DNA of 64,000 nt, taken from the NCBI GenBank assembly GCA_937921825.1, contig CAKZVK010000025.1:1-64000 (forward strand), in the 5' to 3' direction. The position numbers were made by a program, and so were the translations under genes. This document shows positions 1-64,000 of the stretch, piece after piece. Position 1 is the stretch's first letter. Each line of letters begins with the position of its first letter. The stretch comes from an uncultured Saprospiraceae bacterium (GTDB taxonomy: Bacteria > Bacteroidota > Bacteroidia > Chitinophagales > Saprospiraceae). A model generated the notes under the pieces. It ran no database searches. It was not told the origin of the DNA and saw nothing but the letters and a program-made list of their open reading frames with translations.

Positions 1-113
1 AAGGAGAGAATGTACTGACAGTAAGTAACGAGAAGTTAACAACAGGCGTAGTATACTACAAGCTCGAGACAGGCGAGTATACTGCAACTAAACATATGAT
101 TGTGATTGAGTAA
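1..113 (+). CDS. C-terminal end of a T9SS-exported protein (partial)
   Basis: An open frame enters from the left edge (codons in phase with base 3) and stops with TAA at 111-113. The visible 36 residues resemble the last strands of a type A type IX sorting domain: a G-E-N-V-L-T-V start, then a T-G-V-V-Y-Y-K-L-E-T-G-E-Y strand pair and a basic, hydrophobic end (KHMIVIE). Such tails direct proteins through the SprA pore and are usually cleaved at the cell surface. The rest of the gene lies outside the window, so its function cannot be named. A strong terminator follows at 194-225. Confidence 0.7.
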   Translation, partial: GENVLTVSNEKLTTGVVYYKLETGEYTATKHMIVIE

Positions 114-193
114 TCATTTATTTGATACTAGATTAGAAATATCTTGGGTGAGATCGAGTTATTAATTACTAATCTAGAAAAATCAAATTCGTC

Positions 194-225
194 AAAGATC
201 GGCTAGAAATAGCCGATCTTTTTTT
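194..225 (+). terminator. Rho-independent terminator
   Basis: A perfect 12-bp stem (194-205 with 210-221, sequence AAAGATCGGCTA and its complement) closes a GAAA tetraloop and runs into a T tract to 225. It lies about 80 bp after the stop of the partial T9SS cargo gene and ends that transcript. Confidence 0.9.
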
Positions 226-335
226 GTTTGATTGCCAACTGATGTTTAGTAGAGAAGACTAGTAGAATTAATTTGCCCTTCCATCGCTTTATTTAAAATG
301 AATTTTCTTATCCTTGAATCTTTAATATCAATATA

Positions 336-1631
336 ATGAAGCTAATCTTTACTTTCTGTGCGATCTTAATGAGTGCTTTAGTGGTAGCTCAATCTGAACT
401 AGAAACTCGACTCTTTGAGTTGCCAGACGTCATCTTTAATAAAATAGATACGCCAGAAGGGTATGAAGCCGCTTATGAGTTAAAGATAAAGCAGCCCTTA
501 GATCATAAGAATCCAGACTTAGGGCATTTCTACCAAAGAGTCTTTTTAAGTCATAGATCTTATGATGCACCGACGGCTATAATTACTAACGGATATGGTA
601 GACCGACAAATACAATCACAGAAGTAGCAAAGTTAACTGGGGCCAATCAGATTAATGTCGAGCACAGGTATTTTTTGGAATCCAGTCCAGATTCCTTAGA
701 TTATGATTATTTGAATTTTGAGCAGGTGACGGCGGACTTGCATCATATCAATACTTTGTTCAGAGAACTGTATGACGGCAAGTGGATAAGTACGGGTATT
801 AGTAAGGGTGGGACGACGACTATTTTTTACAGATATTTTTATCCGGATGATGTGGATGTTTCTATCCCTTATGTAGCTCCGGTCAATCATAGTGATGAGG
901 ATTCACGTATCTATGAGTTCCTGGATAAGGTAGGCACAAAAGAATGTCGAAAAGATATCTATGAGTATCAAGTGAAAATGTTAGAAGATGCAGAGCTGAT
1001 GAAATCATACTTGAAGTGGTTTGCTAAAGGTCAGGGACTTGAGTTCTCTTACCTTAATCTAGATGAAGCTTATGAGTATGCGATTTTAGAATATCCTTTT
1101 TCTGTCTGGCAGTGGGGGACTGATTGCAATACGATTCCAGAACCTTCTGCTCCAGTGGACACCTTGATTCAGCATTTTGTAGATGTTGTCGGATTGGGGT
1201 TTTATTCTGATGCGACTATGGAGAGTTTTGGTTCACATTATTATCAGTCAGCCGAAGAGATGGGTTACTATGGTTTTGAAGTAGAGGAGTTTAAGGGCTT
1301 ACTAAAGTATGTAGGAACTCAAGGCAATCCGTCTGCTATTTTTACACCAGAAAAATTACCCGTACAATTCGATGGGACGCTTACCAATAAAGTTTTCAAA
1401 TGGACGCAGGAAACAGATCTTCCTTTTATCTATATCAATGGCGCTAATGATACTTGGTCAGCGACAGCTGTCCCTGAAGTTAAGAAGTCAGAATCCTTAT
1501 GGTTCTTTATGAAAGACAAGTCTCATGGAGATGCGAGGATCAAGAATATGACTGACATGAATAAAGATAAAGTAGTCACAAAACTGAAAGAATGGTTAGG
1601 GACAGAATTGAATACATCTTATCTGGAGTAG
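336..1631 (+). CDS. Secreted S37-family (PS-10 type) serine peptidase
   Basis: The 431-residue protein begins with a cleavable signal peptide (about residues 1-19, ending VVAQ). It matches peptidase family S37, known from the Streptomyces tripeptidyl aminopeptidase: an EHRYF motif at 109-113, the nucleophile elbow GISKGG with Ser156, and probable Asp372 (NGANDTW) and His397 (KSHGDA). The family removes N-terminal oligopeptides from extracellular proteins. Length fits the family. No T9SS tail is visible, so periplasmic or Sec-exported placement is inferred. It stands alone between a terminator and a 410-bp gap. Confidence 0.85.
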   Translation: MKLIFTFCAILMSALVVAQSELETRLFELPDVIFNKIDTPEGYEAAYELKIKQPLDHKNPDLGHFYQRVFLSHRSYDAPTAIITNGYGRPTNTITEVAKLTGANQINVEHRYFLESSPDSLDYDYLNFEQVTADLHHINTLFRELYDGKWISTGISKGGTTTIFYRYFYPDDVDVSIPYVAPVNHSDEDSRIYEFLDKVGTKECRKDIYEYQVKMLEDAELMKSYLKWFAKGQGLEFSYLNLDEAYEYAILEYPFSVWQWGTDCNTIPEPSAPVDTLIQHFVDVVGLGFYSDATMESFGSHYYQSAEEMGYYGFEVEEFKGLLKYVGTQGNPSAIFTPEKLPVQFDGTLTNKVFKWTQETDLPFIYINGANDTWSATAVPEVKKSESLWFFMKDKSHGDARIKNMTDMNKDKVVTKLKEWLGTELNTSYLE

Positions 1632-2041
1632 ATACTTTGGTAACAAGCAGATCCACTTGTAAAGTCCGAATTTTCAGGGTTGTCACATGACTAATTAGCT
1701 TTATTTGCTTATCTCTCCTGAGAGCTAAACTTCCAATTATTGCCTAAGATATGATAGGGTCTTAGAATTCTGTACTCCATCTTCATAGAAAGGTACCGCT
1801 AACTAAGTGTTCGTATAGACCAACCTAAATGTATAACTCCTTGCTGTAAAGTTACTTAGGCCCTTTTTTTATTAGCTTTTAGATTGCATATAGCCCATAG
1901 ATTTAATAATTTTCCTGATTATAGCGGTTAACATGAATCTTTTGCCAAAAATTCGTGTTTTATTGATGCTACAGCACCATTTTTACTAAGCTAAGAGGCT
2001 ATTTTGCCACGTTTTGATCAGATTAATCCGAGCAAAGATAT
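1632..2041. other. Intergenic region, 410 bp
   Basis: All six frames are broken by frequent stops and no RNA gene was recognised. The only structure seen is a weak terminator-like hairpin at 1824-1870. The last 100 bases should carry the promoter of the DUF4175 operon, but no clear TAnnTTTG box was found. Confidence 0.6.
1824..1870 (+). terminator. Possible weak terminator
   Basis: Two short paired arms (CCTAA 1824-1828 with TTAGG 1856-1860; TAACT 1834-1838 with AGTTA 1850-1854) are followed by CCC and seven T. The stem is interrupted, so this may be fortuitous. It would end the S37 peptidase transcript about 200 bp after its stop. Confidence 0.3.
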
Positions 2042-5000
2042 ATGAGTAATTACGATCTACTGATTCAAAAGCTTGATCAATTTATCCGAAAGTTCTACCT
2101 CAATCAATTAATTAGAGGTTTTCTATATACAACGGCTGTAGTCTTAGCCGCATTTATTCTTATTAATATTCTAGAGCATTACGCCTATTTCGAGCCTGGA
2201 ATGAGGAAGATTCTCTTCTTTGGTTTCATAGGCTTGTCATTAATCTCTACGGCTTATTGGATAGCTATACCTTTGATGAAATATTTCAGCTTGGGTAAGA
2301 CCATTGATCATGAGCAAGCCGCAGGTATTATCGGTGACCACTTCGGAGATGTAAAAGATAGACTGCTCAATATCCTACAGCTCAAGAAGCAAGCTACTGG
2401 AAGCAGGAGTACAGATCTAATCAATGCGAGTATCAACCAAAAAACAGAAGGCATCAAACTCGTTCCTTTCAAATCTGCTATCGATCTTGGAAAAAATAAG
2501 AAGTATTTACGATATGCCCTTCCTCCAGCTCTCATGTTACTGGTGATTCTTTTAGGTGCGCCAAGTTTGATCACTGAACCGACGCATCGATTAATTAACA
2601 ATGACTTACAGTTCGAAAGAGAAGCTCCTTTTCACTTTAGTACGAGCTCTAATAAATTGGATGTCGTCCAGTATGAGGATATTACTATCACTACTGAAGT
2701 AGATGGTTCGGCATTGCCAGGTGAAGTATTTATAGATGTAGATAATTTTCAATACCGAATGAAGAAAGTAGATGCTAAGACTTTTAGCTATACTTTCAAG
2801 AATGTCCAAAAGGATATTCTCTTTCATTTTTTTTCAGGACCGGTAAAGTCAACTGATCACGAGCTTAACGTATTACTTAAGCCTGACTTAGCAGAGTTTG
2901 ACCTCTACTTAGACTATCCTAATTATATAGGCCGTAAAGATGAACGTCTGAATAACATCGGGGATGTAGTCATTCCACAAGGGACGAACATTACTTGGAA
3001 TTTTATAGCAGATAATACGGATGCTGTAAAAATGAAATTTAGAAACTTAGGTACGACAACCGAGGCTAATAGAAAATCTGAAAATAGATTCTCAATAGCT
3101 AAGCGTATCATGAAAGATGATGTGTATAAAGTATACATCTCCAATGATGTGATCCCTAGTCCTGATTCTGTCAGTTATATGCTTAGTGTCTTACCTGACC
3201 AGCATCCAGAGATAGCCGTAGAATCTTTCGTGGACAGCCTAGAGAAAACAGTTACCTATTTTATAGGTAGCGCTTCTGATGATTATGGTCTGACTTCACT
3301 GACCTTTAACTATACAGTCACTAAGGCTAATGGATCTCAGAAGACAGAAAGCAAACTAATCAAGAAGCCCGCTTCTAGAGAGATACAATATGACCATACG
3401 TTTGATATAGCAGAGCTGGCATTGAAGCCAGGTGAGAAAGTGAGCTATTACTTTGAGGTAAAGGATAATGATGGCGTGAATGGTGCTAAGTCTGCTAAGA
3501 CCGCTGTCATGGAGTTTGAGAAGCCTACGGTAGAAGAATTCGAAGAGCAAGAGGATCTCAATGAGGAGGCTATAAAAGATAAGCTGAAGGAAGCCCTGAA
3601 GGAATCGAAGAAAATACAAGAGGAGCTGAAAAAGCTAAGAGAGAAAATGCTGCAAAAGCAGGAGCCTTCTTGGGAAGATAAGAAGGAGCTCGAAAAACTA
3701 ATGGAGCGACAGAAACAACTTCAAGAAGAGCTGAAACAAGCCAAGGAGAAGTTCGATGAGAATATGAAGAATCAGGAAGAGTTTTCTGAGCAAAAAGAAG
3801 ACATTCTTGAGAAGCAAGAAAAACTTCAGGAGTTATTCGAAGAAGCGCAGAATGACGAGACTCTAGAGCTTATGGAAAAGATCAAGGAGCTCATGGAAGA
3901 ACTCAATAAGGATGAGATGCTAGAGAGCATGGAGGAGATGCAGATGAACGAGGAAGAGATGGAGACAGAGATGGATAGGCTGATGGAGCTGTTCAAAAAT
4001 CTGGAGGTGGAGAAAGAGATGAAGGATATGATAGAGAAGTTAGAGGAGCTTGCTGAGAAGCAAGAAGAACTAGCAGAAGAAACTGAGAAAAAAGAAAAGT
4101 CTCAAGAAGAACTGAAAAAGGAACAAGAGGAGCTCAATAAGGAGATGGAGAAGATGGAAGAAGAAATGAAGGAGCTAGAAAAAAAGAATGAAGAGCTAGA
4201 GCGACCTAAGGAGATGGGAGAAGATAATGAGGAGCAGATGGATGATATCCAAGAGGATATGGAGCAAAGTCAGGAGAAAATGGAGAAGCAGGATAACCAA
4301 GGGGCTTCTAAAAAGCAGAAGCAGGCGGCCCAGAAAATGAAGAAGATGGCTGGTGGCATGTCAGCGTCTATGAAGGCTGGTGAGCAGGAGCAAATGGAAG
4401 AGGATATCAAAGCCCTGAGACAGCTCTTAGAGAATCTAGTAACACTATCCTTTGATCAGGAAGATCTGATTAATAATATCAAGAAGACTCAGATCAATAC
4501 GCCTAAGTATGTTAGACACATACAGGAACAGTTCAAGCTAAAGGATGACTTTAGATTAATCCAAGATAGTCTCGAAACACTGGCTAAGAGAAATGACAAA
4601 ATTCAAGGTTTTGTAACGGAGAAGGTTGTAGAGGTCAAGAATAACATAGTAGAAAGTATAGATCAGCTAGAGGAAAGGAAAAAGGCAGATGCCGAGACCA
4701 ACCAAAGACATACCATGAAGAATGTCAATGACTTGGCATTAATGTTGAGTGAGTCTATGGAGCAGATGCAACAGCAAATGTCTGGTATGATGTCAGGCAG
4801 CCAGATGTGTAATAAGCCTGGGGGTGCAGGAGGAAAGCCAGGAAATGTACCTATAGATAAGATTACACAAGGTCAGGGAGACCTGAATGAGCAGATGAAG
4901 AAGATGGCTGGCAAGCAAGGCGAGAAAGGAAAAGACGGAAAAGGAAAAGGTGGAGACGCTAAAGAGTTTGCTAAGGCTGCTGCTAGACAAGCCGCACTAC

Positions 5001-5380
5001 GAAGAGCCTTAGAAGGGCTGCAAAAAGAAAAAGCAGAGCAAGGCAAAGCCTCTCCAGAACTGCAGGAGATTATCGATGGAATGGATAAGATAGAAACTGA
5101 CTTGGTCAATAAAAGATTAGACAATCAATTATTGATAAGACAGCAAGAAATTCTAACGAGACTACTAGAAGCAGAGAAAGCTGATAAGCAAAGGGATAAA
5201 GACGAGAAGAGAAAAGCAGAGTCCGGTAAAGATTATAAAAAAGAATTACCACCTGCCTTGCAGGAGTATCTGAAGGAAAGAGAAGCTGAAACTGAGATGT
5301 ACAAAAAAGTATCTCCAGCGCTTAGACCATTTTACAAAAGATTAGTAGATGAATATTATAAAGCCCTAAAAAGTCAGTAG
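2042..5380 (+). CDS. DUF4175 family membrane-anchored protein
   Basis: This 1112-residue protein has the layout of Bacteroidota DUF4175 proteins: two N-terminal membrane segments (about 24-43 and 54-78), a third at about 157-173, an exported beta-rich region to about residue 510, and then a long, extremely charged coiled coil rich in Glu, Lys, Met and Gln (about 510-780). A Gly/Met/Lys-rich stretch follows (about 900-960) and a helical C-terminus. The molecular role is unknown. It heads an apparent operon with a small ATPase and ybeY, 55 bp upstream of the former. The low-complexity coiled coil makes homology searches noisy; the family call rests on the membrane layout, length and gene order. 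Confidence 0.8.
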   Translation: MSNYDLLIQKLDQFIRKFYLNQLIRGFLYTTAVVLAAFILINILEHYAYFEPGMRKILFFGFIGLSLISTAYWIAIPLMKYFSLGKTIDHEQAAGIIGDHFGDVKDRLLNILQLKKQATGSRSTDLINASINQKTEGIKLVPFKSAIDLGKNKKYLRYALPPALMLLVILLGAPSLITEPTHRLINNDLQFEREAPFHFSTSSNKLDVVQYEDITITTEVDGSALPGEVFIDVDNFQYRMKKVDAKTFSYTFKNVQKDILFHFFSGPVKSTDHELNVLLKPDLAEFDLYLDYPNYIGRKDERLNNIGDVVIPQGTNITWNFIADNTDAVKMKFRNLGTTTEANRKSENRFSIAKRIMKDDVYKVYISNDVIPSPDSVSYMLSVLPDQHPEIAVESFVDSLEKTVTYFIGSASDDYGLTSLTFNYTVTKANGSQKTESKLIKKPASREIQYDHTFDIAELALKPGEKVSYYFEVKDNDGVNGAKSAKTAVMEFEKPTVEEFEEQEDLNEEAIKDKLKEALKESKKIQEELKKLREKMLQKQEPSWEDKKELEKLMERQKQLQEELKQAKEKFDENMKNQEEFSEQKEDILEKQEKLQELFEEAQNDETLELMEKIKELMEELNKDEMLESMEEMQMNEEEMETEMDRLMELFKNLEVEKEMKDMIEKLEELAEKQEELAEETEKKEKSQEELKKEQEELNKEMEKMEEEMKELEKKNEELERPKEMGEDNEEQMDDIQEDMEQSQEKMEKQDNQGASKKQKQAAQKMKKMAGGMSASMKAGEQEQMEEDIKALRQLLENLVTLSFDQEDLINNIKKTQINTPKYVRHIQEQFKLKDDFRLIQDSLETLAKRNDKIQGFVTEKVVEVKNNIVESIDQLEERKKADAETNQRHTMKNVNDLALMLSESMEQMQQQMSGMMSGSQMCNKPGGAGGKPGNVPIDKITQGQGDLNEQMKKMAGKQGEKGKDGKGKGGDAKEFAKAAARQAALRRALEGLQKEKAEQGKASPELQEIIDGMDKIETDLVNKRLDNQLLIRQQEILTRLLEAEKADKQRDKDEKRKAESGKDYKKELPPALQEYLKEREAETEMYKKVSPALRPFYKRLVDEYYKALKSQ

Positions 5381-5435
5381 GAAAACAAAGACCATTTTTT
5401 TATCCCAATTTCATAATTTATCTAACCAACCACAC

Positions 5436-5840
5436 ATGCACCACGAGCTGATGCTAAAAATAAAATCTACTCCCTGTCAGGTAAGCTGTATAGAAACCTA
5501 TGTTGCAAATCTGCGAAAGACCTGTAAGCTGACGCAAGAAGTCTATGACAATATCTTGATCTCTCTCACCGAAGCTGTAAATAATGCTATCATACACGGC
5601 AACAAAAAGGATGAAAGTAAATACGTCCGAGTTAATTGTGTAGAGAAAAAGCAAGAAGTCGTTATAAGAATTTCGGATGAGGGTAGAGGTTTCAATCCCC
5701 ATGATGTAGTCGATCCCACCTTGCCTCAGAACTTAGAATGCTGTGGAGGTAGAGGCGTCTTTATAATGAAACAACTGTCTGATAAAATTAGTTTTTTAGA
5801 TAGCGGCAGGACGGTAGAGATGCACTTTAAGTTGGCTTGA
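5436..5840 (+). CDS. Anti-sigma-type histidine-kinase-like ATPase (RsbW/SpoIIAB family)
   Basis: A 134-residue stand-alone HATPase_c_2 domain. The N box is seen as EAVNNAIIHGN (about 48-58), the G1 box as DEGRGFNP (about 79-86) and the G2 box as GGRGVFIM (about 103-110). Proteins of this size either phosphorylate an anti-anti-sigma factor or bind a sigma factor; no STAS partner or sigma gene lies beside it here. It sits between the DUF4175 gene and ybeY, only 12 bp before the latter, which suggests co-transcription. The specific target is unknown. Confidence 0.8.
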   Translation: MHHELMLKIKSTPCQVSCIETYVANLRKTCKLTQEVYDNILISLTEAVNNAIIHGNKKDESKYVRVNCVEKKQEVVIRISDEGRGFNPHDVVDPTLPQNLECCGGRGVFIMKQLSDKISFLDSGRTVEMHFKLA

Positions 5841-5852
5841 TCTTATTGAGGT

Positions 5853-6287
5853 TTGACAACTCCTGAATCACAAATTACCTTTGAAGTTCACGAACTAGAT
5901 TTCGCATTAGAAGATTCTTCTGATCTCAATGATTGGCTGCTAGCTATAGCCAGAGAAGAAGAGAGAGCTATCAGTCAGTTAGAGTATATCTTTTGTTCTG
6001 ACGAGTACTTACTGGAACTCAATAAAAAATACCTTTCCCACGATTACTATACAGATATATTGACTTTTCCCTTGCAAGAAAGTCCTCTAGAAGCAACTAT
6101 CTATATTAGTGTCGAAAGAGTGAAAGAAAATGCCCAACTTTATAAGACTAATTTTATTGATGAAATGCATAGGGTTATCGCCCATGGATTATTGCATCTC
6201 ATAGGATATAATGACAAGACACAAGATGATGAACAAAACATGCGACTTAAAGAAAATAGCTGTCTGGAAGAACGGACTTTTATCTAG
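5853..6287 (+). CDS. ybeY: Endoribonuclease YbeY (16S rRNA maturation factor)
   Basis: YbeY is a metal-dependent RNase needed for 16S rRNA 3'-end maturation and ribosome quality control. The 144 residues end with the family signature H-G-L-L-H-L-I-G-Y-N-D. The first two His ligands are present, but the third, normally His in DH, is replaced by Asp-Lys, as I recall for other Bacteroidota. The start is TTG at 5853: an in-frame TGA lies at 5847-5849 and the next in-frame Met is deep inside the catalytic region. The 3' end overlaps the next gene's signal-peptide codons by about 59 bp in another frame. Confidence 0.88.
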   Translation: MTTPESQITFEVHELDFALEDSSDLNDWLLAIAREEERAISQLEYIFCSDEYLLELNKKYLSHDYYTDILTFPLQESPLEATIYISVERVKENAQLYKTNFIDEMHRVIAHGLLHLIGYNDKTQDDEQNMRLKENSCLEERTFI

Positions 6288-7947
6288 CTTATTTTTAATA
6301 GTCTTATCCAGCACTTTATTTGCTCAGGACCTCGTTCCAGCTTCTGTTTTCAAATCACAGGGTGGAATAGAGATTACTATAGATGATCATGATGTTGTAC
6401 AAGAAGTTTTACAACATGAGGGCATCACTGTAGATCATGGCTGTACGCATCATAAAGCAAAGTTGTATGTCACAAAGGAAGGCTACGAGTATCTGATAGA
6501 TAATAACTATGCATTTAATTATGTAGAAAGACCTCCAGTAGTTGTGGAGATGAGAGGGCCACAAGAAATATTTACCTATAAAGGAGACTGCATGCCTCCC
6601 ATGGATTATTATCCAACCTATGAAGGTTATGTGGCGATGATGAATGCCTTTGCTGAGCAGTACCCTGATTTATGTGAAGTTGTAAACATTGGTACTTTAG
6701 AAAGTGGAAGACAATTACTTGCAGCTCATATAGGCGATGACATCAATGAATCTGATAACGAGCCCAAAGTATTATACACCTCTACTATGCATGGTGATGA
6801 GACGGCTGGTTTTCCATTGATGCTCCAGTTGATAGATTATCTACTCTGTAATTATGATAATGATGATCAGATCAGACAACTATTAGATGAAGTAGATATA
6901 TACATTAATCCTTTGGCCAATCCTGATGGAACTTATACAGACGATAATAGTACTGTGGATGGAGCCACAAGAAGAAATGCAAACTTTATTGATCTGAATA
7001 GAAATTATCCAGATCCTGAAGATGGGACTAACCCTGACAACAGAGCGACTCAGTTAGAGACAAAGTACTTTATTGATTTCGCAGAAGAAATAGGTTTTGA
7101 TCTATCTTGTAATATTCATGGTGGAGCAGAAGTGGTCAACTATCCGTGGGATACTTGGGCAAAGACAAGTGCAGATGAATCATGGTGGGTAGAGACTTGT
7201 AGAGAATTTGCTGATTCTTGTCAGATCAATAGTGTAGGCAATTATATGACGGACTATTATGACGGTATCACGAATGGCTACGACTGGTATGAGGTCAATG
7301 GAGGTCGACAAGATAATATGATCTACTTCTATAGAGGAAGAGAGATGACCTTAGAGATTAGCGGGAGAAAACTCTTGAATTCAGACCGTCTGCCAGAACA
7401 CTGGGAAGCGAATAGAGGCGCTTTTATTTCATATATCAAGTCCGCCACCTATGGACTAAAGGGTACGATCAAAGATTGTGAAACGGGAGAGCCCATCGTT
7501 GCAGAAGTTTTTCTAGAAGGCCATGATAGAGATAATTCATCTGTCTTTTCGGATGCAAGACTAGGTAATTATTTTAGATTCTTAGATGATGGAGTTTATT
7601 CAGTAAGGTATACCGCTGAAGGCTATGATACTGTATATAGGTCAGTAACAATATTTGATGATGCCGTACATATAGAAGACATAGAACTTTGCGCTTTTTC
7701 TTCTTCTGTATCCGATAGCGCCTTAGAGCAACTGATCTTGAATCTAAATGGGGATAGGCTCTATATCTCTGGAGCGGCTCAGATTCCTAATTTGAATGTC
7801 AGCATTTATTCAGCAGAGGGCAGAGTCCTGCGCTCTAATAAAGAAGGTACTCCGATGATAGACCTTGGAGAGTTGGCATCCGCAGTCTACTATGTAAAAT
7901 TAGAAGCAAACAATAAATCCATCACACGTCCAATTGTAAAACAATAA
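6229..7947 (+). CDS. Secreted M14 zinc carboxypeptidase with T9SS tail
   Basis: Metallocarboxypeptidase that removes C-terminal residues from peptides. Numbered from the ATG at 6229 (572 residues): signal peptide to about residue 33 (TLFAQ), zinc ligands H188 and E191 in MHGDE, substrate-binding NRNYPDP near 258-264, third ligand H298 in NIHGG, and catalytic E377 in TLEIS. A carboxypeptidase regulatory-like beta domain follows (about 405-480) and then a type IX sorting tail ending in a YYVKLE strand and RPIVKQ. Earlier in-frame ATGs at 6211 and 6226 also exist; 6229 gives the most compact signal peptide. It overlaps ybeY and is 3 bp from the next gene. Confidence 0.85.
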   Translation: MNKTCDLKKIAVWKNGLLSSLFLIVLSSTLFAQDLVPASVFKSQGGIEITIDDHDVVQEVLQHEGITVDHGCTHHKAKLYVTKEGYEYLIDNNYAFNYVERPPVVVEMRGPQEIFTYKGDCMPPMDYYPTYEGYVAMMNAFAEQYPDLCEVVNIGTLESGRQLLAAHIGDDINESDNEPKVLYTSTMHGDETAGFPLMLQLIDYLLCNYDNDDQIRQLLDEVDIYINPLANPDGTYTDDNSTVDGATRRNANFIDLNRNYPDPEDGTNPDNRATQLETKYFIDFAEEIGFDLSCNIHGGAEVVNYPWDTWAKTSADESWWVETCREFADSCQINSVGNYMTDYYDGITNGYDWYEVNGGRQDNMIYFYRGREMTLEISGRKLLNSDRLPEHWEANRGAFISYIKSATYGLKGTIKDCETGEPIVAEVFLEGHDRDNSSVFSDARLGNYFRFLDDGVYSVRYTAEGYDTVYRSVTIFDDAVHIEDIELCAFSSSVSDSALEQLILNLNGDRLYISGAAQIPNLNVSIYSAEGRVLRSNKEGTPMIDLGELASAVYYVKLEANNKSITRPIVKQ

Positions 7948-7950
7948 TTC

Positions 7951-8841
7951 ATGGCTATAAGGAATCTCAGTCTTATTCTTTTGCTTTCATGCTTTGCTTG
8001 TTTTCTTACAGCCCAGAATTTTGACAAGGTTAGAATAAAACCGATTAAGGTAACGGAGGACATTTATATGTTAGTAGGAGCAGGAGGAAATATTGGTCTC
8101 TTTCTAGGAGCTGAAGGTACGGTGATGATAGATGACCAGTTTGCACCACTAGCGCCCAAGATTTCTGCGGTCATAGATTCATTAGCTGATACTAATATTA
8201 AGTATCTTATTAATACACATTGGCATGGAGACCATACTGGTGGTAATATGGCCTTTGCTGAGAAAGGCGCTACCATAGTCGCTCATGATAATGTCAGAGA
8301 GCGACTATCAAAGCAGCAGATACGACCCTTCGGTAGGAGCACAGAAGCTGCTCCTGAGATGGCTTGGCCTAAGCTGACCTTCAGTGAAAGTATGTCAGTC
8401 CATATCAATGGAGAATCTATCCAGCTTATACATCATCATAATGCACATACAGATGGAGATGCTTTTGTCTATTTTCCATCTTATAATGTACTGCATATGG
8501 GCGATTGTTTTTTTAGATCTCGTTTTCCTTATGTGGATGTAGACATGGGCGGTACACCAGACGGCATCATAGCCGCAGTAGAGGCTGCATTGATGATCAG
8601 TGATGAGGATACTAAAATCATACCTGGTCATGGCGATCTGTCTGACAAGGAAGATCTATCCACCTATCATCAAATGCTGATGATAATGCGGGATCGCATA
8701 AAGCGCGAACTTAAAAATGGAACTGCGATGGAAGACTTGGATATAGCAGGTTTATCTAAGGGTTTCGAAGAATGGGGTACAGGATTTATATCTGCTGATA
8801 AATTTGTCAAGATGCTATATAAGTTCTACTCAGAGGAGTAA
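7951..8841 (+). CDS. Exported metallo-beta-lactamase-fold hydrolase
   Basis: The 296-residue protein starts with a signal peptide (to about residue 22, LTAQN). The zinc-binding HWHGDH motif is at 90-95, followed by a His/Asp site in AHTDGD, then HMGDC and PGHGD, which together form the dinuclear site of the MBL fold. It resembles periplasmic glyoxalase-II-like or B3-like proteins rather than a proven beta-lactamase, and its substrate cannot be deduced. It follows the M14 peptidase by 3 bp and is probably translated from the same message. Confidence 0.82.
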   Translation: MAIRNLSLILLLSCFACFLTAQNFDKVRIKPIKVTEDIYMLVGAGGNIGLFLGAEGTVMIDDQFAPLAPKISAVIDSLADTNIKYLINTHWHGDHTGGNMAFAEKGATIVAHDNVRERLSKQQIRPFGRSTEAAPEMAWPKLTFSESMSVHINGESIQLIHHHNAHTDGDAFVYFPSYNVLHMGDCFFRSRFPYVDVDMGGTPDGIIAAVEAALMISDEDTKIIPGHGDLSDKEDLSTYHQMLMIMRDRIKRELKNGTAMEDLDIAGLSKGFEEWGTGFISADKFVKMLYKFYSEE

Positions 8842-8862
8842 GATCATCCTAAGCAATAATCT

Positions 8863-9468
8863 ATGAACTCTAAAATTCTTCTGGCGACACTTTTCTTCAC
8901 TATTGGTTTTGCATTTCAAAATTGTGGTGATGGCTTAAATTGTGATTTTGGACCAGTACCAGATTATTTTGATGTGCAAGGAATGTCATTATCACATTGG
9001 AATACAGACAGACAGCAAATTGATTCTCTTCAGATAGACTTTAATGAGTATGGGTATTTAGTTACCAGATTTGATGTAGAGTATATTGCTATGCAAGAAC
9101 CTCCTGCTTCTGGATTTTCTCTTATAAGTGTGGTGTATGGATGCACACCTCCTGAACCGGGACAACTTGGGTCCAAGGAAGAATCATTTGAGAATATTTC
9201 TGTAGTGACACTAAGGGACTATGATGAAAATCATTTTGCTGGTGATACTATTAATGATCTAATTGAGCTTGTTGATATCTATGATGGTAGTCTGGGAGAT
9301 TTAGATAACTTTTTGCTTCAGGATGAGAAAGGGGTTCTTAATGAGTTTCTATTATTTTCATTGAAATCTTCACCCACCTTGAATCAAGAGTTTCAAGCAG
9401 AAGTGACCATAGAGCTTTCTACTGGAGAAAAGTATAAAGAACTCAGTGAGGTTGTGAATTTTAATTAG
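8863..9468 (+). CDS. Small exported protein of unknown function (DUF5034-like)
   Basis: A 201-residue protein with a hydrophobic N-terminus (residues 4-18) and a Cys at 21, but no proper lipobox. The mature part looks beta-rich, with a G-C-x-P-P-E-P-G-x-x-G-S-K-E segment followed by alternating strands. This pattern recalls small Bacteroidota lipoproteins of the DUF5034 type, a weak memory-based match. It lies 21 bp after the MBL gene, probably as the operon's last member. No catalytic motif is visible. Confidence 0.6.
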   Translation: MNSKILLATLFFTIGFAFQNCGDGLNCDFGPVPDYFDVQGMSLSHWNTDRQQIDSLQIDFNEYGYLVTRFDVEYIAMQEPPASGFSLISVVYGCTPPEPGQLGSKEESFENISVVTLRDYDENHFAGDTINDLIELVDIYDGSLGDLDNFLLQDEKGVLNEFLLFSLKSSPTLNQEFQAEVTIELSTGEKYKELSEVVNFN

Positions 9469-9509
9469 ACGTTCCAAAAAGTTACTAGGAAAAGCTAATA
9501 CTTTTTTCA

Positions 9510-9959
9510 GTGCTACAGATCAGTCTACAATTAGCAACCGAACAGGATGTTTCTATAATAGTTGCCATTGACTATGCCCTTGATTCTAAGGAGCACATAG
9601 AACTAAGAAGAGAAGAAAAAATCAAGAAAGCAATTTCTAAGAAGGAATGCTATATCATCAAAGAGGATAGAATCGTAGTAGGATTTATCATATTCGATTA
9701 CAGCTTCTTTGATCATGGTTGGATTGATCTCCTTGTTATCGATGAAAAGTACAGAGGAAAGGGAATAGGAGGAGAAGCCATCAAGCTTATCTGTAAGGAT
9801 AGCAAAACGAATAAGGTATTTACCTCTACCAATAATTCTAATCTACAAATGCAAAAGGTTCTAACTAAAGTAGGGTTTACTTACGCAGGCCAAGTAGAAG
9901 GATTAGATGAAGGTGACCCCGAACTATTTTACTACAAAAAGGAGGATACCACTTTTTAA
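9510..9959 (+). CDS. GNAT-family N-acetyltransferase
   Basis: The 149 residues carry the acetyl-CoA pyrophosphate-binding signature (V-I-D-E-K-Y-R-G-K-G-I-G-G-E-A, about 76-90) after a WIDLLVID beta strand, and the C-terminal motif B region (KVLTKVGFTYAG). This is a compact, single-domain GNAT that transfers an acetyl group to an unknown amine. The start is GTG at 9510; no ATG in the right place exists. It is separated by 41 bp from the preceding operon and may have its own promoter. Confidence 0.8.
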   Translation: MLQISLQLATEQDVSIIVAIDYALDSKEHIELRREEKIKKAISKKECYIIKEDRIVVGFIIFDYSFFDHGWIDLLVIDEKYRGKGIGGEAIKLICKDSKTNKVFTSTNNSNLQMQKVLTKVGFTYAGQVEGLDEGDPELFYYKKEDTTF

Positions 9960-10024
9960 GTTTCCATATATCTATTTAATCTACTGGACTCATTCTCACC
10001 ATTTTGTGGCTTTGTTTTTGCGAT

Positions 10025-10399
10025 ATGACTAGTATCATGCCACGTACTGCCACTAAAAGATTGACTCATAATGTCTATGTTGTCGAACTCGACCAGAAGG
10101 TCTGGACAGCAGACAGAAAGTTCAGGGAAGCTAATCCTACCTATAAGGGTATCCGTCCTTGTCTTTATGTAGGGATGACAAGTAATACTCCACAAGAAAG
10201 ATTCAAGAAACATCTCACAGGTCATAGGTCTAAGAAAGGCTATAAGATTTCTTCTAAGTATGTAGAGCGGTATGGTAAATTCCTAAGACCTAGTCTCTAT
10301 TCCTCTTTTAATCCTATGACAAGAACTAAGGCTACAAAGATGGAAGAAGACCTGGCTAATAGCCTCAGAAAAAGAGGCTATGCTGTTTGGTGGAATTAG
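10025..10399 (+). CDS. GIY-YIG-like nuclease domain protein
   Basis: From the ATG at 10025 the protein has 124 residues; ATG 10037 is equally possible, and a TTG at 10004 would add a non-homologous-looking leader. The N-terminal NVYVVEL strand and the later CLYVGMTSNTPQERFKKH segment fit the paired strands and Arg/His helix of GIY-YIG endonucleases (compare YVYV...YVGxTxxxxxRxxxH). A conserved late Glu (MEEDLA) could be the metal ligand. Stand-alone proteins like this are often annotated as hypothetical. It converges on ligA, with 10 bp between stops. Confidence 0.6.
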   Translation: MTSIMPRTATKRLTHNVYVVELDQKVWTADRKFREANPTYKGIRPCLYVGMTSNTPQERFKKHLTGHRSKKGYKISSKYVERYGKFLRPSLYSSFNPMTRTKATKMEEDLANSLRKRGYAVWWN

Positions 10400-10409
10400 A
10401 AAGCAAGCT

Positions 10410-12521
10410 TTAGCCTTCAACTAATTTATTAAAAGCCTCCTCAGTCAGTATCTCTACAGTGCCTAGCGCCTGCGCTTTCTTAAGTTTACTCCCAGCTTTT
10501 TCTCCTACCACTAGTATATTTAGATTAGAGCTGACAGCGGATATATTTTTTGCACCAGCAGTTTCGGCTTTGGCCTGTGCTACTTTTCTAGACATGGTCT
10601 GTAGAGAACCAGTGAACAAAATAGTCTTACCTATTAGAGGCGCATCAGCATTGATGACTCTAGGTTTGTCTTGTTCTGTTTGTTTGAGATTCACCCCATG
10701 TGCTTCCATCTTTTCTAGGATAGCCACATTTTCAGGCACCATAAAATAAGCGATTACATTTTCAGCGACGATGGGACCTATGTCTTTTATCTCTGTAAAG
10801 TTCTCTGTAGTCCAGCGTCTTAGATCTAGAACATGAGATATTTCTTGGGCTATAAGTTTGCTTGCTTTTCTACCGAGATGATGGATACTGAGGCTATTGA
10901 GTAGTCTATGTATCGGGTTCTGCTTAGCAAGTGTAATATTTTTTTCTAGTTTAGTAGCTGACTTTACGCCAAAGCCTTCTAACAAAGCAATAGCTTTATA
11001 GTCTAAGTTATAGATATCGCTGAGGTCTTTGAGCCAGCCTTTTTTGTAAAATGTTTCTATATAGGATTTCCCAAAACCGTCTATGTTCATAGCATCTTTA
11101 GAGACATGATAGATCATTCTTTGGAGTTGTTGCGCTTCACAGATTGGATTGTGACATCTCCAAGTAGCCTGGTCGGAAGTCTTTTCTAGTGTATAGTTGC
11201 AAGATGGACAGTGCTTTGGAAATTCAATGGGGGATTCAATGCCCGTTCTTCTGTCCGCTATTGATTTTACCACATAGGGAATTACGTCACCTGCTCGCTC
11301 TATTATTATTGTGTCATTGATCCTAAGATCTTTCTGAGATATAAATTCTTCATTGTGCAAGGAGATAGAGGATACAGTCACGCCAGCAAGATGTACTGGC
11401 TCTACTTTAGCGACTGGTGTAATCGCTCCTGTCTTTCCTACTTGGTATTCTACCTCTAGTAGTTTGGTATGGGCTTGCTTAGCCTTGAACTTAAAGGCAA
11501 TGGCCCATCTGGGATGATGTTGGGTAGATCCGCTGAGCTCTTGCTTCGCAAAGCTATCTACTTTTACTACCGCACCATCTATTTCATAAAGAAACTGCTC
11601 TCTGTTTGTTTCCCAAGACTGGCAGGACTTTATAGCATCATCTATTCCGTGGCACAATTGATCTTTTTCGAAAGCGACTTTAAATCCAAGGTCCCTCAGA
11701 ATTAGAATAGAATTACTGTGCGACTTTAACTTAGGCATTACATCCTTTCCATCTTTATCTGTTGCATGGGCCAGTTGGAAAATAAATATTTCTAAGCCTC
11801 TTTTCTTTGACTCCATTGGGTCCTTCATTCTTAGACCTCCCGTTGCCGCATTCCTTGGATTAGCAAATAGAGCAAGACCTTCTTTTGCTCTTTGGGTATT
11901 ATTTTGATTGAAAATTGTTTTTGCGATGACCGCTTCTCCTCTTAGTTCTGCCTTATAGATATCATGCTTAGAGAATGCCGCAGAAAGCGGAACAGAGGGA
12001 ATGACTTTGGCATTGGCAGTCATCTCTTCTCCTTGGGTGCCATTACCTCTAGTGGCAGCTCTGATGAATAAATCGTTTTCGTATACGAGAGCGACACTGC
12101 CACCATCATACTTGGGTTCTACAAAGTAGTCTATCTTTTCTGTAGCACTTTCCATGTTGCACAGCTTTCGGATCTGAGTATCGAAATCTTTAAGATCATC
12201 ACCATTATATGAATTGGCAAGTGACAGCATCGGATTGAGATGGGCCACTGAAGGAAAGTCAGAGGTGAGGTCGCTAGAGACTCTTTGAGTAGGAGAGTCA
12301 GGTCTATTGAGATCAGAATTTTCTGACTCTAAGGTTTGAAGACTTTTGAATAGATCATCAAAGTTTTTATCAGAGATCACAGGACTATTATTTATATAAT
12401 ATTTCCATTCATGATACTGAAGTACCCTTATTAGATCATTGTAGTCTTCTTTAGAAATAGCTTTACTAGACAAAAGATCAGATAGCTTTAGAATTTCTTT
12501 TTCCTCTTTTTTTGAATACAT
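10410..12521 (-). CDS. ligA: NAD-dependent DNA ligase (atypical LigA)
   Basis: LigA seals nicks using NAD+. The 703-residue protein has the Ia domain with the YY/DxxFD region (about 41-56), the adenylation lysine in EPKYDGG (K137), the OB fold (QVGKTGAITPVA), a four-Cys zinc finger (CPSC...CHNPICE, about 431-450), helix-hairpin-helix repeats and a C-terminal BRCT domain (about 625-703). The usual KxDG motif reads KYDG followed by Gly, a variant seen, as I recall, in a second LigA lineage of Bacteroidota. Whether this is the only replicative ligase cannot be told from one window. Confidence 0.92.
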   Translation of the reverse strand: MYSKKEEKEILKLSDLLSSKAISKEDYNDLIRVLQYHEWKYYINNSPVISDKNFDDLFKSLQTLESENSDLNRPDSPTQRVSSDLTSDFPSVAHLNPMLSLANSYNGDDLKDFDTQIRKLCNMESATEKIDYFVEPKYDGGSVALVYENDLFIRAATRGNGTQGEEMTANAKVIPSVPLSAAFSKHDIYKAELRGEAVIAKTIFNQNNTQRAKEGLALFANPRNAATGGLRMKDPMESKKRGLEIFIFQLAHATDKDGKDVMPKLKSHSNSILILRDLGFKVAFEKDQLCHGIDDAIKSCQSWETNREQFLYEIDGAVVKVDSFAKQELSGSTQHHPRWAIAFKFKAKQAHTKLLEVEYQVGKTGAITPVAKVEPVHLAGVTVSSISLHNEEFISQKDLRINDTIIIERAGDVIPYVVKSIADRRTGIESPIEFPKHCPSCNYTLEKTSDQATWRCHNPICEAQQLQRMIYHVSKDAMNIDGFGKSYIETFYKKGWLKDLSDIYNLDYKAIALLEGFGVKSATKLEKNITLAKQNPIHRLLNSLSIHHLGRKASKLIAQEISHVLDLRRWTTENFTEIKDIGPIVAENVIAYFMVPENVAILEKMEAHGVNLKQTEQDKPRVINADAPLIGKTILFTGSLQTMSRKVAQAKAETAGAKNISAVSSNLNILVVGEKAGSKLKKAQALGTVEILTEEAFNKLVEG

Positions 12522-12719
12522 AGGTTATCCTGCTTTATGGGTCAATTAGGCACTTAAATGCAAATAAACATTGTAATTAGCTGAATTTTTCTGTTCAGCA
12601 ATGTCTTTTTTCAGTTGAATCTAAATTCTTTATCCCCTGATAACGAAGTATTTATCACAGAATGTCTCTCATGAGTAAGTTAAATATTTGATTTACTTAT
12701 ATATATAAAATTTGATTAC

Positions 12720-12727
12720 TAACTTTG
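12720..12727 (+). promoter_or_regulatory. Bacteroidota -7 promoter box for mscL
   Basis: TAACTTTG matches the TAnnTTTG consensus of the Bacteroidota primary sigma factor and lies 27 bp before the mscL ATG. No well-spaced TTG -33 element is evident: the nearest TTTG (12687-12690) is about 29 bp away. Confidence 0.4.
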
Positions 12728-12754
12728 ACAACATAACTAATAAAACTTCATAAG

Positions 12755-13138
12755 ATGTTTAAAGAATTCAAAGAATTTATTTTTACCGGAAACGTAATCG
12801 ATTTTGCGATTGCTGTAATCCTAGCAGGAGCAGTAGGACTTGTTGTAAATGGCTTTGTTAATGATATCGTTATGCCATTTGTAGGTCACTTTGCTGGAGG
12901 TGTTGATTTTGCTGACATGATGGTTGCTCTCGGTGACAAAGTTAATGACGATGGTACACCTGCAAATGCAATTAGATACGGAAAGTGGTTAAACACTATT
13001 ATCAACTTACTGATTGTAGGTTGGGTTCTATTTTTGTTAGGAAAAGCTAAGATTAAGTTTATGGGCGCAGCTCCAGATCCAGCTCCAACAGCTGACCAAG
13101 CTTTACTAGCAGAAATTAGAGATGCAGTAAAGAAATAA
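12755..13138 (+). CDS. mscL: Large-conductance mechanosensitive channel
   Basis: MscL opens under membrane tension to release solutes during osmotic downshock. The 127 residues show the N-terminal amphipathic helix (KEFKEFIFTGNVIDFAIAV), TM1 with the small-residue pore line (VILAGAVGLVVNGFVND), a periplasmic loop of about 35 residues, TM2 (about 91-108) and a C-terminal helical bundle ending LLAEIRDAVKK. The length is normal. Monocistronic: it has a candidate promoter and a strong terminator. Confidence 0.96.
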   Translation: MFKEFKEFIFTGNVIDFAIAVILAGAVGLVVNGFVNDIVMPFVGHFAGGVDFADMMVALGDKVNDDGTPANAIRYGKWLNTIINLLIVGWVLFLLGKAKIKFMGAAPDPAPTADQALLAEIRDAVKK

Positions 13139-13164
13139 GAGAATACATTTTTTCTGAAATATCT

Positions 13165-13198
13165 AAGCCACAGATTACCTAATCTGTGGCTTTTTTTT
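13165..13198 (+). terminator. Rho-independent terminator of mscL
   Basis: A perfect 12-bp stem (13165-13176 with 13181-13192; AAGCCACAGATT and its complement), ACCT loop and eight T (13191-13198). It starts about 27 bp after the mscL stop. Confidence 0.92.
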
Positions 13199-13220
13199 GT
13201 GTACTTAATTCAGACTACTA

Positions 13221-13997
13221 TCATAATGCCTCATTCAGAATCTTTGATAGTAGAGGGTCGAAAATTATACCTCTATGTGATTGGCCTTGACTCGTAACTA
13301 ACGAAACGTTTTCATTAGCTTCTGCTAGCTCTACTCCATAGTGATAAGAAACTACTTCATCATTTGTGCCATGTAAGATTGTAGTAGGAGTATGACAAGT
13401 TTCTAGATGCTTGGCATTATCTAGTTTGTACTTGAGTAGAAAATCAGGAAACATCCACAGATACTGATCTTTAATATCTACTAAACTGGTGAATGGGGCG
13501 ACTAGAATTAGATGCGCTGGATTATTTTTCTGAGCGATATAACTTGCCATTCCTGTTCCGAGAGAATACCCGATGATATAGATGTTGTTTTCGTCATAGT
13601 GCTTCTTCAGATATTGATAAGCCTTATCTGCGTCCTCCAGCATTTGCTTATCATTAATCGGCTTGCCTTCTGTCTTGCCGTAGCCACGATAATCTATAAC
13701 CATGATATCTAGGCCTTTATCAGTCATCCTTCTGGTCTGATAGATACCTCTTCTGACATTGCCTTTGTTGCCATGGAGATACATAATTACCTTTTCGCTT
13801 TTTTTGTTGGGTGATGCTGGAAGGATAACAGTATTCATGGTCAATCCTTCTTTTATCGGAATCTCTATTTCTTGCCCTCGGCCATACTTGACTTCGTTAG
13901 GGTAGGGATGGGCGGCAAAGATCACTTTCTCTTGTATAAAGTATAAACCAAGACAACAGACAAAATAAATAGATAGTAATATTTTAAACCACTTCAT
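13221..13997 (-). CDS. Alpha/beta hydrolase (BEM46/YqkD type)
   Basis: The 258-residue protein has one N-terminal membrane segment (about 5-21) and a serine hydrolase core: oxyanion region MYLHGNKGN, nucleophile elbow GYSLGTG (Ser about 146), acid in HGTNDEVV and a late His in GQSHRG. These features fit the membrane-anchored BEM46/YqkD group, whose natural substrates are mostly unknown. It reads towards the mscL terminator and lies downstream of sprA but is separated from it by a terminator. Confidence 0.83.
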   Translation of the reverse strand: MKWFKILLSIYFVCCLGLYFIQEKVIFAAHPYPNEVKYGRGQEIEIPIKEGLTMNTVILPASPNKKSEKVIMYLHGNKGNVRRGIYQTRRMTDKGLDIMVIDYRGYGKTEGKPINDKQMLEDADKAYQYLKKHYDENNIYIIGYSLGTGMASYIAQKNNPAHLILVAPFTSLVDIKDQYLWMFPDFLLKYKLDNAKHLETCHTPTTILHGTNDEVVSYHYGVELAEANENVSLVTSQGQSHRGIIFDPLLSKILNEAL

Positions 13998-14043
13998 AGA
14001 GAGTATTAGTAATTCTGGTTTCTAGGTATTGCTGTAGGGTAAT

Positions 14044-14074
14044 AAAAAAAGGGAAGCATTATACTTCCCTTTTT
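14044..14074 (-). terminator. Rho-independent terminator of sprA
   Basis: An inverted repeat with arms 14046-14056 (AAAAAGGGAAG) and 14064-14074 closes a 7-nt loop. Read on the minus strand, the arm ends in a run of T. It begins about 20 bp past the sprA stop. Confidence 0.85.
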
Positions 14075-14094
14075 AAAACTATAATTTTTACTTA

Positions 14095-17000
14095 TTAGTT
14101 TAGACTTAAGCTCATAGTTATACCACCAGCTACATTTGTTCTTTTAAAGTTGGTACTACCATAAGGTGTATTAGTATTATAATCAAAGAAAGCTCTTAGC
14201 GTAACATTCTCGTTCAGATTATAATCTACTGATGGACTGATTTGGAATCCTCTGTCTCCTCTAGTTTCATTATCCTCTTGAATTTTATTTGTATCCAATT
14301 CATGGACAAAGAACTGATTATCATTCCAAGAAAGATTCAGCATGAATGTCATATCACTCCCTCTATCAGAAGTAACTGATCCACCTGTGCCTATTTTCTT
14401 TTTCTTATCATCCTTATCCTTGTCATCTCTTGAGCTTCTGCTTGTTCTTCCATTTCTTGATCCTCTCTTATTCTTTTTAAGGAATTTGGAATCCTTAATA
14501 GTATATCCCATTCCAAATACAAACCCCGTCTTCTTGTCTTCCTCTAATTGACTAGAGGTATTGATCTTAAGATTAAGGTCTCTAGACTTAATATATTCGA
14601 ACTCTAAAGTGAACTCACTTCTAGTTTTCATTCTAAGTCCTATGATAGGATTGAAGTTTTCAGAAATCTGAATAGCTGGAATTTCTATACGTGTATAGTA
14701 ATTTCCATTCTCTCTCAGCTTTGGTTCATCTAGGGTGCCGAATGGATCTGTCCTGTCGTACTCTACATCAGTATTGAAGCTTGCTACTCGTAATCTTGAA
14801 CTGTACGCATGCTCTAGAGTGAAGGATGAAAATCTATCCTTGAACCAAGGTAATTTCGTCAGACCATCATATCTAAGATTCCAATTAGGCTTAGGTACAT
14901 AAGTCCTTTTCCTTACGGCTTGATCTAGATCTAGCTCTATCGTATTTGGATCCTTATCCGTGTACGCTGCAAGAAAGGCCGGCACTAATACAGATGAACT
15001 TTGCTTACCGTAGCCTTGCTGATAATCGACACCATCTTCTGTATGAATATCTACACCTGGAAGATTTGGTAGTCGTGCAGAGATGATCGGTCTATAGCCT
15101 TCGAAGGTATCAAAGAGCTCATCGATACTCGTACCGAATAGGGTATTCATATTAAAGAAGGTCATGTCGAAAGAGCCCATATCTCTAGCGGCCAGACCTT
15201 GGAAGGCTTCGACTCCATTCTTATTTACGTTTTTAAATACCTCATTATGTGTAGATCTATAGCTTTTCTTGAAGTCCACATCTACCTTAAAATCTTTCCA
15301 TGGTTCTATCTTGATTTTCGCTTCTATATTCTGAGACTCTGATTGTATGAGTTCTTGGTTCAGACCAGAACTTTCAGTTATCCAACCATTTGCAACGGCC
15401 TTGTCTAAGAAGTTATCAGGATTGTCGGGATTGATATCTGGTTGAATTCCAAATACAAAGCCCAGACCTGGATTAGTGAAGCTATCATCTAGTCCGAGGT
15501 ATTCTGGTGTACCAGTAAAGCCAGGGAGAATAGTAGAAAAATCTTCTTTATAAGTCAGTCGTACTCCTCTTAGCATAAAGAATGGTCGTAAGAGTAATTT
15601 TTCTGCAACACCAGGTTGTCTAGATTTCTTACGTGCAGTCGTACGTCCTTGACCATCTTTAGATACAGTTACTTTGTCTCCATCTCCTTTGAGTCTCTTT
15701 CGTGATTTGGATTTTGAGGTTCTATCTAGATTGGTTAAGTATTTAGATTTCTTATACAACTTATCGAAATTCAAGTTGGCTGTAATAGACCTATTTTGAG
15801 AATTTTGGATTACGCCTGCTAGTGGGAAGCCCCCAAAGTCTTTTATAAGTGCTCCAGCTGCCCAAGAATAATCCGCTCTATACTGTGCCTTTATATCTAT
15901 CCAGTCCATGTAAGGAATGAGCTTAGTCGGTACTGTGTAGTTAGCCGAGAAATTATGACCGTAGTCTGTATTTCTTCCGCCGCTTCTGAGATTATCCTTC
16001 CAGTAATTATCTACAAAATTAGGATCTGCTGCGACATCCGAGGTGACATCAGTCTGCTCTAAGAAACCATCACCATCATTATCTCGGAACGCAAACCAAT
16101 CTCTGTTTTGTGGTGTATCAGAAATACCTGACTGTCTGGCTTCATCTATGTAAGAAGTATTCTGCGCGGAGTAATTTATTTTCAGTGCTTTGGTTAGATT
16201 CCAATTTAGATCATAAGATCTTATCCAATCGAACTTCCTATCATCGAACTCATAAATAGGTTCTATCGGTAATCGATACCTTCTGGTACTTTCGAATCTA
16301 TTCATCGTAGAGTTGAATGCAAAACTGTTAGGGACAGGATTGAAATTAAACTCCTTGATTATTTTCAGCGCTTTAGATTTTACAAGTTTCTTGAATGGTG
16401 TAATTCCATTACCTCTCCTAGAGTAGGTGTAATCTAATCCGAAGATTTGATTGACACTATTGTCAGCTATAAGAATGTTGTCTCTGTAAGTGGATTTGGT
16501 ATAAGAATAAGTAGCACTCAGATTAGAAATATCCCATGGCATGGGTTTTCTATTTTTCTTACGTTCTTTCTTAGTCGTCTGTGTCTGTTGCTGTGTCTTA
16601 TTTTGACTTCCTCTTCTTGGAGCAGATTTGCTGGCGTTATTGCCTCCAGTAGATCGTTCCTTTCTGACATTAGTAAAGTTGAACGTTTTTATGGTGTTCA
16701 CTTTCTGGCTTCGTTCTCTTACATCTAGTTGTTCTTCGGGAGTTCTGTTTTTGAACAAGTCCACTTCATCCTCTCTGGTAATATCTAAGTCGTACGCATC
16801 GAATTCTGGATTGACAATCGACTTAGCATACTGTGCATAGAAAGGTACTTTCATATTCCAGTTCTTAGGGAAGAACTTACCTAGCTCTAAGTTAGTGGCT
16901 ACGTCATATTCGATAAGTTCTTCTTTCTGCCTTTCATTTACTCTATCATCTAGGGCTCCCCAGCCTATACTGGAGTAGCTGGTAGAAGCTGTAAGATTTC

Positions 17001-20000
17001 CTAAGTCTGCTAATTGTATATCTAGTCTCGCTAGTCCAGCAGCACCAGGTCGTTCTTGGAGTCCTTCTACTCTTAATTCATTCAGCCATACTTCTCCACA
17101 TCTAGGAGTACCCTTATCTACAGCTCTGTTCCTGACACCTATGGCTATTCCCTTTACAAGACCTAGGTTAGGGTTACCTACTATTCTGACTCTATGGTCT
17201 TCCGGAATACTGATATCATCTATGCTGGTATATTCAGCTATGGCAGCCTGTATTTCTGGAAATTCTAAGATCTCACTATCCAGTTGGAAGACAGAATCTA
17301 TTCTTGTGTTTCTAAGAACATTCCTTATTTTCTTAGTCTGAATAAATAAGTCTAGTGGAAAATTAAACTTATTAACCTCTGGCCATACCTGTTCTAGTAG
17401 ATCGGGCTCATCTGGATCTGATAACTGCATGGGGATCTCATATTCGTAATAGTGCCTCTCAAAGTCCTTACCGACCCTTATAAATACAGAGATATCTTTG
17501 CTTTCATGATCTGCGTCATCTATGCAAGCTTCAGAGTGCACGAAGAGTTGCAACTTATCGAATACCCTCAGATCTAGTTCTGTCAACTTTGCAATTTTTA
17601 CCTCACACTGTGGTTGCAAGTTGTCATACTTCATCACCAATGAATTTTCATCCTGGAAAATAGGTGAGAGATTACTGAATACTCTTTCCTGTTGGATTCC
17701 TCTTGGTATCTGATATGGAAACGGTGTCTTATCTCTATTCTCTTCAAAACCAACGACATCAACACTTAACTTTTGCTGGCTTTCCTTTATAGTGTTAAGG
17801 CTATCCACATTAGATCCTACTATGAGATCTGCATTACAGCAGGCATTGAGTTTTCTCCATTGGTTTCTTACTAGCTCGAACTCCGCTAGTCTGAAAGTCT
17901 TTGGTGTAGCAAAGCCATTGACAAGCATTCTGATAAACTGGATAGATCTAAATCCTGTTATTCCATTTATCTTATCACTTGAATTCAAAGGAACTCTGAA
18001 TCTATACCAGATCTCATCTCTATCATTCGGACCTCTGATGACTCGAGTATCTCTAATGAAATCATTGTCGGTTCTTTCTATCTGACCACCATCGTTTCTG
18101 AATTTAATTCTGTATTCATGAAAACTTTCTCCGGAATCTAACGATCTATTGTTATTCAGATCTTCTTTGTCTGGTACAGGATTTCCTCTTTGGAATTGTT
18201 GCTGAGAAGAAATGTCGGGCGAGTTCCCTTGAGGGTTGTTTGATAACTTGTATCGCTCTAAGAGATCCGAGTCATCGCTTGGGTCATTGTTATTTTCAAA
18301 AAAGGGAGCATTAAAATAAACGTAGTTATCTGCTGAAGGGTCATCTTGTACGTTTCGTGGCAAAGATAAAGGTGCAATCTGTAGACTATTAAGGTAGTTC
18401 TCATATTTAGCTCGTTCATCTGCATCACTTAATCCATCTAGGCCTAAATCTTGATCTGCAAAACTCTGTCCTGGGAAGGCATCATTAATCGGTGTTGCTA
18501 GTGGTACATTACCCCAGACAGTAGATTGGAACTCTACAGGCACACCTTCGTTAGGTAGACTATTCTCATAGAACTGCTTGTTGTCATAGAGTACATCCTC
18601 AGATACGTTACCTAAGTGAAAGGTAAGGTAGCCTTCTTCATCGGCTTCATGTCCTGGATGACCATCTGGCATCTGGTCGAATGGATTCAAAACCCAGAAT
18701 TCTATGAATTCGTAGTTAGCTGCTTCAAAGTCATTATTGTTTAGATACCTCTGTATACCTGCCCACCTTGTTTCTGGATTTTTAAGTTGAATATCTGTAC
18801 CATCATCATTGAGTTCGATTCCATCAGAAAATCTTGTACCTGCAGGTGGGTCATAGTTGTAAGGCCCTCTTTCACTAGGATAGTAGGAAAGATCAAAAGT
18901 GAATAGATCACTTAGCTGGCCTACAGGAATACTTCTTCTGAAGAGTTCCTCTTGCTGTACTCTTCTAGTGAATGAGTTTGCATCTTTTACAGATTCGGGA
19001 ATATCTACAAATCTGTCTATAACATACCAAGCCAATCGTGCTCTGTTAGCACCATAGGCTATATCGTTTAAGGCTTGTGATTCTGGCCATCTCCCATCTA
19101 AGGTTCTAGGGGTAGAAGCTAGGGTCCATCTATTGGGTTGAGAACTTAAAGGAAAACCACTTACGGCACCTTCAAAATCATCGAGACTTACTATACCACC
19201 ACTTTCATCATCAGAGGTATTATTGATCGCTTTATTATGTCCTGGTCTTAGTACTGCTGCTTCTGCAGAGAAATTGATATTAGAGGCGACATTGGTCGAG
19301 TAGAAAGGTAGCTTATCTACCATCTTAGTCAGCCACTTACTTTCTTTATTGAAGTCCATGTCTAGTCCATAGACTTTGTTCTTGATAGGGTCGTCACCGA
19401 TATTTACTTTCTGGGTGAACGGTCGTTCTGCTAAACGTAAGGCAGTACCCCCGATATAGAAGTTGTCATTGATTTCGTATTCGGCACGTAGTCCCATAAC
19501 GTTCTTTTGCTGAAGGCTGAATATGGAGTTATCCTCAAAGGAGATATTGACAGGCACCCCTTGTTGGATGATAGATTGATTGATGATTCTTACTCTACCT
19601 ATCCCATAATCCACTTCGTAATCTACACCTTCTAGTAGGGTCTGACTTCCTGCACGTACAGTAACAGATCCTTCTGGTATATTCCATGCCCCTAGAGAGT
19701 ACTCGGAAGAAGCTGTAGTCTTCACCTTTCCTTGCATGACAAATTTATTCTGAGCTAGATCAAAACTAGCGATCGTCACAGAGGTATCATACAGTTCATG
19801 GTAGCTATAGAATTCTGCTATAGAATCTATCTGGCTTTGTGAAAGTTGAGTAGTACTTAATTCATCTACGATTACTTTTTCTATAGCATCGCCAAAGGGC
19901 TCTAGTACTGGAAAGATCAAACTTCCATTCTGAGGGACTACAGTCACTCCAGGTACAAAATCAAAGATGCCATCTGGCTGTGGATCATTGTTTCTGTTTA

Positions 20001-21816
20001 GGTTGTCTAGGCTGAATAAATTCAGTAGTGGGGAGAATCTAAAGTTTCCTTCTCTTATCGGAAGGAATTTTTTAAGAGTACCATCTCCATCATCTTCATA
20101 GAAAATATCAAATTCAAAGGCACTCTCATCTAACTGATTGGCACGTAAGGGATAGACGTTTTTCATCATCAGATCCCACGTGGGTAGATCTACTCTCTGC
20201 GTTGATGGCTTTATCAACTTAGTAAATATGACTCCTTCTGCCTGTACCTGACCAGATCTATCTGTATTAGAAACTGACCCTTCATCTGAGGTGTTTCCTA
20301 CTTTGTAGACGTCTTCACAATTGTCCGTGTAGAAATACTCATAGCCTACAGACATTACTTGGTTAGGACGGAGTTTGACATTGAGGGAGATGAAACCTAA
20401 TTCAGGATTAAAGTAATATTCGTTAGGAGTCAATTTTCTTCCTCTGAATATATCAAAATCCTTTCCTGGCACCATCCCAAATCTATTGGTCAGGACCGTC
20501 TGTGTATTATCTACTCTTTTGACATCGGCATTAGAATCCGAAATGAGTTTAGCATAGATCGTATTGACTGAATTTTCTGGCAGTCTATTACCTCTGGCAT
20601 CAGTAGTCTTATTGACAGTGATAGGGTCTGTAACAATCTGAATCGCAGAAGAGTTAGGGCTCGTCAGTAGATCAGGATTTGCTTCTGCCATATCTGTGAT
20701 ACCGCAGATCATGGTCTGATCTGTCTGGAAGTTAGGTCTATCATCTGAAATCCAAACTTCGATATTGGTAACCCTAAAGCTGTTGTTGATATAGGGTAGA
20801 TTGTTTAGCGCCTCCTCATAGACATCTCTGTGATAGTGTGAGATGAAGAAGTGACGATTCTCATCATAGTCTTGTGGTCTTAATTCGAATTCTTGTACTG
20901 TTGCACCATTCTGAACTTGGATAGACTCTTGCTCTGATCTCTGTTGTGACATGATACCGGTCAGTCGTAATCGACCAAACTGTAACTCTGTCTTCAGTCC
21001 AAATAATTCTTGTGCTCCTTGGATCAATGAACTCCTAAGAGGTAAGCTGACGTTACCTGCTTCTATTTTTTTGATAATATCGTCTTCTGTCCACTTCTCA
21101 GAATCATAGGCGAGCTTGATTTTTCTATCGAAATCGAAACTAGCATTGGTGTCATAGTTGAAACCTAGATCCATCTTGTCCCCGATTTTTCCATCCACAT
21201 TCATTTGGATATCCATACCGAAATCAGGGAAGAACCATTGAGTCCTTTGATTCTCTAGAAGGTAAGGACTTTCATTCGTAGTATATCGGGCACCAAAATT
21301 CAGATCTAGGGTACCTTGTGTTTCTATCGTAATGCCATTTCCTCCAAATAATCTATCTACTAAGTTCTTCTCGATGTCTACCTTGGACATAGGGTCAAAA
21401 CGACCACTTTTACTTTTGTAGCTATCGCCGATACCTGCCAGCTTATTGAAATACTTTTGCTCTTGTTGCTTTGCTCTCCAGTCTATGTATTCTTGGAAAG
21501 TCATAGTGGTAGGTGTCCTGAAGTATTCGTCTCCTATTTTTTCGTAGATAACATAGCTGTCTGATTCAGCGTCGTATTCCACAGTCTGTTCTATTTCTGA
21601 TGGATAGATATCAAAAGGGTTGGAGTTGGGATCAGTGATATAATCGCCGTATCTATCTTGTAGCGGGAAGGTATCTAGCTCTGTAGTTATCTGAGCAAAT
21701 GAGAGAGGAGCATCAAAGGGATTTGTAGGCCCATTTGCTGCTAACTGGCTCAGGTTAGTGATTATAAGAACACTTAATATTGCTAGTCCGCTCGCTATCT
21801 TAGTCTTAGTTGTCAT
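14095..21816 (-). CDS. sprA: T9SS outer-membrane translocon SprA/Sov
   Basis: SprA is the giant outer-membrane barrel (36 strands in the known structure) that exports type IX cargo; it is needed for gliding and for secretion of adhesins and enzymes. The 2573-residue protein has a signal peptide (about 1-26), SprA N-terminal repeats (about 125-500 and again later) with the LDLNFGARYTT and GYEYFYTDNC style segments, and a long run of barrel strands to the final aromatic-poor strand GGITMSLSLN. A disordered Lys/Arg/Ser patch at about 1710-1740 and another near 2435-2470 look like loops. It is somewhat longer than the Flavobacterium protein. The ruvA-sprA gene order is conserved in Bacteroidota. 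Confidence 0.95.
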   Translation of the reverse strand: MTTKTKIASGLAILSVLIITNLSQLAANGPTNPFDAPLSFAQITTELDTFPLQDRYGDYITDPNSNPFDIYPSEIEQTVEYDAESDSYVIYEKIGDEYFRTPTTMTFQEYIDWRAKQQEQKYFNKLAGIGDSYKSKSGRFDPMSKVDIEKNLVDRLFGGNGITIETQGTLDLNFGARYTTNESPYLLENQRTQWFFPDFGMDIQMNVDGKIGDKMDLGFNYDTNASFDFDRKIKLAYDSEKWTEDDIIKKIEAGNVSLPLRSSLIQGAQELFGLKTELQFGRLRLTGIMSQQRSEQESIQVQNGATVQEFELRPQDYDENRHFFISHYHRDVYEEALNNLPYINNSFRVTNIEVWISDDRPNFQTDQTMICGITDMAEANPDLLTSPNSSAIQIVTDPITVNKTTDARGNRLPENSVNTIYAKLISDSNADVKRVDNTQTVLTNRFGMVPGKDFDIFRGRKLTPNEYYFNPELGFISLNVKLRPNQVMSVGYEYFYTDNCEDVYKVGNTSDEGSVSNTDRSGQVQAEGVIFTKLIKPSTQRVDLPTWDLMMKNVYPLRANQLDESAFEFDIFYEDDGDGTLKKFLPIREGNFRFSPLLNLFSLDNLNRNNDPQPDGIFDFVPGVTVVPQNGSLIFPVLEPFGDAIEKVIVDELSTTQLSQSQIDSIAEFYSYHELYDTSVTIASFDLAQNKFVMQGKVKTTASSEYSLGAWNIPEGSVTVRAGSQTLLEGVDYEVDYGIGRVRIINQSIIQQGVPVNISFEDNSIFSLQQKNVMGLRAEYEINDNFYIGGTALRLAERPFTQKVNIGDDPIKNKVYGLDMDFNKESKWLTKMVDKLPFYSTNVASNINFSAEAAVLRPGHNKAINNTSDDESGGIVSLDDFEGAVSGFPLSSQPNRWTLASTPRTLDGRWPESQALNDIAYGANRARLAWYVIDRFVDIPESVKDANSFTRRVQQEELFRRSIPVGQLSDLFTFDLSYYPSERGPYNYDPPAGTRFSDGIELNDDGTDIQLKNPETRWAGIQRYLNNNDFEAANYEFIEFWVLNPFDQMPDGHPGHEADEEGYLTFHLGNVSEDVLYDNKQFYENSLPNEGVPVEFQSTVWGNVPLATPINDAFPGQSFADQDLGLDGLSDADERAKYENYLNSLQIAPLSLPRNVQDDPSADNYVYFNAPFFENNNDPSDDSDLLERYKLSNNPQGNSPDISSQQQFQRGNPVPDKEDLNNNRSLDSGESFHEYRIKFRNDGGQIERTDNDFIRDTRVIRGPNDRDEIWYRFRVPLNSSDKINGITGFRSIQFIRMLVNGFATPKTFRLAEFELVRNQWRKLNACCNADLIVGSNVDSLNTIKESQQKLSVDVVGFEENRDKTPFPYQIPRGIQQERVFSNLSPIFQDENSLVMKYDNLQPQCEVKIAKLTELDLRVFDKLQLFVHSEACIDDADHESKDISVFIRVGKDFERHYYEYEIPMQLSDPDEPDLLEQVWPEVNKFNFPLDLFIQTKKIRNVLRNTRIDSVFQLDSEILEFPEIQAAIAEYTSIDDISIPEDHRVRIVGNPNLGLVKGIAIGVRNRAVDKGTPRCGEVWLNELRVEGLQERPGAAGLARLDIQLADLGNLTASTSYSSIGWGALDDRVNERQKEELIEYDVATNLELGKFFPKNWNMKVPFYAQYAKSIVNPEFDAYDLDITREDEVDLFKNRTPEEQLDVRERSQKVNTIKTFNFTNVRKERSTGGNNASKSAPRRGSQNKTQQQTQTTKKERKKNRKPMPWDISNLSATYSYTKSTYRDNILIADNSVNQIFGLDYTYSRRGNGITPFKKLVKSKALKIIKEFNFNPVPNSFAFNSTMNRFESTRRYRLPIEPIYEFDDRKFDWIRSYDLNWNLTKALKINYSAQNTSYIDEARQSGISDTPQNRDWFAFRDNDGDGFLEQTDVTSDVAADPNFVDNYWKDNLRSGGRNTDYGHNFSANYTVPTKLIPYMDWIDIKAQYRADYSWAAGALIKDFGGFPLAGVIQNSQNRSITANLNFDKLYKKSKYLTNLDRTSKSKSRKRLKGDGDKVTVSKDGQGRTTARKKSRQPGVAEKLLLRPFFMLRGVRLTYKEDFSTILPGFTGTPEYLGLDDSFTNPGLGFVFGIQPDINPDNPDNFLDKAVANGWITESSGLNQELIQSESQNIEAKIKIEPWKDFKVDVDFKKSYRSTHNEVFKNVNKNGVEAFQGLAARDMGSFDMTFFNMNTLFGTSIDELFDTFEGYRPIISARLPNLPGVDIHTEDGVDYQQGYGKQSSSVLVPAFLAAYTDKDPNTIELDLDQAVRKRTYVPKPNWNLRYDGLTKLPWFKDRFSSFTLEHAYSSRLRVASFNTDVEYDRTDPFGTLDEPKLRENGNYYTRIEIPAIQISENFNPIIGLRMKTRSEFTLEFEYIKSRDLNLKINTSSQLEEDKKTGFVFGMGYTIKDSKFLKKNKRGSRNGRTSRSSRDDKDKDDKKKKIGTGGSVTSDRGSDMTFMLNLSWNDNQFFVHELDTNKIQEDNETRGDRGFQISPSVDYNLNENVTLRAFFDYNTNTPYGSTNFKRTNVAGGITMSLSLN

Positions 21817-22111
21817 TATTTACTTCGTATCTTATTAGCCCTGCTTGTTTTTTTAGCCTATTCCTAAGAATATCTTGGACAGGTTTTAAACGTAATTAAA
21901 GTCCATTTATGTCTACCTACGTATATAAAGCTTTGGCCTTATGTCGCTAAGAAACACAATGCAGGTTCTGATATTTTCTTTATAAAGTCTCTGATTAAAG
22001 GATTCTGAATTAATTCAGATGTTTTGTGATAGGATTGGTTTTTCAAAATATCAGCTAATGTGCTGAATATGAATTAGTTATAAATCTTATTTTTTCTATT
22101 AGTCGATAAAC

Positions 22112-22702
22112 CTATGAAAGTTGTTTCAAGATCTGCTTTATCAATACTTCTACTTGGGTGATGTCAGAATTTTCGGAAATTACTTTATCCACCATTTTAC
22201 CCACCTGAGACCTTTGAAAACCTAAAGCTAATAACGCTGAAATCGCTTCGTCTCGTATAGAATTAGGGGCAGAAATTGCAATAGTTTCAGTTTCCAAACT
22301 TTCTTTGGCTATTTTGTTTTTGAGGTCTAGAATTATCTGCTGAGCAGTCTTTGGACCAACACCTTTTACCTTCTTGAAAGCGGGTACATTGTCCTGCAAG
22401 ATTGCAGTTCGGGTTTCTGAAGGCGTCATATAGGATAAAATCACCCTTGCGGTGTTAGGTCCTACACCTTTTACGGAGATTAATTTGGAGAATAATTGCT
22501 TCTCCTCTAGCTGGTGAAAACCGTACAATGAATGCTCGTTCTCCCTGATAATCAGGTGAGTATATAGTTTTACTTCATCTAATTCCTCTATGGTAGCATA
22601 GGTGTTCAGAGAGATATTGACCTGGTAGGCGATGCCTCCAATATCCAAAAAGACTAAAGTTGGTGTCTTGTGGCTTAATTTTCCTTCTAAATATGCTATC
22701 AA
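22112..22702 (-). CDS. ruvA: Holliday junction branch-migration protein RuvA
   Basis: RuvA binds four-way junctions and loads the RuvB helicase. The 196 residues show the N-terminal OB fold (MIAYLEGKLS), the two helix-hairpin-helix motifs (SVKGVGPNTAR and KVKGVGPKTAQQ, about 74-120), an acidic/Ser-rich linker and the C-terminal RuvB-binding three-helix domain (EAISALLALGF). The length is typical. A -7 box lies 22 bp upstream. There are 295 bp between it and sprA, with no gene and no clear terminator, so read-through into sprA is possible. Confidence 0.96.
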   Translation of the reverse strand: MIAYLEGKLSHKTPTLVFLDIGGIAYQVNISLNTYATIEELDEVKLYTHLIIRENEHSLYGFHQLEEKQLFSKLISVKGVGPNTARVILSYMTPSETRTAILQDNVPAFKKVKGVGPKTAQQIILDLKNKIAKESLETETIAISAPNSIRDEAISALLALGFQRSQVGKMVDKVISENSDITQVEVLIKQILKQLS

Positions 22703-22723
22703 AATGGGTATTTATATAGCCGG

Positions 22724-22731
22724 CAAAGATA
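22724..22731 (-). promoter_or_regulatory. Bacteroidota -7 promoter box for ruvA
   Basis: On the minus strand the bases read TATCTTTG, a full TAnnTTTG match, ending 21 bp before the ruvA start codon. A TTTG lies upstream, but the spacer of about 12 bp is shorter than usual. Confidence 0.45.
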
Positions 22732-22818
22732 ACTAATTTCTAACAAATTAAAATATATTGTAATATGTAAGTAATTAGAAAACAGATTTATATCTAGAAG
22801 AATTGCAGTTTGCCAGAA

Positions 22819-24441
22819 TTAGTCCTCCTCTATATAAACAGACTGGAATTTTGGTGTAAAACTAGTAGGGTCAGCAGCAGACATATATTCTCTCCAGTTT
22901 CTAGGGCAAGAATCCGCAGAAAGCAGGCTGCCCTCAGGGATATAAGGATATAGTTTGTGATAATTACGAGAGAGATGTTGGTCTACTCTCTGATAGACAT
23001 GTGATCTATTGATTTTATCAGGATGATCAATACCACTGGCAGCCATAAGTTCTACAAAAGCCGACACCGTTTCTTTGTGGTAATTGGCTACTCTGACTTT
23101 CTTATCATTGACATCGAGTCCTCTGACCAGTTTCGGATCTTGGGTAGCGACACCAGTCGGGCAGGTGTTATGATTACATTCTAGAGCTTGGATACAACCC
23201 ACTGCCATCATCATAGCTCGAGCACTGTAAGTAAGATCTGCTCCTAAGGCAATAGCTTTATAGATATCAAAACCTGATACAATCTTCCCAGAAGCAATCA
23301 GTGTGATATCTTTTTTGATGTCAAAACCTACCAGTGCATTGTAGACAAATGAGATTCCTTCACGGAATGGTGTACCTACAGAATTACTAAACTCTAAAGG
23401 TGCCGCTCCAGTGCCTCCTTCACCTCCATCTACTGAGATAAAATCTGGCTTTATACCAGTCTCTATCATAGCTTTGCAGATTGCTAAAAATTCACTTTTA
23501 TGCCCTACACATAGCTTAAAACCCACAGGTTTGCCTCCTGATAAATCTTGACATTGTTTTATGAATTTTAGTAATTCTACAGGAGTGCTAAAGGCCTTGT
23601 GGTAGGGTGGTGAGAGTACAGCTTTGTAGGGTTCTATGTTCCTGATTTTAGCAATTTCTGGAGTTGCTTTTTTAGCAGGTAGTATACCACCGTGACCAGG
23701 CTTAGCACCTTGTGATAGCTTGATTTCTATCATTTTGACATTATCAGCTTTGGTTCTTTCTGCGTATAGCTCTGGTGAGAAATTACCATCACTTGTACGA
23801 CAGCCGAAGTATCCTGTACCTATCTGATAAATGAGGTCTCCATTATACTCATCATGATAGGGGGAGATGCCTCCCTCTCCAGTATTATGTGCAAAGTTTC
23901 CGATCGCTGCTCCACCATTAAGTGCCATCACAGCATTTTTGCTGAGTGATCCGAAGCTCATAGCGGAGACATTGAATATGCTGCAGCTGTAGGGCTGTCT
24001 GCAAGATGGACCTCCTACCGTCGCTCTAGGATGATGATCCATATCATGAGGATTGATCGGATTGATACTATGATTCATCCATTCATAACCCTCATCATAG
24101 ACATTCAATTGAGTACCGAAAGGAGTAGTGTCATTGATCGCTTTGGCTCTTTGATATACGATATTTCTTTTGATTCGGGAGAAAGGTCTACCATCTGTAT
24201 CTGGCTCTACAAAGTACTGGTATAGCTTAGGTCTCAGCCATTCTGCTATAAATCTAGACCTTCCTAGGATAGGAAAATTTCTTTTGATCGCGGACTTGTT
24301 TTGGAATGCATCTATAAGTCCTAGTAGAAGTAAAGGACCCAGAATGACCAGTGCCCAAAGAAAATTAGTGCTAACAAAAAAGCTTAGGGCAGCAATGGCT
24401 GCGATAATCAAGAAAGCTAGAATTAGAAAGCCAGTACGCAT
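22819..24441 (-). CDS. FMN-binding glutamate synthase family protein
   Basis: The 540-residue protein has two membrane segments at the N-terminus (about 3-22 and 28-45), then the glutamate-synthase central/FMN TIM barrel: NVSAMSFGSLS, GEGGISPYH, VDGGEGGTGAAP and the Cys-rich CIQALECNHNTCPTGVAT segment that in GltS binds a 3Fe-4S cluster. It lacks the glutaminase and GXGXG domains of true GltB, so it is the YerD-like stand-alone class, whose reaction is unproven. The aldose epimerase gene lies 32 bp upstream in the same direction. Confidence 0.88.
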   Translation of the reverse strand: MRTGFLILAFLIIAAIAALSFFVSTNFLWALVILGPLLLLGLIDAFQNKSAIKRNFPILGRSRFIAEWLRPKLYQYFVEPDTDGRPFSRIKRNIVYQRAKAINDTTPFGTQLNVYDEGYEWMNHSINPINPHDMDHHPRATVGGPSCRQPYSCSIFNVSAMSFGSLSKNAVMALNGGAAIGNFAHNTGEGGISPYHDEYNGDLIYQIGTGYFGCRTSDGNFSPELYAERTKADNVKMIEIKLSQGAKPGHGGILPAKKATPEIAKIRNIEPYKAVLSPPYHKAFSTPVELLKFIKQCQDLSGGKPVGFKLCVGHKSEFLAICKAMIETGIKPDFISVDGGEGGTGAAPLEFSNSVGTPFREGISFVYNALVGFDIKKDITLIASGKIVSGFDIYKAIALGADLTYSARAMMMAVGCIQALECNHNTCPTGVATQDPKLVRGLDVNDKKVRVANYHKETVSAFVELMAASGIDHPDKINRSHVYQRVDQHLSRNYHKLYPYIPEGSLLSADSCPRNWREYMSAADPTSFTPKFQSVYIEED

Positions 24442-24473
24442 CCTTCAAAATTTTATTTAAATATAAGATTAGA

Positions 24474-25403
24474 TTACTGTTTTGTTAGTAGGCTGATCTT
24501 CATTCTAAAATTTCTAGAACTTTGAGGATCAATAAATTGCAGCCCTATTTTATTATTGAATGCATTAGGAGCACAGGTCTGAGGTTCTATGGCGATGCAA
24601 TCTCGCTCAGGTGGGATATATACTTGTATAAAGTCAAAATCTTCGATGTCAATTTTTACCGTTTGGTGCTTATGAGGGTCATGAAGTAGGATATCCTGAC
24701 TATCTCCTTTTATAAAACAACTATCTAGTTCAGTATTGCCAATAGGCGCAGTTTTTTCAAATTTGTAGTAATTGACAGTCTTGCCTTGCGGTATAAGATT
24801 CTCATCTACCTCCAATTTTTCTTTTGCACCAAGTGCCAGACTTAGGTCATCTACTCTGGATGAGCTCTTAAAATAGGGATGCCAGCCATAGCCAAAAGGT
24901 AATTTCGACTTTGAGTGGTTAGTGATAGTGGTTTTGATTTCTAGAGAATTGGCTTTGAGTTGGAAGCAGTTTACTATATGATAGTCAAACGGGAAGGAGG
25001 GACTGGCTTTGTGAGTATAAGTGCACTTGAGAAAATTATTTTTTTGATCCCACTCTGAAATCTCAAAAGCTTGGTTATAAATGTGTCCATGAAGTGCATT
25101 GGGCCTCCCAAAATCATTAAGCTCAAATCTGACAGGTGTATTACTTATTTCGGATTGTCCATTTTTTAGTCTGTTAGGAAATGGAAATAATTGACTGCCT
25201 GCAAATGCATTTTGATAGTACTCTTTTGGTGCCTGTTCTGGCCAGGGTTTTAACATTTCTCTGCTTTGACCTTGGTCAGTGAGCACTAGTTGGAATAAGG
25301 CCCCACCTAGAGATGGCACGATACTGAGAGCACAGTCTTGCTTAAAAGACTTTAGGGTATATACATCAAGTGTTCCTTTCTTTTCTCTATGGAGTTCTAG
25401 CAT
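24474..25403 (-). CDS. Aldose 1-epimerase family protein
   Basis: Galactose mutarotase-like beta-sandwich protein, 309 residues, which would interconvert alpha and beta sugar anomers. Visible family elements are FPFPNRLKNG, the active-site ALHGHIYNQ His, GYGWHPYF with the second His, and IEPQTCAPNAFN, which carries the catalytic Glu. The sequence is closer to the YeaD/LacX-like subfamily than to classical GalM, so the sugar is not certain. It is likely co-transcribed with the downstream glutamate-synthase-like gene and is divergent from the M1 peptidase. Confidence 0.85.
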   Translation of the reverse strand: MLELHREKKGTLDVYTLKSFKQDCALSIVPSLGGALFQLVLTDQGQSREMLKPWPEQAPKEYYQNAFAGSQLFPFPNRLKNGQSEISNTPVRFELNDFGRPNALHGHIYNQAFEISEWDQKNNFLKCTYTHKASPSFPFDYHIVNCFQLKANSLEIKTTITNHSKSKLPFGYGWHPYFKSSSRVDDLSLALGAKEKLEVDENLIPQGKTVNYYKFEKTAPIGNTELDSCFIKGDSQDILLHDPHKHQTVKIDIEDFDFIQVYIPPERDCIAIEPQTCAPNAFNNKIGLQFIDPQSSRNFRMKISLLTKQ

Positions 25404-25447
25404 TATAAAGACTTAGATTTATATCATAAAGAAAGGTATTAGAAAGT

Positions 25448-25455
25448 TATCTTTG
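25448..25455 (+). promoter_or_regulatory. Bacteroidota -7 promoter box for the M1 aminopeptidase
   Basis: TATCTTTG matches TAnnTTTG and lies 21 bp before the ATG at 25477, in the divergent gap with the aldose epimerase. No obvious -33 TTTG is present. Confidence 0.45.
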
Positions 25456-25476
25456 TCCACTTAATAAGTATTAATA

Positions 25477-28050
25477 ATGAGAAGAGTAGAAGTATTAGGA
25501 CTAGTAGCTATCCTTTTTCTTTTAGGTTCTTGTAAGAGCACAAAAGATCTGAGCCCTGAGCTTGTAGAGTATGAGGAGGAAATGCTGGACACCTTGTTTG
25601 TGACTGCGCCTGCTATAACTAAGGAAGAAAAGAATGAGTTACCTGTCTATAGAGCTTCTGCGACTCGGACCCATGACTTACTGCATACTAAGCTAGAGGT
25701 AGCTTTTGATTGGAAGAAGCAACATGTCCTAGGAAAAGCAGAACTGGAACTTAAACCCTTATTTTATGAGACAAATACTTTACTCCTAGATGCAAAGGTT
25801 TTTGATATTCACAGTATCAAGCAGAATGGTAAGGATCTAGAATATACCTATGATGACTATGTGTTAGAAATAACCTTGGATAAGGTCTATACTCGAGAGG
25901 AGTCCTACAAGATAAATATAGACTATACTGCTAAGCCTAATGAAGGTCCCACAGGTGGCAGTGCAGCTATAACTTCTGATAAAGGCTTGTTTTTTATAAA
26001 TCCCGAAAGTCAAAATAAATTCAAACCACAACAAATCTGGACCCAAGGCGAAACCGAAAATAGTAGCAGATGGTTTCCTACTATAGACAAACCCAATGAG
26101 CGCTGTAGCCAAGAAGTATATGTGACTGTGCAAGATAGATTTCAGACACTTTCTAATGGAAAGTTTATGTCATCAAAGAAGAATGCTGATGGTACTCGAA
26201 CTGATTATTGGAAGCAAGAAAAACCACATGCGCCATATCTCTTTATGTTGGGGATAGGAGAGTATGCTATTGTAAAAGATACTTGGAATGGCAAAGACTT
26301 ACTCTATTATGTGGAGCCAGAATTTGAAGAGCATGCTGAAAAGATATTTAATCATACACCTGAGATGTTGACCTTCTTTTCTGACGTGCTAGACTATCCT
26401 TATCCTTGGGATAAATATGCACAGATCGTCTGCAAAGATTATGTCTCTGGTGCTATGGAAAATACAGGTGCAGTTGTCTTTGGTGATTTTGTGCAGAAGA
26501 CCACTCGAGAGTTGTTAGACGGAAATAATGATGACATCGTAGCACATGAAATGTTTCATCATTGGTTTGGAGATTTAGTGACTTGTGAGAGTTGGTCTAA
26601 TCTTACTTTGAATGAAGGTTTTGCCACCTATGGTGAGTATCTGTGGCAAGAGTATAAGTATGGTCACGAAGCTGCAGAAAGAAAAAGACTTCAAGATCTC
26701 AATGGCTATATCATGACAGCAGACAGGGGAGGGACCCATGACTTGATTGATTTTGGTTTTGAGGATAAAGAGAAAATGTTTGATGGGCATAGTTATAACA
26801 AAGGAGGACTGATCGTACACATGCTTAGGAACTATGTGGGTGATGAAGCTTTCTTTGCTTCTCTAAAGAAATACCTCACACAGCATGAGTATACAGATGT
26901 GGAGGCGCACGAATTAAGAATAGCTTTTGAGGATACGACTGGCGAAGACCTCAATTGGTTTTTTAACCAATGGTTTTTTGATAAAGGACATCCACAGTTA
27001 GACATTAAGTATGACATAGATCTAGAGGTCAATAAAGTTTTTATAGACGTAGAGCAGACACAAGATGTCGAGGATAATGTTGCGATTTTCCAACTGCCTT
27101 TTAAGACAGCCATGTATTACGCAAATGGGGATGTAGAATATGTTGACTTGTATATGGATAAAAGAGAGCAGTTGTTTGAAATAGAGTTAGGAGAAGAAGC
27201 CCCTGTCGTTGTAGTTCTAGATGGTACTCATGATATTCTATCTACTTCTAGAGAAGAAAGAACGGAGCAAGACTATCTGAATTTATTTAAGCTGTCTTCA
27301 GAGTATGAAGATAAGTATATTGCCCTGACCGAACTTAAAAGTACTTCTGCTGCTCAGAAACTAATTCTAACGGCAGTAGAAGATCCGTCAGAGGAAATAA
27401 GGCTAATGGGTCTCAATGCACTATCAGCTAAGAGAGATGCTGCTATCTTAGAACGACTGGCCTTAAATGATGAAAGCTCTGCTGTACGAACAAACTCACT
27501 GAAAAAGTTGAAGTCTTTTGAGGTAGCTAAAAAAGCAATACAAAAAGACCAATCATTCAGAGTGATCTCAGCCGCCTTGACTATCATAAACGATACAGAT
27601 CCTAAAGCTGGCCTAGAAGAAGCATACAGGCTAACCAACAGCTATTACAAGCCGATGATAGGTGCCATAGGAGAGATATTTTCTAAATCAAAAGATGTTC
27701 AGTATCTAGATTTCTTTGAGACAAATCTGGACCAAGTGAGCATGTTTGGGTTCTTCAATTACATTTCTCAATATGGAAAACTGGCGAAAGTCGCTGATGC
27801 CCAGCGTATCTCCGAAACTGCTAAATATCTGAAAGCAGTTGCTGCTGAAGGTAATAGTGCTTATTTCAAGAAGTACTCTGCTACTAATCTGATAGAATCT
27901 CTTAAACAAGAACTGAATACAAGAGATGCCGAAGATAAAGCTGTAATAGAGGCAAAAAATAAATTGGGTCGTTACATGACTCAAATCGTGAATACTACTC
28001 AAGATTCAAGGTTGCGAGGCGCATTCAGTCAGTATATAGAGACGCCGTAA
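25477..28050 (+). CDS. M1-family zinc aminopeptidase, lipoprotein
   Basis: Removes N-terminal amino acids. The 857-residue precursor has a lipobox (FLLGSC, Cys19), an N-terminal beta-sandwich, the GAMEN substrate motif (about 327-332), and the zinc motif HEMFH (357-361) with the third ligand Glu380 in NEGFATY, exactly 18 residues after the last His. A C-terminal helical part (about 600-857) with HEAT-like repeats follows, as in the APN/ERAP group. Lipid anchoring suggests action in the periplasm or at the surface on peptides made by secreted peptidases such as those at 336 and 6229. It converges on the sulfotransferase gene, 7 bp away. Confidence 0.93.
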   Translation: MRRVEVLGLVAILFLLGSCKSTKDLSPELVEYEEEMLDTLFVTAPAITKEEKNELPVYRASATRTHDLLHTKLEVAFDWKKQHVLGKAELELKPLFYETNTLLLDAKVFDIHSIKQNGKDLEYTYDDYVLEITLDKVYTREESYKINIDYTAKPNEGPTGGSAAITSDKGLFFINPESQNKFKPQQIWTQGETENSSRWFPTIDKPNERCSQEVYVTVQDRFQTLSNGKFMSSKKNADGTRTDYWKQEKPHAPYLFMLGIGEYAIVKDTWNGKDLLYYVEPEFEEHAEKIFNHTPEMLTFFSDVLDYPYPWDKYAQIVCKDYVSGAMENTGAVVFGDFVQKTTRELLDGNNDDIVAHEMFHHWFGDLVTCESWSNLTLNEGFATYGEYLWQEYKYGHEAAERKRLQDLNGYIMTADRGGTHDLIDFGFEDKEKMFDGHSYNKGGLIVHMLRNYVGDEAFFASLKKYLTQHEYTDVEAHELRIAFEDTTGEDLNWFFNQWFFDKGHPQLDIKYDIDLEVNKVFIDVEQTQDVEDNVAIFQLPFKTAMYYANGDVEYVDLYMDKREQLFEIELGEEAPVVVVLDGTHDILSTSREERTEQDYLNLFKLSSEYEDKYIALTELKSTSAAQKLILTAVEDPSEEIRLMGLNALSAKRDAAILERLALNDESSAVRTNSLKKLKSFEVAKKAIQKDQSFRVISAALTIINDTDPKAGLEEAYRLTNSYYKPMIGAIGEIFSKSKDVQYLDFFETNLDQVSMFGFFNYISQYGKLAKVADAQRISETAKYLKAVAAEGNSAYFKKYSATNLIESLKQELNTRDAEDKAVIEAKNKLGRYMTQIVNTTQDSRLRGAFSQYIETP

Positions 28051-28057
28051 TAAGGAG

Positions 28058-28738
28058 TTAAACTTTTGATCCTGATAGTAGAGATTGCATCATGGCATGG
28101 AAGTCTTCTTTCTTGTTTAGATGAGGTAGAGGCTCGGAAGGAAGGTCTACACCAAGAAAATTACAAAGGGGCGCCCATCCTTCATTGAGGTCGTAGATAA
28201 GAAGTTGTTCTTTTGGGACAAACGCTTTTACTTCTTTATGATGGGCTTCCCAGATAGTTCTCACAAATTCTTTATCGTCAAATCTTCCTTGGAATAGTAC
28301 TTTCCAGAGATAGTGCTTTACAAACATTCTGCACTTCATAACTTTTCTCAACCTACTATCAGTGAGTAATCTGATTTTTAGTTTTATTCCTTGTAGGGTA
28401 GTCTTTGGGCCAGCGACATAGATGGTCTTCTTTACACTTTCATACCAGCCTTCAAAAGCTCTAGTAGATAGAATCACTTTAGCATCAGGGTATTTATTGA
28501 GGTGTTCCTGATACCAAGGGAAGCAAGGGAAATCTACACTAGATTGGTAACCATCATAAAGGGCATCCCAGTCAGTATCTTTAGTGTCTCTTAAGGTTGT
28601 CCAATAGTGTAAGCTGTCTGGATTGTTGAGGAGTTCTTTGAAGTGATAAGCTTTTCCGTAGCCTATTAATTCCAGAGATTTTTTGAGAGAGTTAGTGCCA
28701 GTCCTTGGAAACCCAGCACCAATTACTTTTATTGACAT
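28058..28738 (-). CDS. PAPS-type sulfotransferase family protein
   Basis: The 226 residues begin with IGAGFPRTGTNSLKKSLE, the 5'-phosphosulfate-binding loop of the Sulfotransfer_4 family, followed by a G-x-G-K-A-Y-H segment and the 3'-phosphate region SVDFPCFPWY...VILSTR. The family is predicted to move sulfate from PAPS to a hydroxyl group, but characterised bacterial members are few. No signal peptide is seen, so it is cytoplasmic. Its neighbour at 28805 is a different, PAPS-independent sulfotransferase type. The acceptor is unknown. Confidence 0.82.
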   Translation of the reverse strand: MSIKVIGAGFPRTGTNSLKKSLELIGYGKAYHFKELLNNPDSLHYWTTLRDTKDTDWDALYDGYQSSVDFPCFPWYQEHLNKYPDAKVILSTRAFEGWYESVKKTIYVAGPKTTLQGIKLKIRLLTDSRLRKVMKCRMFVKHYLWKVLFQGRFDDKEFVRTIWEAHHKEVKAFVPKEQLLIYDLNEGWAPLCNFLGVDLPSEPLPHLNKKEDFHAMMQSLLSGSKV

Positions 28739-28804
28739 CTTACCTTATTTAGCTGATTAGATCGGTTCTGAAACAAGAGCCCGAACTTAAGAAAAATAAG
28801 TAAG

Positions 28805-30346
28805 TTAATACTGTAGAATCATTCTTTCTGATCTATAGGCAATGTCTCGTTGGCCCCAGCCAGGTTTGTCACTACCATTTGCATCCTTGTAAGAAATTTT
28901 TGCCTCGAAGACAACTTCATTGCTAGGCTTGTCTACCTCTACTATTTTTCCATGTCGATTACCCTTAGGGTATATAAAGCCAGAGGTGATAAGAACATTT
29001 CCTTCTGACTCCAAGTAATCTACGTCACTAATTATAGAGGAGAAGAATTCATGCTGTCTCTCCTTTCCATATTGCCAGACTTGTTTGACGGTCTTGTCAG
29101 TTGCATTGATTTCGTATTCTACTGCTCTGGAGTAAGTTGGCGTTTCATTGAAGTTCCTATAGGTACCATTATCGAAAACAATTAGGTTGCCATTCGGCAT
29201 TAGAGCTGGTGCATGATTACCCCAGGCAAAGTCAAAATCTTCAGCACTTTTAGACCCTTGCTGAATGGCCTCTGCATAAGGGATATTGTTTTTGTCTATT
29301 GCGGTAAGTAATGAGGGTTTGGTGTCTGGTCCTTCGGAGTTTCTTCCTGCATTTCCCCAGTTTTTATGAGGAGAAAGTATCCAGTTGAGCTTATCGTCCC
29401 AAGTTATTTCGCAGAGGCCTTGGTTTTTATTGGATACTATTATTGTGCTATCGGCTTCATTGAAGTAGAGTCCATTCATGTGTAGCCAATCTACTTTTCT
29501 AAACAGATTCAAATCATGTCTATTTACATCCAAGTGTTTAGCAAGATCCCATTCTTTAGTAATCTTGTTTTGCTGGTTGTCCCAGAGAGCTATCCAGTCA
29601 TTGTCAGATTTCATTGTTTCTCCTCCCACGACCATCCTAGAATCTCTTTTTCCTACAGCAAGTAGATAATCACCATTCGGCAGTACTGCTATATCATGAT
29701 GGATGCCATAGTTATTAGGTACTTCAGTTTTTTTCATGACTCTGCCGAGCATATCAAATTCGTAGATGACATGTCTGCCTGCCATCATTATTCTGCCGTT
29801 TTTTAGTTGCTGGAATGGCCCCATCATTTTATTATTAAATGAGAGGTTGAGTAACCATCTTACCTGACCTTGATCGTCGAAAATCATGGGACAGGAGTGA
29901 TACCTTCCACCCTGTGCAAAATGGAAATCTACGGCATGGAGGCCAGATGCCATTTGTGTCCTGTCTATTTTCGATATTTCTATATCAGGAAAGCCATTAG
30001 CTAAAGGAGTTGTTTTAATATTTATGGTGTCCACTGCTACGCCTCCAGCATACTCAAGATTTAGAACCACTTGGTTCTTTTTATCAGGATAAAGACCGAG
30101 CACAGGTATTTCTAGGACCTTTGCTTCGACATCAAAGGACTGCTCTATTGCTGTTAGGCCTAGGACTTTATAGCTGGCACGGCAAGCCTTGTTAGCCTCT
30201 ATTTTGATTATCGCAGATAGGGGATTTATATTGGATGGATTAAGTTGGACAGATGTCTTGTAATCTAAGGTACTTGATTGGCAACCTACAGCCAACGTTA
30301 TGATTATAGCAAATACGCTTGATAAACAAATAAATTTTGTTGCCAT
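28805..30346 (-). CDS. Aryl-sulfate sulfotransferase (ASST-like) lipoprotein
   Basis: The 513-residue protein has a lipobox (TLAVGC, Cys22), a beta-sandwich N-terminal domain and a beta-propeller with the Arylsulfotrans features NGRIMMAGRHVIYEFD, GIHHDIAVLPNGDYLL and W-H-M-N-G. The HHD pair and the later GNHAP loop probably form the active site that, in ASST, passes sulfate through a histidine from one phenol to another without PAPS. Location is likely the periplasmic leaflet or cell surface. It is upstream of and co-directional with the PAPS-type gene, 66 bp away. Substrates are unknown. Confidence 0.85.
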   Translation of the reverse strand: MATKFICLSSVFAIIITLAVGCQSSTLDYKTSVQLNPSNINPLSAIIKIEANKACRASYKVLGLTAIEQSFDVEAKVLEIPVLGLYPDKKNQVVLNLEYAGGVAVDTINIKTTPLANGFPDIEISKIDRTQMASGLHAVDFHFAQGGRYHSCPMIFDDQGQVRWLLNLSFNNKMMGPFQQLKNGRIMMAGRHVIYEFDMLGRVMKKTEVPNNYGIHHDIAVLPNGDYLLAVGKRDSRMVVGGETMKSDNDWIALWDNQQNKITKEWDLAKHLDVNRHDLNLFRKVDWLHMNGLYFNEADSTIIVSNKNQGLCEITWDDKLNWILSPHKNWGNAGRNSEGPDTKPSLLTAIDKNNIPYAEAIQQGSKSAEDFDFAWGNHAPALMPNGNLIVFDNGTYRNFNETPTYSRAVEYEINATDKTVKQVWQYGKERQHEFFSSIISDVDYLESEGNVLITSGFIYPKGNRHGKIVEVDKPSNEVVFEAKISYKDANGSDKPGWGQRDIAYRSERMILQY

Positions 30347-30428
30347 TAGTAGATTCTTTATTAAGAATTAGAGGAAGTAGTCTATCTTGCGATTTTTCAA
30401 AAAAGAAAGCTACACTTAAATTTTCAAA

Positions 30429-32681
30429 TTGAAAGTAATTTTCTCACTCACTTTTCTATTTTGCTTCTTGATTTCTTGTACAGAAGATAAAGAACATCAT
30501 ATACATGGCTCTTATAGTCATGAGAATAAAGAGTACAGAGATTCCTCCACAATAGAAATGGCTCAGTTGCTAGAGACTCATTATAGAAACATGCCCTTTC
30601 TTCAAACGAATTACAAGAATAGTGAGCGAGCTGATCATTTCTTATCACAGGTAGACACTACCGATATTAATCAGGAAGTGCAATTGTCTTTGCGTGGTTC
30701 GTTTGAACTTATGAATGCAGGCAGAAATGATGAAGCCATTGCAGTTTTGAATAAGATATATGAAAAAATTCTCAAGTTGAATTTTGAAACTAAGGACCAG
30801 ATTATTTTTAGGATTCTTGGGTTGCGAGCTGTTACTTTTTTTAGAATTGCAGAGTTGGAAAATTGTCGCATGAATCATAACAGTGCCTCATGTATCTTGC
30901 CATTTCAGCCAGCTGGATTTCACAAAGTCAGAAATGGTAGCGAAAAAACCATAGAAGATATTCTTACCATTCTAAAGTTGAAGAAAGACCCAAATTTTAT
31001 CTATTTGTTGAATTTGGCATATATGACCTTAGGTGATTATCCTGAGAAAGTTCCGAAGGAATATCTAATACCGCTCACTATAGATGAAGAAGAAACTAAG
31101 GTTGGGCGATTTGAAAACATAAGCTCATCTATAGGTGTGGATGATTATAAGCTATCCGGTGGTGTCATCATAGAAGATTTTGATAATGATGGTGATATGG
31201 ATATTATAGGCAGTTCTTGGAACCTAAGGGATGATATGGTCTACTATACAAACGAGGGTGATGGATCATTTTCTGAAAGGCATATAGAGGCAGGATTGAA
31301 GGGTATCACTGGGGGTTTGAATATGATTCAGGGCGATTACAATAATGATGGATATGTGGATGTATTCGTTCTTAGAGGGGCATGGCTTCCAATTGGAAAG
31401 AATCCGAATTCGTTACTAAGAAATAATGGGGATGGAACTTTCTCTGATGTAACTATTCAGAGTGGGTTGCTTTCGATGTACCCTACACAAACGGCTACTT
31501 GGGCTGATTTTAATAATGATGGTCACTTGGATTTATTTATTGGTAACGAAAGTTTCACTCTCCAAGAACCCAATCCTTGCGAGCTTTATATAAACTTAGG
31601 AAATCATACCTTTAAAAATATTGCAAAAACTGTAGATGCAAATATTGTAGGTTACATAAAAGGGGTAGCCACTGCAGATATCGATAATGATGGTGATCAG
31701 GATTTATTCCTTTCCAATCTCAACAATCAAAACATCTTACTTAGAAATGATAAGACTGAGTCTGAATATGGATTTTCATTTACTGATATTTCAGAGAATG
31801 CGGGAGTGCAATTTCCTTTACAAAGTTTTCCTACATGGTTTTTTGACTATGATAATGATGGTAGGGAAGATCTTTTTGTAGCGAGTTATCCAGTCAGTTA
31901 TTATAACAATTTGGCTACTGAGTATACAAAAGAACTCCTAGGATATAAGTCAGAATCTGAATCACCAAAATTATACAGAAATTTAGGTAATAATACATTT
32001 AAAGATGTTTCTGGTGAAGTAGGACTGGATAAAGTTTGCTTTACGATGGGTAGTAATTTTGGAGATTTTAATAACGATGGCTTTCTTGATATCTATTTGG
32101 GTACAGGAGAACCTGACCTTAAAGCTGTAATACCTAATAGAGCCTTTCTGAATAATGGTGGAAAAAAATTCCAAGAAATAACAAGTCAAGCTGGTCTAGG
32201 ACATCTACAGAAAGGGCATGCCATTTCATTTTCTGATTTAGATAATGATGGAGATCAAGATATTTATGCCGTAATGGGAGGTGCATTTGAGGGAGATATT
32301 TTTTTTAATGCCCTATTTGAAAATCCAGGCCATAGTAATTCATTTTTATACTTAACCTTTGTGGGTTCTGAAAGCAATAGATTTGCTATAGGAGCCAAAC
32401 TTGAAGTGAATTTGGATAATGGACAGACCTTATATAGAAGTGTCACCTGTGGATCTAGTTTTGGAGGTAATTCAATGAGTCGTTTAGAAATAGGAATACC
32501 TTCTGGTCATGCAGTAAAGTCTTTAAAAGTTAGTTGGCCTGAAGGATCAGAACAATTGGTCGAAAGTATATCAAAAAATAGCTGGTATACAATATTAGAA
32601 GGTAATCCGTCTCCTCAAAAGAGAACTTTGGTAGAAACTCAATTCAAAATTCAACACGGACATCACAAGCATCATCACTAA
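30429..32681 (+). CDS. FG-GAP/VCBS and ASPIC/UnbV (CRTAC1-like) lipoprotein
   Basis: The 750-residue lipoprotein (lipobox FLISC, Cys17) starts with TTG at 30429, the only start giving a signal peptide. After a helical, TPR-like N-terminal part (about 60-200) come seven Asp-rich calcium-loop motifs of the DFNNDG type (about 248-610), marking an FG-GAP propeller, and then the ASPIC/UnbV domain (about 645-715, IGAKLEV to SLKVSWPEG). The protein ends in a His-rich tail, HGHHKHHH, and has HHIHG near the mature N-terminus, which hints at metal binding. Close cousins are abundant in Bacteroidota surface proteins, with function unproven. It is followed after 6 bp by a propeller lipoprotein. Confidence 0.85.
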   Translation: MKVIFSLTFLFCFLISCTEDKEHHIHGSYSHENKEYRDSSTIEMAQLLETHYRNMPFLQTNYKNSERADHFLSQVDTTDINQEVQLSLRGSFELMNAGRNDEAIAVLNKIYEKILKLNFETKDQIIFRILGLRAVTFFRIAELENCRMNHNSASCILPFQPAGFHKVRNGSEKTIEDILTILKLKKDPNFIYLLNLAYMTLGDYPEKVPKEYLIPLTIDEEETKVGRFENISSSIGVDDYKLSGGVIIEDFDNDGDMDIIGSSWNLRDDMVYYTNEGDGSFSERHIEAGLKGITGGLNMIQGDYNNDGYVDVFVLRGAWLPIGKNPNSLLRNNGDGTFSDVTIQSGLLSMYPTQTATWADFNNDGHLDLFIGNESFTLQEPNPCELYINLGNHTFKNIAKTVDANIVGYIKGVATADIDNDGDQDLFLSNLNNQNILLRNDKTESEYGFSFTDISENAGVQFPLQSFPTWFFDYDNDGREDLFVASYPVSYYNNLATEYTKELLGYKSESESPKLYRNLGNNTFKDVSGEVGLDKVCFTMGSNFGDFNNDGFLDIYLGTGEPDLKAVIPNRAFLNNGGKKFQEITSQAGLGHLQKGHAISFSDLDNDGDQDIYAVMGGAFEGDIFFNALFENPGHSNSFLYLTFVGSESNRFAIGAKLEVNLDNGQTLYRSVTCGSSFGGNSMSRLEIGIPSGHAVKSLKVSWPEGSEQLVESISKNSWYTILEGNPSPQKRTLVETQFKIQHGHHKHHH

Positions 32682-32687
32682 AAGGAA

Positions 32688-33647
32688 ATGAGTACTGTTA
32701 AGAAAATTATATTATTTGTTCTACTAAGTGGGTTCGGTAGCTGCGTCTCTGATAGTAGTGACAAGGCCAATGGTGTCACTATTATATCTGAAGCTGAAAA
32801 TAGTGCAGCAAAAAAGTTTATACAAGATAAGTATGGGCAACAAATTCCTACCCTTAAAGTGGATCTAAAGATTCCGAGGAAGGAGGATTGGACTTTATCT
32901 AGAGAGATTAGTCTTGATAATTTTAATCCTATCGGTATTACATATCATATGGATAAGGTATTTGTGTCAGATACTGTTCAGAAATTGGTTTTAGCTGTGG
33001 AGCTTAGTGATGAAAAAATAGATACAATTTTGCAAGACTGCAAAGCGACCTATCTGAATAGGCGTAGAGCAAAATTGTTGATGCCAATAGCAGACAGAGA
33101 TTCAATATTTGTATATAGAGGTACCCAGAGGGGGCTCTATAAGTTTCAAATACCTGAAAAATTAAACCGACCAAGTTCCTTTGATGGTTTCAAAATTCTG
33201 GATCATGTAATAGTCGATCAAGGTAACAATAGGCTCGTAAGAACACAAGAAGATGGACTAACGATCATAGGTGGATTTGGGAATAAAAATGGCCAGTTTG
33301 ATAATCCGACAGTTGCTCATATTCTTGGAAACAATATTCATGTTTCCGATACTGGTAACAAACGCATGCAGATCTTTTCTTTTGCCGAAGGAAAATTTGT
33401 GAGAACTTATGGTGAAAATGATAGGCTTTCTGCACCTACTGGGTTGACTTCAGATGGAAAAAATTTATTCGTATGTGACTCAGGATCTGGGGCAATCTGC
33501 TTGTACAGTAATGAAGGGAAGTTACTGTATAAGATAACGGAAGGTCTAGAAGCACCTAGTGATATCTATTTTGATGAAGGGCAGCTCTATGTTTCTGACA
33601 CAAAAAGTTCTACCATAAAGATCTTCACTAACGAGATGTATAACTAG
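32688..33647 (+). CDS. NHL-type beta-propeller lipoprotein
   Basis: The 319-residue protein has a lipobox (GFGSC, Cys19). The remainder shows repeated VSDT-x-x-K/x-L and FVCDSGSG / YVSDTKSS strands, spaced about 45 residues apart as in NHL or 6-bladed propellers. No catalytic residue set can be identified. It starts 6 bp after the ASPIC/UnbV gene, so the two are almost certainly co-transcribed and may act as partners on the surface. It converges on another ASPIC/UnbV gene with 5 bp between stops. Confidence 0.78.
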   Translation: MSTVKKIILFVLLSGFGSCVSDSSDKANGVTIISEAENSAAKKFIQDKYGQQIPTLKVDLKIPRKEDWTLSREISLDNFNPIGITYHMDKVFVSDTVQKLVLAVELSDEKIDTILQDCKATYLNRRRAKLLMPIADRDSIFVYRGTQRGLYKFQIPEKLNRPSSFDGFKILDHVIVDQGNNRLVRTQEDGLTIIGGFGNKNGQFDNPTVAHILGNNIHVSDTGNKRMQIFSFAEGKFVRTYGENDRLSAPTGLTSDGKNLFVCDSGSGAICLYSNEGKLLYKITEGLEAPSDIYFDEGQLYVSDTKSSTIKIFTNEMYN

Positions 33648-33652
33648 AAATC

Positions 33653-36600
33653 TTAGTTAGAATTCAAGAAAAGATCCAGTTTGTTATTGTTGTTGGCTAC
33701 CACAAATAGGTCTTTATTCTGATACTTTATCTTTCTTACTTTCTTTGCATCTCCAGGACTAAATAGACCAGACTCGGTAACCGTAAGTGACTTGAAACCT
33801 TGATTCTTGTTTAGTAAGATCAGCCCATTGCCAGCATCTAATCTAGGCGTCTCGTATTCTGTATTGTAATCATTACCTACAAGAAGGAGATCATCTTTAC
33901 CATCTTTATTGTAATCAGATACTACCATATCGTTAATAGGAGAGGCTTGTGCTAGGGGTGGAAGCTTTTCGAATATAAACTTCCCTCCTTCGTTTTTAAG
34001 CAGGTAGGAATAAAAATCTACTGCTTTTAATTTGATACCATCTTCGATTTTGTCATCTCCTAGTATGTCCACTATGTTAGCTGATGCGAATTCGTTGTAG
34101 GTTTTGAATTTATCGCTAATGAACGGCATTTGTTCACTAGAACATTGACGGCCTCTTGCGGGGACGATATTGCCTTTGTAGTCTTTAGCTAGTACGCAGT
34201 CTAGTGTTCCATTATTGTCATAGTCATTAGAAAATAGATACAGAGGATGGTCTGGACTGGCTTTCTGTTTGAAGTTTTTACCTACATTGCCAGCGACTAA
34301 ATCTATATCACCATCATTATCTATATCAGCGGCAGAGAGAGAACGCCACCAACCTTCTCTATCGGATGTTCCCCAAGATTTTGAGGCCTTGGTGAAGCTG
34401 TTATCTTTATTTATATAGACCTCTATATTCTGCCATTCTCCAGCTGTTATGAGATCTTTTTTACCATCGTTGTCCAAGTCCACCCAGATAGCTGATCTGA
34501 TCAGACCATCTTCTGCATTTAGCTCTGGTAATTTCTCTTCAGTAATATCTACGAAGGCTTTATTTTGGTAATCTAGCAAAACTGATTTTTCAGCCCTTGG
34601 ATATTGGCCTGGTTTCGCAGCTCCAAGGATCAGTAGCTCTTCCTCGGGATCATCATCAATGTTTTCTGCTATGATTGCGTAAGAAGCCGAGTTAGTTGAC
34701 GGTAATACGTTAGCAATTCTAAAAAACTCACCTTTTCCATTATTAGCATAGAATCTATCGAGTAACCAAGCTTCAGAACCTATCATATCCCCACTGCCAC
34801 CAGAAAGAATGATTAAGTCTTTATGGCCATCGTTATTGGGGTCTACAAAGTAAGCATCGACATCTTCGCTTGCCAGTTCATTCTCCCATGGTTGATTTGC
34901 ATTCTTGGTAAATTTTCCTTCAGAAGTTTGTAGGTAAAGAGCACCTTCTTGTCCTTTGGCTCCTCCAATATAAAAGTCCTCTAGCCCATCTCCATTGACA
35001 TCCGCTGTAGCAAGGGCAGGACCAAAAGAAGTTTGTTTTTGCGGTAGAAGGACTTCTTGTTCAAAATCGTCAAAGTAATTTTCCTCGTGAGTAAAGCCTA
35101 TCCCTAATTCCTCAGGAGACAGTGATGTTAGTAAACCTTGTGCTTTTACTTCTTTTTGGTTTGCAATGTTTGTCTCTTTTCGGTAAGCAATTTTAAGATG
35201 TTGGTTAGGTGTGATGTTGCTTTCTATTTGTTGGTTGCCATCTGGCCAGACTACTTTGATAGAATTTATTTTATCAGAACTTCCAAGACCAAAAATTATG
35301 ACGTCTTCCATTGTCGACTCATAACCTCTTACAAATATGTATTCTTGGAGTTGCGTATTCTTATTTGTTTCTACATAAACTTTGCTCCCTAAGGTGTTTG
35401 CTTCATTCTGTCCTTTTAGCGAAATCTTGATATAATTTCTGCCTGACTTTTCTACGGCAGTATTCTTTAGTAAAGTAACCTCTTGATCTATGTTGCTAAT
35501 GATGACATCTAAGTCTCCGTCATTGTCGAAATCAGCCGTTGCGGCACCAGAAGAAAAAGTTTCTATCTCAGGATGCTTAAAATCAGAATGGTTGTCTTTG
35601 AAATGTAAGTGGCCATCATTGATATATAACTTGTTTTTCAGCTTTATCTCTGGCATTAATTTATATACCTCCTCTCTATATTCAAGTGGGATAGTATTAT
35701 TATTCTCTGCTCTTATTTCTTTCATTCTGTTTCTAAAGTCGTTATCCCTAGAGTAACGTCTGAAGCCATTGGTGACATAGTAGTCTTTATGCCCATCAAG
35801 ATTAAAATCAGAAAATATTGCAGCCCAACTCCAATCTGATTTCAGCACACCGGCTAAGGCTGCGATATTGGAAAAAGTATTGTTTCCATTGTTCAGTTGT
35901 AGACTATTAAACATGTACTGAAACTGGTAGCCGAGCTCATAGAAATAATATTTAAAGGCTTCAGTGTCCATCCCTGCCATTAAGGTCTTGTCTCTGAAGT
36001 GATCTTCCGCAGCCATATCTACGACACCTATATCTACGAGTCCATCATTATTGATGTCTGCTATATCACAGCCCATGGCGAAGTAAGAAATCTGTCTAGT
36101 AAAATCCTTGACAGATTCTTTGAAGGTGCCATCTTTTTGGTTGATATACATAAAGTCGGGTACTGTATAATCGTTAGCTACATAAATGTCTGGCCAGTTG
36201 TCTCCGTTTAAGTCAGATATAGAAAGACCTAATCCATAGCCGTAATTTAATACACCTGCTTCTTTGGTCACATCTTTAAATTTAAGATTGCCAGTGTTTT
36301 CATACAGCTTTCCACTAGCAGCTCTCATATTGGTTTCGTTTTCAAGCTCTTTATATATTTTGGCGAGTACTACACCTACATATTTTGATTCATCTAGGAC
36401 ATAGCAGTCTAGATCTCCATCTTTGTCGTAATCAAAAAATGCTGCTTGGGTAGAAAAATTGGAATCATCTAAGCCCATCTCCGCTGCTGATTCTTTGAAA
36501 GTTAGGTCTCCATTGTTTATGTAGAATAAGTTTTTTCTTTCGGCAGGGTCATAAGGTCCTTGTTGGCAGACATAGATGTCTTTATAACCATCTCCGTTAA

Positions 36601-37033
36601 TATCTACGATAGATACACCAGCTGCCCATACTTTATTCTGATTGATTCCAGAAGTGGTATCTAGTTTTTCAAATTTAAAGTCACCTTTATTTACATACAA
36701 TGCATTTGGTACTTCATTACCTGCAAAAAATACATCTGCCAGGCCATCATTATTGAAGTCAGCTACACCTACTCCTGCGCCATTAAAGTAGTGTTGAAAG
36801 GAAAGGACATTCTTTTCTGAAAGAGGGTCGTCTTTGAGAGCATTGACAAAGTCTATTCCCGAATGTGAACTGGGAATGGTTTCAAAACCTGAAGCTGTTT
36901 GCGAATCAGTTTTTGTATGGGTTGAGTTAGAACCCGCTTTATCATTTGAGCACGATAGTGCTGTAAATAAAACAAATATTAGATACGTAGTTTTCTTTAT
37001 TCCCATTAACTTCAATTTTGAGAAATTGCTCAT
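33653..37033 (-). CDS. Large FG-GAP/VCBS and ASPIC/UnbV lipoprotein
   Basis: A CRTAC1-like protein of about 1126 residues from the ATG at 37033 (ATG 37006 also possible; an upstream TTG at 37057 is unlikely). The lipobox is TALSC. Two propellers can be seen: eight or so DxNxDG calcium motifs (ADFNNDG, VDINGDG, FDYDKDG, SDLNGDN, ADINNDG and others), an ASPIC/UnbV domain in the middle (about 520-600, LGSKVYVETN to IKVVWPDGN), then further motifs (ADVNGDG, VDPNNDG, VDLDNDG, ADIDNDG, NDYDNNG, SDYNKDG). Thirteen motifs in all. This architecture is typical of Bacteroidota glycan- or adhesion-linked surface proteins; function is unproven. It is divergent from bioY. Confidence 0.85.
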   Translation of the reverse strand: MSNFSKLKLMGIKKTTYLIFVLFTALSCSNDKAGSNSTHTKTDSQTASGFETIPSSHSGIDFVNALKDDPLSEKNVLSFQHYFNGAGVGVADFNNDGLADVFFAGNEVPNALYVNKGDFKFEKLDTTSGINQNKVWAAGVSIVDINGDGYKDIYVCQQGPYDPAERKNLFYINNGDLTFKESAAEMGLDDSNFSTQAAFFDYDKDGDLDCYVLDESKYVGVVLAKIYKELENETNMRAASGKLYENTGNLKFKDVTKEAGVLNYGYGLGLSISDLNGDNWPDIYVANDYTVPDFMYINQKDGTFKESVKDFTRQISYFAMGCDIADINNDGLVDIGVVDMAAEDHFRDKTLMAGMDTEAFKYYFYELGYQFQYMFNSLQLNNGNNTFSNIAALAGVLKSDWSWAAIFSDFNLDGHKDYYVTNGFRRYSRDNDFRNRMKEIRAENNNTIPLEYREEVYKLMPEIKLKNKLYINDGHLHFKDNHSDFKHPEIETFSSGAATADFDNDGDLDVIISNIDQEVTLLKNTAVEKSGRNYIKISLKGQNEANTLGSKVYVETNKNTQLQEYIFVRGYESTMEDVIIFGLGSSDKINSIKVVWPDGNQQIESNITPNQHLKIAYRKETNIANQKEVKAQGLLTSLSPEELGIGFTHEENYFDDFEQEVLLPQKQTSFGPALATADVNGDGLEDFYIGGAKGQEGALYLQTSEGKFTKNANQPWENELASEDVDAYFVDPNNDGHKDLIILSGGSGDMIGSEAWLLDRFYANNGKGEFFRIANVLPSTNSASYAIIAENIDDDPEEELLILGAAKPGQYPRAEKSVLLDYQNKAFVDITEEKLPELNAEDGLIRSAIWVDLDNDGKKDLITAGEWQNIEVYINKDNSFTKASKSWGTSDREGWWRSLSAADIDNDGDIDLVAGNVGKNFKQKASPDHPLYLFSNDYDNNGTLDCVLAKDYKGNIVPARGRQCSSEQMPFISDKFKTYNEFASANIVDILGDDKIEDGIKLKAVDFYSYLLKNEGGKFIFEKLPPLAQASPINDMVVSDYNKDGKDDLLLVGNDYNTEYETPRLDAGNGLILLNKNQGFKSLTVTESGLFSPGDAKKVRKIKYQNKDLFVVANNNNKLDLFLNSN

Positions 37034-37082
37034 AAATATAACATTTAGCCAGAGCAATATTAACCATCAAAGCTAGTACTAC

Positions 37083-37607
37083 GTGATAAAACAATTGAAC
37101 AGAATAACTGGGGCTCTATTATTTATGGTACTATCAGCTTATACATCCTTTACTATCCCAGTAATTGAAACTGGTATTCCTTTTACAGCTCAGAGCTTAG
37201 TGATATTCGTAGCTGCTGGATTACTGAAACCCACTAATTTTTTAGCAGCGATTATTCTCTATCTCATATTGGGAGTAGCGGGTCTTCCAGTATTTGCAGA
37301 GGGTTCCTCAGGCTGGTCTAGGATAGTCGGCTCTAGTGGAGGTTTTCTGTATGGTTTTATATTCTCTGGGTTAGTGATCTCTTACTGTGCTTCTACCCTA
37401 GAAGAGAAGACTTTTCCTAAGCTCATAGGGTTGATGATACTGGGGACAGGGGTCCTATTTGTCTTCGGATTAGGGCATCTATCTTATAAATTTGGTATAG
37501 AGAAAGCTCTAGAATATGGGCTATATCCCTTCTGGAAAATGGCTCTAGTGAAGGCTATATTAGCTGGAATCGCCGTTTTTGTACTAAAAAGGCCAACGAA
37601 TAGCTGA
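37083..37607 (+). CDS. bioY: BioY-type biotin transporter
   Basis: BioY is the substrate-binding membrane subunit of an ECF-type biotin importer. The 174 residues form about six membrane helices and carry the family signatures TGIPFTAQSLVIF, GLPVFAEGSSG and the conserved G-x-x-G-G-F-L segment of the S component. The start is GTG at 37083. No energising EcfT/EcfA genes lie nearby, so it either works alone, as some BioY do, or uses distant subunits. Confidence 0.92.
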   Translation: MIKQLNRITGALLFMVLSAYTSFTIPVIETGIPFTAQSLVIFVAAGLLKPTNFLAAIILYLILGVAGLPVFAEGSSGWSRIVGSSGGFLYGFIFSGLVISYCASTLEEKTFPKLIGLMILGTGVLFVFGLGHLSYKFGIEKALEYGLYPFWKMALVKAILAGIAVFVLKRPTNS

Positions 37608-37680
37608 TATTAAAGCTTAAAACCCTTCATATTAGAACTACTTATATATAGTTTTGCCACATAATCAATAATTTAAAGCT

Positions 37681-38706
37681 TTGGGATTACTTATTTTTTG
37701 GTTCGCCATTTCGATAGCCTTTTCATTTTTATGTTCGATACTAGAAGCTGTTCTGCTGAGTATCACACCATCTTATGTAAGTCGACAATCTTCTAAAGGG
37801 ACTGCGACGGGTAAGCTCCTAGAAGAGTATAAGAAAGATATAGATAAGCCACTCTCCGCGATACTTACCTTGAATACTGTGGCGCATACTGCAGGTGCGA
37901 TAGGGGTTGGAGCAGCTGCAACACAAATATGGGGCGCTAAGCCTATGGCAACAATAGTCACACCTGTTGTCATGACTTTACTCATCTTGATTCTATCGGA
38001 GATTATACCCAAGACGATCGGCGCTAATAACTGGAGAAGTCTGGCACCTTTTACAACTAAGATGCTAAAGATTCTTATCACAGTTCTTGCTCCTCTGGTA
38101 TGGTTATGTCAGTTGACCACTAAGTTCTTGAAAAAAGATAAAAGTAAATCTGTCCTCAGTAGAGCCGACTTCGCAGCGATGACACGAGTAGGAGAGAGTA
38201 GTGGGGCTATCGGTAAAGAAGAATCTACTATCATCAATAATCTTCTCAACTTCGAAAAGATGTCTGTGAGAGATATCATGACGCCAAGGACAGTCGCCTT
38301 TATGGTGGATGAAGAAATGACTGTGGATGAATTCGTCAATGCTAGTCCGAGCAAAATATATTCTAGAATTCCTGTCTACAAAGGAGACAAAGACAATATC
38401 ACAGGCACTGTATTGAAAGATGACATTCTTTCCTGTGTAGTAGAGAACGGTAACAAAGAAAAGATCAAAGATCTAATGTTAGAAGCAAACTATGTTAGTG
38501 ATGATACCGCTCTCCCAGAATTATTCCAAGACCTTACTAAGAAGAAGCAACACCTCTCAGTCGTTCGTGATGAGTATGGAAGTGTGGTAGGTCTGGTGAC
38601 TATGGAAGATATGTTCGAGACCTTATTAGGTCAAGAAATTGTGGATGAGTCTGATCAAGTAGTGGATCTCCAGAAGTACGCTAGAGAAAAGTACGGCGAT
38701 AAGTGA
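37681..38706 (+). CDS. CNNM/DUF21 membrane protein with CBS pair
   Basis: The 341-residue protein has the DUF21 (CNNM) transmembrane domain with four helices (about 1-140) and a CBS pair (about 195-325, motifs VRDIMTPR and YGSVVGLVTMED). This is the core of magnesium/cobalt-efflux-like proteins (CorC/HlyC), but it lacks the C-terminal CorC_HlyC domain, so it is a short form. The start is TTG at 37681: a stop (TAA) lies at 37669-37671 and no in-frame ATG exists before the first helix. Ion specificity is unproven. Confidence 0.85.
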   Translation: MGLLIFWFAISIAFSFLCSILEAVLLSITPSYVSRQSSKGTATGKLLEEYKKDIDKPLSAILTLNTVAHTAGAIGVGAAATQIWGAKPMATIVTPVVMTLLILILSEIIPKTIGANNWRSLAPFTTKMLKILITVLAPLVWLCQLTTKFLKKDKSKSVLSRADFAAMTRVGESSGAIGKEESTIINNLLNFEKMSVRDIMTPRTVAFMVDEEMTVDEFVNASPSKIYSRIPVYKGDKDNITGTVLKDDILSCVVENGNKEKIKDLMLEANYVSDDTALPELFQDLTKKKQHLSVVRDEYGSVVGLVTMEDMFETLLGQEIVDESDQVVDLQKYAREKYGDK

Positions 38707-38795
38707 AGCTTAGGCTTGATTAGCGACTCTTCATAGTTCTCAAACTGTTGAATAAATCTCCCCAGAAGAGTATAAGTAATAAGCTTATTGTGACA

Positions 38796-38984
38796 CTATA
38801 GAGTAGAATCTGCTGTGAAGGCAAGGTCATTTGTCTGAGCAAGATCAAAATTCATAAATGGTTGGTATAGGTCTTTAAGTTTGCTATCAAAGGGACTAGA
38901 TCCTCGTGTATCAGAATTCGAAGTCATTCCCCAAAAAATCAATATGAAATTCAGAGCAAAGAGTGAGGCTGTAAAAAATTTCAA
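38796..38984 (-). CDS. Possible small membrane-anchored protein
   Basis: An ORF of 62 residues from a TTG at 38984, with one hydrophobic segment (about 6-20, SLFALNFILIFWGM) and a polar tail. The same frame remains open upstream into the bstA-like gene but offers no ATG. It ends about 90 bp before the CNNM gene stop on the other strand. No family is recognised. The chance of a spurious ORF is considerable; a shared transcript with the upstream gene would be needed. Confidence 0.3.
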   Translation of the reverse strand: MKFFTASLFALNFILIFWGMTSNSDTRGSSPFDSKLKDLYQPFMNFDLAQTNDLAFTADSTL

Positions 38985-39025
38985 TCGAGTAAATTTGGTC
39001 GTCCTAGCACGGTAGATGGTTTCAT

Positions 39026-39565
39026 TTACCAGCTCTGCCTTTCCTTCATTTTTATGATCTGGGTCAGGTGATGTCTGGAATGCCAGCCATACAAAGCAGC
39101 CATAAAGTCGAGAGGAAGTTTCTTCTTCATCTCAGGATGGAATAATGTTCTACTATAATCTTCAGGAGTCATGTGCTGCAGTACTGTAACTAAGCGGGTA
39201 TGTAGACCATCGAGAATCTGTAGTGAAGACTCTATGCTGAAAGTAGCATCTTCTCCGGCGGCCCATGCATCCTGATCATAGGCTTTGATAGTAGGATTGT
39301 CCTCCGTAAGTGCCAGTTTGAATCTGATAAAACTATTCATATGGCTATCGGCCAGATGGTGTACAATCTGCCTGATAGTCCACCCACCTTCTCTATATGG
39401 AATATCCAATTGCTCGTCTGTGAGATTCTGGGTAGCAGCTCTTAGTTCACTAGGCAGGCTCTTGAGTGAAGCTATATTTTCCGCTCTCTTAGAAGTAGTA
39501 TATGCTTCAGGTGCTTTAAATCGTCCGGCGGGGTATTTTAATTTCTCTAATTCCGTATTTTCCAT
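39026..39565 (-). CDS. DinB/YfiT-family putative bacillithiol S-transferase-like protein
   Basis: The 179 residues match the YfiT (BstA) branch of the DinB four-helix fold: KYPAGRFKAP near the N-terminus, then GGWTIRQIVHHLADSHMNSF with metal-ligand His, and WHSRHHLTQI near the C-terminus giving the remaining His residues. Family proteins bind Ni or Zn and, where tested, transfer low-molecular-weight thiols to electrophiles. Bacteroidota use bacillithiol in several lineages, so that role is plausible but inferred. It is divergent from the PqiA-like gene. Confidence 0.85.
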   Translation of the reverse strand: MENTELEKLKYPAGRFKAPEAYTTSKRAENIASLKSLPSELRAATQNLTDEQLDIPYREGGWTIRQIVHHLADSHMNSFIRFKLALTEDNPTIKAYDQDAWAAGEDATFSIESSLQILDGLHTRLVTVLQHMTPEDYSRTLFHPEMKKKLPLDFMAALYGWHSRHHLTQIIKMKERQSW

Positions 39566-39670
39566 CTGTATACTTATCTATTGGTTAGAATACTCTAAAT
39601 TGTAACATTTAGTTGTAAAATATCATCATAGATATTTAATAACAGGAATAGCTCTATAGAAAATTTTCAG

Positions 39671-40978
39671 ATGCGTATAGTTTTAAGTTTATTGATTGCA
39701 GCACTAATTGGATTCGGATCTTGGAAGGGATATGAATTGCATAAGTTGACGACTGAAGTGAATGAATACCGTTACGACTTTGCTGAAATTAATAAGATTA
39801 ATTATGGACTGTTCAATATTGATATCTGGAAAAAGAAAATCTTTTCTGTTATAGAAAAGAAGGCTAAAGGTTTTGAATTTGACAGCAGTGACCTCTCTTC
39901 ATTCCAACGACAAATAGAAAATTATCTCTATGATATGCACAGAGAATATATCGAATCTGGTAAGCTAGTGGAGATGTTTATGGATGGAGATAAACAGGAT
40001 AATAAACTGGTCGGTTTGTTCATGGGTATGTTTAAGGGGAACATAGAAAAAAAGGTCAGCAGTTTAGATTTCAAATCTAAGATCCCAGGCATTGCGGATC
40101 AGATGATGAAAGAGTTTGAAAAGAAAATTCCTGAACTGAAGAAAAAAATCACTGAACAAGTCAGTGATATGCTCGTTACTCAATCCAACTCTATCTTAGT
40201 AGATAAGCGAGATGCTATTTACGCTAGGTATGAGACTAAAAACTTAGTCAGTACAAATACTGAAATTAGATCTAGGGTAGCCCAGTTTGGTGTCAATTCA
40301 AAGACATTAATTATACAGATTTTGTTAGCTCTTGGATTAGCTATATTGTTGGCTTTACTCTTTACAAAAATATTGACCTTCAAGACAGCTATGCTCTGGC
40401 TAACGATAAGTTGTATCGTCTTTCTGACTTTAGGTTTGGCATTGCCTATGATAGACTTAGACGCCAGGCTCTCGGAAGTGGATATAAACTTGATGGGGGA
40501 AAATGTTCGCTTTGATGAGCAGGTCATGTACTTCCAGAGTAAGAGTATACTAGGTGTGACTAAGACCTTGCTAGAAGGAGAAGGGGTAGATCTAAAGCTA
40601 GTCGGATTCCTTATTTTATTATTCAGTATAATCCTACCATTTTTCAAAATGTTACTGACTACTTTCTATCTATATATCGAAAAGGCGAGGACTAGCAACT
40701 TTGTAAAAGTTGTCATTTTTTATCTTGGAAAATGGAGTATGGCAGATGTATTTGTAGTAGCAATATTCATGGCCTATATTGGTTTCTATGGCTTGCTTAA
40801 TTCTCAATTGGGTAGTATGGCTGGAGGAGGATCAGATTCTATGAGTATAGAAACGGTCAATTATTCCAAGCTCTCTCCAGGCATTATATTCTTTACACTT
40901 TATTGTCTGTTTTCTATCGTGATGAGTACCTTGATCCATCGTCGTGACAAGGAGGATCTTATAGATGGCATGGTCTGA
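39671..40978 (+). CDS. PqiA-like membrane protein with exported helical domain
   Basis: The 435 residues split into an N-terminal membrane helix (about 2-16), a charged, helical extracytoplasmic stretch (about 30-210) and a membrane part with four helices (about 215-420). The motif FYLGKWSMADVFVVAIFMAYI is diagnostic of the paraquat-inducible protein A family, which works with MCE proteins in lipid transport in Proteobacteria. Only one PqiA module is present, not two, and it has a long N-terminal insert. No mce-type gene is nearby, so its partner is unknown. Confidence 0.78.
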   Translation: MRIVLSLLIAALIGFGSWKGYELHKLTTEVNEYRYDFAEINKINYGLFNIDIWKKKIFSVIEKKAKGFEFDSSDLSSFQRQIENYLYDMHREYIESGKLVEMFMDGDKQDNKLVGLFMGMFKGNIEKKVSSLDFKSKIPGIADQMMKEFEKKIPELKKKITEQVSDMLVTQSNSILVDKRDAIYARYETKNLVSTNTEIRSRVAQFGVNSKTLIIQILLALGLAILLALLFTKILTFKTAMLWLTISCIVFLTLGLALPMIDLDARLSEVDINLMGENVRFDEQVMYFQSKSILGVTKTLLEGEGVDLKLVGFLILLFSIILPFFKMLLTTFYLYIEKARTSNFVKVVIFYLGKWSMADVFVVAIFMAYIGFYGLLNSQLGSMAGGGSDSMSIETVNYSKLSPGIIFFTLYCLFSIVMSTLIHRRDKEDLIDGMV

Positions 40979-40999
40979 AATTCTAAAGCTTCTGAGAAC

Positions 41000-41971
41000 T
41001 TACAGGAGTTGTAATTGGAAAGCAATGACTCCAGCTAACATGACAAGAAAGAGAAATTCTTTCGACATTTTGTTTTCATTGGATTCCATATGTAGACCAG
41101 AGAGGATAGCTAAAGGTGCCGCTATAAGGATGAGATGATTGCCAGTAATATCTCCTGCAAAGAATAAGCTGATCAACGCTAAAAATAGTAGCCAGTAACA
41201 GAGCTCTACTTTCTTGATCGCGTCATACTTTTTCTTTTTCTTATTGTTACTATTAAAGATGATAAGGAGGACGATTATTACTGATACTATTATAGTTTTT
41301 ATCCAGACTTCTAGACCACCACTCAGATTACTCCAAGGCAAAGACATATTTTCTAAAAAGAGTCCAGAAAGCATACTCAACTGCCCTTTGTAAAAAAAAT
41401 AAACCCCTATCAGAAAGAAGGGCGCCAGCAGGCCAGAGGTCATCTGGAGCATCTCTCTTAGTTCTAAATTTCTGAGACTGAAGAGTCCTAGAAAAAGAAC
41501 AATAGCATAAGTTATATAGGCTGGATAGATCAGAGCCGCTATAGCTAAGAACAAACCACTATTAAAGATGGTCGTCACTGGAAGATGTCTCTTATAGATA
41601 TTGAATAAGCTGCTCATAGACAGAATCACAAAGAAGTGTCCCAGCATGGCAGGATGAAAGACCTCTGATTCTAGGATGAAGACTGAATATAGGATGAAAA
41701 TTGCGCCAGGAATGGTACTTAAAGCTCTACTGAGCTTATGCTTGACGACTATTCTATTCACTAAGATTCCTTGTATAGCTATCAAGAAGATGGCGAATAA
41801 TATCCTAGGAAATTTCGAATCTAGAACCCCAAACCAGCCTTCAAAGAGCTCTAGAGGCCAAGTAATTTCTGAACCTCTGTAGTCTATAAAATAGTAGACA
41901 TGCAAAAGTATTGTAAAAATTACAAGGGCAAGTAAATTGAAATTAAGATTACGTCGAAAAAACCCTAACAA
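41000..41971 (-). CDS. DUF6427 family polytopic membrane protein
   Basis: The 323-residue protein has about ten hydrophobic segments and no large soluble domain. The sequence FNSGLFLAIAALIYPAYI and the preceding loop match what I recall of the Bacteroidota DUF6427 family. Function is unknown; an O-antigen or glycan-membrane role is often guessed but not shown. It is divergent from hemA, with 84 bp between starts, and converges with the PqiA-like gene. Confidence 0.72.
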   Translation of the reverse strand: MLGFFRRNLNFNLLALVIFTILLHVYYFIDYRGSEITWPLELFEGWFGVLDSKFPRILFAIFLIAIQGILVNRIVVKHKLSRALSTIPGAIFILYSVFILESEVFHPAMLGHFFVILSMSSLFNIYKRHLPVTTIFNSGLFLAIAALIYPAYITYAIVLFLGLFSLRNLELREMLQMTSGLLAPFFLIGVYFFYKGQLSMLSGLFLENMSLPWSNLSGGLEVWIKTIIVSVIIVLLIIFNSNNKKKKKYDAIKKVELCYWLLFLALISLFFAGDITGNHLILIAAPLAILSGLHMESNENKMSKEFLFLVMLAGVIAFQLQLL

Positions 41972-42055
41972 GTCTAATTATCTGATTATCAACTAATAAC
42001 ATAAAGATACTAAAAATAGAGCTAGCTCTATCCAGCAGCCCTGTTTTACAATACT

Positions 42056-43327
42056 ATGACAATAATCAGACGTCTGAACTATAACTTTGCTTGGATGTCC
42101 AGTTTGTCAGAATATAAGGTGATAACAGTTACTCATCACAACATAAATGTGAATGATATTGGACACTTCTTTCTCAGAAAATCAGACAGTCCTGAAGCCT
42201 CTACCAGAGCAATCAAAGAGTTTTTTGGTATTCAAGAATTTCTATATCTAGAGACCTGTAATAGGGTTACGTATCTGATGTACTCCGAGTTGGAGATGGA
42301 TGAGGCTTTTTTAGAGACTTTCTTCAGTAAGGTGAATCCTGAGCTAGAAGAAAAGACCGTAAAGAATATCAGCAAGTTTGTAAGTACCTATGAGGGGGAA
42401 GCTGCGCTGAAGCATGTCTTCGAACTGGCTTCATCGATGGACTCTCTAGTCGTCGGCGAAAGAGAAATCTTCCGCCAATATAGAAAGGCCTACGAATTTA
42501 ATAGATCACATGGCTTTACGGGGGACCATCTAAGATTATTAGATAAGTCCATAGTCCAGACGGCCAAGGAAGTCTATCACAATACTAAGATAGGGGAGAA
42601 ACCTTTATCAGTAGTATCTCTAGCTATAAGTACGCTACTAAAAAGTAATGTAAATGCCGGTGCTAAGGTCCTACTTATAGGGGCTGGTGAGACCAATGCC
42701 TTAGTCGCTAAATTTCTAAAGAAGTATCACTTTTCAGATATCAAAATCTACAACAGAAGCCTGCATAATGCTCAAGAATTATCAGAAGAAATAAATGCAG
42801 ATTCATTCCATATCAAAGAGCTGGAAAATGTTGCAGGCGCATTCGATGTCATATTCGTCTGTACTTCGGCCAATGATGTCATAATAGATCATAAGTTGTA
42901 TAAGCAGATGCTAGCTGGGGATACTTCTCAGAAGACGATCATTGATCTTGCAGTACCTAGAAATGTATCTCTAGAAGTAGTCGAGCAGAATGATGTGCAC
43001 CACATAGATATCGAAGGACTAAGAAAACTGTCTGAAGAAAATCTGGAATTCAGAAAATTAGAAGTGCTCAAGGCTAAGCCTATCATCGCTAAGAATCTGA
43101 TAGCATTCAGTAATTTATTTATAGAGAGAAAAATAGAGCGCTCACTGGCACATGTACCTGCTGAGATAGCAGCAGTAAAATCTAAAGCAATCAACTCCGT
43201 CTACAAAAATAGGTTAGAAGACCTAGATACAGAAGCTCAGAACTTGGTCCTAGAAATGATGGACTACATGGAGAAGAAATGTGTCTCTGTTCCTATGCGA
43301 TTAGCTAAAAAGCACTCAGAGGCATAG
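42056..43327 (+). CDS. hemA: Glutamyl-tRNA reductase
   Basis: First committed step of tetrapyrrole synthesis by the C5 route: glutamyl-tRNA is reduced to glutamate-1-semialdehyde with NADPH. The 423 residues carry the catalytic Cys68 in LETCNRV, the signature VVGEREIFRQYRKAYE, the Rossmann GAGETN loop and a C-terminal dimerisation helix. The start is ATG 42056; ATG 42095 (MSSLSEYK) gives a more typical N-terminus and may be the real one. No heme genes adjoin it. Confidence 0.93.
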   Translation: MTIIRRLNYNFAWMSSLSEYKVITVTHHNINVNDIGHFFLRKSDSPEASTRAIKEFFGIQEFLYLETCNRVTYLMYSELEMDEAFLETFFSKVNPELEEKTVKNISKFVSTYEGEAALKHVFELASSMDSLVVGEREIFRQYRKAYEFNRSHGFTGDHLRLLDKSIVQTAKEVYHNTKIGEKPLSVVSLAISTLLKSNVNAGAKVLLIGAGETNALVAKFLKKYHFSDIKIYNRSLHNAQELSEEINADSFHIKELENVAGAFDVIFVCTSANDVIIDHKLYKQMLAGDTSQKTIIDLAVPRNVSLEVVEQNDVHHIDIEGLRKLSEENLEFRKLEVLKAKPIIAKNLIAFSNLFIERKIERSLAHVPAEIAAVKSKAINSVYKNRLEDLDTEAQNLVLEMMDYMEKKCVSVPMRLAKKHSEA

Positions 43328-43331
43328 TTGC

Positions 43332-43663
43332 CTATCCAGCACATCTTACACATTTAGTACTCTCGGGCATAAACATTAATCTCTTAGGATTGATCTGTTT
43401 ATGACAATTAGAACATTTCCCAAAACCTTCGTTGTCCAATTGTGTCAGCGCAAATTTGAGCTTATTTCTTTTAGAAATTTTGTTCCTAGAGAGGCCTCCA
43501 TGACACTTTTGTTATTGATTGCATCCATCCTACTGACACGACCGAGGGAATTTTCTGGCTTGACCGGTTCTACCATTTTTTCGGTTTCCTTTATGTCATG
43601 CTCATACTTAAGAATCATTTCTTCGATCTTTTTCTTAAGGTCGTTTTTGTCTGCAGTAGTCAC
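43332..43663 (-). pseudogene. DksA/TraR-type zinc-finger protein, frameshifted
   Basis: Two overlapping minus-strand frames together make one DksA/TraR protein. Frame A starts GTG at 43663 and reads to ...RMDAINNKSVMEASL, then out of frame to a stop at 43445. Frame B, from near 43487, reads RNKISKRNKLKFALTQLD and then GFGKCSNC-X17-CVRC to TAG at 43332: the exact C-X2-C-X17-C-X2-C finger of the family. The two fit if one base is missing at about 43487 (CTCTAGGAAC); the 332-bp span is then 333 bp or 110 residues, the usual size. No classical slippery heptamer is present, so a mutation or sequencing error is more likely than programmed frameshifting. DksA-like proteins bind RNA polymerase and modulate initiation. 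Confidence 0.75.
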
Positions 43664-43704
43664 CGTTTATATTTTTATAAAAGCCATAATTTGATTGTTT
43701 TATT

Positions 43705-43736
43705 CAAATATATGGCATAATCTACAGCGTTGTAGA
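43705..43736 (-). promoter_or_regulatory. Promoter and palindrome upstream of the dksA-like gene
   Basis: On the minus strand, TATATTTG (43705-43712) is a perfect TAnnTTTG -7 box, 41 bp from the GTG start. Upstream of it, TCTACA-gcgt-TGTAGA (43721-43736) is a perfect 6-bp inverted repeat centred near -31, where a -33 element would lie. It may be an operator or may substitute for the missing TTG element. Confidence 0.45.
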
Positions 43737-43806
43737 GAGAAATAGATCACTGGCACAGCTTAATTGGACATATTATTCGCTTACTGGAAGCCCATATCTC
43801 ATCGAG

Positions 43807-44112
43807 ATGTATCATGGAGAGGAGTCTGGCCATCTCATAATTTTTGTCAATGGGGAAATAATTCAGATTTCCTTTAAGCAATTGGAGACTAAGAATTACA
43901 CCTTTATGATTGAGAATCAGCTCATTGAGTTAGGTATATCAGAGGAAAATGGACAGTTTTCGTATGAGGTGATACCACAACTACCTAAAAGTGTAGAAGA
44001 TGTTGAAAAGACCTTTGATAAGCATTTTTGGATTCCTTTGATATTCTTGCTTGTAATCCTAAATTTGGCCTTCTATTTCGTAAAGCATAAATTTTTCCCA
44101 GGTCTTGGATAA
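43807..44112 (+). CDS. Small protein with one C-terminal membrane helix, unknown
   Basis: A 101-residue ORF from the ATG at 43807 with two beta-like stretches in its first half and one strong membrane helix near the end (about 74-93, IPLIFLLVILNLAFYFVK). The open frame continues upstream to 43690 without an ATG, and its codons (SLTGSPYLIE just before the ATG) read like part of the same fold, so a longer protein with an unusual start is possible. It overlaps scpB by 8 bp, suggesting translational coupling. No family is recognised. Confidence 0.55.
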   Translation: MYHGEESGHLIIFVNGEIIQISFKQLETKNYTFMIENQLIELGISEENGQFSYEVIPQLPKSVEDVEKTFDKHFWIPLIFLLVILNLAFYFVKHKFFPGLG

Positions 44113-44863
44113 TCTTCAACTATATATAGAAAGTCTCATTTTTGCATCTGATAAAGCTATCACTGCAAAAGAGATTAAGAATACAATCAATACTTACCTT
44201 GATAAGACAATCAAGGAGAAAGAAATTACTGCGGCCCTAGAAGGGCTCAATACTAAGTACGAAGATGACAAGTATCCATTTGAGGTAAAGGAGATTGCTG
44301 GAGGATTTCAGTTTATGACTAAGGGTACTTACTATCCCGTCGTCAGTCAATATCTAAAGCTAGAGTCTAAGAAAAAGTTATCTCGATCAGCACTTGAGAC
44401 ACTGGCAATAATCTCCTATAAGCAACCGATTACAAAATCTCAAATAGAAGGCATAAGAGGTGTCAACTGTGATTATGCCGTCCAGAAATTATTAGAAAAA
44501 GAACTGATAGAAATATCTGGAAGAGCAGAAGGACCTGGAAGACCACTACTATATGCTACCTCAGAGAAATTTATGAATCACTTTGGCTTAAAAGATCTGA
44601 ATGATCTACCTAAGATCAAAGAGTTCGAGATGCCAGAGAATGAGATAGGTCCCAAAGATGGGGAAGTTGCTTCTCCAGGACCTGCATCAGAAGGTGCCGA
44701 AGCACAACCCGACGAAGCGGATAAGCCAGCGGATGAGACAACTGAGCTAGAGAATAAAGAAGAAGTTAATTCTGAGGAGATAGCAGTAGAGGCGGAAAAT
44801 TCTACTGAACTATCAGAACCCTCTGATGTTGAAGGTTCAGAATCTAAGAGTGAGGAGGAATAA
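44105..44863 (+). CDS. scpB: SMC-ScpAB complex subunit ScpB
   Basis: ScpB is the winged-helix kite subunit of the bacterial condensin. The 252 residues contain two winged-helix domains (about 1-75 and 90-170) with the family signature SALETLAIISYKQPITKSQIEGIRGVN split across about 98-124 and GRAEGPGRPLLYAT. The C-terminal 80 residues are an acidic, disordered tail longer than in many homologs. The start is TTG at 44105. No scpA or smc gene is next to it here. Confidence 0.9.
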   Translation: MDNLQLYIESLIFASDKAITAKEIKNTINTYLDKTIKEKEITAALEGLNTKYEDDKYPFEVKEIAGGFQFMTKGTYYPVVSQYLKLESKKKLSRSALETLAIISYKQPITKSQIEGIRGVNCDYAVQKLLEKELIEISGRAEGPGRPLLYATSEKFMNHFGLKDLNDLPKIKEFEMPENEIGPKDGEVASPGPASEGAEAQPDEADKPADETTELENKEEVNSEEIAVEAENSTELSEPSDVEGSESKSEEE

Positions 44864-44914
44864 AAGATTCTATTTTTTGTTAAGTCCATCATTAAGTCCA
44901 GAGACCTATACCTT

Positions 44915-45445
44915 ATGTCTGAAAATAATATCAAGCCTTTAGTAAACAGAGTCGCTAACAGCGGTCTCAAGGTCATCAACCTGGAAGACTATTATCCTAC
45001 TCGGTCAGTAGTAGAGATAGACCTCAAGCAGTTTCTGTTCAAGGAACTTATCTTAAAAGAAAAAGACTTTAGATCCAGCCTCAAAGAAATTGACTGGACA
45101 AAGTATAAGGACAAAACAGTCCTCGTCTATAATTCTAATGATGCCATTATTCCTATATGGGCATTCATGTTAGTCTCGCAGTATCTGCAAGGTATCGCAC
45201 ATTCTATCTACCATGGTACAGCAGCAGAGTATCTGGTCCATTACTATGATAATCTCATTCAGGAATTTGATGCCTCTGTGTATCAAGATGAAAGAGTGGT
45301 TATCAAAGGATGCAGTAATAAACCTGTTCCTCCAGCCGCCTATGCCGCACTGACGGCGTCACTAAAGCCTTTTGCCCAGAGCATCATGTTTGGAGAGCCG
45401 TGCAGTACAGTTCCTATATTTAAGAGACCTAGAAAGCTGAAATAA
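44915..45445 (+). CDS. DUF2480 family protein
   Basis: The 176 residues match the Bacteroidota-specific DUF2480 family: an N-terminal L-V-N-R-V-A-N-S-G-L segment, a central DWTKYKDKTVLVYNS strand, the IPIWAFMLV helix and a C-terminal VIKGCSN with a late Cys and KPFAQSIMFGEP. The conserved Cys residues suggest metal or redox chemistry, which is inference. It follows scpB by 51 bp and may share its transcript. Confidence 0.8.
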   Translation: MSENNIKPLVNRVANSGLKVINLEDYYPTRSVVEIDLKQFLFKELILKEKDFRSSLKEIDWTKYKDKTVLVYNSNDAIIPIWAFMLVSQYLQGIAHSIYHGTAAEYLVHYYDNLIQEFDASVYQDERVVIKGCSNKPVPPAAYAALTASLKPFAQSIMFGEPCSTVPIFKRPRKLK

Positions 45446-45473
45446 GGGCCTACTGGCTGACGGTTCCTTTCTT

Positions 45474-46247
45474 TTAGAACAGATAAGGAATGAGCTTATA
45501 GCTCTGTTTCTTGTAAGCTTGATATTCTGTATCCTGTCCATACTTCTTTTCCCAATTTTTTATCAGGATCGAAATACCACTGAACTTGATGATTATGAAG
45601 CTTATCCATAGAGGACTTGTAATCGCAAGTAGCCAATGAGGAGATCCGATGGCACCAATACTCAGACCAATCCAAAATAATATTTCTCCGCTGTAGTTGG
45701 GATGTCTGATTTTCTTCCAGACACCTTGATTCATGAATCGATGAGGGTACTTATTTTTGAAGCTATACTTTTGGTAATCAGCTATGGATTCTAGCGATAG
45801 ACCTAGAATAGAAATAAGACCACCGAGTAGAAATATAGTATCCATTGGTTTAGCGTGATCATTAAAAATAATTAGTGCACCTAGGCTGACGATAATACAA
45901 GTGAGGGCTTGCATTGTCCAGAAAGCCAGAAACTTTATGGGATAGGGACGAATGTTATTAAACCTATCATCTCTACCTAGCTTATGCACTCTCGTCATCA
46001 AAAAAGTCCCTAAGCGTATAGCCCATATTAGGATCAAGGTCAGTGTGATCAGATGTGCAGGAAGTCTTTCGGATAATAGATATCCGGTAACAGCAATCGC
46101 TGCAAAAGTTGCACTGTAGGTAATATCCGTTAGCTTATCCGATTGTAAGAAATAAGCAATCAGAAAAAAGCAGGCATTAAGACCTAGAGAGATAAAGATA
46201 GCATATAGGAAAAGGTCAGGCATATCTGATAAACCTATGAATTGCAT
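45474..46247 (-). CDS. DUF1295 / steroid 5-alpha-reductase-like membrane protein
   Basis: The 257-residue protein has about seven membrane helices. The C-terminal signature VWKKIRHPNYSGEILFW is the NADPH-binding region shared by the isoprenylcysteine methyltransferase and 5-alpha-reductase (DUF1295) superfamily. Substrate lipids are unknown. It converges on the DUF2480 gene with 28 bp between stops and has no obvious operon partner. Confidence 0.85.
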   Translation of the reverse strand: MQFIGLSDMPDLFLYAIFISLGLNACFFLIAYFLQSDKLTDITYSATFAAIAVTGYLLSERLPAHLITLTLILIWAIRLGTFLMTRVHKLGRDDRFNNIRPYPIKFLAFWTMQALTCIIVSLGALIIFNDHAKPMDTIFLLGGLISILGLSLESIADYQKYSFKNKYPHRFMNQGVWKKIRHPNYSGEILFWIGLSIGAIGSPHWLLAITSPLWISFIIIKFSGISILIKNWEKKYGQDTEYQAYKKQSYKLIPYLF

Positions 46248-46393
46248 TTTTTGTTCTCAATGAGTCATTGAATCTATCAAGACATCACCACAGAAAAGAA
46301 GAGTAACCTTACTAACAAAGGATGAACGAGATTAGGTCGTATAAAGAATGAGCTCTTAGGAGAAAGTAATAAAATGAGTCCGAAGCTGTTCGC

Positions 46394-47407
46394 TTAGATA
46401 GCCGCCAGGGTTCTCTTTCTGATGAAGCCTTGTTCTTCCATCCAAGAGTCGTTGTATATCTTAGACAGGTATCTAGATCCATGATCCGAGAAGAGTAAGA
46501 CTACTGTATCTTCTGGAGAAAATTCATCAGCCATTTTTTCTGCGGCTTCGATAGTACTTCCACTAGAATAGCCAATAAATAAACCTTCTTGCTTACAGAC
46601 TTTTCTAGCCTTAAGGGCACTGGCTTTGTCAGTTACTTTGATAAACTTATCTATGACTTTTCTGTCATAATTAGCACCTATTATATCCTTGCCTAGACCT
46701 TCTACTTTCTTAGAATGGATCTCATTCTTGTCGAAGATTTCTTCATGGTGGAATTTCTGTAGTACAGATCCATAAGCATCTACACCTATGATTTTTACCT
46801 CAGGGTTTTGTTCCTTCAGATACCTTCCAGAACCCACTAGTGTTCCGCAAGTACCACCACAGCATAAGAAGTGGGTAATTTTTCCTTGAGTCTGGTTCCA
46901 GATTTCTGGCCCTGTAGAATTATAGTGGGCTGCAGAGTTTTCTGCATTGAAATTTTGATTAAGGTAGTAGGAGTTTTCTATTTCTACAGATAGCTTTTCA
47001 GCTCTTTTGTAGTATGAAAGTGGACTCTGACTATCTGCATCCGCTGGGCAAAGAACGATTCTTGCACCCATCGCTTTTAGCATGGCTAACTTTTCTTGAG
47101 AAGCAGAGTTTTTGACAGTGAGTACACATTTATAACCTTTGATAGAGCAGATCATGGCTATACTGAAACCCATATTTCCTGATGTCGCTTCTATGATGGT
47201 AGCGCCTTCTTTGATGAGTCCTTTCTTTTCGGCTTGCTCTATCATGTAGAGTGCTGATCTATCCTTAGCAGAGTTACTAGGATTGAACCCCTCTACCTTA
47301 GCATATACATTGCAATTGAGTTCCGAACTTAATTTTTGAAGCTTAACAAGTGGTGTTTTAGCAATCAGTTCTGTTAGATTTTCTACCACTTTAGTACAAT
47401 TACTCAT
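46394..47407 (-). CDS. Cysteine synthase-family PLP enzyme
   Basis: Fold-type II PLP enzyme, 337 residues. The Schiff-base lysine is in NPSNSAKDRSA (K48); EATSGNMGFS (about 77-86) binds the substrate carboxylate; GGTCGTLVGSGRYL binds the PLP phosphate; and GYSSGST near 268-274 holds the pyridine ring. The family makes cysteine from O-acetylserine and sulfide, or cystathionine; the usual GGSxKDR reads NSAKDR here. No CBS domain is fused at the C-terminus. It could be CysK-like or a cystathionine synthase, which the sequence alone does not settle. Confidence 0.87.
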   Translation of the reverse strand: MSNCTKVVENLTELIAKTPLVKLQKLSSELNCNVYAKVEGFNPSNSAKDRSALYMIEQAEKKGLIKEGATIIEATSGNMGFSIAMICSIKGYKCVLTVKNSASQEKLAMLKAMGARIVLCPADADSQSPLSYYKRAEKLSVEIENSYYLNQNFNAENSAAHYNSTGPEIWNQTQGKITHFLCCGGTCGTLVGSGRYLKEQNPEVKIIGVDAYGSVLQKFHHEEIFDKNEIHSKKVEGLGKDIIGANYDRKVIDKFIKVTDKASALKARKVCKQEGLFIGYSSGSTIEAAEKMADEFSPEDTVVLLFSDHGSRYLSKIYNDSWMEEQGFIRKRTLAAI

Positions 47408-47595
47408 CGTCTTTTTTGACTGAACTCTAGGTGAGACCTTAGAAATTTAATTTAGTTACAAGTATAGCTAAAGAAAACACGATTTCTATACATTCTGACA
47501 TATAGCTTATGGTAATTTTTACCCTTAGTATACTATAGTGCTGATAATCAGGTGTTTATGACAAAATGATAACATTTCGTCATTCATCGATGAAA

Positions 47596-47937
47596 TTATC
47601 TCATATTCAGATGAATAGCCTCTTTTATCATATCAACGATCAAATCCTTAGGAATATCCATGTTGACATCCAAAATCAAGCCACTCACCATTTTTCGACC
47701 CCTTAACTGAAGTATACTGAAGGATTCTTTCATTTTCTGACCCTTTAGAAAGCAGAGCTCAATTTTATCCTTTCCGACAGGATTTAGATAGCAAAACCAA
47801 CTATTATAGTCATAGAAAGGGACTTTGAATCTAATCTTTCTAGAGGTGCCTTCTTCTGTGAGCATCAGCCCATTCAAGTATGCAATCATCGAAGACTGTA
47901 GAGGGCTGATTTTTTCAAGAAAATCAGAATAGGTCAT
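47596..47937 (-). CDS. DUF1801 (YdhG-like) protein
   Basis: A 113-residue protein resembling the small alpha/beta DUF1801 family: an ISPLQSSMIAYLN helix, the K-V-P-F-Y-D-Y-N-S-W-F-C strand pair and a late G-R-K-M-V-S-G loop. Family members are single-domain proteins of unknown role, related in fold to the frataxin-like YdhG. It is 8 bp downstream of ftcD on the same strand, so probably co-transcribed. Confidence 0.75.
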   Translation of the reverse strand: MTYSDFLEKISPLQSSMIAYLNGLMLTEEGTSRKIRFKVPFYDYNSWFCYLNPVGKDKIELCFLKGQKMKESFSILQLRGRKMVSGLILDVNMDIPKDLIVDMIKEAIHLNMR

Positions 47938-47945
47938 CAGCTAAC

Positions 47946-49640
47946 TTATCTGGCGATTACCTGATTGACTTTATCTAAAATCTGCTGATGTTGCGCTTCA
48001 GAATCCTTCAAGATATTGGCGGCCTCAGTTGTTTTTTCTGCTACATAAGCCTTGTCATCGAAACCCGAACAGTTTATCATTACATTGAGGTATGCTCCAT
48101 AGATAGCTGTATGGGCGCAGAGCGCACCGACTCCTGCATCAGATACAGAAGCTGGATTTCCATTTTCTGCCATATCAGTGAGTAGTCCATAGGATTCTAA
48201 TGAGGTATGCATGACCGTTAGAGGTACTTCTATTGCATTTTTGGTGGCGCTATCCATAGCTGCGGATCTGATCGCTTTTTCTTCTTTTGTGCTTTTAGGC
48301 ATTCTAATTGCCTCCATTATTTTGTTGAATGCGGCAGTATCCTCATCCACTAGATTTAGTAATTTGTCTTTCAGTATTTGACCTTTTTCTGCAGCTTCAG
48401 AAAAATAGGTCCACCTATCATCCCATCCTCGCTTATGTGCTGAGAGGTTAGCGACCATACCACCTAGTGCAGCACCCAGTGCTCCTACATAAGCTGCTAT
48501 ACTTCCACCTCCTGGAGCTGGACTTTCAGATGCCGTTAGATCTGCAAACGAGGAAAGATTCATTTGTATTAACGGCCGTGTACTTTCATCTTCTAGTAGA
48601 TACTCTATGACTTTCTTTTTAGGGTCAAAAGGCCGTAGTTCATCTAGCCCTAGACTTTTGACAGCGATTTTGATGATCTCTTCTTCTGAGATTCCTACAG
48701 ATCTTTCTTGCTTCTTTAGAAAATGTTTGCCCGCATCGATAAGTACTTTTTTGGGAACCAGTCCTACGAGTTCTGAGCCCGTAACTCTCATGCCTCTTTT
48801 GGTAGCAGAATCTACCGTGGCATCAAAGGCGGTATGTAAGGCAGTGACATTGATATCTGTAAGGTTCATAGATATCTGAGCGATACCATACTCTTCTATG
48901 TACCAGCCGATCGCTTTGACAGATTTAAGTAGTCCTGGTTCTCTGAGAGCATTGCCTTCAGCATCTCGGACTATTTTTCCAGTGATAGGATTTCCTTCTC
49001 TTTTGACTCGGCCATTTTCTCTGATATCAAAGGCAATACCATTGGCTCTTCTCACTGAGGTGGTATTGAGATTAATGTTGTAGGCAACTAGAAAATCTCT
49101 GGCTCCTATGACTGTGGCGCCCGCCTTAGCATTAAATTGGGTAGGGCCGTAATCAGGAGCCCAGTTAGGATCTTGTAATTTGTTGGCAAGTCCCTCGTAC
49201 TCACCAGATCTGATGATTGCTAGGTTTTTTCTGTCAGGTTTGCGAGCAGCTGATTCATAGAGGTAGACAGGTATAGCTAGTTCTGAACCTACTCTTTCAG
49301 CTAGTTGCTCAGCATACTGCACAGTTTCTTCCATACTGATATTTGCTATCGGTATGAGAGGGCAGACATCTGTGGCGCCCATACGAGGATGTTCTCCCTT
49401 ATGTGTACTCATGTCTATTAGTTCTGCAGCTTTCTTGATAGCCAAAAATGCAGCATCTATGACCCTAGGTGGAGGTCCTACAAAGGTGAAAACTGTCCTA
49501 TTTGTGGCTTTTCCAGGGTCTACGTCTAGTAGTTTCACCCCGTCTACACTGGATATTTCTGCAGCTATCGCTTCTAAAATATCTTTGTCAGCGCCTTCGC
49601 TGAAATTTGGAACACATTCAATAAGTTGGTTTGACGACAT
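47946..49640 (-). CDS. ftcD: Bifunctional glutamate formimidoyltransferase / formimidoyl-THF cyclodeaminase
   Basis: Acts in histidine breakdown: moves the formimino group of formiminoglutamate to tetrahydrofolate, then releases ammonia to form methenyl-THF. The 564-residue protein is the full fusion: formiminotransferase domains with ECVPNFSEG at the N-terminus, HKGEHPRMGATDVCP (the His/Arg catalytic region, about 92-106) and the second half to about 300, then the helical cyclodeaminase (ASESPAPGGGSIAAY, about 367-381) to the end. No hut genes (hutH, hutU, hutI) lie next to it. Confidence 0.95.
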   Translation of the reverse strand: MSSNQLIECVPNFSEGADKDILEAIAAEISSVDGVKLLDVDPGKATNRTVFTFVGPPPRVIDAAFLAIKKAAELIDMSTHKGEHPRMGATDVCPLIPIANISMEETVQYAEQLAERVGSELAIPVYLYESAARKPDRKNLAIIRSGEYEGLANKLQDPNWAPDYGPTQFNAKAGATVIGARDFLVAYNINLNTTSVRRANGIAFDIRENGRVKREGNPITGKIVRDAEGNALREPGLLKSVKAIGWYIEEYGIAQISMNLTDINVTALHTAFDATVDSATKRGMRVTGSELVGLVPKKVLIDAGKHFLKKQERSVGISEEEIIKIAVKSLGLDELRPFDPKKKVIEYLLEDESTRPLIQMNLSSFADLTASESPAPGGGSIAAYVGALGAALGGMVANLSAHKRGWDDRWTYFSEAAEKGQILKDKLLNLVDEDTAAFNKIMEAIRMPKSTKEEKAIRSAAMDSATKNAIEVPLTVMHTSLESYGLLTDMAENGNPASVSDAGVGALCAHTAIYGAYLNVMINCSGFDDKAYVAEKTTEAANILKDSEAQHQQILDKVNQVIAR

Positions 49641-49757
49641 CAGTCTCTAGTTTTTGTTGTAAAAGTATGTGTATTTTTAGCTTTACCTGCTATCAAATTA
49701 AGATAGGCTAGACCTCGTTTTATTATAGTCACCAAAGTAATAATCATTAGACAGAAA

Positions 49758-51206
49758 GTGCAAAATTCATTATTTATCATCCTTGCTTGGATCACCTTTA
49801 TTCTAGGGTCCTTCTCTAGCTATGCTCAGGAAGTGAGTATCTCGGCAGAGATGAATATCAGAAATTATTATGCCTATGAATTGCTCGGTAAGATAGATGA
49901 GAGATTTATTGTATACAGAGATAAAGGTTTCATTAAAGAGGTAGATGTCTTTAATGAATTCATGGAGCATACTTTACATGCAGAACTAGACCTAGAAAAA
50001 AAGAGGACGGATGTCGTTAATACGTTAGGGATGGACACTGTTTTTCAGATGGTCTATGGCTATCTAGAAAGGGATACCGTGATTCTGAAAATGCGCCGCT
50101 ACAATAAGAACATCTCTATTGTAGATAGTAGCACTTTGATCTCCATACCTAAGAAGAATATCAAAAGCAGAATAGAAGGAGTACTGTCTGAAGATAAGAG
50201 CAAATTACTGGTCTATACAATAGATGCTGAGGACAATATGATTCTCCTACTCTATGACAACGAGAAAAATAGAATTCTACAGACCCAATTGATACAATTT
50301 CCTAAGGAGATAAAAATTAAGAAGATCCTAAGAAAAGCTATCTTGACCAATAAAGGGACCCTAGTCATGGGCCTCTATGAGAATGAGTTCTATAACGATG
50401 GGGGAGATGCCAAAATGCAGATTATGTCCTATAACATCTTGCAGAATTACTCTGAAGTATCGGTTGTGGACTTTGGTGAAAGGCAGAAGAGAGATATTTT
50501 TATGGACTATGATAATCAAAATGAAAAGATCATAGTAGCTGGACTATATGGAGATAAAAAAGCACGAGAGTCTAAGGGCATATATCTATTCATCGGAAGC
50601 ATAACGTCAGGTGGCTTAGACCAACCGATACGCTTCATACCATTCTCAGATAAGCTCATAGATGAAGTCTCTCGGACTAAAAAGAAAAAGAGTAAAGTGT
50701 TTGAGAATTTCGAAGTGAGAGAAGTAATCAAGAGACAAGATGGTGGCGTGGTAGTCTTGATGGAGCTGGCTAGAGAATTTTCTCGAAGGAATTCTTCTTC
50801 AGGTGATTATAGAAGCTGGGGTGGAGGCATTCGTAGAGGATGGGTAGACTATTATAATGAGGATATCATCGTCTCTAGTATCAGTCCCGATGCAAAAGTA
50901 GAATGGTCTAAGATTCTATACAAGAAGCAATTCTCTCAGGATGATGAAGCGATTTATTCCTCCTTCTTTATCATGAAGACCCCCTCCAGAATGCGTCTAA
51001 TCTACAATGACGAAATAAAAAAGAATAGCACAGTCAGCGAGTATATTCTAGACCCTACAGGCAAGGTCGCAAGGAATAGTTTGCTCAGCACAGAAGACCA
51101 ATCCCTCAAGCTGCGGTTCCGAGATGGGGTACAACTAAGTAACCGCGAACTCATAGTCCCTAGTGAAAATAATTTTGAGCTGAATTTGGTTAAGATTAGC
51201 TACTAA
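49758..51206 (+). CDS. Exported protein of unknown function
   Basis: The 482-residue protein starts with GTG at 49758 and has a signal peptide (to about residue 23, SSYAQ). The remainder is rich in alternating hydrophobic and charged residues, with repeated short strand patterns suggesting a beta-propeller-like fold, but no signature was recognised. A Ser/Arg/Gly-rich loop occurs near 340-360. The gene stands alone between the ftcD divergent gap and a poly-G tract. Confidence 0.7.
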   Translation: MQNSLFIILAWITFILGSFSSYAQEVSISAEMNIRNYYAYELLGKIDERFIVYRDKGFIKEVDVFNEFMEHTLHAELDLEKKRTDVVNTLGMDTVFQMVYGYLERDTVILKMRRYNKNISIVDSSTLISIPKKNIKSRIEGVLSEDKSKLLVYTIDAEDNMILLLYDNEKNRILQTQLIQFPKEIKIKKILRKAILTNKGTLVMGLYENEFYNDGGDAKMQIMSYNILQNYSEVSVVDFGERQKRDIFMDYDNQNEKIIVAGLYGDKKARESKGIYLFIGSITSGGLDQPIRFIPFSDKLIDEVSRTKKKKSKVFENFEVREVIKRQDGGVVVLMELAREFSRRNSSSGDYRSWGGGIRRGWVDYYNEDIIVSSISPDAKVEWSKILYKKQFSQDDEAIYSSFFIMKTPSRMRLIYNDEIKKNSTVSEYILDPTGKVARNSLLSTEDQSLKLRFRDGVQLSNRELIVPSENNFELNLVKISY

Positions 51207-51289
51207 AAACTAAGCATCTTCGTAACGGGCATGTATGCGAAATAAAAGTATTTATAAAATACCTTGCATTTAATTTTGAAATTACTCTC

Positions 51290-51298
51290 GGGGGGGGG
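51290..51298 (+). repeat. Homopolymeric G9 tract upstream of a lipoprotein gene
   Basis: Nine consecutive G in an otherwise AT-rich stretch, ending 16 bp before the ATG at 51315. It lies in or near the 5' leader. Long G runs can slip during replication and vary expression, but nothing here shows that it does. Confidence 0.85.
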
Positions 51299-51314
51299 TA
51301 GTTTATCAAAAAAA

Positions 51315-51950
51315 ATGAACCGATTAATTACATTGTTCTTATTGATTTCTTTATTTTCTTGTGCTCCTCAAACTGAGGATATTCAAGTTAACATTTCTTA
51401 CACTTGTGAAGACCTCGAGTGGTTGCTTTCGGAGGGAAATTTTATTTTGAAAGAAATAGAAGATGATCCTGAATTGTTGTCGTTGTACACTGAAATGTAT
51501 GACAATCTTTCTTTACTTCCAAAGACTACCGTAGTGGATTATAATATGATTTACTCGTATTTAGGTGATAAAACAGAGGAGTTCTTAGAGTACAATCAGA
51601 ATTTAGCTAGCGTATTTATATCCCTCCAGGAGTCTAATTTGGGTTGTGGGTTAGATCATGACGATGATCTTCAATCTAGTAAGTTTTTATGTTGTGTTGG
51701 ATGTGAGCAAGAATATGTAAATTGTATGAGACGAGCTAAACGGACGGCTGCTACCACCTTCACAGCTCATGTTGTCGTCGGGGTTACTGTAACAGTTATT
51801 ACTGGCGGAGCAAATGGGGGAACAACAATCTTGCTTTCTTTTGTAACAGGAGGGATACATGCAACTTTATTAGGTCTAAATGAACGACAACTTTGTGCTA
51901 TTGAGAAGGACGAATGTCACTTTTCTTGTAGGCCTCCCTGTAATCAATAA
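51315..51950 (+). CDS. Cys-rich lipoprotein of unknown function
   Basis: From the ATG at 51315 the protein has 211 residues and a textbook lipobox (LFSC, Cys16); an upstream in-frame start at 51264 would place the G9 tract inside the coding region and disrupt the signal, so it is less likely. The mature part has about a dozen Cys, including CCVGCEQEYVNC, a hydrophobic Gly-rich stretch (about 150-185, VVVGVTVTVITGGANGG) and a C-terminal C-x3-C-x3-C cluster. It resembles no family I know. It is followed directly by a small membrane protein gene. Confidence 0.7.
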   Translation: MNRLITLFLLISLFSCAPQTEDIQVNISYTCEDLEWLLSEGNFILKEIEDDPELLSLYTEMYDNLSLLPKTTVVDYNMIYSYLGDKTEEFLEYNQNLASVFISLQESNLGCGLDHDDDLQSSKFLCCVGCEQEYVNCMRRAKRTAATTFTAHVVVGVTVTVITGGANGGTTILLSFVTGGIHATLLGLNERQLCAIEKDECHFSCRPPCNQ

Positions 51951-51971
51951 TTGATACAATTCAATAAGATA

Positions 51972-54198
<2,227 letters not shown>

Positions 54199-54256
54199 GT
54201 ATCTCTGCAAGAAAAAAGAGGGAGACGTATGTGCTATGTTCTGCGAGAAGAAAGAA

Positions 54257-54341
54257 GAAACGCATCAGCGATAATCTGCGAAATCTGCGGGAAACAAAAA
54301 GAAATGCATCTTAGATAATCTGCGGGATCAGCGGGAAACAA
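54257..54341 (+). repeat. Pair of 41-bp direct repeats after gyrB
   Basis: Copies at 54257-54297 and 54301-54341 are both 41 bp and share 34 positions by eye: each reads GAAA-y-GCATC...GATAATCTGCG...CAGCGGGAAACAA or its near match. Short CTGCG/GCGGGAAA elements like these are scattered in Bacteroidota intergenic DNA, as I recall. They lie between gyrB and a Crp/Fnr-type gene and encode nothing obvious. Confidence 0.75.
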
Positions 54342-54380
54342 GTTTGTCTAATGCATATCATAAAATTCATATAAGAAATC

Positions 54381-54947
54381 ATGAAAGCGGCACTCGCGAA
54401 TTTCTTTGAGCAATATGGTAAAATCTCTGAAGCTGGTTTAGCAGAACTAACTAGCAAATTCAAATCAAATAAAGTCAATAAAGGTGAGACCCTACTTACA
54501 CATGGTCAGATCTGTGACAAAATATATTTCGTCACCAAAGGCTGTTTTCGACTCTACTATATTTCTGATGGTGTAGAAATCACAGTCTGGTTTTCCTTCG
54601 AAGATAATTCTGCCATAGAACTATCTAGTTTCTTGAGTGGTGCTCCCACAGAATATTTTATAGAAGCCATAGAAGACAGTGAATATCTATCCCTAACCAA
54701 GTCAGAACTATTAAAGCTCTACGTGAGCTATCCCGAACTCGAAAGTATCGTGAGATGCTTCTGGGAAGATGTGATCTTGAGCTTGCTTCAGCGATTTACT
54801 GCCCTACAGAAAGACTCCGCAGAGGACAGATATTGTAATCTTATCAACCAAGACAATTACCTACAGAGAGTACCTCAGAAATACCTGGCGTCATATATAG
54901 GTGTCACACCTACTTCATTGAGTAGGATCAAGAGGAATCTGAAGTAG
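54381..54947 (+). CDS. Crp/Fnr-family transcriptional regulator
   Basis: The 188 residues have a cyclic-nucleotide-binding-like beta-barrel (about 20-115, including VTKGCFRLYY and SFEDNSAIE) and a C-terminal winged helix with YLASYIGVTPTSLSRIKRNL as the recognition segment. The key Arg and Glu of true cAMP binding (RSAS and FGE motifs) are not apparent, and no Fe-S Cys motif is visible, so the signal is unknown. Bacteroidota have many such short members that act alone. Confidence 0.85.
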   Translation: MKAALANFFEQYGKISEAGLAELTSKFKSNKVNKGETLLTHGQICDKIYFVTKGCFRLYYISDGVEITVWFSFEDNSAIELSSFLSGAPTEYFIEAIEDSEYLSLTKSELLKLYVSYPELESIVRCFWEDVILSLLQRFTALQKDSAEDRYCNLINQDNYLQRVPQKYLASYIGVTPTSLSRIKRNLK

Positions 54948-55302
54948 TAGTGTATGTTGTGCTGCCCTCTATCTCTTGAGGATAAGACCATTTGGCACTC
55001 TTGGAGCTTGAAAATCAGTACAAATATTTAGAAGACATTTCGATTTACCTTATGTGGGTTGTGTCACACGGTGTGATTTTTTTGAGTAGGTGTTCAAGAT
55101 TTATTTTTTACTCTTAAAATTTACTTTTAACTTTTTCTTTGTTTCTATAGCCACTTGATCCATTTGTTTTGCTTCTTTAGAATACTTCTCAGACTGACCT
55201 GAGTTCTTTTCTAAATTGTGCTGATTAGACTTATCATATTTGTCTTTGCTCATTTGATGTGTTTTCTATTAATCAAGAGATGTTTTGCAATTATTATTTA
55301 GA
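54948..55302. other. Intergenic region, 355 bp, with a micro-ORF
   Basis: Apart from the lysine-rich ORF at 55101-55253 (minus), the first 150 bases hold no gene and no strong hairpin. A short palindrome-like stretch TGTGTCACACGGTGTGA near 55061-55077 was noted; it resembles a Crp-type half-site pair but is imperfect. Confidence 0.55.
55101..55253 (-). CDS. Lysine-rich micro-protein, 50 residues
   Basis: An ATG at 55253 opens a 50-codon frame ending TAA at 55101. The product begins MSKDKYDKSNQ and ends VNFKSKK: about 30 percent lysine, no hydrophobic segment, and a helical middle. Such small basic proteins occur widely as nucleic-acid-binding or ribosome-associated factors, but no family is recognised. 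It sits 48 bp upstream of the 55860 gene's stop on the same strand. Coding status is not proven. Confidence 0.4.
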   Translation of the reverse strand: MSKDKYDKSNQHNLEKNSGQSEKYSKEAKQMDQVAIETKKKLKVNFKSKK

Positions 55303-55860
55303 TCAATTGAAGTGATACAATATACCTGCATTAAAAGATGTAGTGGTTATCTTTCCAAGTGAATCGTCCAGGTTGTCATCATCTATTTTTAAAACTTCCA
55401 TTATACTATAAGTATAATAACCTCCTAGACTAAGATTGTTAGTAATATAAAAACGAATTCCTCCTTTTCCTCCATAAGATATTCCAGAATATTTTTGTAA
55501 CGAACTACTACTTTGGTCATCATACTGACTCCATCCTATTAATCCAAAAATAGGCAGCTGAATCCTGCTTTTTCCAAATAGTATATTTCCAATCTTCAGT
55601 CGTAGATCCGAATGTTTGAATTCACTATTGTTTATACTATGAAGGTATTCAAAGCCTACCGAGAAGTCTTGAAAATCTTTTGGTATGTATTCTAAGTCAA
55701 TGAATATTGTTTTAGATGTTTCTTGTTTTACAGTAACCTCCGCACTATTGGTCTTGTGATATTGTTGAACAGCACCGCCACCAAATAAATAGCCAGATTG
55801 AGCTATGGATTCAATATTAATTATAATTAAAACCGAAAATATTATAATACTAGATTTCAT
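55303..55860 (-). CDS. Outer-membrane beta-barrel protein
   Basis: The 185-residue protein has a signal peptide (to about residue 20, ESIAQS). The rest alternates polar and apolar residues in antiparallel strands (FIDLEYIP, FSVGFEYLHS, LRLKIGNILFG, GIRFYITNNLSLGGYYTYS) and ends in an amphipathic strand, FNAGILYHFN, with a terminal aromatic-type motif. The layout matches a small eight-strand barrel like the Bacteroidota porin-type family. Partner or ligand is unknown. It lies 33 bp after the next exported gene. Confidence 0.72.
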   Translation of the reverse strand: MKSSIIIFSVLIIINIESIAQSGYLFGGGAVQQYHKTNSAEVTVKQETSKTIFIDLEYIPKDFQDFSVGFEYLHSINNSEFKHSDLRLKIGNILFGKSRIQLPIFGLIGWSQYDDQSSSSLQKYSGISYGGKGGIRFYITNNLSLGGYYTYSIMEVLKIDDDNLDDSLGKITTTSFNAGILYHFN

Positions 55861-55893
55861 ACAGATTAAATTTTAAAGTAGCAGAATTGGTTT

Positions 55894-56607
55894 TTAGTCG
55901 CAGTTGCAGTTAATTTCATTAAGTAGAAATTTTATTGCTTTGCTATAACTCTTTATGTTTTGCCAATAATGATCAGTTACGTCATAATAATTTGCTTCAC
56001 CTATATACATAAGCTTCTTTTTTCTTCCATTCGAATGGCATTTTACAATTTGAGTTTTATTATTCCATGACCAGCCGAACTGTACTCCAGTTTCCCATTC
56101 CGTAACTGAATAACATGGTTCCTTTGATTCGTTACCATCAATATATGAGCTCTCGCCACCTGAGTAAGCTGCACCCAAAGCTTTATTAGCTACCCATTTG
56201 GTTCCTTGCCAGGCTGCCCATATGCCACCTACAATAGCTGCGGCTTTGATGTAACCACTTACATCTGAATTACTGCTTGATGAATTTCTTCCTGATGAAT
56301 TATTTCTTCGTTCGGTCTCTTGATGTGCCAAATAATTGTAATGAGATTGCGTCATAAATTTGGCACCTAGAATACCATTCTGAATATTGCCAAATCGAGA
56401 AATATTTCCTTCAACAAAACCAATAAGCACATAGCCGTTTTCAGTGCACCAAGACTTTACTTTTGTAGAGTTCATTGGCTTTTTGAATTCTGCTTCATAG
56501 AGGCCTTGATTGTCGCTTCCTTGTCTTACTGCTTTTTTCATTTGTTTATTCTGTGCACATAGGGTAGAAGCTATTAAACAAAGAATAATTATTCCTTTAA
56601 TATTCAT
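55894..56607 (-). CDS. Exported protein with central membrane-like segment, unknown
   Basis: The 237-residue protein has a signal peptide (to about 18, STLCAQ). The N-terminal half (about 20-95) looks like a compact alpha/beta domain; a Ser/Asn-rich linker (about 97-115) leads to a hydrophobic stretch (about 120-145), and the C-terminal part is Cys-containing (WCTE, EPCYSV, INCNCD). No family is recognised. It is transcribed towards the beta-barrel gene, and a LytTR-type direct repeat lies about 220 bp upstream of its start. Confidence 0.6.
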   Translation of the reverse strand: MNIKGIIILCLIASTLCAQNKQMKKAVRQGSDNQGLYEAEFKKPMNSTKVKSWCTENGYVLIGFVEGNISRFGNIQNGILGAKFMTQSHYNYLAHQETERRNNSSGRNSSSSNSDVSGYIKAAAIVGGIWAAWQGTKWVANKALGAAYSGGESSYIDGNESKEPCYSVTEWETGVQFGWSWNNKTQIVKCHSNGRKKKLMYIGEANYYDVTDHYWQNIKSYSKAIKFLLNEINCNCD

Positions 56608-57010
56608 GATGCTAATTAGTTGGGTTTACTATTATTTTTTGAACTAACAATTTCATTCGAAATTATTGATAGAAGGATTTATTAGAATCCACTCATCTTA
56701 TTAATTGAAGAGCCAAATCGTGAATAAATAGTGCTGCCTTTGAGGAATAAATTAAAAGGCGCTTTTAACAAGCTAAGACTATAAAATCATTGAAAATTAT
56801 AAGATAGAAATTATTGAAAATTAGAGAATGTCATAGGTCGCTGTAAATTTGTCATAGATGACGACTTTTCACATTTACATGGTTCTTTAAACAATCATTG
56901 ATTCTTAATAAATGGAGACCGTATAGCTGATTAGAGAAATACTTGGCTCTCATCTGCGGTGGATGTGTCTATTTAGTACCGCGGTGATGAGATGTGGGAG
57001 TAAATCACTT
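56608..57010. other. Intergenic region, 403 bp, with putative regulatory repeats
   Basis: The gap holds no ORF of note. It contains the direct repeat at 56829-56859, an AT-rich spacer, a small hairpin (56752-56768) and an imperfect inverted repeat CTCATC...GATGAG (56949-56991) just past the LytTR gene's stop, with no T-run after it. This is the upstream region of the exported gene at 55894-56607. Confidence 0.6.
56829..56859 (+). promoter_or_regulatory. Candidate LytTR-type direct repeat
   Basis: TGTCATAGGT at 56829-56838 and TGTCATAGAT at 56850-56859 are 21 bp apart, start to start, i.e. two helical turns. LytTR regulators bind two direct repeats with this spacing. The second copy is itself embedded in GTCAT-AG-ATGAC. 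The link with the neighbouring regulator is an inference. Confidence 0.4.
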
Positions 57011-57766
57011 TCAACTATTACTAACAATCAGGTTTTGTAATTTTTCCTTTACTTGTTTTCGATAGCTGCGGCTGATAGGTATAGCTTTATTTGAGCTTAA
57101 GATTATTTCTTCATCAGAGTATTGGGCCAAGGCACCTGCATTTATAGCATAAGAGATATGGCAACGAATGAGACCTGTCTGCTTTAGCTGCTCTATAACA
57201 CGATGCAGTTTTATATAGACAAATTGCTTTCCTCCTGTGTGATGAATAATGGTACCGCCATTGTCTGCTTCTACATATAGCAAAGCATTCTTTTCAATTC
57301 GTGTATAACTCTTGGAATTAGTTTTTACTAAAAAATAGGGCGACTTAGCTATGCTGATAGCCTGAGTGCCATCACTGGTTAACAGATATCTTAGGAATAG
57401 TTTTTTTAAGGCAACAAAAAGCTGTCTTTCAGGTACAGGCTTTACAATGTACTCGCATTCTGGAATAGATTCTATTCTAGAAATTGTCTGGTCGTCAGAT
57501 AAGCTGCTAGTGAATAAGATAGGTATATCCGTCTGAGTCAAAATAGATTTTGCATAACTGATGCCATCTACCTTGCTCCCATCTAAAATGATATCGATAA
57601 TCATCACATCCACATCTATTTCCTCAAATAGCTCTTGAGCTTGCTGGATGCTTTCGCATTGATACAAATTTGAAAAACCCATATCAGCCAAATAAGACCT
57701 AATGCGTCTCTGATCAAGGACATTGTCTTCTACATGTAGTATTGTCAGCTCACTAGACATAGGCAA
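57011..57766 (-). CDS. LytTR-type response regulator
   Basis: The 251 residues begin with a CheY-like receiver: acidic pair E13/D14, phosphoacceptor D58 in DIILDG, the Thr/Ser in FTSSLS and Lys in VKPVPE. A LytTR DNA-binding domain follows (about 150-250), with KLHRVIEQL and YRKQVKEKLQ. Its gene starts inside the upstream kinase gene (14-bp overlap), indicating translational coupling and a cognate pair. Confidence 0.9.
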   Translation of the reverse strand: MPMSSELTILHVEDNVLDQRRIRSYLADMGFSNLYQCESIQQAQELFEEIDVDVMIIDIILDGSKVDGISYAKSILTQTDIPILFTSSLSDDQTISRIESIPECEYIVKPVPERQLFVALKKLFLRYLLTSDGTQAISIAKSPYFLVKTNSKSYTRIEKNALLYVEADNGGTIIHHTGGKQFVYIKLHRVIEQLKQTGLIRCHISYAINAGALAQYSDEEIILSSNKAIPISRSYRKQVKEKLQNLIVSNS

Positions 57767-59777
57767 TTTGCTTTGGGAAGCTTATAGAAGTACAGTACCC
57801 ATTTAGAGAATCAGAACTCACTCTTCCTTTTAGTTGATGGACAAGATCAGATATTAACTGCATACCTACACCTGTTCCTTTTATAGTGCCATCTAGGCCT
57901 ACTCCATTGTCTCTGTAAGTATATGCATATCCATCCATTTTTTCATTTAGAAAGATTTTTATAGATGGAGAGTCAATATTATTAAAAGCGTACTTCAAAG
58001 AATTTATTATTAATTCGTTAGTAATTAATGCCAAAGATGTCATTTGATTCTCATCTAAATTTAATTCATCAATTTCTACTGTCAAGTCTATTTCTTGTCC
58101 AGCTGAATATGTAAGATCTTCAGCGATCATGTTTATAAGGTCGTCTATTTTTTTTCCTGGAGTATCAATCAGGTTATTTACGGTGGTTAAAGCTCTGAGA
58201 CGCTTTTCGCTATTGAATAATTCCGAACTGACATGTGATTCCGTGGACATAGCTCTCTGATCCATCAGTAGATTAATAGCCATATTAAGATAGCCTTTAT
58301 GGCGGTGCCCCATCTCCTTGTTTTGTAAAAAAAGCATCTTATTGCTATAATTTACTTGTTTATTTAGGTTGCTAATCTCTCTGTTTCTCTTTATCACTAA
58401 CCACATCATAATTATCAAAACTGCCAAGGCTATTAAAGAGCTAATAAGGAATCTTTTTTGTAAGGTCAAACGAGCTAACTTATCCTTATTAGAATTTCGC
58501 AGATATACATTTTCTTTCTCTTTATACAAACTCTCATACTTGATTTCGGCTTGGCTGATTTGGTTTCTGATATCAACCTGACGTAATGAATCACTATTGG
58601 TTTTTATGTCCTCTACAAAAGACAGCTGTGATTTATCATTAAGTTCAAAATAGTTTTCCATATAACCCAAAACATAACTCAGTCGGTTCTCATAATCTAG
58701 GGGACTATAAAGATCCGATGTATCCATAGCCTGGCGAAACAACTTTAGGGCGCGCCTCTTATTTCCTAACTGACTATAAGCTATGGCCTGGCTAGCTATA
58801 ACATTGTCTTTAGCATCCATTTTTTTGGACATCAAGCCTTCTAGCCTATTGAAAGCTATCAAAGCAGAATCAGGTTTATTCATCTCCAAGTATAAAGATC
58901 CTGTTTCAAAATGGATGTTAAAGTGATTTGGATTTATAGCTTTTGCTCCTTGTAGATAATAGAATGCTGAATCTAACTCACCTATATCCCTATTCCAATG
59001 TGCCATATTTGTGTACATAAAGAATCTGTTATTCGGACTTATCTTTTCAGATTCTAGTGCTAGAGCTTTTCTTCCATATCTTAATGCATTTTCTAAATCC
59101 TCTACTTGCCTGAATCCAAATGCAAGCTGACTATAACACAAGGACTCAATATTAGTAATCTTATGCCTTTGACTTACCTCTATGGCTTCCTTGTACAAAG
59201 GTGTAGAGTTATTGAACTCTCGTCTGCCTGAATAAAAATTTCCAGTATTAAACAAAGAATAAGCCAGATACAATGAATCTTCTGGCAAGCTTACCATAGT
59301 TCTGATATTGGAGAGAACGTCATTAATTTTGACAGCCTTACCCATCTTTTTGTAATGCGTAAGCAAATTTACTCTATACTTAAATGAGTATTCCCTATCA
59401 TAAACATCCGCTTTTTGTAAAAGTACTAAGAGATAACTTGCATTTTCGTCTGCAGTTAGTTCTCGCTGCAAAGCTTTGTACCTATGTTTTTGAAAATTAT
59501 AAACTTTTTCATAGTCTTTGCAATATACCGTAGAGTCTAACTTTGTAATGTAGTCAATTAGTTCAGCAGACTTTTGTTTGGATAAAATATTACACGAATC
59601 CAATACTTCTTCCAGTTGCTCACAACTAACTATTTTTCGAGCGACATCTTGACCAGGTAAGAGAAGAGTAATAAAAGATAATGCTAATAGGGTTAGGATT
59701 AATCTTGTGTTCAATCTAGTTGGAATTTGAAAACCAATATACGTTGGTAGATAGAAAAAACTACTACACAAGAACAT
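57753..59777 (-). CDS. TPR-containing sensor histidine kinase
   Basis: A 674-residue kinase with an N-terminal hydrophobic stretch (signal or membrane helix, about 24-42), an exported TPR array (about 150-385), a membrane helix (about 437-457), a coiled-coil linker, and a cytoplasmic transmitter. The dimerisation motif EMGHRHKGYLNM includes H491 and H493 as candidate phosphoacceptors and departs from the usual HRxKN pattern of HisKA_2/LytS-like kinases. The ATPase has the N box NELIINSLKYAF, G1 DNGVGLDG and G2 GTGVGMQLI. The start is ATG 59777. It is paired with the LytTR regulator. Confidence 0.85.
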   Translation of the reverse strand: MFLCSSFFYLPTYIGFQIPTRLNTRLILTLLALSFITLLLPGQDVARKIVSCEQLEEVLDSCNILSKQKSAELIDYITKLDSTVYCKDYEKVYNFQKHRYKALQRELTADENASYLLVLLQKADVYDREYSFKYRVNLLTHYKKMGKAVKINDVLSNIRTMVSLPEDSLYLAYSLFNTGNFYSGRREFNNSTPLYKEAIEVSQRHKITNIESLCYSQLAFGFRQVEDLENALRYGRKALALESEKISPNNRFFMYTNMAHWNRDIGELDSAFYYLQGAKAINPNHFNIHFETGSLYLEMNKPDSALIAFNRLEGLMSKKMDAKDNVIASQAIAYSQLGNKRRALKLFRQAMDTSDLYSPLDYENRLSYVLGYMENYFELNDKSQLSFVEDIKTNSDSLRQVDIRNQISQAEIKYESLYKEKENVYLRNSNKDKLARLTLQKRFLISSLIALAVLIIMMWLVIKRNREISNLNKQVNYSNKMLFLQNKEMGHRHKGYLNMAINLLMDQRAMSTESHVSSELFNSEKRLRALTTVNNLIDTPGKKIDDLINMIAEDLTYSAGQEIDLTVEIDELNLDENQMTSLALITNELIINSLKYAFNNIDSPSIKIFLNEKMDGYAYTYRDNGVGLDGTIKGTGVGMQLISDLVHQLKGRVSSDSLNGYCTSISFPKQIAYV

Positions 59778-60241
59778 TAATGCGGAGCTTTCCTCAAAAT
59801 AAGTTTTTCACATCTATTTCAAGCAGAAGATTCTATCGTCTGCTTTTGAAAATTCCTTAAGTTGCTCTATAATTTCTATTCTTACTTAATCCATGTGATT
59901 GTCATCTTAAGAAGTTTTTATTTTGTTTTTTTTACGGATTATGTATGCTCCAAAACCAACAAATGCTTGCGCTAGAATAACAAAACATCTAGTTGCAAAT
60001 ATCTTCGACACCACCCACCAGCATGTCAGACTAATGAATAAATAATGCTATCTAAGGGTGATTTTTGGATACCTAAGGAGTATTATTGATTTGCTTCGTT
60101 GTTACTTGTTAAATTAAACAGTCTGTTTTTTACCTATCACTTGTAATTATAGGACAAAATATTAATACTCATTTAAGTAGAATATTACTTGATGAGAAAT
60201 AAGTTCATTTTTTAACCCTGCATCGTAAATCAATTCTTATC
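59778..60241. other. Intergenic region, 464 bp
   Basis: Divergent promoter region of the kinase (minus) and the beta-helix protein (plus). No RNA gene, strong hairpin or full TAnnTTTG box was found. A hydrophobic minus-strand open frame (59907-60047) has no start codon and is not called. Confidence 0.6.
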
Positions 60242-61312
60242 ATGTACAATCTTATTTTTTATTCCCAGAAAAACTTCCTTTTTAAATTTATTAAGCAATG
60301 CTGGTTGTTATTGGTGCTTTTTGTCCCGGTGAGCCAGCATGCCCAATCCATCCTAAATGTAGGTGCGCATCTACAAACTGGCATAACGAATTTTACCAAC
60401 CTTCAAGATGCTATAGACTATGCTGATCCAAATGACATTATCTATGTCTATCCTGGTAATTATGGAAATGTTAATATGACTAAAAGCCTGAGGTTAATTG
60501 GAGCTGGGTATCTTAATCATGAAAACTATCCTAATGTACCTACTAACTTTTCGCAGTCTTCTTATATTTCAACTCTTACGTTTGATGGTATTGGTAATTT
60601 ATCAATGTTACAAGGATTGGATATTACAACTCTAAATCTTACTAACGTTTCTAATATTATCATAGAGGGTTGTAGTATAAATTTAGGGACTTTTGATAAT
60701 GCTATGAATTTATTGTTTATGAGGTGTCATATCGATGCCAACGAAATTCAAGGTTTTGGTGGAAATCTTTTCAAGTTTAATTTGAAACAAAACATAGACC
60801 TACAGTTTGAAAACTGTATTCTGTTAACCACTGGTACTAACGTAAATCTGTTTCGTGGAGGTATTGGAACTTTAACCTTTAATAGATGTATTATTAATGG
60901 AAGAGTATCACCTGGATCTAGCATAAATGTAGTTGTACACAATTCCATAGTTCTAAGTAATTCCTCGTTTAATCCTGTTCCTATATTTAGTAATTCTATT
61001 TTTGAGTCAACTTCTCCTTTCTTTCCATGTAATGATCCTGACTTTTTATGTGGTATATCTTCAGATACATTATTTGCTGGTTTTCCAGCTGACCCCCAAT
61101 ATTCTTTTGATTCAAAATATCAGCTTGACATAAACTCTCCTGCATTGAATTTTGCTAGTGACGGTGGCGACTGTGGTGTCTATGGTGGGGATTATCCTTA
61201 TATCCCCTCTGGCATACCACCGATTCCATTCATCTATGAGTTTGATGCTGACCACCAAGGAACCACAGGAGGTGGAATTGATGTGAACATTAAGGTTAAA
61301 TCTCAAGACTAG
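60242..61312 (+). CDS. Secreted right-handed beta-helix-like surface protein
   Basis: The 356-residue protein has a long signal peptide (about 1-36, ending QHAQS). The first helical turns include LQDAIDYADPNDIIYVYPG, the typical entry to a pectate-lyase-like beta helix, followed by short repeats of LTNVSNIIIEGCSI and LRLIGAGY type. No catalytic Asp set is evident. The end (about 330-356) is Gly/Asp rich and lacks a T9SS sorting tail. It is 4 bp ahead of the RHS gene, so both are likely one operon. Confidence 0.68.
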   Translation: MYNLIFYSQKNFLFKFIKQCWLLLVLFVPVSQHAQSILNVGAHLQTGITNFTNLQDAIDYADPNDIIYVYPGNYGNVNMTKSLRLIGAGYLNHENYPNVPTNFSQSSYISTLTFDGIGNLSMLQGLDITTLNLTNVSNIIIEGCSINLGTFDNAMNLLFMRCHIDANEIQGFGGNLFKFNLKQNIDLQFENCILLTTGTNVNLFRGGIGTLTFNRCIINGRVSPGSSINVVVHNSIVLSNSSFNPVPIFSNSIFESTSPFFPCNDPDFLCGISSDTLFAGFPADPQYSFDSKYQLDINSPALNFASDGGDCGVYGGDYPYIPSGIPPIPFIYEFDADHQGTTGGGIDVNIKVKSQD

Positions 61313-61316
61313 CAAT

Positions 61317-64000
61317 ATGGTATTAGGAATTATTGCTTTTCTATGGGTTAGTCTTGTAGGAAACTCAGAGATATCTTATGTAGATGTGAATTATAAACCT
61401 GATGTCACGAGGGCCAATTTCTCCTTAGACTCATTGCCAGATCTTACCTTATTGGAGTATTTTTTAGACAATGATCCAGGGTATGGTCAAGGGATTCACA
61501 TTAGCTTTCCTATAGGTACTACAGACATAGACACAACCTTAAATCTATCATTAGCTGGCGTATCAGAAGGTATACACATTCTTTTTCTGAGAGTGCAAGA
61601 TGATAATGGTAGTTGGTCTCATAGTCAAAAAAGGATAATTTACGTCACAGATATTACGTCTCCAAACAACAAGGTCTTGGAGCGAATTGAATATTTTATC
61701 GATAACGATCCAGGCTACGGTCAAGGAATCTCACTTCCTATTGTAGACTCATTAGATAATATACAAACCTATAATATCGACTTGAGTCAGTTGAACGCAG
61801 GTATACATATACTGAACGTTAGAGCAAAAGATACTTTTGGCCAATGGTCCCTTAACCAAGAGCGATTATTCTATGTAACGGTAGCATCTGGTGGCACGAA
61901 AGAAGTAGTAGAAGTAGAGTACTTTATTAATGTTGATCCAGGCCAAGGTATGGCCAATCAAATATCTGACCCTTCTATTCCAGGTGTGGACTTAGACTTG
62001 GAATTTGTAGCTACAGACCCTGCTGACGGTGGAAGTCATACTGTCTATAGTAGAGCAAAAGATAGTGATGGGATGTGGTCATTTATTGTAAGTGATACTT
62101 TAGTTGAGTCCGATAATCAGATAGAAGTTACATATCCAAATGGTGGCCAGGGATTCATGGCAGGTACAGGAACAATCAGTAATATCAATTGGGATACAAC
62201 TAATGTCGTGGGAAATGTTGATATTTTATTAACGCATCCTAATGGACAAATAGTAGAAACTATCGTAAGCAACATTGATCCCCAAGGACCTTATGCATCT
62301 AGTTGGCCTATTCCAGCTTATATCAATGCAGGACCTTATCGTATCTTGATTAGAGACAGTAACATTCATAGTATATCTGATCTATCTGATAATACATTTA
62401 CAATAAACAACCCTACTGGAAGCTGTGATAATTTTACAGATCTCTATGTGCCTAGTCCAGTATTGGATGCTGCATCTTGCCTATGCAGCAATGACTATGT
62501 TGATCCTCAGGATTATGCGCATAATAACACATATGGTGTAAATCCAACAGAAGATATACTAAGGGCAGATTTGGCTAAGCTTGTCTATTTATCCATCTAC
62601 CAGGGAGACAGTATTTCTCCGGCAGAATTCTATCCTGTTCCATTCTTAGACTTACAAGAAGCTAATGAACCATATTTTAGATATGCTAAGGCATTGAGCT
62701 ATTTAGAGTACGATGATGAAGTGACACCATTCAATCGTGACTTTATTAATTTTAGACCCTTTGACAAGATAGAGTTTAAGTATGCTGCTAAAGTCATAAC
62801 TGAAGCTTATGACTTTACTATCAATCAAAACACCACAGGACCAATCCTCAGTGTTCCAGAGACAGATGAAGCTTATAAATATCTACAGACATTATCATCT
62901 ATGGGCCTATTACAGAATGTCATTAATCAAGATGCTAATGACTTTGCTGATAGACAGGATATATTTTTGGTCTTGCATAATATATTGAATGCATGTAGTT
63001 CTGACTGTACGCCTACTTGTCTTGATCCTTCACCTACTGCAGATGATTATTTTATGCCTGGCAATTTTACACCTTTCAATTTATCGAGATCCTTTTCTAT
63101 GCAGGAGGGATATTTTGACAATTATTCAATGACCAGTTACAGCATTCCATCAATTGGTCTACCCTTAGAATTTTCGCATAAGTATTGCTCTCATTTGACC
63201 TTGCTTCAGAAACCATTAAGAAGGATAGAACCCTTAGGCACTGGATGGACACATAGTTATAATTCATATATCATCAAAGAAAATGGATGGACAGAACAAG
63301 GAGCTAGTTTTGATGATAATTGGATCGTATTTTGGCCAGGAGGAAATATGCACTTTTATTCTGGTGCAGACTTAGAACCATTGTCAGATAGAGTCTATGA
63401 TAGGTTTAAGATTATTGGCGATAGCATGATTACAATCACCAAACTTAATCAGATCGTATATGCTTACGAAAAATTCACTTTGCCATCTGGTGAGGAAATC
63501 TATCTACTTGATGAAATTAAGGATAGAAATAATAATAAGGTAGACATTGTTAATGAGTTAGCGATTATCCCACGTATAGATAAGGTAATCGGTCCTGCAG
63601 GTAGAGTATTAGATTTTAATTACGTATCTCCTGGGTTCAATAAGATAGAATCTATTGATGATATTGCTGGAGGTAGAACAGTCTATTTCAATGTAGATTC
63701 AGACGATAATCTTTTGAGCTATACGGATGCAAAAAGCAATGTAACTACTTATCAATATGAAGATACTAATGACCCATTGACTGATCCCCTTGATCATTTG
63801 TTGTATTCTATTACTAGGCCTGAAGGGAATATCATTAAGAATACTTATAACAATGGTTTTATTTCAAGTCATCAATTAGGCTCTAATGTTCCATCAACAA
63901 CTTCTGTACAGTATGATTATTCAAATCCTGCATTATCTTTAGTATCCACACATACCGATGCGGAGGGGTTAGTAACAACAAGCGGATATAATCACGTGGG
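61317..64000 (+). CDS. Giant RHS/YD-repeat surface protein (N-terminal part)
   Basis: An open frame from the ATG at 61317 runs off the right edge: at least 894 codons with no stop. The order is a hydrophobic leader (about 1-18), three copies of a domain of about 70 residues opening with L-E-Y-F-L-D-N-D-P-G-Y-G-Q-G or a variant (starting near 41, 124 and 200), a linker, an S-layer-homology-like helical region (about 405-560), and an N-terminal RHS region with LPLEFSHKY and GTGWTHSYNSY and YD-repeat-like strands to the edge. RHS proteins form shells around a C-terminal toxin or adhesin in other bacteria. The C-terminus, which would decide the role, is outside the window. Confidence 0.8.
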   Translation, partial: MVLGIIAFLWVSLVGNSEISYVDVNYKPDVTRANFSLDSLPDLTLLEYFLDNDPGYGQGIHISFPIGTTDIDTTLNLSLAGVSEGIHILFLRVQDDNGSWSHSQKRIIYVTDITSPNNKVLERIEYFIDNDPGYGQGISLPIVDSLDNIQTYNIDLSQLNAGIHILNVRAKDTFGQWSLNQERLFYVTVASGGTKEVVEVEYFINVDPGQGMANQISDPSIPGVDLDLEFVATDPADGGSHTVYSRAKDSDGMWSFIVSDTLVESDNQIEVTYPNGGQGFMAGTGTISNINWDTTNVVGNVDILLTHPNGQIVETIVSNIDPQGPYASSWPIPAYINAGPYRILIRDSNIHSISDLSDNTFTINNPTGSCDNFTDLYVPSPVLDAASCLCSNDYVDPQDYAHNNTYGVNPTEDILRADLAKLVYLSIYQGDSISPAEFYPVPFLDLQEANEPYFRYAKALSYLEYDDEVTPFNRDFINFRPFDKIEFKYAAKVITEAYDFTINQNTTGPILSVPETDEAYKYLQTLSSMGLLQNVINQDANDFADRQDIFLVLHNILNACSSDCTPTCLDPSPTADDYFMPGNFTPFNLSRSFSMQEGYFDNYSMTSYSIPSIGLPLEFSHKYCSHLTLLQKPLRRIEPLGTGWTHSYNSYIIKENGWTEQGASFDDNWIVFWPGGNMHFYSGADLEPLSDRVYDRFKIIGDSMITITKLNQIVYAYEKFTLPSGEEIYLLDEIKDRNNNKVDIVNELAIIPRIDKVIGPAGRVLDFNYVSPGFNKIESIDDIAGGRTVYFNVDSDDNLLSYTDAKSNVTTYQYEDTNDPLTDPLDHLLYSITRPEGNIIKNTYNNGFISSHQLGSNVPSTTSVQYDYSNPALSLVSTHTDAEGLVTTSGYNHV

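What the first reader, a model, noticed from the sequence alone, without database searches (positions are those of the whole stretch)
43332..43663. DksA/TraR-type gene split by a single-base frameshift
Read on the minus strand, an N-terminal frame and a C-terminal frame join at about 43487 to give an intact 110-residue DksA/TraR protein with a perfect C-X2-C-X17-C-X2-C finger. The span is 332 bp, one short of a whole number of codons. Both halves look conserved, so the break is recent, a sequencing error, or a functional -1 event. The loss of a transcription modulator would be of interest in this strain.
Basis: seen in the sequence. Interest (0 to 1): 0.6.

Follow-up and report, generated by a model that had tools for sequence, protein, structure and literature searches.

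The report
One-base break in a DksA-like gene
A small, strongly conserved regulator gene of an environmental bacterium has lost one base in this assembly, so it reads as two pieces; close relatives carry it whole, and the break is most likely a sequencing/assembly slip or a very recent mutation rather than anything designed.

Summary
Named relatives suggest Saprospiraceae. Of 13 other genus genomes, 10 match the C-terminal half, all 10 in one open frame, and the neighbours (hemA, scpB) are mostly conserved. Of 91 distinct homologs examined, 90 are intact; the other is broken differently, by a TGA at its third finger Cys. Apart from the missing base the coding content looks functional: no departures at 24 near-invariant columns, and low nonsynonymous divergence in both halves. 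It is the only frame break detected in 45.9 kb of the window covered by relatives' proteins. Programmed -1 frameshifting is poorly supported: no homolog examined has this split and the homologous junction is not slippery; one canonical heptamer (43457) lies downstream, but its use would replace 12 conserved residues, and comparable codon pairs occur in 8 of 90 intact homologs. As assembled, the product is 72 residues without a zinc finger. A consensus error and a very recent real mutation cannot be separated without reads. Ordinary; low interest.

The parts
43445..43663 (-). N-terminal frame of the DksA/TraR-like gene: GTG start, 72 codons, stop TGA; ends before the zinc finger
   Evidence: homologous to the N-terminal part of intact orthologs through ...NKSVMEASL
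43332..43511 (-). C-terminal frame, open from 43511 to TAG 43334-43332; homologous to relatives from 43487 on; carries C-x2-C-x17-C-x2-C
   Evidence: PF01258 33.7 bits, cut-off 24.9
43486..43490 (-). Place of the one-base change (Leu-Arg codon junction); not a homopolymer
   Evidence: comparison with 12 intact orthologs
43451..43457 (-). The only canonical X_XXY_YYZ heptamer in the zone where both frames are open, 10 codons past the junction; judged a by-product of Lys-Phe codons
42056..43327 (+). hemA, glutamyl-tRNA reductase (convergent neighbour)
   Evidence: Pfam GlutR_N and Shikimate_DH; beside the gene in 9 of 10 genus relatives
43807..44112 (+). Small protein of 101 aa with no Pfam match, conserved neighbour
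   Evidence: no Pfam match up to E 1; found in the stretch in 7 of 10 genus relatives
44105..44863 (+). scpB, segregation and condensation protein B
   Evidence: Pfam SMC_ScpB 177.8 bits; in the stretch near the gene in 7 of 10 genus relatives

Best explanation
This is an ordinary ortholog of a short (about 110 aa) DksA/TraR-like C4 zinc-finger protein of the Bacteroidota in which one base is missing at the Leu-Arg codon junction near 43488. Shown: homology, synteny, intact relatives and the place of the shift. Inferred: translated as assembled, the gene gives a 72-residue protein whose last residues are out of frame and which lacks the zinc finger, so it should not act as a DksA-like RNA polymerase factor. 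The event is either an error in the consensus of this draft assembly (about 50%) or a very recent real deletion (about 43%). It is not programmed.
For: In the genus, 10 of 13 other genomes have a match to the C part, all 10 in open frames of 111-126 aa; among genomes at least 90% complete it is 7 of 7, own included. Of 91 distinct homologs examined, 90 have both halves in one frame. Gene order around it is mostly conserved. Apart from the shift (two junction codons masked), the window gene has 0 departures at 24 columns that are at least 95% invariant over 91 rows, and 2 departures at 69 columns in a 13-sequence comparison where the 12 intact genes have 1-8 at 71-74 columns. pN is 0.130 against pS 0.84 versus the nearest relative, and both halves behave alike. 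No other frame break was detected in 45,919 window bases covered by relatives' proteins. The homologous junction itself is not slippery.
Against: Reads were not available, so error and mutation cannot be told apart. Two small oddities would fit relaxed constraint: a GTG start where the 12 compared orthologs all have Met, and Val where the other 13 near sequences have Thr (Val does occur there in more distant homologs such as L022). pS is near saturation, so a short recent period without selection would be invisible. A heptamer and a partly slippery site do lie in the overlap (see the recoding rival).
Confidence: 0.93

Rival explanations
1. Consensus or assembly error: the organism's gene is intact and one base was dropped in the draft assembly.
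For: The gene is present in 7 of 7 genus genomes at least 90% complete, own included, and its other bases look fully constrained. The assembly is a draft of 172 contigs.
Against: No other frame break detected in 45.9 kb of relative-covered window, so the contig does not look generally indel-prone. The site is not a homopolymer.
Confidence: 0.5
2. A real, very recent one-base deletion that inactivates the gene in this strain or part of the population.
For: An isolated event in an otherwise clean stretch; a non-homopolymer site; GTG start and one residue unusual among near relatives. A more distant homolog (L067) carries its own, different break, a TGA at the third finger Cys.
Against: Conservation elsewhere suggests that the gene is useful. 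The genome's other PF01258 protein keeps only one of the four finger cysteines, so it is unlikely to stand in for it (inference).
Confidence: 0.43
3. Functional recoding: -1 ribosomal frameshifting or RNA polymerase slippage joins the halves.
For: Both frames overlap openly for 66 bases, and a canonical heptamer A_AAT_TTG lies at 43457-43451 just before the N-frame stop. Also, the codon pair AAA TTT at 43480 would re-pair with 0 mismatches in the P site and 1 in the A site, and a slip there would change only a few residues; AAA GAA at 43471 would re-pair with 0 and 2.
Against: The 90 intact homologs do not need it and 0 of 91 homologs shows this split. At the homologous junction the Leu codon would re-pair with 3 mismatches. 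Use of the heptamer would replace the conserved RNKISKRNKLKF segment with 12 other residues. Eight of 90 intact homologs hold a comparable codon pair in the same zone. Downstream RNA is not unusually structured (z -0.61 and +0.55). The A runs in the overlap are no longer than four bases.
Confidence: 0.04

Closest known systems
DksA/TraR C4-type zinc-finger family (Pfam PF01258)
   Same: Finger C-x2-C-x17-C-x2-C and score over the curated cut-off. An intact relative aligns weakly in its C-terminal part with solved DksA proteins (best of these 2kq9, E 0.042).
   Different: Short form of about 110 aa; the frame is broken in this assembly; C part and intact relative score below the cut-offs of NCBIfam's DksA, TraR and YteA models. 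In the search of solved structures no match was below E 0.001 and the top row was an unrelated septin at E 0.024.
Short DksA-like orthologs of Saprospiraceae and other Bacteroidota (among L003-L122)
   Same: Similar length, motif GRxSRMDAINNK; in the genus the same neighbours in most cases.
   Different: They are open (90 of 91); the window copy is not. L067 has a different break.
Frameshifted or mis-assembled genes of draft genomes (ordinary, from general knowledge)
   Same: A single-base change in an otherwise constrained gene.
   Different: Nothing distinctive seen.

Membership tests
DksA/TraR C4 zinc-finger family (PF01258) | C4 zinc-finger profile match over the curated cut-off | tested here: met
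   C-terminal frame 33.7 bits, cut-off 24.9; own-genome search 34.9 bits
DksA/TraR C4 zinc-finger family (PF01258) | One open reading frame joining the N-terminal helical part to the finger | tested here: not met
   Frames differ by one base in the window; met in 90 of 91 distinct homologs
DksA equivalog (NCBIfam TIGR02420, NF033459) | Score over the equivalog cut-off | tested here: not met
   31.4 and 29.1 bits for the C part, 30.5 and 32.1 for an intact relative, cut-offs 115.5 and 105
DksA/TraR C4 zinc-finger family (PF01258) | Binding in the RNA polymerase secondary channel (recalled) | not testable with these tools
   needs biochemistry
Programmed -1 frameshift gene | Split conserved in relatives | tested here: not met
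   0 of 91 distinct homologs examined shows this split
Programmed -1 frameshift gene | Slippery heptamer with downstream structure | tested here: inconclusive
   One heptamer 10 codons past the homologous junction, no unusual structure; comparable codon pair in 8 of 90 intact homologs

The most novel reading that the evidence does not exclude
The strain makes a variant DksA-like protein by -1 frameshifting in the overlap, for example at A_AAT_TTG (43457-43451), replacing 12 conserved residues before the finger and tying the regulator's level to translation.
Probability: 0.02. Interest if true: 0.65.

Novelty: new member of a known kind. Interest (0 to 1): 0.1.

Why it matters
If the deletion is real, this strain has lost the only PF01258 protein with a full C4 finger that its assembly shows (the other match keeps one of four cysteines), a factor widely conserved in its relatives, which could be a natural knock-out. 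If it is an error, the case only warns that gene loss should not be called from one draft assembly.

Tried and rejected
Homologs naturally ending at the N-frame stop: rejected, since 90 of 91 distinct homologs run through. Second copy or strain variant elsewhere in the own genome: none found; the C part matches once, and the second PF01258 hit is a different, finger-poor protein. Generally indel-rich contig: not seen in 45,919 covered bases; the remaining 18 kb of the window were not covered, and the test misses breaks close to gene ends and plain stop codons. Old pseudogene: rejected by conserved columns and low pN. Selenocysteine for the TGA of L067: no tRNA-Sec match over the cut-off in that genome or in the own one (0 of 2). 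A query meant to bring in relatives of the window's 57-60 kb end gave only weak matches (22-36% identity) in other genomes, so that end was not compared. Papers: four searches were answered, three on DksA with Bacteroidetes and TraR, Bacteroides, Flavobacterium (the first found none) and one on indel errors; only listings with the starts of abstracts were seen, none was used. The first pairwise dN/dS run was out of register by one codon and is discarded; one search replaces it. No structure prediction was run.

Full report
Observation. On the minus strand a GTG-started frame runs from 43663 to a TGA at 43447-43445 (72 aa), and a second frame, open from 43511, runs to a TAG at 43334-43332 with the finger C-x2-C-x17-C-x2-C. 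The second frame passes the Pfam PF01258 cut-off (33.7 bits against 24.9); the first has no Pfam match over a cut-off. One relative's single 113-aa ORF matches both frames colinearly, E 3.5e-43. The span is one base short of 110 codons plus stop.

Where the shift lies. Intact orthologs read NKSVMEASL-RNKISKRNKLK.

Which organism. The window is contig C25 of a 4.0 Mb draft of 172 contigs, 96.5% complete. The family Saprospiraceae is thus inferred. No second genome of the same species was seen; the nearest homolog in the named collection is 77% identical in the N part, but that tool states that records of the window's own genome or very near ones may be left out.

Relatives. With the C part as query, 10 of 13 other genus genomes have a match, each in an open frame of 111-126 aa; the three without (G003, G006, G012) are 87%, 86% and 53% complete. 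I read ORFs in 119 loci (L003-L031, L033-L122), some of which hold the same gene twice. Fifteen loci, all from the family search, gave no ORF that met the search patterns and were not inspected further. 102 ORFs (89 distinct) hold both the motif and the finger. L006 is an intact homolog with a variant motif. L067 has the motif but breaks at a TGA in place of the third finger Cys. Six other finger-pattern ORFs look unrelated and were dropped. So 90 of 91 distinct homologs are intact.

Neighbourhood. In 10 genus relatives hemA is beside the gene in 9 (not found in the 20-kb G009 stretch), and scpB is found on its other side in 7; in G002, G004 and G007 the stretch compared shows none. The window gene is thus a syntenic ortholog.

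Constraint. Over 91 rows the window gene has 0 departures at 24 columns at least 95% invariant, with the two junction codons masked. In a set of 14 near sequences it has 2 departures at 48 columns, where the others have 0-4: the first residue (GTG against ATG) and Val for Thr. In a 13-sequence comparison it departs at 2 of 69 columns, the 12 intact genes at 1-8 of 71-74. Against the nearest relative pN is 0.130 and pS 0.84; N part 0.116 and 0.88, C part 0.145 and 0.79. pS is near saturation, so this speaks against an old pseudogene, not against a recent one.

Rate of such breaks. Comparing relatives' ORFs with the window by tblastn covered 45,919 bases; all frame-change signals fall at about 43400-43500, on the minus strand, with antisense matches on the plus strand that mirror them. 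The contig therefore does not look generally indel-rich. Breaks near gene ends or plain stop codons would escape this test.

Recoding. In the 66-base overlap the only canonical heptamer is A_AAT_TTG at 43457-43451, 10 codons past the homologous junction. Its use would replace RNKISKRNKLKF by 12 other residues. A comparable codon pair is present in the same 14-codon zone in 8 of 90 intact homologs. At the junction itself the Leu codon would re-pair with three mismatches. A better site by this count is AAA TTT at 43480 (0 mismatches in the P site, 1 in the A site), which would alter only a few residues; AAA GAA at 43471 has 0 and 2. Downstream folding is unremarkable (z -0.61; z +0.55). No homolog examined shows the split. 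Recoding is improbable, not excluded.

Redundancy. The genome's only other PF01258 match at E 0.001 (C68) is a 122-aa protein beside a gene that I recognise from memory as resembling lspA. Its finger keeps one of four cysteines. A real loss would thus remove the only PF01258 protein with a full finger that this assembly shows.

Verdict. The break is confirmed and correctly placed. It is most likely a consensus error or a very recent deletion in an ordinary, conserved DksA-like gene; reads would decide.

Noticed in passing
L067, about 6001-6335: A homolog from another Saprospiraceae assembly has TGA exactly in place of the third zinc-finger Cys codon, followed by the rest of the gene in frame; no tRNA-Sec over the cut-off in that genome.
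   Followed up: partly
L002:1486-1854 (-), own genome contig C68: The second PF01258 protein keeps only one of the four finger cysteines.
   Followed up: partly
L123 (G009:C84) around 6700-7200: hemA, next to the gene in the other nine genus relatives, was not found beside it or elsewhere in this 20-kb stretch.
   Followed up: no
window 43401-43694 (+): A 97-aa ORF antisense to the gene; plus-strand matches to relatives here look like the shadow of the conserved gene.
   Followed up: partly
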